From contig JAACCU010000119.1 of NCBI GenBank assembly GCA_009937405.1, forward strand, positions 1 to 47,472: a stretch of 47,472 bases of DNA, written 5' to 3'. The notes under the pieces were generated by a model. The model did not search any database and had not been told where the DNA came from. It was given only the letters and a program-made list of their open reading frames with translations. This DNA comes from Actinomycetota bacterium (GTDB lineage: Bacteria > Actinomycetota > Acidimicrobiia > Acidimicrobiales > Aldehydirespiratoraceae). The position numbers and the translations under genes are program-made. Within the stretch, counting starts at the first letter, position 1. The number at the start of each line of letters is the position of its first letter. Shown here piece by piece: positions 1-47,472 of this stretch.

Positions 1-110
1 AGTTCAAACGAATTGCGATGATCGAGTTCGCATTCAGCCTCAGGATATTCGACCATGAGTCGCTCGTGGATGACACGTGCTCGTCCTTTGGGTGACCGTG
101 GCTCCGCCAT
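1..110 (-). CDS. nth: Endonuclease III (Nth), N-terminal fragment running off the left edge
   Basis: Reverse-strand translation from the ATG at 110: MAEPRSPKGRARVIHERLMVEYPEAECELDHRNSFEL, which resembles the N terminus of Nth (YPxAxCELxHxxPFEL). Confidence 0.75.
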   Translation of the reverse strand, partial: MAEPRSPKGRARVIHERLMVEYPEAECELDHRNSFE

Positions 111-113
111 GGC

Positions 114-842
114 GTGACCCTAGCTAGCGCTGGCGCTGGCTACCCTAACGAGGTGCCACTGACCGTAGAAGGCCCCAATAACAGCGAATTCCAATGGGTG
201 GTCGTCGTCGACGAAGATCGCACCGATCTCGATCTTCGCTCTGATCTTGCCGCTGCGCTCGAGTCGCTCGATGGTGGCGCCACCCAGCTCTGGATCAAGT
301 CCATAGATGCGTCTGCAGATGCCATAGCCCTTGATGCCGGCTTCACCCAGTACCGCGATCTCTGGCAGCTGCGCTGCCCATTGCCCAACACATCGACTGA
401 CATGATCACCAGAGCGTTCACATCGGATGACCTTGATGAGTACATCGCCGTCAACAATCGGGCGTTTTCCTGGCACCCAGAACAGGGCGGGCTGACTCGC
501 GAATTGGTCGAGGCCACGATGGCAGAGCCCTGGTTCGATGCCGACGGCTTTCGGCTCTACCACGATGACGACAGCCTGGTCGGTTTTTGCTGGACCAAGA
601 TCCACCGCGACCACGACCCTGCGCTGGGCGAGATCTACGTCATCGCAATCGACACTAGCCATCACGGCCTCGGTCTCGGCAAGCCAATGTCGCTTGCGGG
701 CCTCGACTGGCTGGCGGCACAAGGACTCACGACAGGGATGCTTTACGTGGAATCAGACAACCAACCAGCCAACGCCACCTACGCCTCGATCGGCTTCAGC
801 CGTCACCACACCGACCGCGCCTATCTGCGGGCTGCCCAATGA
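114..842 (+). CDS. mshD: GNAT acetyltransferase, mycothiol synthase (MshD)-like; start uncertain (GTG at 114 or GTG at 153)
   Basis: C-terminal GNAT domain LGEIYVIAIDTSHHGLGLGKPMSLAGLDWLAAQGL...LYVESDNQPANATYASIGFSRHHTDRAY resembles MshD; the N-terminal domain looks short. Confidence 0.65.
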   Translation: MTLASAGAGYPNEVPLTVEGPNNSEFQWVVVVDEDRTDLDLRSDLAAALESLDGGATQLWIKSIDASADAIALDAGFTQYRDLWQLRCPLPNTSTDMITRAFTSDDLDEYIAVNNRAFSWHPEQGGLTRELVEATMAEPWFDADGFRLYHDDDSLVGFCWTKIHRDHDPALGEIYVIAIDTSHHGLGLGKPMSLAGLDWLAAQGLTTGMLYVESDNQPANATYASIGFSRHHTDRAYLRAAQ

Positions 843-1912
843 GCCTGATCGACGCCTCTGGACGCTCTCACCGCGACGCTCCTGTTCTTCGATTTGACCC
901 AACCCGGGAAGAGTTCGCCGAGCTTCTTCACGGCGAACCCAGGTATCGCCTCGACCAAGCCTGGACCGGCCTGCACGAACGGGGCGACAAGATCGACAAC
1001 CTTACGAACCTTCCCAAAGCACTTCGGCAGCGGATCGACGAGGAGTTGCCGCTGGGTCTCACACCAGAAGAAGAGTCGGTGAGCGACGATGGCGAAACGG
1101 TGAAGTGGCTATGGCGCCTACACGACGGGCACCAAATAGAAACCGTGCTCATGCACTACGACGATCGCACCACGGTCTGTGTGTCGTCGCAGGCCGGCTG
1201 CGCCATGGCGTGCAGCTTCTGTGCCACTGGTCAGAGCGGCTTTGATCGCCACCTTTCGGTCGGCGAGATCGTGGAGCAGGTTGTGCGGGCTCGGCGGGCC
1301 TCCGCTCCGCGGCGTGTCTCCAACATTGTCTTCATGGGCATGGGTGAACCGTTCGCCAACTACGACCGAACATGGGCCGCTGTCGAACGAATCAACCAGG
1401 ATCTCGGCATTGGCGCCCGCCATATCACCATCTCAACGGTCGGAGTCGTTCCCGGCATCGACCGGCTCGCCAAGGAAGATCTCCCCGTCAACCTCGCCGT
1501 GTCGCTTCACTTCGCCAATGACGAAGACCGCAACAAATTGGTGCCCCTCAACGTTCGGTATCCGCTTGCCATGCTCGAAGAGTCGTGTGCCCGCTATCTT
1601 GACGCGAAGAACCGTCGGCTCTCGTTCGAGTGGGCACTCATCGACGGCGTCAACGATCGCTCCAGCGATGCTGACGAGCTAGCGATTCTCGCTCGCCGCC
1701 TACGAGCACACGTCAATCTGATCCCGCTGAACCCGACTCCCGGATACCTCACCCGCGGTACACCCATGGATCGTGTCTATGAGTTCCGTGACCGTCTCAC
1801 CGGGATGGGGGTCAATGCCACGGTTCGTCGCACCCGCGGTACCGAGATCGACGCGGCCTGTGGGCAGCTCCGCGCCAGCCGCCAATTGGTCGATCCCCCT
1901 CGGAGGCGTTAA
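839..1912 (+). CDS. rlmN: 23S rRNA (adenine(2503)-C(2))-methyltransferase RlmN, radical SAM
   Basis: CAMACSFCATGQSGFDRHLSVGEIVEQV radical SAM motif; FMGMGEPFANYD; LIPLNPTPG. Confidence 0.95.
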   Translation: MSLIDASGRSHRDAPVLRFDPTREEFAELLHGEPRYRLDQAWTGLHERGDKIDNLTNLPKALRQRIDEELPLGLTPEEESVSDDGETVKWLWRLHDGHQIETVLMHYDDRTTVCVSSQAGCAMACSFCATGQSGFDRHLSVGEIVEQVVRARRASAPRRVSNIVFMGMGEPFANYDRTWAAVERINQDLGIGARHITISTVGVVPGIDRLAKEDLPVNLAVSLHFANDEDRNKLVPLNVRYPLAMLEESCARYLDAKNRRLSFEWALIDGVNDRSSDADELAILARRLRAHVNLIPLNPTPGYLTRGTPMDRVYEFRDRLTGMGVNATVRRTRGTEIDAACGQLRASRQLVDPPRRR

Positions 1913-1942
1913 CTGAGCCCCGTTGCGGTCCATACTGAGACC

Positions 1943-2332
1943 ATGAGTGACACCGTGTGGATCAACCAGCGCCAGCCCCAAACCCTCTATATCTCACAGT
2001 TCCTTCTGTACTTCAGTGCCGTGATCTCAATCTTTGATCAGCCGCCGACCGGAGTCTTCTCCAACTTTGTCATTCGGAACGGTCTGTTGATCCTCATCGT
2101 CTTCGGCTCCGCCGGCGGAGCGTTCGGCATTGCCAACAACAAACGATTGGGATACATCCTCGGAATCGTTGCTGCCATCGCCCCATTCGCAATCCGTTTC
2201 GAATTGGCCCGTCAGATCGATATCGGTTTCGCCATCGAGTGGAACATCATCGGTGGGATGTTTGATGTCGCGCTTATCGCTGCTCTGGTGCATCCGATGA
2301 GCCGCAACTATCAGAAGATCTGGTTCCGGTGA
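1943..2332 (+). CDS. Small hypothetical membrane protein (129 aa)
   Basis: ORF with several hydrophobic segments, between rlmN and ubiE; its stop overlaps the next start (GTGA). Confidence 0.6.
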   Translation: MSDTVWINQRQPQTLYISQFLLYFSAVISIFDQPPTGVFSNFVIRNGLLILIVFGSAGGAFGIANNKRLGYILGIVAAIAPFAIRFELARQIDIGFAIEWNIIGGMFDVALIAALVHPMSRNYQKIWFR

Positions 2333-3066
2333 CCGCTCGTTGCGTCAACCGGGAATCACCGGTTCTCACAGATGGCGTAACCGTCGACCCCAACCATCTG
2401 CCAACTGGGGAGGAGAAGCGGCGTCAGGTACGGTCGATGTTCGACTCGATCGCGCCTCGCTACGACCTCGTCAACCGCATCATGTCGTTCGGGCTTGATG
2501 TCCGATGGCGCAAGGCGGCGATGAAACGGCTCGGTGTAGCCGGCGGAGGCACAGTCATCGACCTTGCCTGCGGTACCGGCGATTTCTGCCGGGAGATCCA
2601 GAAAGCCGGCCTTCTCCCGATCGGACTCGATCTGTCTATGGGCATGCTGGCCGAGGCTCGCACCGAGGCTCCCCTGCTCCATGCCGACATCCTGGCGATG
2701 CCCCTCCCTGACGCGAGCGTCGACGGCGCAACCTGCGGCTTCGCACTCCGCAACCTGGTCGAGTTGCCCGGCTTCTTTGATGAAGTGGCCCGGGTGGTTC
2801 GGCCCGGAGGCCGTATTGCGTTCCTCGACGCGGCCCAGCCCGACAACCCTGTGCTGCGCTGGGGCCACAGCATCTACTTCAATCGCATCGTTCCCATCAT
2901 TGGCGGCATCCTCTCCGAGGGGCGGGCATATCGCTACCTCCCCAAATCGCTCGCCTATCTCCCACCGTGGGACGACATGAAAGCGTCACTCGAGGACGCC
3001 GGCTTCGACATGCTCGAACGCCAGGTCTTTACCGGCGCCCAACTCATCACCGGCGCCCGCCGCTAA
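2329..3066 (+). CDS. ubiE: Demethylmenaquinone methyltransferase UbiE/MenG
   Basis: VRSMFDSIAPRYDLVNRIMSFGLDVRWRK; VIDLACGTGDFC; SAM methyltransferase motifs. Confidence 0.93.
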   Translation: MTARCVNRESPVLTDGVTVDPNHLPTGEEKRRQVRSMFDSIAPRYDLVNRIMSFGLDVRWRKAAMKRLGVAGGGTVIDLACGTGDFCREIQKAGLLPIGLDLSMGMLAEARTEAPLLHADILAMPLPDASVDGATCGFALRNLVELPGFFDEVARVVRPGGRIAFLDAAQPDNPVLRWGHSIYFNRIVPIIGGILSEGRAYRYLPKSLAYLPPWDDMKASLEDAGFDMLERQVFTGAQLITGARR

Positions 3067-3068
3067 CG

Positions 3069-3079
3069 CCCCTTTGGGG
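3069..3079. terminator. Weak candidate hairpin between convergent ubiE and menA
   Basis: CCCC-TTT-GGGG in the short convergent intergenic region. Confidence 0.3.
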
Positions 3080-3100
3080 TCTCTCCCTATTCGTGCGCTG

Positions 3101-4003
3101 TCAGCCGCTGAGGGCGATGCCCGCGGCCATGGCGAGACCACAAATCAGCTGCGCCTTGCCGGTGAGTCCAAGAACAGCGATGAGGTCTGCGCCCGTTGCC
3201 CCTCTCGCCACCGCACGGATTCCCTGGATCACAAACGGGACTCCCGCCAGGGCGGCCACGGCCCAGCGATCGGAAAACACTGTGAGCACCACAGCCCCGG
3301 TCAAGGCCAACTCCTGCATCAGCACGTAGGTGATGCGGGTGCGTTTCTCACCGATTCGCACCGCCATGGTCTGCTTGCCTGCACGCGTGTCACCGGGGAT
3401 GTCGCGCAGGTTATTTATGACCAGCAGTGCGGTCGCCCATAGTCCAACCGAGACACTCGCAGCCAACGAAACTGCACTGATATTCTCGGTGAGCACATAC
3501 GTCGTACCTACTGTTGCGACCACACCGAAAAAGATGAAGACGAACACCTCACCAAGACCGAGATATCCGTATGGCTTCGGGCCACCCGTGTAGGCCCAGC
3601 CCGCCACCAGCGACGCGGCCCCCACAATGAACAGCTCCGGGCCGACGACAACGGCCAAGACTGTGCCGGCAATACCGGCCACCGCGAACGAGAGTGTCGC
3701 CGCTCGCTTCACCGTGGCGGGCTCAACCAGACCGGACCCGACCAGGCGAAGGGGTCCGACCCGTTCGGCGCCATCGGTACCACGGATCCCGTCGGAGTAG
3801 TCGTTGGCGAAGTTCACGGCAATCTGCAACGCTAAAGCGACGACCAGCGCAGCACCCGCTCGCCACCATGCAGTGTCGGGGCCATGGCCCACGGCCACCG
3901 CGGCGCCGACTGCGACCGGCACGATGGCCGCGGGAAGCGTTCGAAGGCGGGCGCCCGCCAGCCAGAGTTTTAGGCCAGTCGGCGGTGGGACAGGATTGTT
4001 CAT
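3101..4003 (-). CDS. menA: 1,4-dihydroxy-2-naphthoate polyprenyltransferase MenA
   Basis: UbiA-type motifs NFANDYSDGIRGTD and NNLRDIPGDTRAGKQTMAVRIG. Confidence 0.92.
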   Translation of the reverse strand: MNNPVPPPTGLKLWLAGARLRTLPAAIVPVAVGAAVAVGHGPDTAWWRAGAALVVALALQIAVNFANDYSDGIRGTDGAERVGPLRLVGSGLVEPATVKRAATLSFAVAGIAGTVLAVVVGPELFIVGAASLVAGWAYTGGPKPYGYLGLGEVFVFIFFGVVATVGTTYVLTENISAVSLAASVSVGLWATALLVINNLRDIPGDTRAGKQTMAVRIGEKRTRITYVLMQELALTGAVVLTVFSDRWAVAALAGVPFVIQGIRAVARGATGADLIAVLGLTGKAQLICGLAMAAGIALSG

Positions 4004-4617
4004 CAGGACTCCAAGAGCTGGGCGATGGCGGCAGGGAAAACTCGATGCTCGACGGAACGGATCCGTGCTTCCAGCGACTCACGGGTGTCGTCAGAGTTGA
4101 TCGGGATCTCTTCTGCGACGATGACCGGACCGTCGTCGACGCCCTCGTCAGGGACGAGATGGACCATCACCCCGGTATGGGCGAGACCGCGAGATTCGTG
4201 TTCAGCCCATGCTTCGTCGATCGCATGAGCGCCAGGAAACGTGCCGGGAAGGGCGGGGTGCAGATTGACCACCTGGTTCGGAAACTTACCGAGGAACGCC
4301 ATCGAAAAAAGATGCATCCAGCCAGCCAGCACAACCAGATCGGGCGAAAACGCCGCCACCTCTGCGGCCAAGTCAGCGTCGTAGGCAGCACGGGCTGCAG
4401 CCCGGTCGTCGAAACGTTGCCGGTAGGGGTCGAGTGGCGCGCAATGAGTGGCGATCCCCTGGGCCGCAGCCCGCTGCGCGGCGAACGACGAACGGCGATT
4501 CACGACCACCAGGGAAACAACGGCATCAAGTTCGCCTCGCTCACATGCATCAAGAATGGCCTGGAGGTTCGAGCCGCTTCCCGATGCTAGGACAACCAGA
4601 GTCGCCGTCAACGCCAC
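4003..4617 (-). CDS. purN: Phosphoribosylglycinamide formyltransferase PurN
   Basis: LVVLASGSGSNLQAILDAC; LAGWMHLFSMAFLGKFPNQVVNLHPALPGTFPGAHAIDEA; probable GTG start at 4617, overlapping the end of purM. Confidence 0.93.
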   Translation of the reverse strand: MALTATLVVLASGSGSNLQAILDACERGELDAVVSLVVVNRRSSFAAQRAAAQGIATHCAPLDPYRQRFDDRAAARAAYDADLAAEVAAFSPDLVVLAGWMHLFSMAFLGKFPNQVVNLHPALPGTFPGAHAIDEAWAEHESRGLAHTGVMVHLVPDEGVDDGPVIVAEEIPINSDDTRESLEARIRSVEHRVFPAAIAQLLES

Positions 4618-5609
4618 TCGCCGCTGAGTTCGACCCGGTCGGCCCCGTCGTGCACCGAAACCAGCTCGCCGATGAGGCAATGGCCGAGTGCGGTGGCTGC
4701 GTTGGCCTGCTCAGCCGACATTGCCACGACCATACCGATGCCCATGTTCCAGGTCCGGAATGCCTCACTATTCGCCAGGTCACCCCATTCCACAAGGGTG
4801 CGAAATCCTGAGGGCACGTTCCACGAGCCGAGCTCAATTCTCGCACCAAGATTTGCGGGTAGCACCCTCGGGATATTTTCAAGGAAGCCACCTCCGGTGA
4901 TGTGAGCCAGCGCTTTGGGCTCCACTCCGGCGGCCCGAAGCGCATCGACGTCAGCCAGATATGAGCGGTGCGGCGTCAGCAACCACTCGATCAAATCATC
5001 GGAAGGATCGTTGCGATCGAGAAGCATGCGGATTAACGAGTAACCGTTGGTATGGGGACTGTCGCTTGCCATGCCAATGAGCACGTCGCCTGCGGTCAGT
5101 GCCTCAGTGCGGGGCCAAAGTTCGGCCTGCGACACTGAGCCGACAATGGTTCCCGCGATATCGATCGATCCATCGGTGTAGACGCCCGGCATCTCTGCGG
5201 TCTCGCCACCAAGCAGCGCACATCCGACAGCACGGCAGGCGCCGGCCATACCGGTGACGATCTCCGCCACAATCTCGGGAACGAGTTTCGCGGTGGCGAT
5301 GTAGTCGAGGAAGAAAAGCGGACGAGCACCCTGCACCAGAATGTCGTCAACACAGTGATTCACGAGGTCAGCTCCGACCCCCTGCCATCCACTATGGCGA
5401 GCCGCCAACTCGACCTTGGTACCTACGCCATCGGTAGAGGCCACAAGCACCGCATCGCTGACAAGGCCCGCGGTAGAGAAGAGACCACCGAATGCTCCGA
5501 GGTCAGACAGCACGGCTTCAGTGTTGGTAGAGGCAACGGCTTGCGCCATGAGCTTGACGGCTCGGTTGCCTTCGTCGATGTTGACGCCTGCGTCGGCGTA
5601 TTCGGTCAT
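4608..5609 (-). CDS. purM: Phosphoribosylformylglycinamidine cyclo-ligase PurM
   Basis: YADAGVNIDEGNRAV; DGVGTKVELA; GGETAEMPGVY; HITGGGFLENIPRVLP. Confidence 0.95.
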   Translation of the reverse strand: MTEYADAGVNIDEGNRAVKLMAQAVASTNTEAVLSDLGAFGGLFSTAGLVSDAVLVASTDGVGTKVELAARHSGWQGVGADLVNHCVDDILVQGARPLFFLDYIATAKLVPEIVAEIVTGMAGACRAVGCALLGGETAEMPGVYTDGSIDIAGTIVGSVSQAELWPRTEALTAGDVLIGMASDSPHTNGYSLIRMLLDRNDPSDDLIEWLLTPHRSYLADVDALRAAGVEPKALAHITGGGFLENIPRVLPANLGARIELGSWNVPSGFRTLVEWGDLANSEAFRTWNMGIGMVVAMSAEQANAATALGHCLIGELVSVHDGADRVELSGEWR

Positions 5610-6913
5610 GGGCGGACCTCCGCGGTTGCGCGAGCGATATCGGCACGGTGCTGGGCACCATCAAATGAGATCAAGGCCACGCCCTCGTGGGCGGCGTCGG
5701 CAGCCTCAGCGAGCGTGGGCCGAAGGGCAGTGACGGTGAGCACCCGTCCGCCAGCGGCAACGACCTCACCATCGCCTGTGGCCGTCCCCGCGTGAAAGAC
5801 AGTGCAGCCAGAGGCGGTGGCGGCATCGATGCCGGTGATGGGGGCAGGATCGCTACGTGATGTCGGATAGCCGTTGGAGGCCATCACCACCGTGACGGCG
5901 GCATCAGATGACCACTTGATATCGACGTCATCGAGCTATCCGGTGGCACAAGCTATGAATATGTCATAGAGATCGGACTCCAGCATCGGGAGCACAACTT
6001 CGGTCTCTGGATCGCCGAACCGGCAGTTGTACTCGATGACCTTCGGGCCCTCGGCCGTGAGCATTATCCCAACATACAAAACACCTCGGTATGGGCGTCC
6101 CTCAGCGGCAAGAGCGGCGAGCGTCGGAGCGAGGACGGTCTTCGCTACTTCGGCCAGCAATTGATCGTCGGCCACCGGCGACGGAAAGAATGCGCCCATG
6201 CCCCCCGTGTTGGGACCATCATCGCCAACAAGCAGACGTTTGTGGTCCTGGGTTGCGGGCATGATGTGGAACCGTTCGCCATCGCAAAATGCCAGGATCG
6301 ACACCTCCGCACCGTGCAGACGTTCTTCGAGCAGCACTTCTGCGCCCGCTTCTCCGAACCGACCTTCGTCGAGGATCTCACGAATGGCAACCTCGGCGTC
6401 TTGGTGCGTCTCAGCAACGATCACACCCTTGCCGGCAGCGAGTCCATCGGCCTTGACCACTGGAGGAACGACCAGTTTGGCAAGGTACGCCAACGCGCCA
6501 GCCGAGTCGGTGAACGACTGCGACCGCCCGGTCGGTATGTCATTTCGGAGCAGGAACTCCTTGCAATGAGACTTGGAACCCTCAAGCTTCGACGCGGCCG
6601 CCGACGGTCCGAACGCGGCGATGTTTTGCTCGGTGAGACGATCAACCAACCCGAGGACGAGCGGATCTTCAGGCCCCACCACGACAAGATCAACCGCCTC
6701 GGCCATGGTCAGCTCAATCAGGGCCGCGATATCGGTGGCTTCAATCGCCACGTTGCGACAGCCGGGCTCTGCTGCGGTGCCCGGGTTTCCGGGGGCGACG
6801 ATCACTTCAGCGACGGACGCAGACTTGGCGAGCGCCCATACGATCGCGTGCTCTCGCCCTCCACCGCCGACGACGAGGACCGTGGCACCGGCCATCTCAG
6901 TCGCCTCAGCCAT
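5606..6913 (-). CDS. purD: Phosphoribosylamine-glycine ligase PurD, interrupted by an in-frame TAG codon at 5938..5936
   Basis: 5936..6913 encodes MAGATVLVVGGGGREHAIVWALA...EYNCRFGDPETEVVLPMLESDLYDIFIACATG*. The same frame continues LDDVDIKWSSDAAVTVVMASNGYPTSRSDP...GGRVLTVTALRPTLAEAADAAHEG to 5606. Confidence 0.85.
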
Positions 6914-8337
6914 CAATCGCCCCATACATTGGCGAACTGTTCCTTTGGTCGAAGCTCCAGCTGAACGAAACGCTCTGACTCGAAGGGATAGTCCCCGGTG
7001 AAACACGCGTTGCAGTAGCCGTCTTCGGCTTCAAGGCCGCGCATCATTGCTTCGATGGACAAAAAGGCCAGAGAATCAGCACCAATGTGTTGGCGAATCT
7101 CCTCCACCGTCTTGTGGCCTGCGATCAACTCATCCGACGATGCCATGTCGACGCCCATGTAGCACGGGTCGGTAATGGCAGGGCACGCGACCCGTACATG
7201 GACCTCTGCAGCACCCGCGTTACGCAGCATTTGGACCAGCGGTCCCGACGTCGTGCCTCGCACGATTGAGTCGTCGACCATGACCACACGCTTGCCCCGC
7301 AGGTTGTCGCCCAGCGGGTTGAACTTCATCTGGACACCGGACTCGCGGAGCTTTTGGGTGGGTTCGATGAAGGTACGGCCGACATAGCGGTTCTTGATTA
7401 GGCCCTCGGTGTAGGGCAGGCCGGTCTCTTGGGCGAAGCCCACCGCGTGCGGGGTACCGGAGTCGGGCACCGGAACAACGATGTCGGCATCCGCAGGGTG
7501 CTCACGTGCGAGTTCTCGCCCAAGACGCTGACGCGTTGAGTGAACCAGGTTGCCGTCGTGGATGCTGTCGGGGCGGCTGAAGTAGATCTGTTCGAAGGTG
7601 CAGAAGGCACGCTGCTTTGGCACTGCGCCCTGTTCTACGTGGAGGCCGGAATCGTCGATGCGAGCGATTTCCCCCGGCTCCAGTTCACGCACGAATTCGG
7701 CTCCAATCGCCGAGAAGGCACAGGTTTCAGAGGCCAAGACGTAGCCATCGTCGAGTTTGCCGATGACAAGCGGTCGAAATCCCCACGGATCGCGCACACC
7801 GTAGATCGCATCCCGCGTGAGGATGGTGAGCGCGAACGCTCCCTCAGCTTGGGTCATGAGCGACTTGATCCGATTCATCCAGTCGCCGCTCGCCTGCGTG
7901 AGCAGATGAACCATGACCTCGGTATCAGATGATGTCTGGAGGCCGATGCCTCGCTCGAGGAGTTGACGACGCAAAATGTTCGCGTTGACAAGGTTGCCGT
8001 TGTGGGCAAGGCCAAGCGGGCCGCCGAGCGTCTCGATGATCTGGGGCTGAGCATTGCGCAACCCGGGGCCGCCCGTGGTGCTGTACCGGGTGTGGCCGAT
8101 GGCCAAGTCCCCCTTCAACGTGGACACGTTGTCCTCGTTGAAGACCGCCGACACGAGGCCCTGACCCTTATGGATATGAGCGACGCCGTTGTCACTCGTA
8201 GCAATGCCCGCCGCGTCTTGCCCGCGGTGTTGCAGCGTGTGGAGGGCAAAGAACGTCAGACGTCCTGCATCCTTGCCGGGGGCATATATCCCCACGACAC
8301 CACATTCCTCATGAATCTCATCCCCATTGGGAAACAC
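6913..8337 (-). CDS. purF: Amidophosphoribosyltransferase PurF
   Basis: ECGVVGIYAP glutamine amidotransferase start; HTRYSTTGG; VMVDDSIVRGTTS PRPP-binding motif. Confidence 0.96.
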   Translation of the reverse strand: MFPNGDEIHEECGVVGIYAPGKDAGRLTFFALHTLQHRGQDAAGIATSDNGVAHIHKGQGLVSAVFNEDNVSTLKGDLAIGHTRYSTTGGPGLRNAQPQIIETLGGPLGLAHNGNLVNANILRRQLLERGIGLQTSSDTEVMVHLLTQASGDWMNRIKSLMTQAEGAFALTILTRDAIYGVRDPWGFRPLVIGKLDDGYVLASETCAFSAIGAEFVRELEPGEIARIDDSGLHVEQGAVPKQRAFCTFEQIYFSRPDSIHDGNLVHSTRQRLGRELAREHPADADIVVPVPDSGTPHAVGFAQETGLPYTEGLIKNRYVGRTFIEPTQKLRESGVQMKFNPLGDNLRGKRVVMVDDSIVRGTTSGPLVQMLRNAGAAEVHVRVACPAITDPCYMGVDMASSDELIAGHKTVEEIRQHIGADSLAFLSIEAMMRGLEAEDGYCNACFTGDYPFESERFVQLELRPKEQFANVWGD

Positions 8338-8340
8338 GGT

Positions 8341-9477
8341 TTACCGTCCAGTGAGCGCGGCGCGCACGTCGCCGACTCGTTGTCGTACAGAGGTGGCGTC
8401 GTCACCCACACATGTCAGATGCCCCATCTTGCGACCAGGGCGAGCATCGCCCTTGCCATAGAGGTGCAGGTGAACATCGGGCTCGGCCAGCACTCGACCA
8501 AAGTCGGGTGCACCATCGGCCCAGAGATCACCGAGAAGTTGCGCCATAGCGGCCGGACGACAGGCGCCGTCGCCCAGCGGCATACCAGTGGCGGCACGAA
8601 GCTGTTGCTCGAACTGGCTGGCCAAGGCCGCCTCGATCGTGCAGTGGCCGCTGTTGTGAGGTCGGGGTGCGATCTCGTTGACGAGGATCCCCTCCGCCGT
8701 GTCAAACAATTCGACACACAAGACACCAACAAGGTCCAAGGCGATCGCCGTGTCATGCGCAACCTGACGAGCGGCCGCGGCAGTGAGATCGCTCACTTCA
8801 GCCGGAACAATCGTGAGATCAAGGATGTGGTTGACGTGCTCGTTTTCCATCACGCCATGGTCCACGATCGTGCCGTCGATACCGCGAGCCACCACGACAG
8901 ACAGCTCACGTTCGAACGCGATGACCGACTCGACAACGAGGCGTTGATGGTCCAACGTCTCCCACGCGGCTTCGACCTGAGCCCCATCATCGATGCGAAC
9001 TTGGCCCTTCCCGTCGTAACCAAATCGTGCCACCTTGGCAATTACGGGAACGCCAAGCTCCGCGACGGCGTCAGCGACCTCCTGGAGCGTCGCCGCCGGT
9101 CGCCACGGGGCCACCGCTATACCGGCCGCGGAGAGTGCTAGTTTTTCAAGCTTTCGATCCTGAGCGACAGCGACGATAGCCGCTGACGGGCGAACTGGAA
9201 CGCCGGCCTCGGCGGCAACAGCGGCGACCTGAAGGTCGACGTTTTCGAATTCCCAGGTGATCACGTCGACCCGATCAACGAAACGGGCAAGGGTGACCGG
9301 ATCGGTGAAATCGCCTGTGATCTCTTCATCAGCGAGCAAGCCGGCGGGCGTGTCCTTGGCCCCGCCCGTCAGCACAACCACGCCATATCCGTGCTGGCGA
9401 GCGGATTGGGCGAGCATGCGGCCCAACTGTCCCCCGCCGACGATTCCAATCGTGGTGCCAGGGGGGAGCGGGCTCAT
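8341..9477 (-). CDS. purK: 5-(carboxyamino)imidazole ribonucleotide synthase PurK
   Basis: GIVGGGQLGRMLAQSARQHGY; ATP-grasp motifs; EIAPRPHNSGHCTIEA. Confidence 0.95.
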   Translation of the reverse strand: MSPLPPGTTIGIVGGGQLGRMLAQSARQHGYGVVVLTGGAKDTPAGLLADEEITGDFTDPVTLARFVDRVDVITWEFENVDLQVAAVAAEAGVPVRPSAAIVAVAQDRKLEKLALSAAGIAVAPWRPAATLQEVADAVAELGVPVIAKVARFGYDGKGQVRIDDGAQVEAAWETLDHQRLVVESVIAFERELSVVVARGIDGTIVDHGVMENEHVNHILDLTIVPAEVSDLTAAAARQVAHDTAIALDLVGVLCVELFDTAEGILVNEIAPRPHNSGHCTIEAALASQFEQQLRAATGMPLGDGACRPAAMAQLLGDLWADGAPDFGRVLAEPDVHLHLYGKGDARPGRKMGHLTCVGDDATSVRQRVGDVRAALTGR

Positions 9478-9480
9478 GGG

Positions 9481-9990
9481 TCAGTGTTCCAACTCGATGG
9501 CGCGTACCTGATCGGCACGCTGCTCACGGAACGTGTGGAGCGCCGCTGCGAGCGAAGCATCGGTGCGAGCAAGTATGGCCACGGCGAAGAGACCAGCGTT
9601 GGTGGCCCCGGCATCGCCGATAGCCATCGTGGCGACCGGGACGCCGCCCGGCATCTGCGCAATCGACAGCAGGGAGTCCATGCCATTGAGGGCCCGACTC
9701 GTGATCGGGACGCCGATGACCGGGACAATTGTGTGAGCGGCAACCATGCCTGGGAGGTGGGCGGCACCGCCAGCGCCGGCGATGACAACATCGAGGCCCC
9801 TGGACTCTGCCCCCGTTGCGTACTCCACCATCAGGTCCGGCGTTCGGTGCGCGGAGATGACCTTGCACTCGTGAGGGATTCCGAAGTCGTTGAGGACCTC
9901 AGCGACGCGCCGCATGGTCTCCCAGTCGGAGTCGCTTCCCATGATGACGCCGACTAGCGGATCGTCAGACACGACGGGGTTTCCTCCCAC
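9481..9990 (-). CDS. purE: 5-(carboxyamino)imidazole ribonucleotide mutase PurE
   Basis: [49 protein letters not shown]. Confidence 0.95.
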
Positions 9991-10061
9991 TCACTAACTC
10001 AGTATGGATCCTCGCGCGGTGAAACCCGACACCGCGGGATACGCCCCTGGACATTCCTTGA

Positions 10062-11027
10062 TTACCGGTTCCGGAGGGCAGCTTCGACCCTCGGTCCAGC
10101 GGGATAGGCACCCGGTTCGAACGCGGTGCCGGTGAGGGCAGCGAACGTTTCTTGGTAGATTCCCGCGGCTGCGACCGCCAGTCCCTGACCCAAGGGTGGA
10201 GGGGCACCCACACCGCGATAGCCGTCTCGGGCGTACGCCAGACGCACGTACTCCTTGTCGAGATTCTCGGGCTCCTCGCATGCCGCTCGCTGGCTTTCAA
10301 CAGTAGACGCACGCCAAAACCGCGAGCTATCAGGGGTGTGGACTTCGTCGATAATCGTGAGCATTCCATCAGCATCAAGGCCGAACTCGTATTTCGTGTC
10401 GACCAACACGAGACCGGCTCTTGCCGCAAGCGTTACGCCTCGCGCGAATACGGCAAACGCAATTGTTCGCACCTGGTCCCAAAGGTCAGCTTCAACCAGC
10501 CCCTGATCGACAATCTCACGTTCGGTGATCGGCTCGTCGTGAGCCCCATGCTTCGCCTTCGTGGTGGGCGTGATGATCGCCTCGGGAAGGGCATCGTTCT
10601 TCTGCAGGCCATCGGGGAAATCAAGCCCATAGATGGTGCGCTCACCTGCCGCGTACTTGGTCCACAGCGCCGTCGATGTGGACCCTGATAGACGGCCGCG
10701 AACAACGACCTCAACCGGCAGCGGGCGGCATTTGCGGCCAATGGTGACATTGGGATCGGGGATCGACACAATGTGCGACGGCACCAGATCATCGATGCGT
10801 TCAAGCCACCAAGCGGCCAACTGGTTGAGAACCTGCCCTCGATAGGGAACGGTGCCGAGCACATGGTCAAAGGCGGAGATCCGATCAGTGGCAATCAACG
10901 CAACCTCATCGCCGAGGTCGATCACATCACGAACCTTGCCCCGCATCATGATGCCGAGATCACTCACCGCATCCGGGTCCAGTCCATCGAATGGGTCCGC
11001 CAGCGCTGGTGTGAGATCGAGTGTCAT
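10062..11027 (-). CDS. purC: Phosphoribosylaminoimidazole-succinocarboxamide synthase PurC
   Basis: GKVRDVIDLGDEVALIATDRISAFD; LVDTKYEFGLDADG; DEVHTPDSSRFW. Confidence 0.95.
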   Translation of the reverse strand: MTLDLTPALADPFDGLDPDAVSDLGIMMRGKVRDVIDLGDEVALIATDRISAFDHVLGTVPYRGQVLNQLAAWWLERIDDLVPSHIVSIPDPNVTIGRKCRPLPVEVVVRGRLSGSTSTALWTKYAAGERTIYGLDFPDGLQKNDALPEAIITPTTKAKHGAHDEPITEREIVDQGLVEADLWDQVRTIAFAVFARGVTLAARAGLVLVDTKYEFGLDADGMLTIIDEVHTPDSSRFWRASTVESQRAACEEPENLDKEYVRLAYARDGYRGVGAPPPLGQGLAVAAAGIYQETFAALTGTAFEPGAYPAGPRVEAALRNR

Positions 11028-11815
11028 TGTGCTGCCGCTACGAAGGCATCAAAGAGCGGGCGACCAGTGTTGCCAGCGGGTCCGGATGGACGCTGCCAAT
11101 CGATCACATGATCTTCAGGGTGGGGCATAAGGCCAACCACGGTTCCGGTCTGATCGCACAAACCGGCAATATCAGCCACGGACCCATTGGGGTTCGCGGG
11201 ATAGAGGCCGGCTGCCGGAACCGGGTCATCAGAGGTCGGACGGGTGCCGTCGGCCAGATACCGGAACGCAACCAGGCCATCCGCTTCGATCTGGCGAGAA
11301 ACGGATTCGTTGGCGACTGCAATGCGCCCCTCACCATGAGCGATCGGGCAGCGGATCGTGGCTCCGCGGGCCGCACCAAGCCACCCGGAGCGACAGCCTG
11401 GCTCCACCCGGACCGTGACCCAGCGACACTCGAAACGGCCGGCCCTGTTTTCGGTGAGCGTGACGTCGCGAGGACGACCGAGCGGGCCGGGCAGCAAGCC
11501 CGACTTCACCAAGACCTGGAAGCCGTTGCAGATCCCGAGGATCGGCCGCTCCTCGGACACCGCTTCGGCCAGTTCGTCAGCGAACCAGGTGCGTAGTTCG
11601 AGGGCGAGACGTCCGCCTGCACCGAGCGCGTCGCCGTAGGAGAAGCCGCCGGGCAGCAGAATCGCCGCGTGGTCACCAATGCGAACAGAGCCGTCACGCA
11701 ACTCGTTGATGTGGACGATGCGGGCGTCGCCGCCGGCAAGGCGAATGGCCTGTGCGGCCTCGCCATCACGGTTGGTGCCCGATGCATGCGGAATCAGGAT
11801 CGGCGGTGGCCTCAT
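11024..11815 (-). CDS. purQ: Phosphoribosylformylglycinamidine synthase glutaminase subunit PurQ
   Basis: LLPGGFSYGDALGAGGRLA; LGICNGFQVLVKSGLLPG; GLMPHPEDHV. Confidence 0.93.
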   Translation of the reverse strand: MRPPPILIPHASGTNRDGEAAQAIRLAGGDARIVHINELRDGSVRIGDHAAILLPGGFSYGDALGAGGRLALELRTWFADELAEAVSEERPILGICNGFQVLVKSGLLPGPLGRPRDVTLTENRAGRFECRWVTVRVEPGCRSGWLGAARGATIRCPIAHGEGRIAVANESVSRQIEADGLVAFRYLADGTRPTSDDPVPAAGLYPANPNGSVADIAGLCDQTGTVVGLMPHPEDHVIDWQRPSGPAGNTGRPLFDAFVAAAQ

Positions 11816-14670
11816 CCGGCCGCTCTCCCAGTGAACGCCTCAACGGCTTGGTTCATGCTCAACTCCACCAATACGAGGTCGGATGAGTCAAGGGAGTTCG
11901 TATCGTCGCTAGTGCCACTGGACGTTCCTATGACGATCCTGTCACCGCCGGTGACCTCGCCAATTCGGCGACCGAAGTCGCCGAGCACAGCAGCAATGGC
12001 GTCGCCGTTCTCTGGGGAGCCGGTGAGCACCAGTCGCCCGGGGCCCTCATTGACGAGTGATGTGAACGGATCCAAACCATCAGCGGGGACCACGACCAAT
12101 ATCCCGAGACGCGCCGCCAGTGCCATCTCCGCTAAGGCCACGGCAACTCCACCATCACTACTGTCGTGTGCCGCGGTGATGAGCCCGGCAGCAATCGCGG
12201 CATGAATGGCCCGGTAGCGGGGCAGCGGGTCGACGAGGGGAACGGGTACCGTGCTGGCGCCGAGACCGAACACGTCAGAGGCCAACGAGCCACCAAGGTC
12301 AGCCCTGCCCTGCCCGACAAGCCAGATATCGTCACCGGGCTGCATGCCGGCAGAGTCAATGGCCCGACCCAGGTCGGGGACCAGTCCAAGCGCCGAAATG
12401 AGCAGTGTGGGAGGAATTGCTTCACCATCGAACTCGTTGAAGAGGCTGTCCTTGCCGCTGATGAACGGCATCCGATAGCGACGGGCGCCATCGGTGCATC
12501 CCTGCACGGCCCGCACCAGCGAGCCAAGGCGGTCGGGCTTCGTTGGGTCGCCCCAGCAAAAGTTGTCGAGCACGGCCACGCGGTCTGGATCCCCGCCGAC
12601 GGCAACCAGGTTTCGCACGGCTTCGTCCATGGCATGAAGCGCCATAGCCCACGGGTCGTGGCGGCCAATGCGAGGGTTGATTCCGTTGCTGAGCACCGCA
12701 GCGAGGGTGCCGTCAGTGCCGAGTGGCTTGAGAACGGCGGCGTCAGCGGGGCCATCAGCTTCAGGGCCGACGAACGGCCGCACCACCGTGCCGCCGCGGA
12801 CTTCATGGTCAAACCGGCGAACGATGTCTTCCTTGGATGCCACATCAGGGTGAGCCAAAAGTTTCAGGATCATCGAAGCCGCCAGCTCAGGCGTCACGAC
12901 CTGTTTGGGCGCGGGATCCGCCCATGCACCCGTCATCTCCCGCCGGGGAAGTCCGTTGTGCAAGAACGACATCGGAATGTCGACCACAGACGTATCACCG
13001 TGACGGACAATGAGCCGTTGGCTGCCCGTGAACGTACCGAGATCGGTGAGCTCCACATCCCAGGCATCGCAGAGAGATTGAAGATCGGCCGTATTGGCCG
13101 GCGGAACGGCGATGACGATGCGTTCCTGAGCCTCGGACAGCCAAATCTCCCACGGCTGCAGGCCCGGGTACTTGAGCGGCACCGTGGAGAGATCGACTTC
13201 AACACCTAAATCTTCGCCCATCTCGCCGACCGACGACGAGAATCCGCCTGCACCACAATCAGTAATTGCCGTGTAGAGCTTCGCATCGCGGGCCAACTCG
13301 ATGACTTCGATCAGGCCCTTCTCTGTGATCGGATCACCGATCTGCACAGCTGAGCCGCCAGAGTCCACGGTGGAGGCATCCATACCCGCGGAGGAAAAGG
13401 TGGCACCGTGGATGCCGTCGCGGCCGACACGACCACCGATCGAGATGATGCGGTCGCCGATGTGTGCCTCCGTCGGGTGCATGCCGTGGGGAAGGAGCCC
13501 GAGTGCGCCGCAGTAGACGAGCGGGTTGGCCGTGTAGCCCTTGTCGTACAGGACGGCTCCGTTGACCGTTGGCAACCCGAGTTTGTTGCCATAGTCCCCC
13601 ACTCCGTTCACCACACCCTCGCGAATTCGGCGTGGGTGAAGAACGCCCGCCGGGAGCTCGCTGTCGGGCAAGTCGGGCGGACCAAAGCACAGCACATCGG
13701 TACAGGCGATCGGTCGAGCCGACACGCCGATCACGTCGCGAACCACGCCGCCGACGCCGGTGTTTGCGCCGCCAAATGGCTCCAAGGCTGACGGGTGATT
13801 GTGGGTCTCCACCTTGAACGCCAAGTCGAAGGTGTCGTCAAAGGCAATGATGCCGGCGTCATCAACGAAAGCGCTCCGAAGCCACCAGGGATCGAGCTCT
13901 TCGGTGACCTCGCGAAGCGCGGGTAGAAGCCCATCGTGAATGGAGACGGTAACGGTGCCGTCAGCCTCAGTGTGAGTGAGCTCAATCTTGGCGCGGAATG
14001 TCTTGTGGACGCAGTGCTCAGACCAGGTCTGAGCCAGCGTCTCAAGCTCGGCATCAGTTGGCCATCGACCCTCTGCGACGAAATGAGCTTGGATTGCCCG
14101 CATCTCGTTGACGTCGAGAGACAAGACGCGTTCTCGGCTCATTTGGGCGAGCGCATCGTCGGACAGTCCGTCGAGCTCCACCAGATCAACGCGAACATCG
14201 GCCGCGATGGCACCGGCGAACTCAGGGTCCATCTCACCCTCGCAAGCGTGCTCGATCGTGTCGTTGGCGAGCAGACGACGCGTCAATCGAGCAACGTCGT
14301 CATCAGACAGGTCACCGTGCAACTCGTAGCGACGCGCCGTAGAAACTTCGATGGCCGCAAAGCCCAGCTCAAAGGCGGCGCGCTCAAGTTCGCGGGCCTC
14401 GCCATCGGTGACGCCCGGTCTCGGAGCCACCTCGACGACTCGACCACCAGCGCGGGCCGGGGCATCAATTGTGTGGACGTCGACCACAGGGTCAACGAGC
14501 ACCTCAGCACAAAGGCGAACGAGGTCAGCGTCGCTCAGCTCGCCGCGAACATGATGGACCCGGGTAACCGTGCAACCGACAAGTCGATCCACACCGATTA
14601 ACGGTGCCGAATCAAGAATCTGCCCGGCCGCAGGATCGTCAGACGCGGTGACGTCAATGCGAACAACCAT
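11812..14670 (-). CDS. purL: Phosphoribosylformylglycinamidine synthase PurL with two N-terminal PurS-like repeats
   Basis: TWSEHCVHKTFRAKI; VETHNHPSALEPFGGANTGVGG; the N-terminal ~150 aa holds two PurS-like units. Probable start MVVRIDV at 14670; the ORF extends to 14706. Confidence 0.93.
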   Translation of the reverse strand: MVVRIDVTASDDPAAGQILDSAPLIGVDRLVGCTVTRVHHVRGELSDADLVRLCAEVLVDPVVDVHTIDAPARAGGRVVEVAPRPGVTDGEARELERAAFELGFAAIEVSTARRYELHGDLSDDDVARLTRRLLANDTIEHACEGEMDPEFAGAIAADVRVDLVELDGLSDDALAQMSRERVLSLDVNEMRAIQAHFVAEGRWPTDAELETLAQTWSEHCVHKTFRAKIELTHTEADGTVTVSIHDGLLPALREVTEELDPWWLRSAFVDDAGIIAFDDTFDLAFKVETHNHPSALEPFGGANTGVGGVVRDVIGVSARPIACTDVLCFGPPDLPDSELPAGVLHPRRIREGVVNGVGDYGNKLGLPTVNGAVLYDKGYTANPLVYCGALGLLPHGMHPTEAHIGDRIISIGGRVGRDGIHGATFSSAGMDASTVDSGGSAVQIGDPITEKGLIEVIELARDAKLYTAITDCGAGGFSSSVGEMGEDLGVEVDLSTVPLKYPGLQPWEIWLSEAQERIVIAVPPANTADLQSLCDAWDVELTDLGTFTGSQRLIVRHGDTSVVDIPMSFLHNGLPRREMTGAWADPAPKQVVTPELAASMILKLLAHPDVASKEDIVRRFDHEVRGGTVVRPFVGPEADGPADAAVLKPLGTDGTLAAVLSNGINPRIGRHDPWAMALHAMDEAVRNLVAVGGDPDRVAVLDNFCWGDPTKPDRLGSLVRAVQGCTDGARRYRMPFISGKDSLFNEFDGEAIPPTLLISALGLVPDLGRAIDSAGMQPGDDIWLVGQGRADLGGSLASDVFGLGASTVPVPLVDPLPRYRAIHAAIAAGLITAAHDSSDGGVAVALAEMALAARLGILVVVPADGLDPFTSLVNEGPGRLVLTGSPENGDAIAAVLGDFGRRIGEVTGGDRIVIGTSSGTSDDTNSLDSSDLVLVELSMNQAVEAFTGRAAG

Positions 14671-14861
14671 TCCTCGCAACTTAGACGGAACCGAGGCAAT
14701 CGCCACGGACTGGTCATGTTCTGTTTGCGCTCACCCTCCTCTACCCCCTCGGATCGACATCCCAGTTGCCTGGCCTCATCCCTGAAGAGAGTCAGGGACC
14801 ATCAATAGCGCGTTCGCGATACGTCTGCATTTGGCCGCACGCGGACCACAATGAGTGAGAT

Positions 14862-17800
14862 ATGAAGTCCGATCGCATCACGTATCCACCGGAGCTTCCA
14901 ATCACAGAGAGACGTGCGGAGATCCTCGACGCCCTCGTCTCCAATCAGGTCGTCGTCGTGGCCGGAGAGACCGGTTCGGGCAAGAGCACACAGCTGCCAA
15001 AGTTCTGCCTGGAGGCCTTGGCCGACGATGACCGGCTGATCGGCCACACCCAGCCCCGCCGACTTGCCGCTCGCTCCATTGCCGAGCGACTGGCCGCCGA
15101 GCTCGGAACCACAGTCGGCGGTCTTGTCGGCTACACGGTGCGTTTCCACGACGAGGTTGGGGCCGATACCCGCATCCGCCTCATGACGGATGGAATCCTC
15201 CTTGCCGAAATTCAGCGCGATCCAATGCTTCGGCGCTACCGCACGCTGATCATCGACGAGGCCCACGAACGCAGCCTCAACATTGACTTCCTGCTCGGCT
15301 ATCTGGCTCGGCTACTCCCCCAGCGTCCCGACCTCAACCTGATCATCACCTCAGCCACAATCGATACCGAGCGGTTCTCCGCCCACTTCGATGGAGCTCC
15401 GATCATCGAGGTGTCCGGACGCACGTATCCGGTCGAAGTTCGCTATCAACCGCCCGCCAACCCAAATGATCCCGAAGCGCCAAACCTCGACCAGCCGGAG
15501 GCAATCGAGCAGGCTGTTCGTGAGCTCCTCCGAGATCAGCCCGGCGACATGCTGGTTTTTTGTTCCGGCGAGCGAGAGATCCACGATGCTGCCGATCACC
15601 TACGCGACCAAAAGCTCGGCGATCTCGAGATCCTTCCCCTCTACGCCCGCCTCTCCCCCGCTGAGCAACAACGGATATTTAAACCCGCCGGTAAACGTCG
15701 TGTGATCTTGTCGACCAACGTCGCCGAGACCTCCCTCACCGTGCCCGGCATCCATGCGGTCATCGACACCGGCCTGGCCCGCATTTCGCGTTTCAATCGT
15801 CGCACCAAGGTCCAACGACTCCCAATCGAGCCGATCTCACAAGCCTCTGCGAACCAGCGTGCCGGCCGCTGCGGCCGGCTCGGCCCAGGCGTCTGTATTC
15901 GCCTTTACGCCGAAGACGAATTCAATGCACGCCCGGACTTCACCGAACCGGAAATTCAGCGCACCAATCTGGCGTCGGTCATCTTGCAGATGGCCGCCCT
16001 CGGCCTCGGCGATGTGGCCAACTTTCCGTTCGTTGATCCACCCGACATGCGAGCGGTCCGCGACGGGATTCTCCTGCTTGAGGAACTCGACGCGGTGACC
16101 CCAGAGCACGAGGGAGAGAACGGCTGGCTTACGCCGCTGGGTCGCCAACTCTCCTCGCTTCCCCTTGACCCGCGCATGGGCCGCATGCTGCTCGAAGCCG
16201 AGGACCACGGCTGCGTTCGGGAGCTACTGATCATCGTCTCTGGGCTGTCGATTCAAGACCCTCGGATCCGACCGAATGGCGTCGGGTCAGGGGCCGCGCA
16301 ACAAAAGGCCGCCGAGTTCCACCAGCGATACACCGATGACGAATCTGACTTCTTGTCCTACCTCCTGCTCTGGGAGCACACTCGTATCGAGCGGGCGGCT
16401 CGCAGCGGCAACGGGTTCCGGCGCATGTGTCGAGACGAATACCTCCACTTTCTCCGCATTCGGGAGTGGCAAGACGTTCACAGTCAGCTGCGCCGCTCGG
16501 CGCGTGAACTCGGCCTCCAGATCAACGATAATGATGCGCCGCCGATGGCCATCCACCAGGCCGTGCTCGCCGGGCTTCTCTCTCACATCGGATTCTTTGA
16601 CCCGGAGCGACGCGAATATCGCGGCGCCCGCAACGCTCGGTTTGTTGTCGCTCCTGGTTCAGCGCTTCGCAAGCGCACACCCAAGTGGGTGATGGCTGGG
16701 GAACTGGTCGAGACAAACCAGCTTCGGGCCCGCACGGTTGCGCCCCTAAACCCGCGCTGGCTCGAACAATCGGCATCACACCTCATGCGCTGGGACTATT
16801 CCGATCCTTGGTGGGATGAACACCGGGGCGCGGCCATGTGCCATGAACGAGCATCCCTGTACGGGCTTCCCGTCGTCCCCAACCGAGCAATCAACCTCCA
16901 TCGAGTCGACCCCGCGCTCGCCCGGGCCCTCTTCGTTCGCAACGCGCTCGTCGAGATCGACCCGACTCAGGTGCCATCCACTCCCAACTACGAGTTCGTT
17001 CGCAGCAACGCCACCGTGACCGATGAGATCGTCGAACTAGAGCACAGGCTTCGGCGCCATGATCTCCACTGCTCCGATGATGAATACGTCGACCGGTATG
17101 TGGCCCTCCTGCCCGACAACGTTGTGTCGCGGGCGCACTTTGAGAAGTGGTGGAGCAAACACCGTCGCCAACACCCCACAGCCCTCGACCTCGCTCTTGT
17201 CGACCTGGTCGGCGATGGTGTGGGACCAATCGAGTCGATGGAGCTACCTAACTCCTGGTCGTACGGCGATCTCGACCTCGCGGTGGACTACCAGTTTGAT
17301 CCGGCCGAGCCGACCGATGGGCTCACGATCGACGTCCCCCTCGAGCACGTCCGTCGACTGCGGCCCCAGCCATTCGAGTGGCTCGTCCCTGCCTGGCGCC
17401 CCCTCATGATCGAAGAGTTGATTCGGACCTTGCCCAAAGCCACGCGCCGCACCCTGCTTCCGATCCCCGAGACCGTCGCAGAAGTCGTCCCGCACCTCGA
17501 CCCGACGGGTGATGCAAGTCTCGCCACCCAACTCGCGGCAGCGCTGACCCGTCACGGCGGCGTCGACGTTCAGCCCCACGAGTTCCGACCAGCTTCCCTA
17601 CCCACCTACCTTCGCCCGCATTTTCGGGTTGTCGACCAAGGCGAATCCCTCGCAGAAGACGACGACCTCGAACTACTTCAGCGTCATCTCCATGAGGAGG
17701 CCCGGGAGCTCTTGGCAAAGACGAGCCATTCGCTCGAACGCACAGGACTGACCGATTGGGACTTCGGCGATTTCCCAGAATCAGTCGAAGCCACCGGGCT

Positions 17801-18602
17801 CGGGCAGCCGGTCACCTCATATCCCACTCTCATCGACGATGGCGACTCCGTATCCGTTCGCCTTGTGGCCGATCTCGACACCCAAACCAGCATGATGTGG
17901 GAGGGCACGCGTCGCCTCCTACTCCTTCATCGGCCGCCCGTCGGCCGGGTACTGCGAAACCTTTTGACCGAAGACGTCAAGTACGCCATCGTCGTGAGCC
18001 CCTATGACTCGCCGTCATCCTGGTTCGACGATTGTCTGATTGCATCCACCGACGAAGTTCTGCACCGCCATGGCGGCCCCGTGTTCGGCGAGGCTGGCTG
18101 GAAACGGCTGATCGGGGCGTACCGCTCCGAGCTTGCTCACGCGTTGATGGATGTGGCCAACGAGGGAGTGGAGGTCCTTCATCGGGCCCGAGATCTGCGC
18201 CGATCCCTCGACTCGCTCACTGCGCCGGCCCTTCAACCAGCGCGATCCGATATGGCCGAACAACTCGACCGTCTTGTCTATGACGGCAGCCTCGCTGCGG
18301 TCGGTGCCCATCGACTAGGCGATGTCGGCCGGTACCTTCACGGCATCGAATGGCGCCTTGGCCGCATCACCGACGGGTTGGCCCGCGATCGCGACCGCAT
18401 GGCCAATGTCCGAGCGCTCGAAACACATCACGAGGCTTTGGTGCAGCAATTTGGGATGACCGAGAAGTTGGAGTCGCTGATGTGGCAACTCCAGGAACTA
18501 CGAGTTTCACAATTCGCTGAATCCATCGGCGCAGCAGGGGCAGTGAGCGTCAAGCGGGTTCGCTTCGAGCTTGAACGGCTGACTCAGGGAACGTCGGCGT
18601 AG
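14862..18602 (+). CDS. hrpA: ATP-dependent RNA helicase HrpA (DEAH box)
   Basis: VVVAGETGSGKSTQLPKFCLEAL; IIDEAHERSLNIDFLLGYL; STNVAETSLTVPGIHAVIDTGLAR; QRAGRCGRLGPGVCIRLY; 1246 aa. Confidence 0.95.
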   Translation: MKSDRITYPPELPITERRAEILDALVSNQVVVVAGETGSGKSTQLPKFCLEALADDDRLIGHTQPRRLAARSIAERLAAELGTTVGGLVGYTVRFHDEVGADTRIRLMTDGILLAEIQRDPMLRRYRTLIIDEAHERSLNIDFLLGYLARLLPQRPDLNLIITSATIDTERFSAHFDGAPIIEVSGRTYPVEVRYQPPANPNDPEAPNLDQPEAIEQAVRELLRDQPGDMLVFCSGEREIHDAADHLRDQKLGDLEILPLYARLSPAEQQRIFKPAGKRRVILSTNVAETSLTVPGIHAVIDTGLARISRFNRRTKVQRLPIEPISQASANQRAGRCGRLGPGVCIRLYAEDEFNARPDFTEPEIQRTNLASVILQMAALGLGDVANFPFVDPPDMRAVRDGILLLEELDAVTPEHEGENGWLTPLGRQLSSLPLDPRMGRMLLEAEDHGCVRELLIIVSGLSIQDPRIRPNGVGSGAAQQKAAEFHQRYTDDESDFLSYLLLWEHTRIERAARSGNGFRRMCRDEYLHFLRIREWQDVHSQLRRSARELGLQINDNDAPPMAIHQAVLAGLLSHIGFFDPERREYRGARNARFVVAPGSALRKRTPKWVMAGELVETNQLRARTVAPLNPRWLEQSASHLMRWDYSDPWWDEHRGAAMCHERASLYGLPVVPNRAINLHRVDPALARALFVRNALVEIDPTQVPSTPNYEFVRSNATVTDEIVELEHRLRRHDLHCSDDEYVDRYVALLPDNVVSRAHFEKWWSKHRRQHPTALDLALVDLVGDGVGPIESMELPNSWSYGDLDLAVDYQFDPAEPTDGLTIDVPLEHVRRLRPQPFEWLVPAWRPLMIEELIRTLPKATRRTLLPIPETVAEVVPHLDPTGDASLATQLAAALTRHGGVDVQPHEFRPASLPTYLRPHFRVVDQGESLAEDDDLELLQRHLHEEARELLAKTSHSLERTGLTDWDFGDFPESVEATGLGQPVTSYPTLIDDGDSVSVRLVADLDTQTSMMWEGTRRLLLLHRPPVGRVLRNLLTEDVKYAIVVSPYDSPSSWFDDCLIASTDEVLHRHGGPVFGEAGWKRLIGAYRSELAHALMDVANEGVEVLHRARDLRRSLDSLTAPALQPARSDMAEQLDRLVYDGSLAAVGAHRLGDVGRYLHGIEWRLGRITDGLARDRDRMANVRALETHHEALVQQFGMTEKLESLMWQLQELRVSQFAESIGAAGAVSVKRVRFELERLTQGTSA

Positions 18603-19325
18603 CCGAGCCAACAACCCTGCTCAACGTCATCAGGGAGCTCGGCGGTGATTGCCCTCGCCACTTCAGGCAGCCGGTAGCAGGGGATCCGGATGTCGACGTG
18701 ATGGGGCAAGTGCACCATGATCCAGTGGAGAACAATGTCCCAACCGCGACGACCCCACAAGACAGTGGTGCCCTCGACCTGACCGCGGAATCGATTCCAA
18801 TCGGCCCGAGGCCACCAGCGAATCTCTGGCGAAATGTGATGGACGTAGACAAGCCAGCCTATGACCTGGCAAAACAACAGGAACGGCACCACTACGACCT
18901 TGGCCCAGATCCATAGGCCGGCCACGCCAGCGAACCCAACACTCAGCGCAAACCCAGGAGCGGCAATGGAACTTCATTCGAGTCGGTGGACCAGCTTTTG
19001 GACCCGGCCGAGTTCGCTGTACTGGGCAACGGTGAGCGGTTGCCACACGACGTTAATTTGTTTGCGAAGGGTGTGGCCGTGGTGAACGCGGTTGTGACCG
19101 AAGATCCATACCTCAACTGCGTGCAGCGACGGGAAGAATCGAATAGGGCGCCGTGTGCGGCACCAGCAGCAACGGGTTGTCGGTCACCACGACACCCCAT
19201 ATTGCGACGCCGTGGACAATCAGATCGCGAGCAACGAGGCCTATCCCTCGGATCAAAGATCGCTGCTAGCAGTGTTCGGGGACGACTTCCAGGACCGGCT
19301 TGAGACCAGTGGGTTTTGGTGGCAT
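18584..19325 (-). pseudogene. Fatty acid desaturase family pseudogene
   Basis: Pieced translation: MPPKPTGLKPVLEVVPEHC*QRSLIRGIGLVARDLIVHGVAIWGVVVTDNPLLLVPHTAPY[+1 nt]RFFPSLHAVEVWIFGHNRVHHGHTLRKQINVVWQPLTVAQYSELGRVQKLVHRLE*SSIAAPGFALSV...YVHHISPEIRWW. Histidine boxes HNRVHH and HHISP. Lesions: TAG, frameshift, TGA. Confidence 0.75.
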
Positions 19326-19404
19326 CTCACTCGACAACATAGATGAGGACACGAATAGAGCCTGCCGATTGGCTGGCAGACAGGCAACCTCGAGTTCCAG
19401 GTCC

Positions 19405-19839
19405 CTAGCCACGCTCAAAGCGGCATGCCACCGTTGTGACCGAATTGATCCCGTTCAGCGCGACGCCAATCGCTTCATGCAACGTCTTTCTCGTTCTCCA
19501 AGCTGCACTTCTGTCGGGCAGCAGTTCGTCAATCGCCACCACAAAGCCCATCAGTTGGGCGGGACGCTCGATCAGAACCTGTTCGGTGTGCATATCGACG
19601 AGTGACCTGCTTGGATCCGGCTCGCCCTGAAATGGCCATGTCATCGGGCCGGTCACCCGCTCAACCACGGTTCGCAACTCGACGAGATCACCGTCCCCGG
19701 CCAGGATCAGGGCCGGAGCATCGGAGGTTTCATTCGGCGTTGTCTGGGGTCGAAGGTCGACGGCGTCTCGACAGAATCCGGTCGGCAGATCACCGACAAG
19801 TTTTACGTAGGCCCGCCGGATTTCCCCAGTGCTCACCAA
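19405..19839 (-). CDS. Hypothetical protein (144 aa)
   Basis: ORF overlapping the end of the upstream nitroreductase gene by a few nucleotides; no family recognised. Confidence 0.5.
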   Translation of the reverse strand: MVSTGEIRRAYVKLVGDLPTGFCRDAVDLRPQTTPNETSDAPALILAGDGDLVELRTVVERVTGPMTWPFQGEPDPSRSLVDMHTEQVLIERPAQLMGFVVAIDELLPDRSAAWRTRKTLHEAIGVALNGINSVTTVACRFERG

Positions 19840-20432
19840 CTGCCCCGGTGCACGATTGTCTCGAGGGAGCGGCGAGCGCGGCCAGCCGATTGAGACGGAC
19901 GATCGGGCGCTCGATGGCCGATGGCGATTGCGCCGAGCGCTCGCAACCCACTGGGCACGCCGAAGGCGACTCGCACGGCGTCCTCATGATCAAAGAGACC
20001 GAAGAGCAGCGCGCCGAGCCCTTCGTTCTCCGCCGCGAGTAGCAGTGTCATCGCCCCCGCCCCACCATCGATGAACCAGTAGGGAACCACCCACGCAGCG
20101 GTGGAAGCGCCCAGACCCGTGTTCGTCTTGTCGGGTTCGGCGTAGCGGCGTACGTAGGCGGCCGGGTCGACCCATGGCACGATCAGGACGTGTGCGTGCA
20201 AGAGCTCGGGCCATGGGAACGTCGACCGTCGCTTCGCCGGAAGGGTTGTATCCCAGTAACGGCCCGTTTGTTCCGGGCCTTCAAGGACCAAGAACTCGAT
20301 GCTTGCAGTATTTCCAGCCGAAGGGCCCCGTCGTGCCGCATCGAGCATGCGATCGACAACCGCACCGTCGACAGGCTCTGTGGTGAAGGCGCGGGTCATT
20401 CGGCGGCGGCGGATCAGCTCCTCGAACTCCAT
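19833..20432 (-). CDS. Nitroreductase family protein
   Basis: MEFEELIRRRRMTRAFTTEPVDGAVVDRMLDAARRGPSAGNTASIEFLVL; GAGAMTLLLAAENEGLGALLFGLF. Confidence 0.85.
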   Translation of the reverse strand: MEFEELIRRRRMTRAFTTEPVDGAVVDRMLDAARRGPSAGNTASIEFLVLEGPEQTGRYWDTTLPAKRRSTFPWPELLHAHVLIVPWVDPAAYVRRYAEPDKTNTGLGASTAAWVVPYWFIDGGAGAMTLLLAAENEGLGALLFGLFDHEDAVRVAFGVPSGLRALGAIAIGHRAPDRPSQSAGRARRSLETIVHRGSW

Positions 20433-20455
20433 GATCGCCCCGGCCGGGGAATCAG

Positions 20456-21133
20456 TCAGAGCAGCTTCTCGAGGTCTTCAGCCATTGCCCACCCGAAGGC
20501 GATCAGCGAATCGCCGTTGGAAATATCGAGACCATCGAGCTGGGCGATGACCGCAGGGTCAGTCTTCTCTGGCTTTGAGCTCTCGTGATCGAGCACGGGA
20601 GCCTGCGAACCATCGCCGCGCGCAGTGAAGCCGCGGTCTTCATAGACCGAAGCACCGATGCCGTAACGCTTGGCCAGACGGCGTCCCCATGCACGCTCCT
20701 CGCCGGAGGCCTTGTGACCGGGACGGGGAACGATGTCACTGAGCGACTTGAATGCTTCGAATACCCCAGCATCATTGATCTGGGCGCCGATGAGCACGTC
20801 TTCATCGGGGAAGGCGAGAACGGAACGACGGAGCTGGTCTGTCATGATTGCTCGCAGCACAGTGTCGCGCTTTGTGTTGCGGCAGATATGACCGGCGCCG
20901 ACGATAATGCTTGGCGTGCCCCCGATGCGCTCCAACGTGCAGAAAGAGAAGCCGCGTACCTTGCCGCCTTCGCTTGCTATGGCACAGAGCACCCACGCTT
21001 CAGCCTGCTTGGAGAGCATTCCGACTTCGAATGCGTTCGGTGAGTCGGCACAAAGATCGGCCATCTCGGCGAACTCAGCGTCACTCAGCGCAGTGCAGTC
21101 CTTGGTTTCAACTTCGATCGCCATGTCCTGCAC
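20456..21133 (-). CDS. Conserved hypothetical protein (225 aa), possibly GNAT-like fold
   Basis: Intact ORF between dnaE and the nitroreductase gene; fold assignment is a guess. Confidence 0.55.
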   Translation of the reverse strand: MQDMAIEVETKDCTALSDAEFAEMADLCADSPNAFEVGMLSKQAEAWVLCAIASEGGKVRGFSFCTLERIGGTPSIIVGAGHICRNTKRDTVLRAIMTDQLRRSVLAFPDEDVLIGAQINDAGVFEAFKSLSDIVPRPGHKASGEERAWGRRLAKRYGIGASVYEDRGFTARGDGSQAPVLDHESSKPEKTDPAVIAQLDGLDISNGDSLIAFGWAMAEDLEKLL

Positions 21134-21202
21134 TATCCCCTGCTTGCCAAATGTGACCAGTCTAGTTTTCAGGGAAAGTCCGCGAATCGCAACCTCGAGG
21201 GG

Positions 21203-24200
21203 TCACACCAATACAGAGTCAGGGCCAAGAAGCACGCGAAGTTCGGCAATTACACCGTTTGCGTTGTTCACTGCGTAGTCATCCGGGAGCCGCAGCACCT
21301 GTCTCTCGCTGAGGTGCAGCTCCACCGGAGATTCACCAGGATGGGCCGCAAGAATCGATTTCAGGTCGGCAATGCGACCCGGAAGTTGGTGCTCAATCGG
21401 GATCTTGACCCGCACCGGAGAGTTATCGGAGAGGTCTTCGACGATTTCAATGTCTTGGGCAAAAAGTTTTGGGAGATCATCGTTCTCGGTTCGACCCCGC
21501 ACGAGAACAATCGCATCGTCAATCAGCTTTGGCCCGTGCTCCTGCATTGTTCGGGGGAAGACCATGACCTCTACCGATCCCTCGAGGTCTTCGAGATCGA
21601 AGACGGCCATGAGGTCGCCCTTGCGGGTCCACTTGCGCTGCAAGTTGGTGATCACGCCACCAACCTTCACGATGGCCCCGTCGGGCGTGTCGCTCAGACC
21701 AGCGACCGAGCAATCAACCTTGCGGGCGATGTGCTTTTCGAAGCCGAGCAGCGGATGGCCCGAGATGTACAACCCCAACATCTCTTTTTCGTTCGCCAGC
21801 TTCGGCATCTTCTCGAACTCGATGTCGGGGATCGATGGTCGCTCATCGAACGAGGGACCATCGTCGAGATCACCGAACAGCGACATCACGCCCATGTCGT
21901 GCTCACGGCGCCGCTGAACCGTAAGGTCGATGATCTGTTCGTAGACCTGGAGCAGGCCCTTGCGGGGGTGCCCGAGCGAGTCGAATGCACCACCTTTAAT
22001 CAGAGATTCGATAGTTCGTTTGTTGAGGGCGTCCAACTCGACACGTTCAACAAAATCGAGGAACGACTCGTACGGGCCGCCTTCCTTGCGAGCAGCGAGG
22101 ACCTTCTCGACGAAACCGACTCCGACGTTTCGGATCGCAGATAGGCCAAAGATGATGTTGCCGGGTGAGGTGGCCTTACCGTCGGTGGCTACACCAGTGG
22201 CGCCAAGATTAGGCACCGGCGTGAAATCTGACTCAGACCGATTGACATCGGGAACGCCAACCTCGATGCCCATGAGGCGGCATTCGTTGAGATAGACGGC
22301 CGCCGACTCCAACTTGGCTTTGACGCTGGTGAGCAGAGCCGACAGATACTCGACCGGGTAGTTGGCCTTCAGGTATGCGATTTGGTACGCGATGTAGCCG
22401 TAGCCGTAGGAATGCGACTTGTTGAAGGCGTAGTCGGCGAACTGGGCGATGATGTCGAACATTTCGACTGCGAGTGAATGCTCGTAGCCGTTGTCGACGA
22501 CCCCCGTCGTGAACTTTTCGCGTTCCTTCTCCATCGCCTCGCGAATTTTCTTACCCATCGCCTTGCGCAATGAGTCCGCTTCGGCGAGCGAGTACCCGGC
22601 AAACTTTTGCGCCATTCGCATGACGCTCTCCTGATAGATCATCAGGCCGTAGGTGTCGGTCAGTAGTTCTCGGGCGTCCTCATGAATGAACTCGACCGGT
22701 TTGCGACCGTTCTTTCGGTCGGCGTAGTCGTTGTGCATGTTGGCCGCCATGGGCCCAGGCCGATACAGCGCGACCAGAGCAGCAACGTCATCAAAGGAGG
22801 TGGGGGCCAGCGATCGGATGAGGGCCCGCATTGGGCTGGACTCGAGCTGGAACACGCCAATCGTGTCGCCTCGACCCAACAACTCGAACGTCGGCACGTC
22901 GTCGAGGGCAATGGAGTCGATGTCGACGACCTCGTTGCGAGTTTGCGTGATCAGCTCAAGGCAGTCCGAAATCACATCGAGATTTCGTAGACCCAAAAAG
23001 TCCATTTTGAGCAGCCCGAGATCTTCCACCCCGTGCATTTCATACTGGGTGACGACCGGCGAATCTTCGATCGGCTTACCCGCTTCCGGCTTTCGCTGGA
23101 TCGGCAGATACTCGGTGAGGGGTTCGTTCGTAATGACCACGGCCGCGGCATGAATACCGTCCTGGCGACGCAAGCCTTCGAGCCCCTTGGCAACTTCCAC
23201 GACCCTGGCGATGTCAGCATCAGATGACACCATGTCGCGTAGTTCGCCCGCGGACTTGTAACCGTCGATGTATTTCGGGTGCTCCTCAAAGCAGTACTTG
23301 AGGGGCGTGTCGCGGCCCATGATGAGGGGAGGCATCGCCTTGGCCACCTTGTCACCCACGGCATACGGATAGCCGAGCACGCGTGCGGCATCTCGGACCG
23401 CGGCTCTCGCCTTGATCTGGGAAAACGTCACAATTTGCGCCACATTGTCTCGTCCATAGCGCTCCGCCGCGTAGCGAATCATCTCGTCTCGATATCGGGT
23501 GTCGAAGTCCATGTCGATGTCGGGCATCGAGATGCGAGCGGGATTCAAGAACCGTTCGAACAAAAGGTCGTATTTGATCGGGTCGAGATCAGTGATCCAG
23601 AGGGTGTAGGCCACGGCACAACCGGCAGCCGATCCACGGCCCGGGCCCACACGAACGTTGTTGTCCCGGGCATGTTTGATGAGGTCCCAGGTGATCAAGA
23701 AATATGCCGAGAACCCCATGCTGTCAATGACACCAAGCTCATAGTCGATGCGGTCGACTACATCAGTATCGAGGTCATTGCCCCAGCGTTTGTAGGCACC
23801 CTCATATGTCAGGTGGCGCAGATATTCGGTGTCGGTGGCGAAGCCGTCCGGAAGCGGAAACTCTGGAAGCTTCGGCTGACCAAATTCGATTTCGACGTCG
23901 CATCGTTCAGCGATCCAGAGCGTGTTGTCGCACGCCGACGGGATCTCGGCGAAGAGCCGGCGCATCTCCCCGGCCGACTTCAAGTAATGCTGATCACCGT
24001 GGAACTTGAAACGGTCGGTGTCGGCCAGCAGCGCTCCGGTTTGAACACACAGAAGGGCATCGTGGGCTTCTGAGTCGTGCTGGTGGGTGTAATGCGAGTC
24101 GTTGGTGGCGAGCACCGGGGCTTGGATCTTTTTTGCGATCTCCAACAACTGAGGATTTGTGGTCCGCTGTTCGGGGATGCCGTGGTCTTGAAGCTCAAGG

Positions 24201-24754
24201 AAGAAGTTGTCGCGTCCGAAGATGTCTTGAAATCGAGCGGCATGCTCCAAGGCTGCGGCCGTGTTCCCCTGCATGAGCGACTGGAGCACGTGCCCGCCGA
24301 GACATCCCGACGTGGCGATAATTCCTTCGGAGTACTTCTCCAACAGCTCAAAATCGGCGCGGGGCTTGTAATGGAAGCCCGTTAGATAGGCCTGGCTAGA
24401 GAGCTGGATCAGATTCTTGTAGCCAACATTGTTTTCGGCCATGAGAATGGCGTGGTAATAGAGCTTCTTGCCGCCCCCCGTGTCGCCGCCGGAATCATCG
24501 GTCTTGCCACGACGGCTGGGCCGTTCATGGCGAGACTCGTGGGCGAGATAGATCTCGGTGCCGATGATCGGGTTGATTCCGGCATCGTTGCAGGCTCGGT
24601 AAAAATCGAGGACACCATACATATTGCCGTGGTCAGTGATCGCCATGGCAGGTTGACCGTCCGCAGCCGCGGCGGCGACAGCATCGTCAAGGCGCGAGGC
24701 GCCGTCGAGCATCGAGTACTCGGTGTGCACATGGAGATGAGCGAATGAATCCCC
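21203..24754 (-). CDS. dnaE: DNA polymerase III subunit alpha DnaE
   Basis: FAHLHVHTEYSMLDGASRLDD PHP start; RVGPGRGSAAGCAVAYTLWITDLDPIKYDLLFERFLNPARISMPDIDMDF; probable GTG start at 24754. Confidence 0.96.
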   Translation of the reverse strand, partial: GDSFAHLHVHTEYSMLDGASRLDDAVAAAAADGQPAMAITDHGNMYGVLDFYRACNDAGINPIIGTEIYLAHESRHERPSRRGKTDDSGGDTGGGKKLYYHAILMAENNVGYKNLIQLSSQAYLTGFHYKPRADFELLEKYSEGIIATSGCLGGHVLQSLMQGNTAAALEHAARFQDIFGRDNFFLELQDHGIPEQRTTNPQLLEIAKKIQAPVLATNDSHYTHQHDSEAHDALLCVQTGALLADTDRFKFHGDQHYLKSAGEMRRLFAEIPSACDNTLWIAERCDVEIEFGQPKLPEFPLPDGFATDTEYLRHLTYEGAYKRWGNDLDTDVVDRIDYELGVIDSMGFSAYFLITWDLIKHARDNNVRVGPGRGSAAGCAVAYTLWITDLDPIKYDLLFERFLNPARISMPDIDMDFDTRYRDEMIRYAAERYGRDNVAQIVTFSQIKARAAVRDAARVLGYPYAVGDKVAKAMPPLIMGRDTPLKYCFEEHPKYIDGYKSAGELRDMVSSDADIARVVEVAKGLEGLRRQDGIHAAAVVITNEPLTEYLPIQRKPEAGKPIEDSPVVTQYEMHGVEDLGLLKMDFLGLRNLDVISDCLELITQTRNEVVDIDSIALDDVPTFELLGRGDTIGVFQLESSPMRALIRSLAPTSFDDVAALVALYRPGPMAANMHNDYADRKNGRKPVEFIHEDARELLTDTYGLMIYQESVMRMAQKFAGYSLAEADSLRKAMGKKIREAMEKEREKFTTGVVDNGYEHSLAVEMFDIIAQFADYAFNKSHSYGYGYIAYQIAYLKANYPVEYLSALLTSVKAKLESAAVYLNECRLMGIEVGVPDVNRSESDFTPVPNLGATGVATDGKATSPGNIIFGLSAIRNVGVGFVEKVLAARKEGGPYESFLDFVERVELDALNKRTIESLIKGGAFDSLGHPRKGLLQVYEQIIDLTVQRRREHDMGVMSLFGDLDDGPSFDERPSIPDIEFEKMPKLANEKEMLGLYISGHPLLGFEKHIARKVDCSVAGLSDTPDGAIVKVGGVITNLQRKWTRKGDLMAVFDLEDLEGSVEVMVFPRTMQEHGPKLIDDAIVLVRGRTENDDLPKLFAQDIEIVEDLSDNSPVRVKIPIEHQLPGRIADLKSILAAHPGESPVELHLSERQVLRLPDDYAVNNANGVIAELRVLLGPDSVLV

Positions 24755-24790
24755 CACTCGGCCTCCTCTTGACAGGCTCGCTCCGGCCGC

Positions 24791-24822
24791 TGTGGACAGT
24801 GCTGTGGACACCATGTGGATAA
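24791..24822 (-). promoter_or_regulatory. Three tandem DnaA-box-like 9-mers upstream of dnaE
   Basis: Minus strand: TTATCCACA-tg-GTGTCCACA-gca-CTGTCCACA; the first matches the DnaA-box consensus exactly. Confidence 0.5.
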
Positions 24823-24911
24823 ATCACACGGGTGTCATTCGAACCTATCTCGACTCCCCTGTCGCTACAAGCGCGTCGTACGAGCCGTTTACAAACCAGC
24901 GTTCGGGCAGC

Positions 24912-25436
24912 CTACAAATACGTCCCAGGTCGCTCGTCTGGAGCAACCTGGGACTGCTGGGACGGCCCGCCCGGGGCGCCGGAGCCAATCTCGCCGCGCA
25001 TGGACTGGAGTTGTTGCTGGGCGGCCATTTGCTGGGCGAAGAGCATGGCCTGCATGCCTTGGACCAGTCCTTCGAGCCAACCGACAAGTTGGGCCTTCGC
25101 TATCTGTAGCTCAGCCCCAGTGGGAGTGTCGCCCCCATCGAACGGCAGGGCCAGTCGTCCAAGTTCGGCGGCAAGGTCTTCCGACAGAGCTCCGCTGAGT
25201 TCTGACACAGAGGTGTCGTAGATGTAGCGGAGGCGATCTCGGCTCGGGATGTCAAGCTCCGAGGCCCGGAGCTCTTCGAGAAGTTGCTTGAGCATTGTGC
25301 CAATGCGCATGACCTTGGCCGGATGATCGATCGTCTCATCGATCTCTTCCTCAGCGGTCTGCTCGATGACCTCGACATCGGGTCCCTGGATGATCTCCGG
25401 GGTGTCGGTTTCAGATGGGTTGCTGGCGTCGGTCAT
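24912..25436 (-). CDS. bpa: Bacterial proteasome activator (Bpa/PafE family)
   Basis: HPAKVMRIGTMLKQLLEELRASELDIPSRDRLRYIYDTSVSELSGAL...AQLVGWLEGLVQGMQAMLFAQQMAAQQQLQ, with C-terminal GTYL; closely resembles mycobacterial Rv3780. Confidence 0.88.
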   Translation of the reverse strand: MTDASNPSETDTPEIIQGPDVEVIEQTAEEEIDETIDHPAKVMRIGTMLKQLLEELRASELDIPSRDRLRYIYDTSVSELSGALSEDLAAELGRLALPFDGGDTPTGAELQIAKAQLVGWLEGLVQGMQAMLFAQQMAAQQQLQSMRGEIGSGAPGGPSQQSQVAPDERPGTYL

Positions 25437-25458
25437 AACGACTCCTCGTCGGGGGCTG

Positions 25459-26568
25459 TCATGTGTTGAACGACAGCAAGGGTACAAACATTTCACCAGG
25501 GGTTAGGCCCCCGTGCCGGCCGATCAACTCGAACGAGTTGGACTCGGCCGGATCCACGAACCAGCGGTCGCGGCGGGCGACAACGGCCACGTCACCCAAT
25601 CGGCGGCGCGCAACGTCGGTAACAATCGGGCCGAACCATTGCTCATCAATGACCTGATCTATGGGCGCCACCCATCCGTCATCGCCAACAGTCTCGGCGG
25701 CGGCAGCGGCCAGCTCGCGGGAACGGCCCGGCTCGGCGTGGAGCCAACGGAACCGGGCCTCGCCTGACTGGCGCCGGATCAACGGGAACAGTGACGAGTC
25801 GAGCTCGGTCCGGCCCAGAGTGCAGTCGACGATTCCATGATCAGCGGTGACAACAAGGGCAGCCCCTTGGGGAAGATCCATCATGAGATCTGAGACGAGC
25901 CGGTCACAGGCAGCCAGCTCGGCCGCGTAATATTCGCCGAAACCGTGCATGTGAGCGGTTTTGTCGATGCCGTCGTAGTAGGCGTAAACAAAAGGTTCGC
26001 CCGCGCTCAGGGCTCGCCGTACCTCAACGGAGAGGGTGGCCATCGTGTGCCAGTTGTGCTGGCGGGTACCCCTCAGGTGGGCACGGGTGAAGCCTGTCTT
26101 GAGAAAGGGGGCGTTCTGCACAACCACGGGCCTCTGTCCGCAAAATGGTTCAACCGCTTGGAAGTCCTCGGGCACGAGCCGCTGGCGGGCATCGCCTTGG
26201 GGTGTGCGCCAGCTCAGCATGTTTATTACTTCGCCGTCGACATCAATTCGGTACCCGACAATCCCGTGTTCGCCTGGCGCCGTTCCCGTAGCGATTGAGG
26301 TGAGTGCGGCAGCAGTCGTCGATGGTGCCACAGTCGTAATCGGACCACCCGCAAGCGCGGCGAGAGTCGGAGCGATTGAGCGACGCTCCTGCAACTGCTC
26401 CCAGCCCAAACCATCGAGCACGAGAACAACTACCGCGTGCGCGTCCGTGACCTCCGAAGGCAACGGACAGTTGTCTCGCGCTTCATCATCGGCGCTCAGG
26501 ATCGAGGGAATGATCTGGCTCACACAACCATTCGACCAATCAGGCAGCACCGGTTGCTCGGGATTCAT
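25459..26568 (-). CDS. Alkaline phosphatase superfamily / nucleotide pyrophosphatase-like protein
   Basis: AVVVLVLDGLGWEQL; TTVAPSTTAAALTSIATGTAPGEHGIVGY; ALVVTADHGIVD. Confidence 0.85.
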   Translation of the reverse strand: MNPEQPVLPDWSNGCVSQIIPSILSADDEARDNCPLPSEVTDAHAVVVLVLDGLGWEQLQERRSIAPTLAALAGGPITTVAPSTTAAALTSIATGTAPGEHGIVGYRIDVDGEVINMLSWRTPQGDARQRLVPEDFQAVEPFCGQRPVVVQNAPFLKTGFTRAHLRGTRQHNWHTMATLSVEVRRALSAGEPFVYAYYDGIDKTAHMHGFGEYYAAELAACDRLVSDLMMDLPQGAALVVTADHGIVDCTLGRTELDSSLFPLIRRQSGEARFRWLHAEPGRSRELAAAAAETVGDDGWVAPIDQVIDEQWFGPIVTDVARRRLGDVAVVARRDRWFVDPAESNSFELIGRHGGLTPGEMFVPLLSFNT

Positions 26569-26639
26569 GCCCGGACTCTACCGACCCCTGCGAACGTCGG
26601 TTGCGGCGTATCCCCATCGGAGGCCCTAGAGTCTCGCCA

Positions 26640-27086
26640 ATGCGAGTATCGACCAGAGGCGACTATGCGGCGAGGGCACTGCTCTCGCTCACGCTCCACA
26701 CTGAAGCAGCGCCCACATCTGTCCGCGAGATCGCAGAACGCACCGCACTCCCCCAGCCGTACCTCGAGCAGATCCTGCTTGCACTCAAGGGAGCCGGCAT
26801 CGTCCGGTCCAAGCGTGGTGTTGGCGGTGGCTATGTCCTGGCCCGAGAGCCGAAAGACATCCTGCTATCAGAGATTGTGCGTGCCGTTGATGGCCCCATT
26901 ACCGCCGGCGACTTCGGCGAGCCGCACACTGATGGCGCATGCGATCACGAGGGCCAATGCGTGCTGCTCGCGATATGGGGCGCGGCCGGAAGCCACATGC
27001 GGGAGTTTCTCAACTCGTATTCTCTCGCTGATATCGCGGGAATGACGCGCGGTGAGGCTTCCTGGCCAGCAACATCCGACGACTGA
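26640..27086 (+). CDS. Rrf2 family transcriptional regulator
   Basis: MRVSTRGDYAARALLSLTLHTEAAPTSVREIAERTALPQPYLEQILLALKGAGIVRSKRGVGGGYVLA; C-x5-C in the C-terminal part. Confidence 0.92.
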   Translation: MRVSTRGDYAARALLSLTLHTEAAPTSVREIAERTALPQPYLEQILLALKGAGIVRSKRGVGGGYVLAREPKDILLSEIVRAVDGPITAGDFGEPHTDGACDHEGQCVLLAIWGAAGSHMREFLNSYSLADIAGMTRGEASWPATSDD

Positions 27087-27089
27087 CGA

Positions 27090-28007
27090 TCAGCTAAGGC
27101 CAGCGAGGCAGGCTTCGAGGTCGGGTGGGCGTGGCGAGATCGCCACAACCTCTTCGGCCGTGACCGGGTGATGGAAGCGAAGCTCCTCTGCATGAAGGAA
27201 CGGGCGACCAGGGTCAAGGCCGGGTCGGCCGCCGTCATATTCGCGGTCGCCTACCACAGGGTGCCCAATGGCTCGCAGATGCACTCGGATCTGGTGAGTT
27301 CGACCGGTTTCCAGCTCGCAGCGAATGAGCGTGACCGGTTTCGGCAACTCGTAACGATCGCGCACCTGATAATGGGTGACCGCCCGGCGACCGGACTTCG
27401 TGACCGTGTTGCGGGTCGGGTGACGGACGGATCGGCCGATCGGGGCATCGATCGTTCCTGCCTCAGTCTCCAGCAAACCCCAGGACAGCGCTTCGTAGAT
27501 GCGGCTCGGTTCGTGGGCCGACATCTGCTCGACCAGATCGAGATAGGCATTTTGGGTGCGGGCAACAACCAAGAGTCCCGAGGTGCCCCGATCAAGCCGG
27601 TGCACTATTCCGGGTCTGTGGACTTCGCCAACATCGGCGATCTCGGGAAATCGAGCGACGAGACCGTTGACCAACGTGCCGTCGTTGTTCCCAGCGCCCG
27701 GGTGCACCACGAGACCTGCAGGTTTGTCGATGACAATGACAGCATCGTCTTCGAACACAACCGTGATCTCGATTGATGGGTCCGGCTGCGGGGTCAAGTC
27801 GACATCGTCGGGCATCGCGACGTCGACGCGTTGGCCCTCCGCAACACAGCCGCTGGGCCGTGTGGCCGGCAGGCCGTCGACCAACACATCGCCGCTCTTC
27901 ACAAGCCGCGTTGCCACTGATCGGCTCAGCTCACTCAGCGCGGCAACGAACCGGTCAAGCCGTTCGCCGTCGATTCCGGCCGGAACGACATCAGTGCGAG
28001 TAGTCAT
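27090..28007 (-). CDS. rluD: RluA/RluD family pseudouridine synthase
   Basis: S4-like N terminus; VIDKPAGLVVHPGAGN; HRLDRGTSGLLVVA; ELETGRTHQIRVHLRAIGHPVVGD. Confidence 0.92.
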   Translation of the reverse strand: MTTRTDVVPAGIDGERLDRFVAALSELSRSVATRLVKSGDVLVDGLPATRPSGCVAEGQRVDVAMPDDVDLTPQPDPSIEITVVFEDDAVIVIDKPAGLVVHPGAGNNDGTLVNGLVARFPEIADVGEVHRPGIVHRLDRGTSGLLVVARTQNAYLDLVEQMSAHEPSRIYEALSWGLLETEAGTIDAPIGRSVRHPTRNTVTKSGRRAVTHYQVRDRYELPKPVTLIRCELETGRTHQIRVHLRAIGHPVVGDREYDGGRPGLDPGRPFLHAEELRFHHPVTAEEVVAISPRPPDLEACLAGLS

Positions 28008-28025
28008 GCAGTGCGGTGGCACGGC

Positions 28026-28601
28026 CTACCTGCGGCCGAGGCCACCGACCTTGTATTCGACACGCTGACCAGCCCACGGGATGGCACGAAGGCGCTCCTG
28101 AGGGATTGCAAGACCAGAGGTGATGCAGGCGCCATAGACGCCCTTCTCGATTCGCTCAAGAGCGGCATCTATTTCGGCCACCGCAGTTTGGGCCTGGGCC
28201 GAGAGTGCGAGATCGCGTTCTCGTTCCACCGCGAGCGTGGCGCCTTCGCCTGATTCTTCATCGAACTGCACGTCGCCGGGCTCTCGGCCCTCTAGCAACG
28301 CATCAGCATCGGCACGATACCCCTCAGCCGAGTGCAGATACTTGGCCCGTTCTTCGAGGAGTCGGGCCTTCATCTGGCCGACGAACTTCGCGCCGAACGG
28401 CGACTTCACAACCTTCTTGACAGCCTTTTTGGCCGGGGTCTTCTTCTTCGACGTCTTCTTTGCTGGTGCCATCGTGGCTGGCGTCGGTACCGCCTTCTTC
28501 TTGGCGGGAGCCTTCTTCGCTGCAGCCTTCTTAGCTGTCGTCTTCTTAGCTGTCGTCTTCTTTGCCGCCTTTTTTGCGGACGATTTCTTGGCCGTCGCCA
28601 T
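28026..28601 (-). CDS. DksA/TraR-family-like protein with Lys/Ala-rich N-terminal tail
   Basis: MATAKKSSAKKAAKKTTAKKTTAKKAAAKKAPAKKK tail; C-terminal YGACITSGLAIPQERLRAIPWAGQRVEYK aligns with a DksA zinc-finger region but lacks most cysteines. Confidence 0.8.
   Translation of the reverse strand: MATAKKSSAKKAAKKTTAKKTTAKKAAAKKAPAKKKAVPTPATMAPAKKTSKKKTPAKKAVKKVVKSPFGAKFVGQMKARLLEERAKYLHSAEGYRADADALLEGREPGDVQFDEESGEGATLAVERERDLALSAQAQTAVAEIDAALERIEKGVYGACITSGLAIPQERLRAIPWAGQRVEYKVGGLGRR
28527..28556. repeat. Perfect 15-bp tandem duplication inside the Lys/Ala tail
   Basis: CTTCTTAGCTGTCGT repeated twice head to tail; each unit encodes five residues of the KKTTA type. Confidence 0.85.
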
Positions 28602-28696
28602 CGTCTTGATCCTCTCGATCCTGTAACACCGGCGAATCCAGCCGGGTCAGATCGGAGAGTTTACGACTCCCGCCCCAGAAAGTGGCGTATTACAGG

Positions 28697-30163
28697 TCAG
28701 CGTTTGCGACCGAACCAACCCCGACCAGCCGCATTGTCATCGTGGTCGAAGAATGCAGCGAGTGCATCGTCACCAAGATCGACCTCGTCAAAGGCCACTG
28801 CATCGCGCAGTTGACTGAGGAACGGATCATCCGATTCTTCGACGCCGTCAGCGAAGAGCAGGTCTTGCACGACGGGTATCGGGGCAGTGGGCTCATCACA
28901 CATAACCTCGCCCGACTCGACCCCATCACCAGCAAATGGCTCGAAGTCTGCAGCAGTCACCAGCAGAGGCGGAGCGGGCTCGTCAAGCAGAGTGGAGGCA
29001 GTGTCTGACTGACCCATCGACGCTCCGACCCGCGTCGGCAGCTCCTGTGGGTCAAACACCGGCCGTGGAGATCCGTTGCTGGCGAATGTGCTCGGCGTCG
29101 CCGATGACGTTTCGTTGCCCGCCGCGAGATCGACCGGGATCGGCGAGGGCTCATCAGTCTCAGGAGCAAACATGGGCTCATCCCATGCCGCGACAGGAGC
29201 GGTCCAGGGTTCCTGGTTTTCGACGGAATCAGGCGACTCCGGTGTCAGTTCAGCGACCGACTCTTCGATCGGGGCGAGGACGACAAATTCGACATCGCCA
29301 TCAACCGCGAGGACAGGCGGCATTTCCAGGACGGCGGGGGCAAATGCCTCAGGTTCCGTGATGGCATCAACCATCGGCTCAACCTCTGTCTCAACCCAGG
29401 TCGGGTCGACTTCGATCTCCTCTGCCAACTCCTCTGAGTCGAGTTCAGCGCCGACCTCTTCGGATGCGCCGAGATTGATAGAAGCAGCTCCAGGAGGGAC
29501 AACGCCACTAGTGGCTGGTGCCTGGTCGACCCTGAAGTTCTCTGGTCGTTCGACCAGATCGCTCAGCACGGAAACTGATGCGGCAAGAACCGTGCGCTGC
29601 TCGCAGAGGTGCTGTTCCAGCAAATCGACATCGTCCACGAGGAAGGCGCGGTACCGCTCAAGCTCAGCTACCTCGTTTGCGACACGCTCGTGTTCAGACG
29701 ACGCAATGGCCGCGGCTTCAGCCTCAGTCTCCGCCAGAAGTGTTCGCCGATCGGTTTGGGCCTCAGCATTGACGCGGGATGCGTGATCGTCAGCATCCTT
29801 GATCGTGGCGGCCGCTGAAGACTCCGCTTCACCGAGCGCAATTTGTGCTTGACCTTCGGCCGACGCGATCAGCTGAGCGGCCTCGGCCTTCGCTTCGGCA
29901 ATAGCAGCATCAGCCGTGCGCTGGGCGAGAATAAGCGTGCGGGTAATGGTCTCCTCGGTTTCTCCAGACGCGCTCGAAGCATCTCCTGCGGCGGCGCGAA
30001 CCTCTGCGGATTCGGCCCGTTGCTGAAGCTCAGATACGCGCCCGTGAACTAGGGCTGCCGCCTTGGCGACACGATCGACATAGGCATCGACCTCATCAGA
30101 GTCGTAGCCCTTCCAGACCATGCGGAATTCAATGTCTTGGAACAGCGCTGGCAGTTCATCCAT
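28697..30163 (-). CDS. divIVA: DivIVA-domain (Wag31-like) polar growth/division protein, 488 aa
   Basis: N-terminal DIEFRMVWKGYDSDEVDAYVDRVAKA, Ala/Glu coiled coil, long acidic C-terminal region; located downstream of sepF/yggT. Confidence 0.8.
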   Translation of the reverse strand: MDELPALFQDIEFRMVWKGYDSDEVDAYVDRVAKAAALVHGRVSELQQRAESAEVRAAAGDASSASGETEETITRTLILAQRTADAAIAEAKAEAAQLIASAEGQAQIALGEAESSAAATIKDADDHASRVNAEAQTDRRTLLAETEAEAAAIASSEHERVANEVAELERYRAFLVDDVDLLEQHLCEQRTVLAASVSVLSDLVERPENFRVDQAPATSGVVPPGAASINLGASEEVGAELDSEELAEEIEVDPTWVETEVEPMVDAITEPEAFAPAVLEMPPVLAVDGDVEFVVLAPIEESVAELTPESPDSVENQEPWTAPVAAWDEPMFAPETDEPSPIPVDLAAGNETSSATPSTFASNGSPRPVFDPQELPTRVGASMGQSDTASTLLDEPAPPLLVTAADFEPFAGDGVESGEVMCDEPTAPIPVVQDLLFADGVEESDDPFLSQLRDAVAFDEVDLGDDALAAFFDHDDNAAGRGWFGRKR

Positions 30164-30238
30164 ACCAGGAACCGTAGTTTCACCACGCTCTGAGACCGTG
30201 GACCCTCGGGCTGCGATAATACCTGCGATTTCGACCCC

Positions 30239-30496
30239 CTAAGAGCAGATGGCGCTCCGCAGGATGCTGATACCAAAGATGACAATAATCGACGACAAAT
30301 CGAGGGCGACAGCGCCGAGCCGAAGCGGCGGAATATAGCGGCGCAGTGGTCCGAGCACTGGGTCGGTGACCATGTACAGGAAGCCAGCGATCGTAGCGCC
30401 GAATCCGGTGGGATCCAGTGGGAACCAGCTCAGGATGATTCGCCCAAAGATGGCGATCAGATACAGGAGAAGTGCCGTACAAACGATTTCTGCCAT
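30239..30496 (-). CDS. YggT family membrane protein
   Basis: LLYLIAIFGRIILSWFPLDP...VTDPVLGPLRRYIPPLRLGAVALDLSSII. Confidence 0.9.
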   Translation of the reverse strand: MAEIVCTALLLYLIAIFGRIILSWFPLDPTGFGATIAGFLYMVTDPVLGPLRRYIPPLRLGAVALDLSSIIVIFGISILRSAICS

Positions 30497-30501
30497 CGTG
30501 G

Positions 30502-31098
30502 TCAGTTCAGAGCGCGTCTGGCGTCGGACGCCGAAACAACGACATCGGCCGGTGTCAGGAGATAAACCTGGGTAGCGACCTTGTCCATCTTGCCATCTAG
30601 AGCAAAACAGAGACCACTGGCGAAATCGACCAAGCGGCGCCGCAAGTCTCGATCGACTCCCTGAAGGTTCACGATGACTGCCTGACCATTCTTGAACCGA
30701 TCACCGATGCTTTGGGCATCATTGAACGAGGTCGGGCTCAACGCATGCGGCTTGCCGGTGTCATCGTCGATGATCCGCACCGCAGCCGACGAACTCTGAA
30801 TCCGAACGGAGTCAGCCTCCGGGGCGGGTTCCACCTCAGCAGCCACAGAAGGAGAGCTAGGGTTTGGCTGAATCACGCGAACCGAAGTCGACCGCTGGCG
30901 CGGGATTGCACGAACAGTATTGGACTGGGGAGGCGACGGCCGCTCAGGAACAGCGTGAATCGCCGGACGCCCGCCGGGCGCCGTTTCGCCAGGTCGCTCA
31001 GCTTGGGCTGGACCCGCGCCCGCAGGCGCGAACTCGTCATAGTGTTCGTATTCCTCGTCGGGACCGAGACCCAGGTAAATCAGCGTTTTTTTCAGCAT
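30502..31098 (-). CDS. sepF: Cell division protein SepF
   Basis: MLKKTLIYLGLGPDEEYEHYDEF; FNDAQSIGDRFKNGQAVIVNLQGVDRDLRRRLVDFASGLCFALDGKMDKVATQVYLLTPADV. Confidence 0.95.
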   Translation of the reverse strand: MLKKTLIYLGLGPDEEYEHYDEFAPAGAGPAQAERPGETAPGGRPAIHAVPERPSPPQSNTVRAIPRQRSTSVRVIQPNPSSPSVAAEVEPAPEADSVRIQSSSAAVRIIDDDTGKPHALSPTSFNDAQSIGDRFKNGQAVIVNLQGVDRDLRRRLVDFASGLCFALDGKMDKVATQVYLLTPADVVVSASDARRALN

Positions 31099-31187
31099 GG
31101 ACACGTTTGCCCTCCTCACTGGGACAGGCTACTGCTCACAAGGTTCTGGGGGGTGTCATCTCGCTGCGGCAACCCATCTGACCTGCC

Positions 31188-31835
31188 TCAATGCTGGCGG
31201 TGGCCAAAGAGCCCCGTACCAACGCGAACCATTGTGGACCCTTCCTCTACCGCTATGTCGAGGTCTCCACTCATACCCATCGAGCATTCGACGAGACCGA
31301 GTTCGTCCACAAGAGACCGGAGAAGGCGAAACCCTGGTCGAGCCTCTGCCGCTTCGGCAAGCAAGCCAACACCCATCAAACCGATGACGTCGAGTCCTGC
31401 ACCGCGCAGATCATCAACCAAACGCCCGGTGTCGGCTGGCAGGCAACCGCCCTTTGCGTCTTCACCGGAGATATCGACTTGCACCATGACCCGGGCCCCG
31501 GGATCGCGCTTGGCGATCTCGGCACCGAGCTCGATCCGGTCGATGGTTTGCCAGACGTCAACGAGACCCACGAGTTTGCGAACCTTGTTGCGTTGCAGTT
31601 GTCCGATGAAGTGAACGGTGGGCCGAGCATCAAGACCAGTCAGCTTCGCCACAGTCTCCTGGGCGTAGTTCTCGCCGATCTCTGTGATCCCGGCTGCCAT
31701 CGCGGCACGCACGAGCTCGACGTCGTGAGTTTTCGTAACCCCGATGATCTGGACCCTTTCGCCGCCGATTCGCGAGATTCGTTCACGCAGGGCGGTCAGC
31801 CGTCCACTGATGACGGTCGCATCGACAATGGTCAT
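31188..31835 (-). CDS. YggS family PLP homeostasis protein
   Basis: IIGVTKTHDVELVRAAMAAGITEIGENYAQE; FIGQLQRNKVRKLVG; MGMSGDLDIAVEEGSTMVRVGTGLFG. Confidence 0.93.
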   Translation of the reverse strand: MTIVDATVISGRLTALRERISRIGGERVQIIGVTKTHDVELVRAAMAAGITEIGENYAQETVAKLTGLDARPTVHFIGQLQRNKVRKLVGLVDVWQTIDRIELGAEIAKRDPGARVMVQVDISGEDAKGGCLPADTGRLVDDLRGAGLDVIGLMGVGLLAEAAEARPGFRLLRSLVDELGLVECSMGMSGDLDIAVEEGSTMVRVGTGLFGHRQH

Positions 31836-32512
31836 CGGTTCGCCTCGAGACGCACAACGCTAACTTGTCGTCCTGTGTCGCCCCGGGTGCGATGACTGTA
31901 AAACCGCTCGTCGGCGGTGTTGTGACCGAGATCGTTGATGCGTTCGACACCCGCCTTCTCCAATGCCACCCGCGCCGCCATAGCCATATCGAGTGCGGGG
32001 TTGCCCGCATCAGTCATCGACCGGACAGCATCGCCAGTGACCGCTACCACCGCATCGAGATCCTCAGGGCCGAACTCGTAATGGCTTGGACGAATGCAAG
32101 CGCCGATCGTGGCCAGAAGGTTGCCGGCGCCGAGCTGACGCATCCGTTCAACTGTGGCGGGCACCACTCCTTCGACGATTCCTCGCCAACCCGAATGGGC
32201 AACGCCGATCACCCCGTCACCGGTAAAGACGATCGGCACGCAGTCAGCCGTCTGCACGGCGAGGACCGCTCCGAGCACTGTCGTTACCGCCGCATCGGCG
32301 GAGGCCCCACTTCCTTCTCCCAAACGAGTGACTGTCACGACATCGGCTCCGTGGGCTTGACGGAGCCACGTCCACTCGCCTGCCATAGTTTGCTTCCGCA
32401 ACAAGTCGAGACCATCCGCGGGCCCGTCGACATGGAAGTCGCCGTCACCGCGATCGGTGAATCCCATCATGGCTGAAGTAGCCGGACCCGCAGGCACCCG
32501 TCGGACAAGCAT
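31832..32512 (-). CDS. pgeF: Multicopper polyphenol oxidase / purine nucleoside phosphorylase (YlmD/PgeF)
   Basis: WLRQAHGADVVTV; AVQTADCVPIVF; GVAHSGWRGIVEGVV. Confidence 0.9.
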   Translation of the reverse strand: MLVRRVPAGPATSAMMGFTDRGDGDFHVDGPADGLDLLRKQTMAGEWTWLRQAHGADVVTVTRLGEGSGASADAAVTTVLGAVLAVQTADCVPIVFTGDGVIGVAHSGWRGIVEGVVPATVERMRQLGAGNLLATIGACIRPSHYEFGPEDLDAVVAVTGDAVRSMTDAGNPALDMAMAARVALEKAGVERINDLGHNTADERFYSHRTRGDTGRQVSVVRLEANR

Positions 32513-32550
32513 GCTTCAGTCTCTCACGAAGCGCTCAACGAGTGACGCGG

Positions 32551-33666
32551 TTACTTCAAGAACGACGGGACATCGAAGTCGTCGTCTCCGAGATCGAGAT
32601 CGTCGTCATCGTCAGTGGCGAACACATCAGCGATCCGCACTTCGCCTGTCGAAGCGCCACTATCGGCTCGCTCATCACCGGGACGAGCGATCGGGAGCGC
32701 CGAGCGAGACGAGGAGTCGTCCCATCGGTCGAAGCCAGCGGCAATGACCGTGATACGAACGTCATCACCCATCTCATCATCGATGACTGCGCCAAAGATG
32801 ATGTTGGCATCGGGGTGGGCCACCCCATGGATGATCTCGGCCGCCTCGTTTATCTCGAGCAGACCCAGATCCGGGCCACCAGAGATGTTAAGCAGGATGC
32901 CGCGTGCGTTCTCGATGGATGCTTCGAGCAACGGACTAGAGATCGAGGCACGGGCGGCAGCAACAGCACGGCCTTCGCCACTCCCCGTGCCGATGCCCAT
33001 AAGGGCAGAGCCAGCATCGGTCATCACGGTTCGAACGTCTGCGAAGTCGGTGTTGATCAAGCCTGGCGTGGTGATCAGGTCAGTAATGCCCTGCACACCT
33101 TGCAACAAGACCTCATCCGCCATCTTGAACGCATTCAGGACCGATGTGTCGTTGCTGGCGACCGACAGCAGTCGGTCGTTGGGGATGACAATCAGGGTGT
33201 CAACCTTTTCTTTGAGCCTCTGGATGCCCTGCTCGGCCTGCACCGACCGGCGGCGGCCTTCGAACGCAAACGGGCGGGTAACGACGCCGATGGTGAGAGC
33301 ACCCTGGCTTTTGGCTACCTCGGCAATCACGGGAGCAGCTCCGGTACCCGTGCCGCCCCCCTTCCCCGCAGTGATGAACACCATGTCGGCGCCGGCCAGC
33401 GACTCACGGATCTCGTCGATGTGTTCTTCGGCGGCCTGTCGACCAATCTCAGGATCAGACCCGGCCCCAAGACCGCGGGTGAGATCGCGTCCGATGTCGA
33501 GCTTCTCGTCGGCATCGCTCATGAGCAGCGCTTGCGCATCGGTATTGGCCGCGATGAACTCGACACCTTTCAAACCGGCATCGATCATGCGGTTGACGGC
33601 GTTCACACCACCACCACCGACACCGACGACCTTGATTACAGCCAAGTAGTTCTGCGGATCAGACAT
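32551..33666 (-). CDS. ftsZ: Cell division protein FtsZ
   Basis: [43 protein letters not shown]-terminal [11 protein letters not shown]. Confidence 0.97.
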
Positions 33667-33872
33667 CGCGTTTAAGACCTCGTTGGTCGGAGGCAGGCTT
33701 CTGCATTGCAGGAGCATGGTTCTGGACACCGTCCGGAGCACCGTACATGCCCAGAGTAGCCGCCGACCGTATACCCGCCGATGCGGAATGCGGCGGACGG
33801 TTCATAGGCATAGCTCAGAAGTCATTGTGTGCAACAGTTCGACCTCGAGATGATGGCGCGTCACACATTGAG

Positions 33873-34676
33873 CTAATCAACGTTGCCAGCGCCCAACGTC
33901 GCGTCACAAATCGGATCCCGAGTAACGGTGGGATGGTCGGGGACGCGTGCATCGATCGTGGCCAGACACTCAAGTTCGACTCCACCGAGCACCGCACGTA
34001 CAGCATCGAGTTTGTCTTCCAAGTCTTCAGCGGGACCGAGATTAGCCGTGGCATTGCCAACCAGAACGAGCACGACCGATGGCCGAAGTCCGGACTCGCC
34101 GATCTTGATGGCTTCAACCCAGGCGTCAAGATCGTCGGGCAGCAACGCAACGACGGCAAGGGCTGGTGCCGCATGATCTTGGGTGTCGCCCAGCGAACCT
34201 TCGGGACGAACGGCCACAATCGGCAGAGCGGACGGAACCGTTGTGCCGGGAGTGACCGCAATCGCCACCCCATCGGCATCTACAAGAACATGACTTCCAT
34301 CGCCTCGCGGCATGAGTGCGACGGCCTGGCGCGCAACGACACCGATATTGATCGTGCCCGGCCAGTCGCGGGCCACGGTGGTCGACTCGACCCAAGCAAT
34401 CTCCGTGAGCGCCGCCGCAATCGCCGACTGATCGATGTCCAAGAGCGGCATGCCGTACTCCACACCCATCGCGGCCTCAATCAGAGCGGCCTGTGCGGGC
34501 CCAACGCCAGCGATCTCGACATGGTCAAGATCGAGGAGACGTGACTGAGTGGCGAACCAGCCGCCAACGCCGACGCCCGCAACCAACATGACCACAACCA
34601 GAAGACGGAGACGCCGACGACCCTCAGCCCTGCGGACATCGATGCGTCGCCGCCGCAGACGTGGATCAATTCTCAT
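33873..34676 (-). CDS. ftsQ: Cell division protein FtsQ
   Basis: Single TM plus POTRA-like region (LDLDHVEIAGVGPAQAALIEAAMGVEYGMPLLDID...EIAWVESTTVARDWPGTINIGVVARQAVAL) between murB and ftsZ. Confidence 0.9.
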   Translation of the reverse strand: MRIDPRLRRRRIDVRRAEGRRRLRLLVVVMLVAGVGVGGWFATQSRLLDLDHVEIAGVGPAQAALIEAAMGVEYGMPLLDIDQSAIAAALTEIAWVESTTVARDWPGTINIGVVARQAVALMPRGDGSHVLVDADGVAIAVTPGTTVPSALPIVAVRPEGSLGDTQDHAAPALAVVALLPDDLDAWVEAIKIGESGLRPSVVLVLVGNATANLGPAEDLEDKLDAVRAVLGGVELECLATIDARVPDHPTVTRDPICDATLGAGNVD

Positions 34677-34678
34677 CG

Positions 34679-35626
34679 CTACTGCGGTTGCCACGTATCC
34701 TCCTCGAAGCCAACCACGTGGGTCTCAGCATGCAACTCCACGCCGTGCGTTTCGTGGACCCGTCGCATGACTTCCTTCATCAACGCGAAAACGTCATCAG
34801 CAGAGCCGTTCGGATCCGCTTGGATGAAGTCGGCGTGCTTGGGCGACACCTCCGCTGACCCAATCCGAAAGCCCTTCAAACCGGCGCTGTCAATCAGCTG
34901 ACCTGCCGACTCGCCGGGCGGATTCGTGAAGACCGAGCCAGCGTTTTGCCCACCGGGCTGATTATTTCGCCGCCACTGCACGATCTCGAGCATCTCGGCT
35001 TTGCCCTCAATCACATCGCCGGGTTCGAGCTCAAGCGTCGCTCTCAGAACCAATTGCGACGACCGAAGCGCCGACCGTCTGTAACCAAAGTCGAGTTCGT
35101 CTACGGGCCACCTTCGCTCGAAATCAACATTCTCAAAATCCACAATGTCGGCCGATGTCACCACGTCGGACATTTCTGCACCGTGTCCACCTGCGTTCAT
35201 TCGGATCGCACCACCAATTGAACCGGGCACACCGACAGCCCAGGCAAATCCACGAAGCCCGGCGTTCACCGCGGCACGCGCCACCACCGGGAGCTTTGCG
35301 GCACCTCCGGCAACGATGGTGGTGCCGTCAATCGCTATTTCGCTGAAGGCGCCACGGGTCACGACCGCGACACCGGCAAACCCAGAATCGGCCACCAACA
35401 AATTGCTACCGCGTCCAACGGTGATGGTCGACACACCAGTGCCGTGCAACGCCTCGCCCAACACCGCGACATGGTCAGGGGAGTCCAGTGCCACGAGCAC
35501 GCTGGCGCTGCCACCAACCCCATATGTCGTCCGAGCGCCGAGCGGGGCATCCAGCGTTACCTGCGGTGCCAATGGCCCGTTGAGAAGGGTGACGATCAGA
35601 GCGTCGAGCGCATCAGGGTCAGCCAT
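34679..35626 (-). CDS. murB: UDP-N-acetylmuramate dehydrogenase MurB
   Basis: RTTYGVGGSASVLVA; VGRGSNLLVADSGF; GVPGSIGGAIRMNAGGHG; NPPGESAGQLIDSAGLKG. Confidence 0.95.
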   Translation of the reverse strand: MADPDALDALIVTLLNGPLAPQVTLDAPLGARTTYGVGGSASVLVALDSPDHVAVLGEALHGTGVSTITVGRGSNLLVADSGFAGVAVVTRGAFSEIAIDGTTIVAGGAAKLPVVARAAVNAGLRGFAWAVGVPGSIGGAIRMNAGGHGAEMSDVVTSADIVDFENVDFERRWPVDELDFGYRRSALRSSQLVLRATLELEPGDVIEGKAEMLEIVQWRRNNQPGGQNAGSVFTNPPGESAGQLIDSAGLKGFRIGSAEVSPKHADFIQADPNGSADDVFALMKEVMRRVHETHGVELHAETHVVGFEEDTWQPQ

Positions 35627-37050
35627 CACACGACACCAGGGGTGGCGAGTCGTCCGATTACCTGGTCGGGCATCGCGGTGAGATCGCCGGCGTCGAGGGT
35701 GATGCAGAGATCGCCCGGCCGCAGGCGCGATGTAAGCCAGTGCGCGACATCGTCGAGGCGAGGCATCCATGCCACCGATGCCCACGGATTGGCGTCGAGC
35801 ACAGCGTCGACCAGCAATTTGCCTGTGACTCCAGGCCGCGGGGTCTCGCCCGAGGAATAGATATCGGTGAGCACCAACTCGTCAACGCCGTCAAAGGAGT
35901 GGGCGAAGTCTTGCCAAAGAGCGGCAGTGCGGCTGTATCGGTGAGGCTGGAAGACGCAGACGACTCGATTCCAGCCGCCATCGCCGGCGGCTTCAATGGC
36001 AGCTTCAACCTCGGTCGGTAGATGGGCGTAGTCGTCGACGAACGTGATCCCGTCGATCTCGCCGCGAAATTCGAACCGTCGGGCAACGCCTCCAAAGCGA
36101 CCGAGGGCACGCGCTGCGGCATCCGCGGGCGCGCCTAGAAGCAGTCCGGCGACCACGGCAGCGGTTGCGTTTCGTGCGTTGTGTAGTCCCGGGGTCGGCA
36201 ACTCGATCCTGATCAGGTCGACGCCCTCGTGGCGGACCGTGAACTCGATGCTCGAACGGCGGGGTTCGACGTCAATCATCTGATAGTCCGCATCATCTGA
36301 TGTGCCGTACGTGGTGGCGCCGGTCGTGGCTGCCAAGGCCGCCGCTCCCGCATCGTCGGCGCACATCACGCGCATCTGTGCCTGGCCGGCGAACTCCTCG
36401 AATGCTTCGACGAGAAGGGCCGGATCGTTGTCGTAGGTCTCCAGGTGGTCGGGCTCGACGTTTGTGACGATCGCCAACTCGCCGCCAAGGGAGAGGAAGG
36501 TGCGGTCACTCTCGTCACCTTCGATGACAAACCATTCGCCATCATCCCAGACGGCCCCAGATCCGATTTCGTTGACATCTCCGCCAATGATGAACGACGG
36601 GTTCAGCTCTGCCTCGACGAGCACCAGCGCCAGCATGGAGCTGGTTGTCGTCTTCCCGTGAGTCCCTGAGACAACGACCGTCCGCCGCTGAGCGGCTATA
36701 GCAGGAAGAATGTCGGACCGACGAAGCACCGGAATACCGGCGTCGCGGGCTGCCATCACCTCAGGGTTATGGTTGGGGATCGCGGTACTGATGGCGACGA
36801 GTTCGGCATCACCGACATTGGCGGCATCGTGGCCGACCGACACGGAGATCCCCGCAGCACGAAGCCGTTCGCTTATTGGCCCGTCCTTCAGATCAGAACC
36901 CGTGACACGGTGACCCATGGTGTTGAGTACAGAGGCGATGGCGCCCATTCCAGCGCCACCAGCGCCCACGACATGAACTCGACGCGGCGTCGTCAGGTCG
37001 GGAATATTTGTGTTCGCTGCATCTCTGGCATTGGCAAGATCAGAGCTCAT
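35626..37050 (-). CDS. murC: UDP-N-acetylmuramate-L-alanine ligase MurC
   Basis: VHVVGAGGAGMGAIASVLNTMGHRVTGSDL; VVSGTHGKTTTSSMLALVL; VDDYAHLPTEVEAAIEAA. Confidence 0.96.
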   Translation of the reverse strand: MSSDLANARDAANTNIPDLTTPRRVHVVGAGGAGMGAIASVLNTMGHRVTGSDLKDGPISERLRAAGISVSVGHDAANVGDAELVAISTAIPNHNPEVMAARDAGIPVLRRSDILPAIAAQRRTVVVSGTHGKTTTSSMLALVLVEAELNPSFIIGGDVNEIGSGAVWDDGEWFVIEGDESDRTFLSLGGELAIVTNVEPDHLETYDNDPALLVEAFEEFAGQAQMRVMCADDAGAAALAATTGATTYGTSDDADYQMIDVEPRRSSIEFTVRHEGVDLIRIELPTPGLHNARNATAAVVAGLLLGAPADAAARALGRFGGVARRFEFRGEIDGITFVDDYAHLPTEVEAAIEAAGDGGWNRVVCVFQPHRYSRTAALWQDFAHSFDGVDELVLTDIYSSGETPRPGVTGKLLVDAVLDANPWASVAWMPRLDDVAHWLTSRLRPGDLCITLDAGDLTAMPDQVIGRLATPGVV

Positions 37051-38195
37051 TCGGCTTCCTCGTCTGATAGGAGCGGACGGCGAGCATGCACAGCCACGAG
37101 GTCGACAACGGCTTGCGCGGCATCGCGCCGAGCGGTCCCTTTCGCTCGTTCCGACATGTCCTGAAGGCGACCGGGTTGATCAATCAGTTCGTCCACTTCG
37201 GCGCGAAGGCGTGCACCATCAAGTTCGCTATCGATCACCATGACTGCAGCACCGGCATCAACGAGGGCCCGGGCATTCGCGGTCTGATGATCGCCGGGAG
37301 CCCCGGGCAGCGGAACAAGAACAGCAGGGACGCCGATCGCTGCGAGTTCGGCGACAGAACTCGCTCCTGATCGACAGACCACAAGGTCTGCCGCGGCGTA
37401 GACCGTTGGCATGTCGTCTTCGTATTCGACCAGCGTGAACTGCATTGTGTCGCGTTCTGTAAGGGGATTTCGATTGGCCAGATCGGCGTGGTCGCGGCTT
37501 CCGCCAACAAGCCTCACTGCGAGGTTGCTGCGCTCTCGCCACTCCCCCAGCGAGTCCATCAACGCGTTATTGATGCGACGGGCGCCCAACGATCCGCCAA
37601 AGACTGCGAGCAAAAGTCTGTCGTCCTTGACACCCAAACGATCACGAGCGCTGGCTCGGTCGGTCAAACGATCGACGGCAAGAATTTCAGGGCGGACAGG
37701 GTTGCCTGTCCACACTCCCCGTCGTAGTTCAGTCCCGGCGAAAGAGAGCGCACAGGCCTTGGCGAATCGAGCGGCCATGCGGTTAGCGGCCCCGGGCACA
37801 GCGTTTTGCTCGGCGACGACGATGGGGATGCGCCAGATCACTGCAGCGAGGACGCAGGGCACAGAGGCGTATCCACCAAGGCCGATAACCACGGATGGAC
37901 GCGCACGACGGACGAGAATCAGGGCTTGGAAAATGGCACGGATAAGCCCGATGACAGCACCGACATTCGCAGGCGTGAGCCGGCGTTGAATTCCGCGCCC
38001 AGGCAGGAGTTGCAAAGGAAAGCCGGCTTCAGGAACAAGGCGAACTTCGATTCCTCGCTTGCTCCCTACCCATTGGATCTGTTCTGCAGGAACACCGCGG
38101 CGTTGGATCTCCCGAGCGATCGATAAGCCTGGCGTCACGTGGCCCGCGGTACCACCACCGGCGATGATAGCCCAGGTATCAGCGCGGGTAGTCAT
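37047..38195 (-). CDS. murG: Undecaprenyl-PP-MurNAc-pentapeptide GlcNAc transferase MurG
   Basis: IIAGGGTAGHVTPGLSIAREIQRRG; GGYASVPCVLAA; VCRSGASSVAELAAIGVPAVLVPLPGAPGDHQTANAR. Confidence 0.96.
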   Translation of the reverse strand: MTTRADTWAIIAGGGTAGHVTPGLSIAREIQRRGVPAEQIQWVGSKRGIEVRLVPEAGFPLQLLPGRGIQRRLTPANVGAVIGLIRAIFQALILVRRARPSVVIGLGGYASVPCVLAAVIWRIPIVVAEQNAVPGAANRMAARFAKACALSFAGTELRRGVWTGNPVRPEILAVDRLTDRASARDRLGVKDDRLLLAVFGGSLGARRINNALMDSLGEWRERSNLAVRLVGGSRDHADLANRNPLTERDTMQFTLVEYEDDMPTVYAAADLVVCRSGASSVAELAAIGVPAVLVPLPGAPGDHQTANARALVDAGAAVMVIDSELDGARLRAEVDELIDQPGRLQDMSERAKGTARRDAAQAVVDLVAVHARRPLLSDEEAE

Positions 38196-39397
38196 CGTCC
38201 CTGCCGGGCCACATTCAGCAGCACTCCAACTCCGGCCAAGGTCACCACGAGAGACGATCCGCCGAACGAGAGGAACGGCAGGGTTACTCCCATCACCGGC
38301 AGAAGCGACAAGACCGCGCCGAGGTTGAGTACCGCCTGCGCCACGATCATGGTCGTGATACCGAGGGCGAGCAGCATGCCGAAGCGATCAGGAGCGCGTA
38401 GCGCCGTCACTATGCCGGCCACACCAATAACAGCAAACACGAGGAGGACAGTGGCGGCGCCGATGAGTCCGAGTTCTTCGGCGATAATGGCGAAGATGAA
38501 GTCGGTATGGGCGTACGGAAGGAAGCCCCACTTGGCACGACTCCCACCGAGGCCTACGCCGGAGATGCCGCCCACGGTGATGGCGTGTAGCGACTGCAGC
38601 GCCTGATACCCGAATACGGGCTCTCCCCACGGATCACGGAAGGCAAGGAAGCGGGCCCGTCGCCACGGCGTGGCGAAAACCATCAGGCTGGTAACCGCTA
38701 CGCCGATACTGCCGATGCCAACCAATTGACGCATCGGGGCGCCCGCCAGAAACATCATCGTGCCGGCGATCAAACCCAACACCAGGATCGCTCCGAGGTG
38801 CGGCTGGAACATGAGAAGGACAACCACAAGCCCGGTGACCACGACCACGGGGCGAACCGTTATGTGTGTCTCCAAGATGGGCCGGCCCGGCCGAGAAAGC
38901 AGATCGGCGATGAAGAGCACGAGAGCCAACTTCATGAACTCCGACGGCTGAACGGAGAGCGGACCGACCTCTAGCCAGCGGGTGGCGCCGTTGCGGGTCA
39001 CCCCGACACCGGGAAGCAGGACTGCGACGAGCGCAAGACTGGCACCAACCATCACCGGAGCGGCGAACATGCGAATTCGGTGGTAGTCGACGCGAATCAT
39101 GACGAGCATTGCGCCCGTGCCAACACCCACTGCCAGCAGTTGGCGCCGGAAGAGGCTCCATGCGCTGCTCGAGTTGTTGATGCTCACCACCGCTGATGCT
39201 GACAAGACCATGACAACGCCGAGCAGGACGAGACAGCTCACGGCCACGAGAAGGATCAAAAATAGAGGTGTGCGTTGGCCGGAAAGACGGCGCGGCCCGC
39301 GGCCATCGGCTTCGACTCGCGATGCTGGATGCCGACCTTTGGACGCTGCCCGCTGCTGCTTTTTCGGGTGATTTTCGACGGCCGTCATCGCACACAT
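38192..39397 (-). CDS. ftsW: Lipid II polymerase FtsW (SEDS family)
   Basis: Multi-TM; GATRWLEVGPLSVQPSEFMKLALVLFIADLLS; GFLPYAHTDFIFAIIAEELGLIG; LPFLSFGGSSLV. Confidence 0.95.
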   Translation of the reverse strand: MCAMTAVENHPKKQQRAASKGRHPASRVEADGRGPRRLSGQRTPLFLILLVAVSCLVLLGVVMVLSASAVVSINNSSSAWSLFRRQLLAVGVGTGAMLVMIRVDYHRIRMFAAPVMVGASLALVAVLLPGVGVTRNGATRWLEVGPLSVQPSEFMKLALVLFIADLLSRPGRPILETHITVRPVVVVTGLVVVLLMFQPHLGAILVLGLIAGTMMFLAGAPMRQLVGIGSIGVAVTSLMVFATPWRRARFLAFRDPWGEPVFGYQALQSLHAITVGGISGVGLGGSRAKWGFLPYAHTDFIFAIIAEELGLIGAATVLLVFAVIGVAGIVTALRAPDRFGMLLALGITTMIVAQAVLNLGAVLSLLPVMGVTLPFLSFGGSSLVVTLAGVGVLLNVARQGR

Positions 39398-40740
39398 TCT
39401 TCGTCGTACTTGCGGACGATTCGGGCACAGTCATCACCGCGGTCGCCATAGTTTCGGTACCAGTCGAATGAGGCACAGCCTGGCGACAGCAACACGGCTA
39501 CTCGACCTTCGGCAAGCCGGCGAGCAGCAGCCACTGCTTCTTGCATGTCATATGCGACCACGACCTCATGAGTGGATGAGAACACCGAAGTGATTTCGTC
39601 CGCGGCGTCACCAATGGCGACGACAGCGTGCACATGCTCGCCTGCGTCGCGCATGCTTGAGAGGTCGATTCCCTTGTTGCGGCCTCCGGCGATAAGCACG
39701 ACCTTCTCGAAGCCGCGAAGGGCAGCCACCGTGGCATGAGGTGTCGTTGCCTTGGAGTCGTCGAAGTACGTGACGCCATCGATCTCCCCCACTGGAGATA
39801 CTCGATGGGCGAGTCCAGCGAAGCGTTCGCATGCTTCAGCTACTGCTGAAAGCGTCGCACCGACCGGGATCGTGGTGGCGGCAACAGCAAGGGCGTCTTC
39901 GATGTCGTGGGGAAGGCTCCGCCACAGGCGATCAATCGAGGTGAAGGCGCCCTCTGGCCCGACAAGGTCGTCGCCTTCGAGATGCCAGTCGGCGCTTTCG
40001 CCACCGAAGGTGACGAGGTTTGCTGACTCGGGCACATGGCGCATCACCACCGGGTCCTCGGCATTCGCAACGATGACGCCATCGGTTCCGACCATGGCGA
40101 AGATCTCGGCCTTCGCTCGTTCATAGCTTTCGAGATCGGCGTGAACGTCGAGGTGGTCGGGCGCGAAGTTCAGCCAGGTCGCAACCGCGACCTGGAACTC
40201 GGAAGCCCTCGCCAGTCGAAACGACGATGCTTCGACGACAAAGACGTCGATGGTGAGATCGTCAATCGCGCGTACCAACGGCACATCGGTGTTACCCGCC
40301 GCTACCGCATTGAGGCCCGAGTGTTGGAGAGCGGCAACCGCCAGTTCGACCACGGTGGTCTTGCCGTTGGTGCCGGTGATGGCGGCAATCGGCCGCTTGT
40401 CCCATGCCGCTGCAAGGTCGAACTCACCGACGAGCGGACGATCTTTGTCGCGGGCAAGAGAGAAGACCGGGTGGTGCTCGGGAAGGCCTGGGGCTGGGCA
40501 GACGAGGTCAGCTTGCTCAACCAACGATTCCAGCACCGAGTCGGTGGGAGCCGCGTGGAGTTCGATGTCGAGCGCGGCTGCAGCTTGGCGAAGTCCTTCG
40601 TCGACGTCGTCGTCGGCCGCAATCACCGTGTGACCGCGGCGCAGAAGGGCCCCAGCGACGGCCCGGTTCGTGATGCCCATCCCCACCAACAAAATCGTGC
40701 AAGAGCCAGCGTCGAGGGCACGAGCGATCGGACCCCTCAT
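39385..40740 (-). CDS. murD: UDP-N-acetylmuramoylalanine-D-glutamate ligase MurD
   Basis: AITGTNGKTTVVELA; LNFAPDHLDVHADLESYERAKAEIF; FDDSKATTPHATVAALRGF. Confidence 0.94.
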   Translation of the reverse strand: MRGPIARALDAGSCTILLVGMGITNRAVAGALLRRGHTVIAADDDVDEGLRQAAAALDIELHAAPTDSVLESLVEQADLVCPAPGLPEHHPVFSLARDKDRPLVGEFDLAAAWDKRPIAAITGTNGKTTVVELAVAALQHSGLNAVAAGNTDVPLVRAIDDLTIDVFVVEASSFRLARASEFQVAVATWLNFAPDHLDVHADLESYERAKAEIFAMVGTDGVIVANAEDPVVMRHVPESANLVTFGGESADWHLEGDDLVGPEGAFTSIDRLWRSLPHDIEDALAVAATTIPVGATLSAVAEACERFAGLAHRVSPVGEIDGVTYFDDSKATTPHATVAALRGFEKVVLIAGGRNKGIDLSSMRDAGEHVHAVVAIGDAADEITSVFSSTHEVVVAYDMQEAVAAARRLAEGRVAVLLSPGCASFDWYRNYGDRGDDCARIVRKYDEECVR

Positions 40741-41771
40741 GCGGCGATGCCTGCTCGAATGGCGTCGGCGTAAAATAAGCCCAACCCGACCGCGGTGCAA
40801 AGACCCGACATGATCCAGAGGCGGACGATCACGGTGGTCTCAGGCCACCCACTGAGTTCGAAGTGATGGTGGATCGGCGCCATGCGGAAGAGACGACGGC
40901 CACCGCATCGGCGAAACACGATTACCTGGAGGATCACCGACACGGTTTCGGCCACGAAGAGCCCACCGATAATCGGAAGGAGGAGATGTGTGTTGGTGCC
41001 AAGGGCGAGCGCGGCAAGGCCGCTGCCGATCGCCAATGATCCCGTGTCGCCCATGAAAATCTGGGCCGGGGCCGCGTTCCACCACAGGAAGCCGATGATG
41101 CCGCCGACCATGGCCGTGGCGACAACGGCGACATCGAGAGCATGGGGGTTCCCATAGACCTCAAGGTGTCGGAATTGCCAGAATCCGATGACGGTGAAGG
41201 CGGCGAATGCAAATGCCCCAGATCCTGCCGCAAGGCCGTCGAGTCCATCGGTCAGATTGACTGCGTTGGTTGTGCCCACGATGAGCAGCACCGCCCACAG
41301 CATCCAGCCGATACGGCCGATGTCCCAGCCGGGGTTGTCGAAGCGGGTAAACGAAATCGTGGTTTCGACATGCGTGAACTGTGTCATCAGCGCAGCAAAG
41401 CCTACGGCCACGATCAGCAGTCCGAGTATCTTGGTCCGCTTGTTGAGACCCAGGTTTCGCGCCGCCACGACCTTGATCCAGTCGTCCATCAGGCCGACGG
41501 CGCCGCCGCCAACGATCGCAAGCATCACGAAGATCCCGGTGCGGGTGTAAATGCCGCCGAAGAGATCGGAGATCACGTAACCCGCAACCGCGCCCGACAC
41601 GATGGCAAGGCCACCCATGGTGGGCGTGCCGGCCTTCAGGTGATGACCCTCAGGGCCGTCATCACGGATGGGCTGGCCGACCTTGCGAGAGGTCAAAATC
41701 TCGATCAAGGCTTTCGTGCCAAGAAGAGACACGAGCATTGAGATTGCACCGGCGATCAGCAAGCGAGTCAT
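40737..41771 (-). CDS. mraY: Phospho-N-acetylmuramoyl-pentapeptide transferase MraY
   Basis: GTPTMGGLAIV; NAVNLTDGLDGLAAGSGA; FMGDTGSLAIGSGLAALAL; HHHFELSGWPETTVIVRLWI. Confidence 0.96.
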   Translation of the reverse strand: MTRLLIAGAISMLVSLLGTKALIEILTSRKVGQPIRDDGPEGHHLKAGTPTMGGLAIVSGAVAGYVISDLFGGIYTRTGIFVMLAIVGGGAVGLMDDWIKVVAARNLGLNKRTKILGLLIVAVGFAALMTQFTHVETTISFTRFDNPGWDIGRIGWMLWAVLLIVGTTNAVNLTDGLDGLAAGSGAFAFAAFTVIGFWQFRHLEVYGNPHALDVAVVATAMVGGIIGFLWWNAAPAQIFMGDTGSLAIGSGLAALALGTNTHLLLPIIGGLFVAETVSVILQVIVFRRCGGRRLFRMAPIHHHFELSGWPETTVIVRLWIMSGLCTAVGLGLFYADAIRAGIAA

Positions 41772-43195
41772 GAGTTGGCTCCTCCGAGGCGGCGCAATTC
41801 GTCACGCGCAACTACGCGGTCATCGAATTCGAGCACATCAGCGCCGATCGTCTGTGTCACCTCGTGACCTTTTCCGGCGATCAGCACGACATCTCCGTCT
41901 CGGGCGGCTGCAAATGCATGGCGAATAGCCATTCTGCGGTCTGGCTCGACCAGATCGGGGGATTTGTGCATGCCCGACACCACAAAAGCGATGATGGCAT
42001 TCGGATCCTCGCTCCGAGGGTTGTCGTTGGTGACCACGACACGGTCGGCGAGTCGTCGGGTCACCTCGCCCATTTGAGACCGCTTGCCCTGGTCGCGGTC
42101 GCCGCCGGCACCAAACACAACAATCAGTGAGCGTTGGGTGACAGCACGAGCGGCTTGCAGAACCGCCTCTAGCCCATCGGGCGTGTGGGCGTAGTCCACG
42201 ATGACCGCAAACCGTTGGCCTTCATCGATCTGCTCGAACCGGCCCGGCACGGTCGGTAACTCGGCGAGACCACCGATGACATCGGCCTGCTCCACTCCCA
42301 GCGCCACCATGATTTCCGCTGCGAGCGCAGCGTTGGCCACATTGAACGCCCCTCCGAGTGGGAGATCAACCTCGGCGCTGCGCCAACGAAAGCGGCTCCG
42401 TCGGGAACCAAGATCAAGGATTTCGACAAGATCGTCATCAATCGCAACAACCGGCACCGATGCGAGGCTCGCCATGCGGGCTCCGGCCTCGGACCGAACG
42501 TCGATTACTGCGAGATCGCAGAGATCCGGAGTGAATAGCAACGCCTTGGCAGCGAAGTACGCCTCGAGGTCACCATGATGATCGAGGTGATCGACGCCAA
42601 GATTTGTAAACGCGGCGACGCTAAAGCGCGTGCCGTTAACCCGGTGCAGGTCAAGCGCGTGGCTTGACACCTCCATCGCTACCAACTCTCGTCGGTCGTG
42701 GCGCGCCACCGCGAGAATGCGCTGGAGGTCGGTGGCTTCAGGAGTCGTCCGTTCCCCGGTAAGGGTCCCGATCTCCAGACAATCTTTCCCCAGAATCTCG
42801 CCGATGGAAGAAACCATCCGGACCGTCGTTGTCTTGCCGTTGGTGCCGGTGACGCCCACAACGTCGAACGATTGGCTCGGGTTGTTATGGATGCACGCGG
42901 CCACAGGGCCCACCGCTTCGCGGACATTGCTGACAACAATCTGAGGGATGGCTAAATCGAGTTCGTGGTCGACGAGCAGAGCTGCGGCACCAGCGTCTTT
43001 GACCGCAGCGGCGTAGTCGTGACCGTCGGCATTGGTGCCGGGGATGCACGCGAAGATCATCCCGTCGCCGACCCGACGAGAGTCGTGTTCAGCCTCGAGC
43101 AGCACGAGAGAGGACGAAATAGCGATCGCCTCTCTGTTGAGAGAAGTGACTTGTTTTCCCGCCGCCGCAACCACCTCACCGAGGCGAGCACTCAT
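41768..43195 (-). CDS. murE: UDP-MurNAc-tripeptide ligase MurE (probably meso-DAP adding)
   Basis: VVGVTGTNGKTTTVRMV; EVSSHALDLHRVNG; VVTNDNPRSEDPNAI (DNPR motif typical of mDAP ligases). Confidence 0.94.
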   Translation of the reverse strand: MSARLGEVVAAAGKQVTSLNREAIAISSSLVLLEAEHDSRRVGDGMIFACIPGTNADGHDYAAAVKDAGAAALLVDHELDLAIPQIVVSNVREAVGPVAACIHNNPSQSFDVVGVTGTNGKTTTVRMVSSIGEILGKDCLEIGTLTGERTTPEATDLQRILAVARHDRRELVAMEVSSHALDLHRVNGTRFSVAAFTNLGVDHLDHHGDLEAYFAAKALLFTPDLCDLAVIDVRSEAGARMASLASVPVVAIDDDLVEILDLGSRRSRFRWRSAEVDLPLGGAFNVANAALAAEIMVALGVEQADVIGGLAELPTVPGRFEQIDEGQRFAVIVDYAHTPDGLEAVLQAARAVTQRSLIVVFGAGGDRDQGKRSQMGEVTRRLADRVVVTNDNPRSEDPNAIIAFVVSGMHKSPDLVEPDRRMAIRHAFAAARDGDVVLIAGKGHEVTQTIGADVLEFDDRVVARDELRRLGGANS

Positions 43196-45069
43196 TGCGT
43201 CGGCTCAGCACTATCGCTGCCTCCGGCGGTTTCCAGCACTCCGGCCGGGTCGGCCCGGACTCGCTCGCCGGTCGGTCCGGCTGTGCTCGGTAAAATCTGT
43301 AGCTGCCGAACCGCATAGGCGGCAATCTCTGCAAACGCGGGTGCCGCGACGGCGCCGCCCCCGTACAGATCGGTTGTCGGGTCATCGATGATCACGATGA
43401 TCGAGAGCTGAGGCCCATGGTCGTTGGAAATGATGCCACCGAAGCTGGCCGCATAGTGGCGTGAACCGTTGCCATCTTCATCGATATCGCAGAGGTATCC
43501 GCCCATGGCACAAGGCTGCCACGAGGTGCCTGTCTTGCCGGCGATCTCATAGCCGGGAACCAGGGCGCGTGTGCCAGTTCCCCTCGCCACCACCTCAGCC
43601 ATCATCCTCAACACTGCACCTGCGGTTTCTTCGCTCACGACACGGTGGGGGTCACTGAGCCCCACATCGTCAGTTAGTAGAACCGGATCAACGTGGACAC
43701 CACCGTTGGCGATCGTGTTATAGCTCTGGAGCATCTGGAGGCCGGTGACCGCGATGCTCTGGCCGATCGCCGCGTTCGATAACTCAAGCACGTGGGAGTC
43801 GAGCGGATCGAGAATGCCACTGGCCTCGCCTTTGAACTCGAGCGCAGTGCGGCTACCAAGACCAAATCCGAGGAACGCGTGGTACAGCCCATCAGCGCCG
43901 AGTCGGGTGGCCAATTCGATCGTTCCAATGTTGGACGACAGCGCCATCACGTCGGTCGGCGTGTAGTAGGTCTCGGTGTGGGCAAAGTAGTCCCGGTAGG
44001 TCTTCGTACCACCCTCAACGTTGTACACGAGTTGCTCCGGGAGCTGAAGGAGTTCCTGGGGTGAGGCGGCGTTGGCTTCGAGTACCGCCGCCATGGTGAG
44101 CGGCTTAATGATTGACCCGGGTTCATAGGTCCAGATGGCGGAAAGGTTCGTCGTGGTGCACTCGATCACGCCACTTTCACTGCTGCGTTGAACATTCGCA
44201 GCCGCGATGATTTCGCCGGTCTCGGGAATCATCACAATGGCGATGCCGCGCTGGCCTACTGCCCCTTCGACCGCTTCAGCCAGGATCTGTTCCGTCTGGT
44301 ATTGCACGTTGCGGTCGAGGGTGGTTCGAACATTCTGACCTGGCTGAGCCGGCTCGATAATCTGCTCTCCGTTCGGGATGGTGGATTCACCATCGGCGCT
44401 CGACTCGAGGATGACGCTGCCGGGGACACCGGTCAGGCTGCTGTCGTAGGCCTCTTCAAGTCCGCTGATGCCGACATGGTCAATGTCGGTGCGGCCCACG
44501 ATGGCGAGGCCTGAGCATGGACCGTTGGGATGCGTGCGCCGAGGTTCATTCCGAAACCAGATTCCCGGGATCTCCAGGTCGCGGACTGCCTCGGCGGTCG
44601 CCTCGTCAACCTGGCGCGCGATGTAGGCGAATGAACTGTCTCGGGAGAGCCGAGTCATTAGAACACCGGGCGGGGTATCGACAAGCTCACTGAGCTGAGC
44701 GACGACGAAGGGCAGTTGCTCTGCGGTGAACACACGAGGATTGGCCTCGATCGTGATTGCTGGCAATGAGTGAGAAATCGGTCGTTCCCACCGGTCTGTA
44801 ATTTCCCCGCGAGGAGCGGGCAATTCCTGGGTGATGACTCGAGTGCCGAGACCTTCCTGCAACTCGGGATCAGGAGTGAGTTGAAGATCGGCGAGCCGAT
44901 AGCTCAACATCCCAAATCCAACGAGAAGCGCAAGCCCGAGCGTGGCCACCCGCTTGCCGCACACGGTGGGGCGCGTGGCTACCACCGTGCGACGAGGTAC
45001 CTTTCGGCGGACCGAGGTTCGAGAGGTGACGGATCTGGTGGGGGCTTTGCCGGGGCGGCGAGCCGTCAC
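43192..45069 (-). CDS. ftsI: Peptidoglycan transpeptidase FtsI/PBP3
   Basis: LAIVGRTDIDHVGISGLEEAYDSSLTG; YEPGSIIKPLTMAAVLE; LSSNIGTIELA; GYEIAGKTGTSWQP. GTG start at 45069 overlaps the ftsL stop. Confidence 0.94.
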   Translation of the reverse strand: MTARRPGKAPTRSVTSRTSVRRKVPRRTVVATRPTVCGKRVATLGLALLVGFGMLSYRLADLQLTPDPELQEGLGTRVITQELPAPRGEITDRWERPISHSLPAITIEANPRVFTAEQLPFVVAQLSELVDTPPGVLMTRLSRDSSFAYIARQVDEATAEAVRDLEIPGIWFRNEPRRTHPNGPCSGLAIVGRTDIDHVGISGLEEAYDSSLTGVPGSVILESSADGESTIPNGEQIIEPAQPGQNVRTTLDRNVQYQTEQILAEAVEGAVGQRGIAIVMIPETGEIIAAANVQRSSESGVIECTTTNLSAIWTYEPGSIIKPLTMAAVLEANAASPQELLQLPEQLVYNVEGGTKTYRDYFAHTETYYTPTDVMALSSNIGTIELATRLGADGLYHAFLGFGLGSRTALEFKGEASGILDPLDSHVLELSNAAIGQSIAVTGLQMLQSYNTIANGGVHVDPVLLTDDVGLSDPHRVVSEETAGAVLRMMAEVVARGTGTRALVPGYEIAGKTGTSWQPCAMGGYLCDIDEDGNGSRHYAASFGGIISNDHGPQLSIIVIIDDPTTDLYGGGAVAAPAFAEIAAYAVRQLQILPSTAGPTGERVRADPAGVLETAGGSDSAEPTQ

Positions 45070-45506
45070 CGGTCGGCCCCAGAGCCGAACGGATCGACCC
45101 ATATCGGGGCCGCGAGCGCGCCATCGGGCACTGGCGTCAGCATCACGAGAGATGCCGACTCGACAAGTCCGGCGGCTGCCGCTTGCGTCGCGAGTCCCTC
45201 GGGAGAGTCGGCGGCAGCCAACGATGCCACTGCCCGTGTCACCTCGGTTTCGAGGACCACATTTTCAGCATTGATGGCGTCGATCTGGGCTTGCCCCTGC
45301 ACGAGCATGGCGTGGATAGCGGCGAGAACGAACAGTGTGACAAAAACGACCAGAAGAAGGGTGGAACCGATGGCGCCGACAGTGCGGATCCGAGTGTCGG
45401 GTCGAACGACTTGAAGCGGAGCGCGCCGCGGGGCTGCCTTGAGCGGGCGGGGCACCGGAGCCGACGATGCGACCCTTGGCGACAGGGCGGGGCGAGCGGC
45501 GGCCAT
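45066..45506 (-). CDS. ftsL: FtsL-like division protein
   Basis: Small single-TM protein between rsmH and ftsI with a basic N terminus and a short heptad-like region after the TM. Confidence 0.75.
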   Translation of the reverse strand: MAAARPALSPRVASSAPVPRPLKAAPRRAPLQVVRPDTRIRTVGAIGSTLLLVVFVTLFVLAAIHAMLVQGQAQIDAINAENVVLETEVTRAVASLAAADSPEGLATQAAAAGLVESASLVMLTPVPDGALAAPIWVDPFGSGADR

Positions 45507-46477
45507 CAGGCGACTTCCGCGAGCTTCTCAACGGCGCGAAAACGGGCGGCTTCAGAGCGCGGATTGCGCTCGATCTCTGCCTCACTCGGCTTCCGAGCGC
45601 CTCGCCACAGCAAGCGAACTGTCGGCTCGTTCCCAGGCGGCGGGGGAAGTTCTGGACGCTGACGAGGAGCTTCGCCAGCTTCATCACGGAAGAGACGTTT
45701 TACAATCCGGTCCTCACCGGAGTGGTACGAGAGCACGGCACACCGACCTTGTGGGGCGAGAAGGTCAAGAGCTTGTTGAATGGCGTCCTCGAGGATGTCG
45801 AGTTCCTCGTTGATCTCGATGCGTAGCGCCTGGAATGTCTTGCGGGCCGGGTGTCCACCTTTACGACGAACAGCCGCAGGTACAGCATCACGAACAACGT
45901 CAGCGAGTTGAGCCGTGGTGGAGAACGGCCGGTTGGCCACGATGGCCTTGGCGATGCGCGGGGCTTGCCGCTCGTCGCTGTTGCGCCGAAGGATGCCGAT
46001 CAATGATCCCTCATCGATGGTGTTCACAAAACCTGCTGCAGTAATGCCCTTCGAGCGGTCCATACGCATGTCCAGGGGACCATCGTTTCGGAAGCTGAAT
46101 CCGCGATCGGCATGGTCGAGCTGAGGCGAACTCACGCCCAGGTCGAACAATGCACCGGAAAGCTGAGTGTGTCCAAGAGAGCGGACCGCATCGGCGAGAC
46201 CATCGAAACGGGTGTGGCGGAGGGTCACCCGGTCGCCATGGGGTGCGAGCCGGGTGCCAGCAGCGGCGAGTGCCTGCTCATCCTGGTCGAGACCAAGGAT
46301 CGAGAGGCCCTCGTTTACTGCGAGAAGAGCGGATGCATGGCCGGCACCGCCGAGCGTGGCATCGACGACGAGGCCATCAGGAACTTCCGAGAGCACTGAT
46401 ACGACCTCGTCACGCATGACAGACACGTGGGAGAACGGTTTCGTGCCGCCAGTCTGGTTGTCGACGTTGTCGGTCAT
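45506..46477 (-). CDS. rsmH: 16S rRNA (cytosine(1402)-N(4))-methyltransferase RsmH/MraW
   Basis: HVSVMRDEVVSVLSEVPDGLVVDATLGGAGHASALL; FDLGVSSPQLDHADRGFSFRNDGPLDMRMD; SYHSGEDRIVKRLFRD. Confidence 0.96.
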   Translation of the reverse strand: MTDNVDNQTGGTKPFSHVSVMRDEVVSVLSEVPDGLVVDATLGGAGHASALLAVNEGLSILGLDQDEQALAAAGTRLAPHGDRVTLRHTRFDGLADAVRSLGHTQLSGALFDLGVSSPQLDHADRGFSFRNDGPLDMRMDRSKGITAAGFVNTIDEGSLIGILRRNSDERQAPRIAKAIVANRPFSTTAQLADVVRDAVPAAVRRKGGHPARKTFQALRIEINEELDILEDAIQQALDLLAPQGRCAVLSYHSGEDRIVKRLFRDEAGEAPRQRPELPPPPGNEPTVRLLWRGARKPSEAEIERNPRSEAARFRAVEKLAEVA

Positions 46478-46519
46478 GGTTCAAAACACCCGGTGTGAGG
46501 CCGCTGCGGCCGAATCGCC

Positions 46520-46629
46520 CATCTGCAGTCTCCCGATCGGCGGCGCACGCCGGGATTTCTCCCCGGTCGTGCTAATGGCAAGCGGGCGGAGTACGGGTCT
46601 TCCATTTGCTGATCGGAAGACTGCAGATG
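46520..46629 (-). promoter_or_regulatory. Structured mraZ-rsmH intergenic element, candidate cis-regulatory RNA
   Basis: Arms 46520..46541 and 46608..46629 form a 22-bp stem with one G-U and one A-C mismatch; nested 10-bp hairpin at 46545..46572 with one bulge. Confidence 0.6.
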
Positions 46630-46677
46630 TTCGGTTCGTTCACTGGTGGCCAGTAGCCGGGTAGATCCTTTCCTGCG

Positions 46678-47115
46678 TTAGTTGGGTCCGAAGCCGTGCC
46701 CGCGCTCGATGGCGTCGGTGAGTTTTTCGGCGCCGCTCGGGCTGATGCTCGACCAGCGCTCCGGGTTCCAGAGCTCGATACGGCGAAGCGCGCCGGTGAC
46801 AATGACGTTGCGGTCGAGTCCACCCAATTCGCGCAGATGCGGAAGCAGACGAACTCGGCCTTGAGAATCGGGGGTGACCTCGTCGGCCTGGCTGGCGAAG
46901 TGACGCAACGCATCGACTCCAACGTCGCCCTTGGCTACCTGTGCTTCGAGTCGATCAGCCATCCGGTCGAACTCTTCGGCCGGAAGGATCGCCAAGCAAT
47001 GGTCGAGCGGCGTGATGAACGCTCCCTCGGCCAGCTTTGCTCGAAACGACGACGGGAGAATGAGCCGGCCTTTGTCGTCGATTGTGTGTTCGAAGTTTCC
47101 GACAAACCGTGCCAT
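46678..47115 (-). CDS. mraZ: Transcriptional regulator MraZ
   Basis: GNFEHTIDDKGRLILPSSFRAKL; ASQADEVTPDSQGRVRLLPHLRELGGLDRNVIVTGALRRIELWNPERW. Confidence 0.96.
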   Translation of the reverse strand: MARFVGNFEHTIDDKGRLILPSSFRAKLAEGAFITPLDHCLAILPAEEFDRMADRLEAQVAKGDVGVDALRHFASQADEVTPDSQGRVRLLPHLRELGGLDRNVIVTGALRRIELWNPERWSSISPSGAEKLTDAIERGHGFGPN

Positions 47116-47179
47116 TGCTCACCTCTTTTCCGTGCGTTGTTCGTGTTGGCGGAGAAGGCAGTTGAGTATCTCCAGAGAA

Positions 47180-47244
47180 CCCCTCGGTCCCCTAACAGGA
47201 TCCCTAGCACTCCATATCGCCCCACACTACTCCCCATACCTCCA
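47180..47244 (-). promoter_or_regulatory. G-rich direct repeats upstream of mraZ, candidate MraZ operator
   Basis: Minus strand: TGGAGgtaTGGGGagtagtgTGGGGcgataTGGAGtgcTAGGGatcctgtTAGGGGaccgAGGGG. Confidence 0.4.
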
Positions 47245-47375
47245 AATACGCAAGGATATTTTCACGGAGAGCGATTACGAACGCACGTTCGGCGCGAATA
47301 TGATTCGCGTCAAACCAGCCGATTCTCGACGAAGTTTCACCCCGGCTGACGCACAAACATTGGGCTTTGGGGCTA

Positions 47376-47472
47376 CTAGGCCTGCGGCAAACAGTCCACG
47401 ACGGCATCAGCAACCGCGTCAGGAGTGCCGAACCCGACGACAGCGTCCATCAATTCGGCCGGCAGTTCTGTC
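47376..47472 (-). CDS. C-terminal fragment of an unidentified CDS running off the right edge
   Basis: Reverse-strand open frame ending TAG at 47376: ...TELPAELMDAVVGFGTPDAVADAVVDCLPQA*. Family not assigned with confidence. Confidence 0.5.
   Translation of the reverse strand, partial: TELPAELMDAVVGFGTPDAVADAVVDCLPQA

Follow-up and report, generated by a model that had tools for sequence, protein, structure and literature searches.

A conserved, covarying RNA element between mraZ and rsmH in Acidimicrobiia, a probable translational leader of rsmH

A structured RNA located 5' of mraW (the same gene as rsmH) has been described in Actinobacteria as the mraW RNA (RF01746; Weinberg 2010, PMC2864571), which is listed for the Actinomycetales and is a single unbranched hairpin carrying the loop ACUUCCCC. 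Translational autoregulation is on record for another 16S methyltransferase gene, sgm of Micromonospora zionensis (Kojic 1996, cited in PMC2791848), and the RsmH of E. coli is known to act on the assembled 30S subunit, free 16S RNA being insufficient (PMC5053481). We describe here an RNA element found in the class Acidimicrobiia only, which shares with the mraW RNA its structured nature, its place 5' of rsmH in Actinobacteria, a long stem, and a C-rich apical loop, and which is quite likely to work as an mRNA leader between mraZ and rsmH controlling the translation of rsmH and perhaps also that of the later genes.

The window, that is, the whole stretch of 47,472 nucleotides that was analysed, comes from a marine actinobacterium and ends in the first part of a minus-strand dcw operon, in the order mraZ, rsmH, and genes for an FtsL-like protein and a penicillin-binding protein. 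The mraZ-rsmH gap (46478..46677, 200 nt, minus strand) folds at -99.8 kcal/mol against -74.3 kcal/mol in shuffles (z -5.5, 0/200), and thus the original prediction of a highly structured gap was borne out. The gap is single-copy, with no second convincing match genome-wide, and a dispersed repeat or mobile element was rejected because the genome search convincingly matches this gap alone. Two further features were seen around mraZ. Directly 3' of its stop codon, a GAAAGGA motif is conserved in the family (46672..46666 in the window, and relatives), and 5' of the gene, at 47236..47210 on the minus strand, there are TGGGG/TGGAG repeats about 10 bp apart (TGGGGAGTAGTGTGGGGCGATATGGAG), with similar ones in many relatives, which on sequence grounds are likely the MraZ operator over the dcw promoter.

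Within the gap, a stretch of 110 nt is nearly invariant across the mraZ-rsmH gaps of 24 family genomes, while its flanks diverge. Its layout consists of a long closing stem (P1), a hairpin (P2) whose loop contains CUCCGCCCG, and another hairpin (P3, GGGGAGAMAUCCC), as collected in Table 1. Both the predicted stem of 22 positions with one G-U and one A-C and the predicted bulged hairpin are there, and correspond to P1 and P3, respectively; the small ACTGG-CCA-CCAGT hairpin also proposed is present in the window, but in the sister genome L010 its pairing is disrupted. Several further lineages of the class have no P3 but keep P1 and the P2 loop, and a kissing contact between the P2 and P3 loops (CUCC/GGAG) was set aside because P3 is lost in these lineages and the P2 loop stays. 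The P2 loop (CUC...CCC) is the most conserved unpaired stretch of the element, with 94 to 100% conservation per column, and its CCGCCC is kept in 82 of the 89 sequences of the order-level alignment, and also in all 7 class-level matches outside the order and in 19 of 20 further ones (26/27), even without P3. A few relatives have CCACCC or CCGCAU in its place.

Table 1. Coordinates of the RNA element, its parts, and the neighboring genes in the window
Feature	Position	Strand	Basis
Conserved RNA element, 110 nt	46520..46629	-	R1 132.3 bits, R2 120.9 bits
P1, 5' arm	46608..46629	-	Helix 1 (alignment A4): double-sided changes in 18/19 pairs, 94.9% of cells paired
P1, 3' arm, with GGGAG (46534..46530) and AUG (46522..46520)	46520..46541	-	
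Hairpin P2, with the most conserved loop	46573..46606	-	Helix 3: double-sided changes in 8/8 pairs, 96% paired
P2 loop CUCCGCCCG, highly conserved; CCGCCC at 46589..46584	46583..46591	-	
Hairpin P3, loop GAGAAAU	46545..46572	-	Helices 5 and 6 of the alignment
Outer stem P0, 5' side (ACCCGG)	46657..46662	-	Minimum free energy structure; cognate flank pairing
Outer stem P0, 3' side (CCGGGU), 10 nt 5' of the rsmH start	46488..46493	-	Same basis as the 5' side
Upstream ORF, 13 codons (MGDSAAAASHRVF, then stop), with the P1 AUG as its start and its stop 3 nt 5' of the rsmH ATG	46481..46522	-	
rsmH, 16S rRNA (cytosine1402-N4)-methyltransferase	45506..46477	-	TIGR00006 equivalog, 283 bits (cut-off 154)
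mraZ	46678..47115	-	Best NCBIfam match TIGR00242, 78.8 bits, below the cut-off of 98; operon position

Covariation counts came out in favor of conserved pairing: in an alignment of 89 distinct sequences, 92.4% of the cells pair, and 39 of the 42 pairs show changes on both sides (0/500 shuffles). The covariation score was 0.474, against 0.202 in shuffled alignments and 0.057 to 0.108 with the partners slid, and although these counts are uncorrected for shared ancestry, the slid controls preserve it. G-U pairs (314) are far above A-C (51) in the same sequences, and therefore it is the mraZ-to-rsmH strand that has been selected, as RNA. These comparisons support the identification of the gap element as a cis-acting RNA that belongs to the dcw operon and is both conserved and covarying. 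The mutually exclusive hairpins of the original prediction fared differently: the TCTTCC/GGAAGA pairing can form in the window, but all seven of its pairs are possible in just 16 of the 89 relatives, and three of the seven are broken in 39 to 52 of them, while P1 covaries strongly. Of the predicted cis-regulatory switch of the dcw operon, the conserved and covarying cis RNA, placed to control rsmH, is supported, and the competing fold is not.

The distribution of the element was followed with two covariance models, R1, built from 22 of the 24 family gaps, and R2, built from 89 diverse copies. R1 matched 150 of the 248 genomes of the order, and R2 matched 220 of the 296 Acidimicrobiia genomes with at least 90% completeness, in 127 of 163 genera. 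In a phylum sample of 397 genomes, R2 gave 22 matches, all of them in Acidimicrobiia, and none in the approximately 359 sampled actinobacteria outside this class (359 being taken from the list order), an absence that holds at the search threshold with strict filters; the E-values of the covariance models are rough. The exact core pattern was found in 35 stretches of the named GTDB collection, nearly all of them MAGs titled Acidimicrobiia, Acidimicrobiales, or Acidimicrobiaceae, with the remaining few titled only Actinomycetes, Actinomycetota, or, for one record, "Actinomyces sp.". A sister genus of the same family (g2; L029-L033, L201) has no element in its mraZ-rsmH gap of about 35 nt, and the element is therefore dispensable; this genus is a natural loss useful for comparison. 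One MAG, NAT108, has the element on two contigs (L062, L070), either from a mixed bin or from a duplication.

The original prediction had left open whether the element belongs to the mraW motif. The RF01746 model gave no match in the window or its own genome (E<=10), nor, at E<=5, in 37 relatives, 17 of them from the family and 20 distant, with 6 of 120 actinobacterial genomes scoring above the cut-off as the positive control, and conversely, R1 (E<=1) and R2 (E<=0.01) matched none of the six RF01746 loci (L039-L044). The RF01746 RNAs are so symmetric that their model also matches the opposite strand (L039-L041, L048-L050). Against Rfam as a whole, the window had no match at the gathering threshold and no credible match at E<=10, and the relatives searched had none either; an RF01723 match on the plus strand (18.4 bits, gathering 40, E 6) and three weak matches in distant relatives were set aside as chance. 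In the literature searched, which omits most subscription papers, we found no published description of the element. Judged by sequence and models, then, it is a separate RNA of the class Acidimicrobiia that occupies the genomic place of the mraW RNA and lies outside the Rfam mraW family.

The position of the element is as constant as its structure: it lies 5' of rsmH in all the 89 order-level and 20 class-level copies examined, nearly always directly so, with the spacing exception of G008 (L089, L200), where about 600 nt of repetitive sequence separate the element from the rsmH homology. In 33 of the 89 genomes, the rsmH start codon is formed by the last three bases of P1, with the Shine-Dalgarno sequence buried too, and in about 29 of these 33, another rsmH start is unlikely because the RsmH homology begins within 18 nt. 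In 37 genomes, rsmH starts at the P1 end or close to it, and the fold predictions for these leave the start codon unpaired with a probability of only 0.06, and -18..-7 with one of 0.05. The median duplex energy to the anti-Shine-Dalgarno is -7.6 kcal/mol for the 16 nt 5' of the P1 AUG, versus -3.0 in control windows, and the pairing of P1 extends beyond the AUG in 87/89 genomes at +3 and in 85/89 at +4. The P1 AUG was nonetheless rejected as a universal rsmH start, given that it has this role in about 33 of the 89 genomes and elsewhere opens an upstream ORF or has decayed; in about a dozen relatives, it reads AAG, ATC, ACC, or others, and P1 therefore cannot work through that AUG alone.

In 50 genomes, the window included, the rsmH start is displaced to at least 15 nt past P1. 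In this displaced class, the predicted unpaired probability is 0.33 at -18..-7 and 0.43 at the start codon, so that the start region is partly paired and repression is less certain there. The segment from P1 to the start pairs with its own 5' flank at a mean of -32.3 kcal/mol, compared with -25.5 with the flanks of others (z -10.9, 0/10000 permutations; still z -6.8 when the first six bases are left out). In the same 50 genomes, the coding region after the rsmH start shows no such preference (z 0.5); thus, the helix moves with the start codon. The outer stem P0 is the form that this pairing takes in the window (Table 1). The layout with an upstream ORF of 13 codons is shared by the sister genome L010, while the sister genomes L011 and L012 have another framing, and translational coupling of this ORF to rsmH would be a reasonable inference from the sequence.

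We suggest that the rsmH ribosome-binding region is held in helical form by P1 and its outward extension. The Shine-Dalgarno sequence and the start codon make up the P1 3' arm itself in many relatives, while in the window's family, the rsmH start has shifted about 35 to 50 nt downstream, with the stem extended outward toward it and the P1 AUG opening a short upstream ORF. The C-rich conserved P2 loop would then be the presumed sensor, bound by a regulator that either stabilises or opens P1. The predicted burial of the start region by P1 plus its extension is the best-supported reading of the mechanism, and since the element usually buries or closely flanks the rsmH start signal, it probably sets the amount of the enzyme. 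We infer that the helix represses rsmH translation and that a regulator binds the P2 loop, for which RsmH itself is a specific but weakly supported candidate. A covarying RNA structure, as would be expected of a translational leader, was found, and the ribosome-binding site lies inside it in the 33 genomes whose rsmH start falls within P1 and partially so where the start is displaced, as in the window.

Several other explanations must be weighed against this leader mechanism. The P2 loop may instead belong to a riboswitch or be used by a small RNA or a protein other than RsmH, which would then be only the regulated gene; we place this somewhat short of an even chance. The strongly conserved loops speak for it, and start-codon occlusion is a common expression platform, but P3 is dispensable in the class, which leaves one hairpin with a short conserved loop, a shape more fitting for the binding of a protein or an RNA than for a metabolite pocket, and Rfam gives no match. 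An almost perfect duplex of about 20 bp separating two genes of the same operon could also suggest RNase III processing, or an mRNA-stability element separating the mraZ message from the remaining dcw operon; this we consider improbable, given that it explains neither the conserved P2 loop nor the helix tracking the rsmH start codon. Even less credit is due to a DNA operator for MraZ, a very improbable reading in which the opposite strand of the loop (GGGCGGAGTAGGGG) resembles the TGGRG repeats 5' of mraZ. In the mraZ upstream regions, TGG(A/G)G repeats do recur at a spacing of about 10 bp, and these regions have GGAGTA in common with the loop, but this string is only 6 nt, and the covariation, in which G-U greatly outnumbers A-C, shows that selection acts on the RNA.

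A specific form of the translational-leader explanation is autogenous control, in which RsmH would bind the P2 loop as a copy of its 16S target and lock P1 when the enzyme exceeds the ribosomes. The gene downstream does encode RsmH (TIGR00006), and CCGCCC corresponds to 16S positions 1399-1404 around C1402, the base methylated by RsmH, in a site read as GTACACACCGCCCGTC in seven relatives. The persistence of this hexamer across the order and the class, the loss of P3 notwithstanding, points in the same direction, as does the best ungapped match of ACUCCGCCCG and CUCCGCCCG in a 5.3-kb rRNA stretch, which is the 1398-1405 site (tied for the shorter one), and the run of 7 nt, CCGCCCG, has a p of 0.02 to 0.05 in composition-preserving shuffles. 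The translational autoregulation of sgm is a precedent, and the same hexamer, CCGCCC, has reportedly been proposed for the repression of sgm via its own mRNA. On the other side, when the whole loop is aligned to 16S with gaps, the match at the site falls short of significance (p 0.14 to 0.32), longer versions of the loop rank other rRNA sites first, the conserved CCCCUACU is left unaccounted for, and the few relatives with CCACCC or CCGCAU do not fit. Besides, the E. coli enzyme requires the assembled 30S and not free 16S RNA (PMC5053481). All in all, we regard such autogenous control as unlikely, and the class-wide version, in which RsmH would gauge its own level against its 30S substrate by binding the mRNA copy CCGC(1402)CC, as a speculative proposal with a low chance of holding. 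If true, this mimicry would couple ribosome maturation to the expression of the division and cell-wall operon.

In summary, the element amounts to an additional, well-supported RNA family whose gene context is clear, present in about three quarters of the sampled Acidimicrobiia and not in Rfam. It is located where the division and cell-wall cluster begins, and covers or flanks the start of the gene of a 16S decoding-site methyltransferase. Because of this location, the control of rsmH, possibly by its own product, is directly testable. Compared with the single hairpin of the mraW RNA, the element has a P2/P3 branch, or P2 alone, with another loop, and a 3' arm that ends at a start codon. The autoregulation of sgm resembles the rsmH case in concerning the gene of a 16S decoding-site methyltransferase, and differs from it in the enzyme, which acts on G1405 and confers antibiotic resistance, while RsmH binding is here only putative; sgm is not known to have a conserved class-wide structured leader. 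The autoregulatory leaders of ribosomal proteins are similar in having a helix around the translation start and, as a possible protein-binding site, a conserved hairpin, with the difference that the gene controlled in this case encodes an rRNA-modifying enzyme within a cell-division operon.
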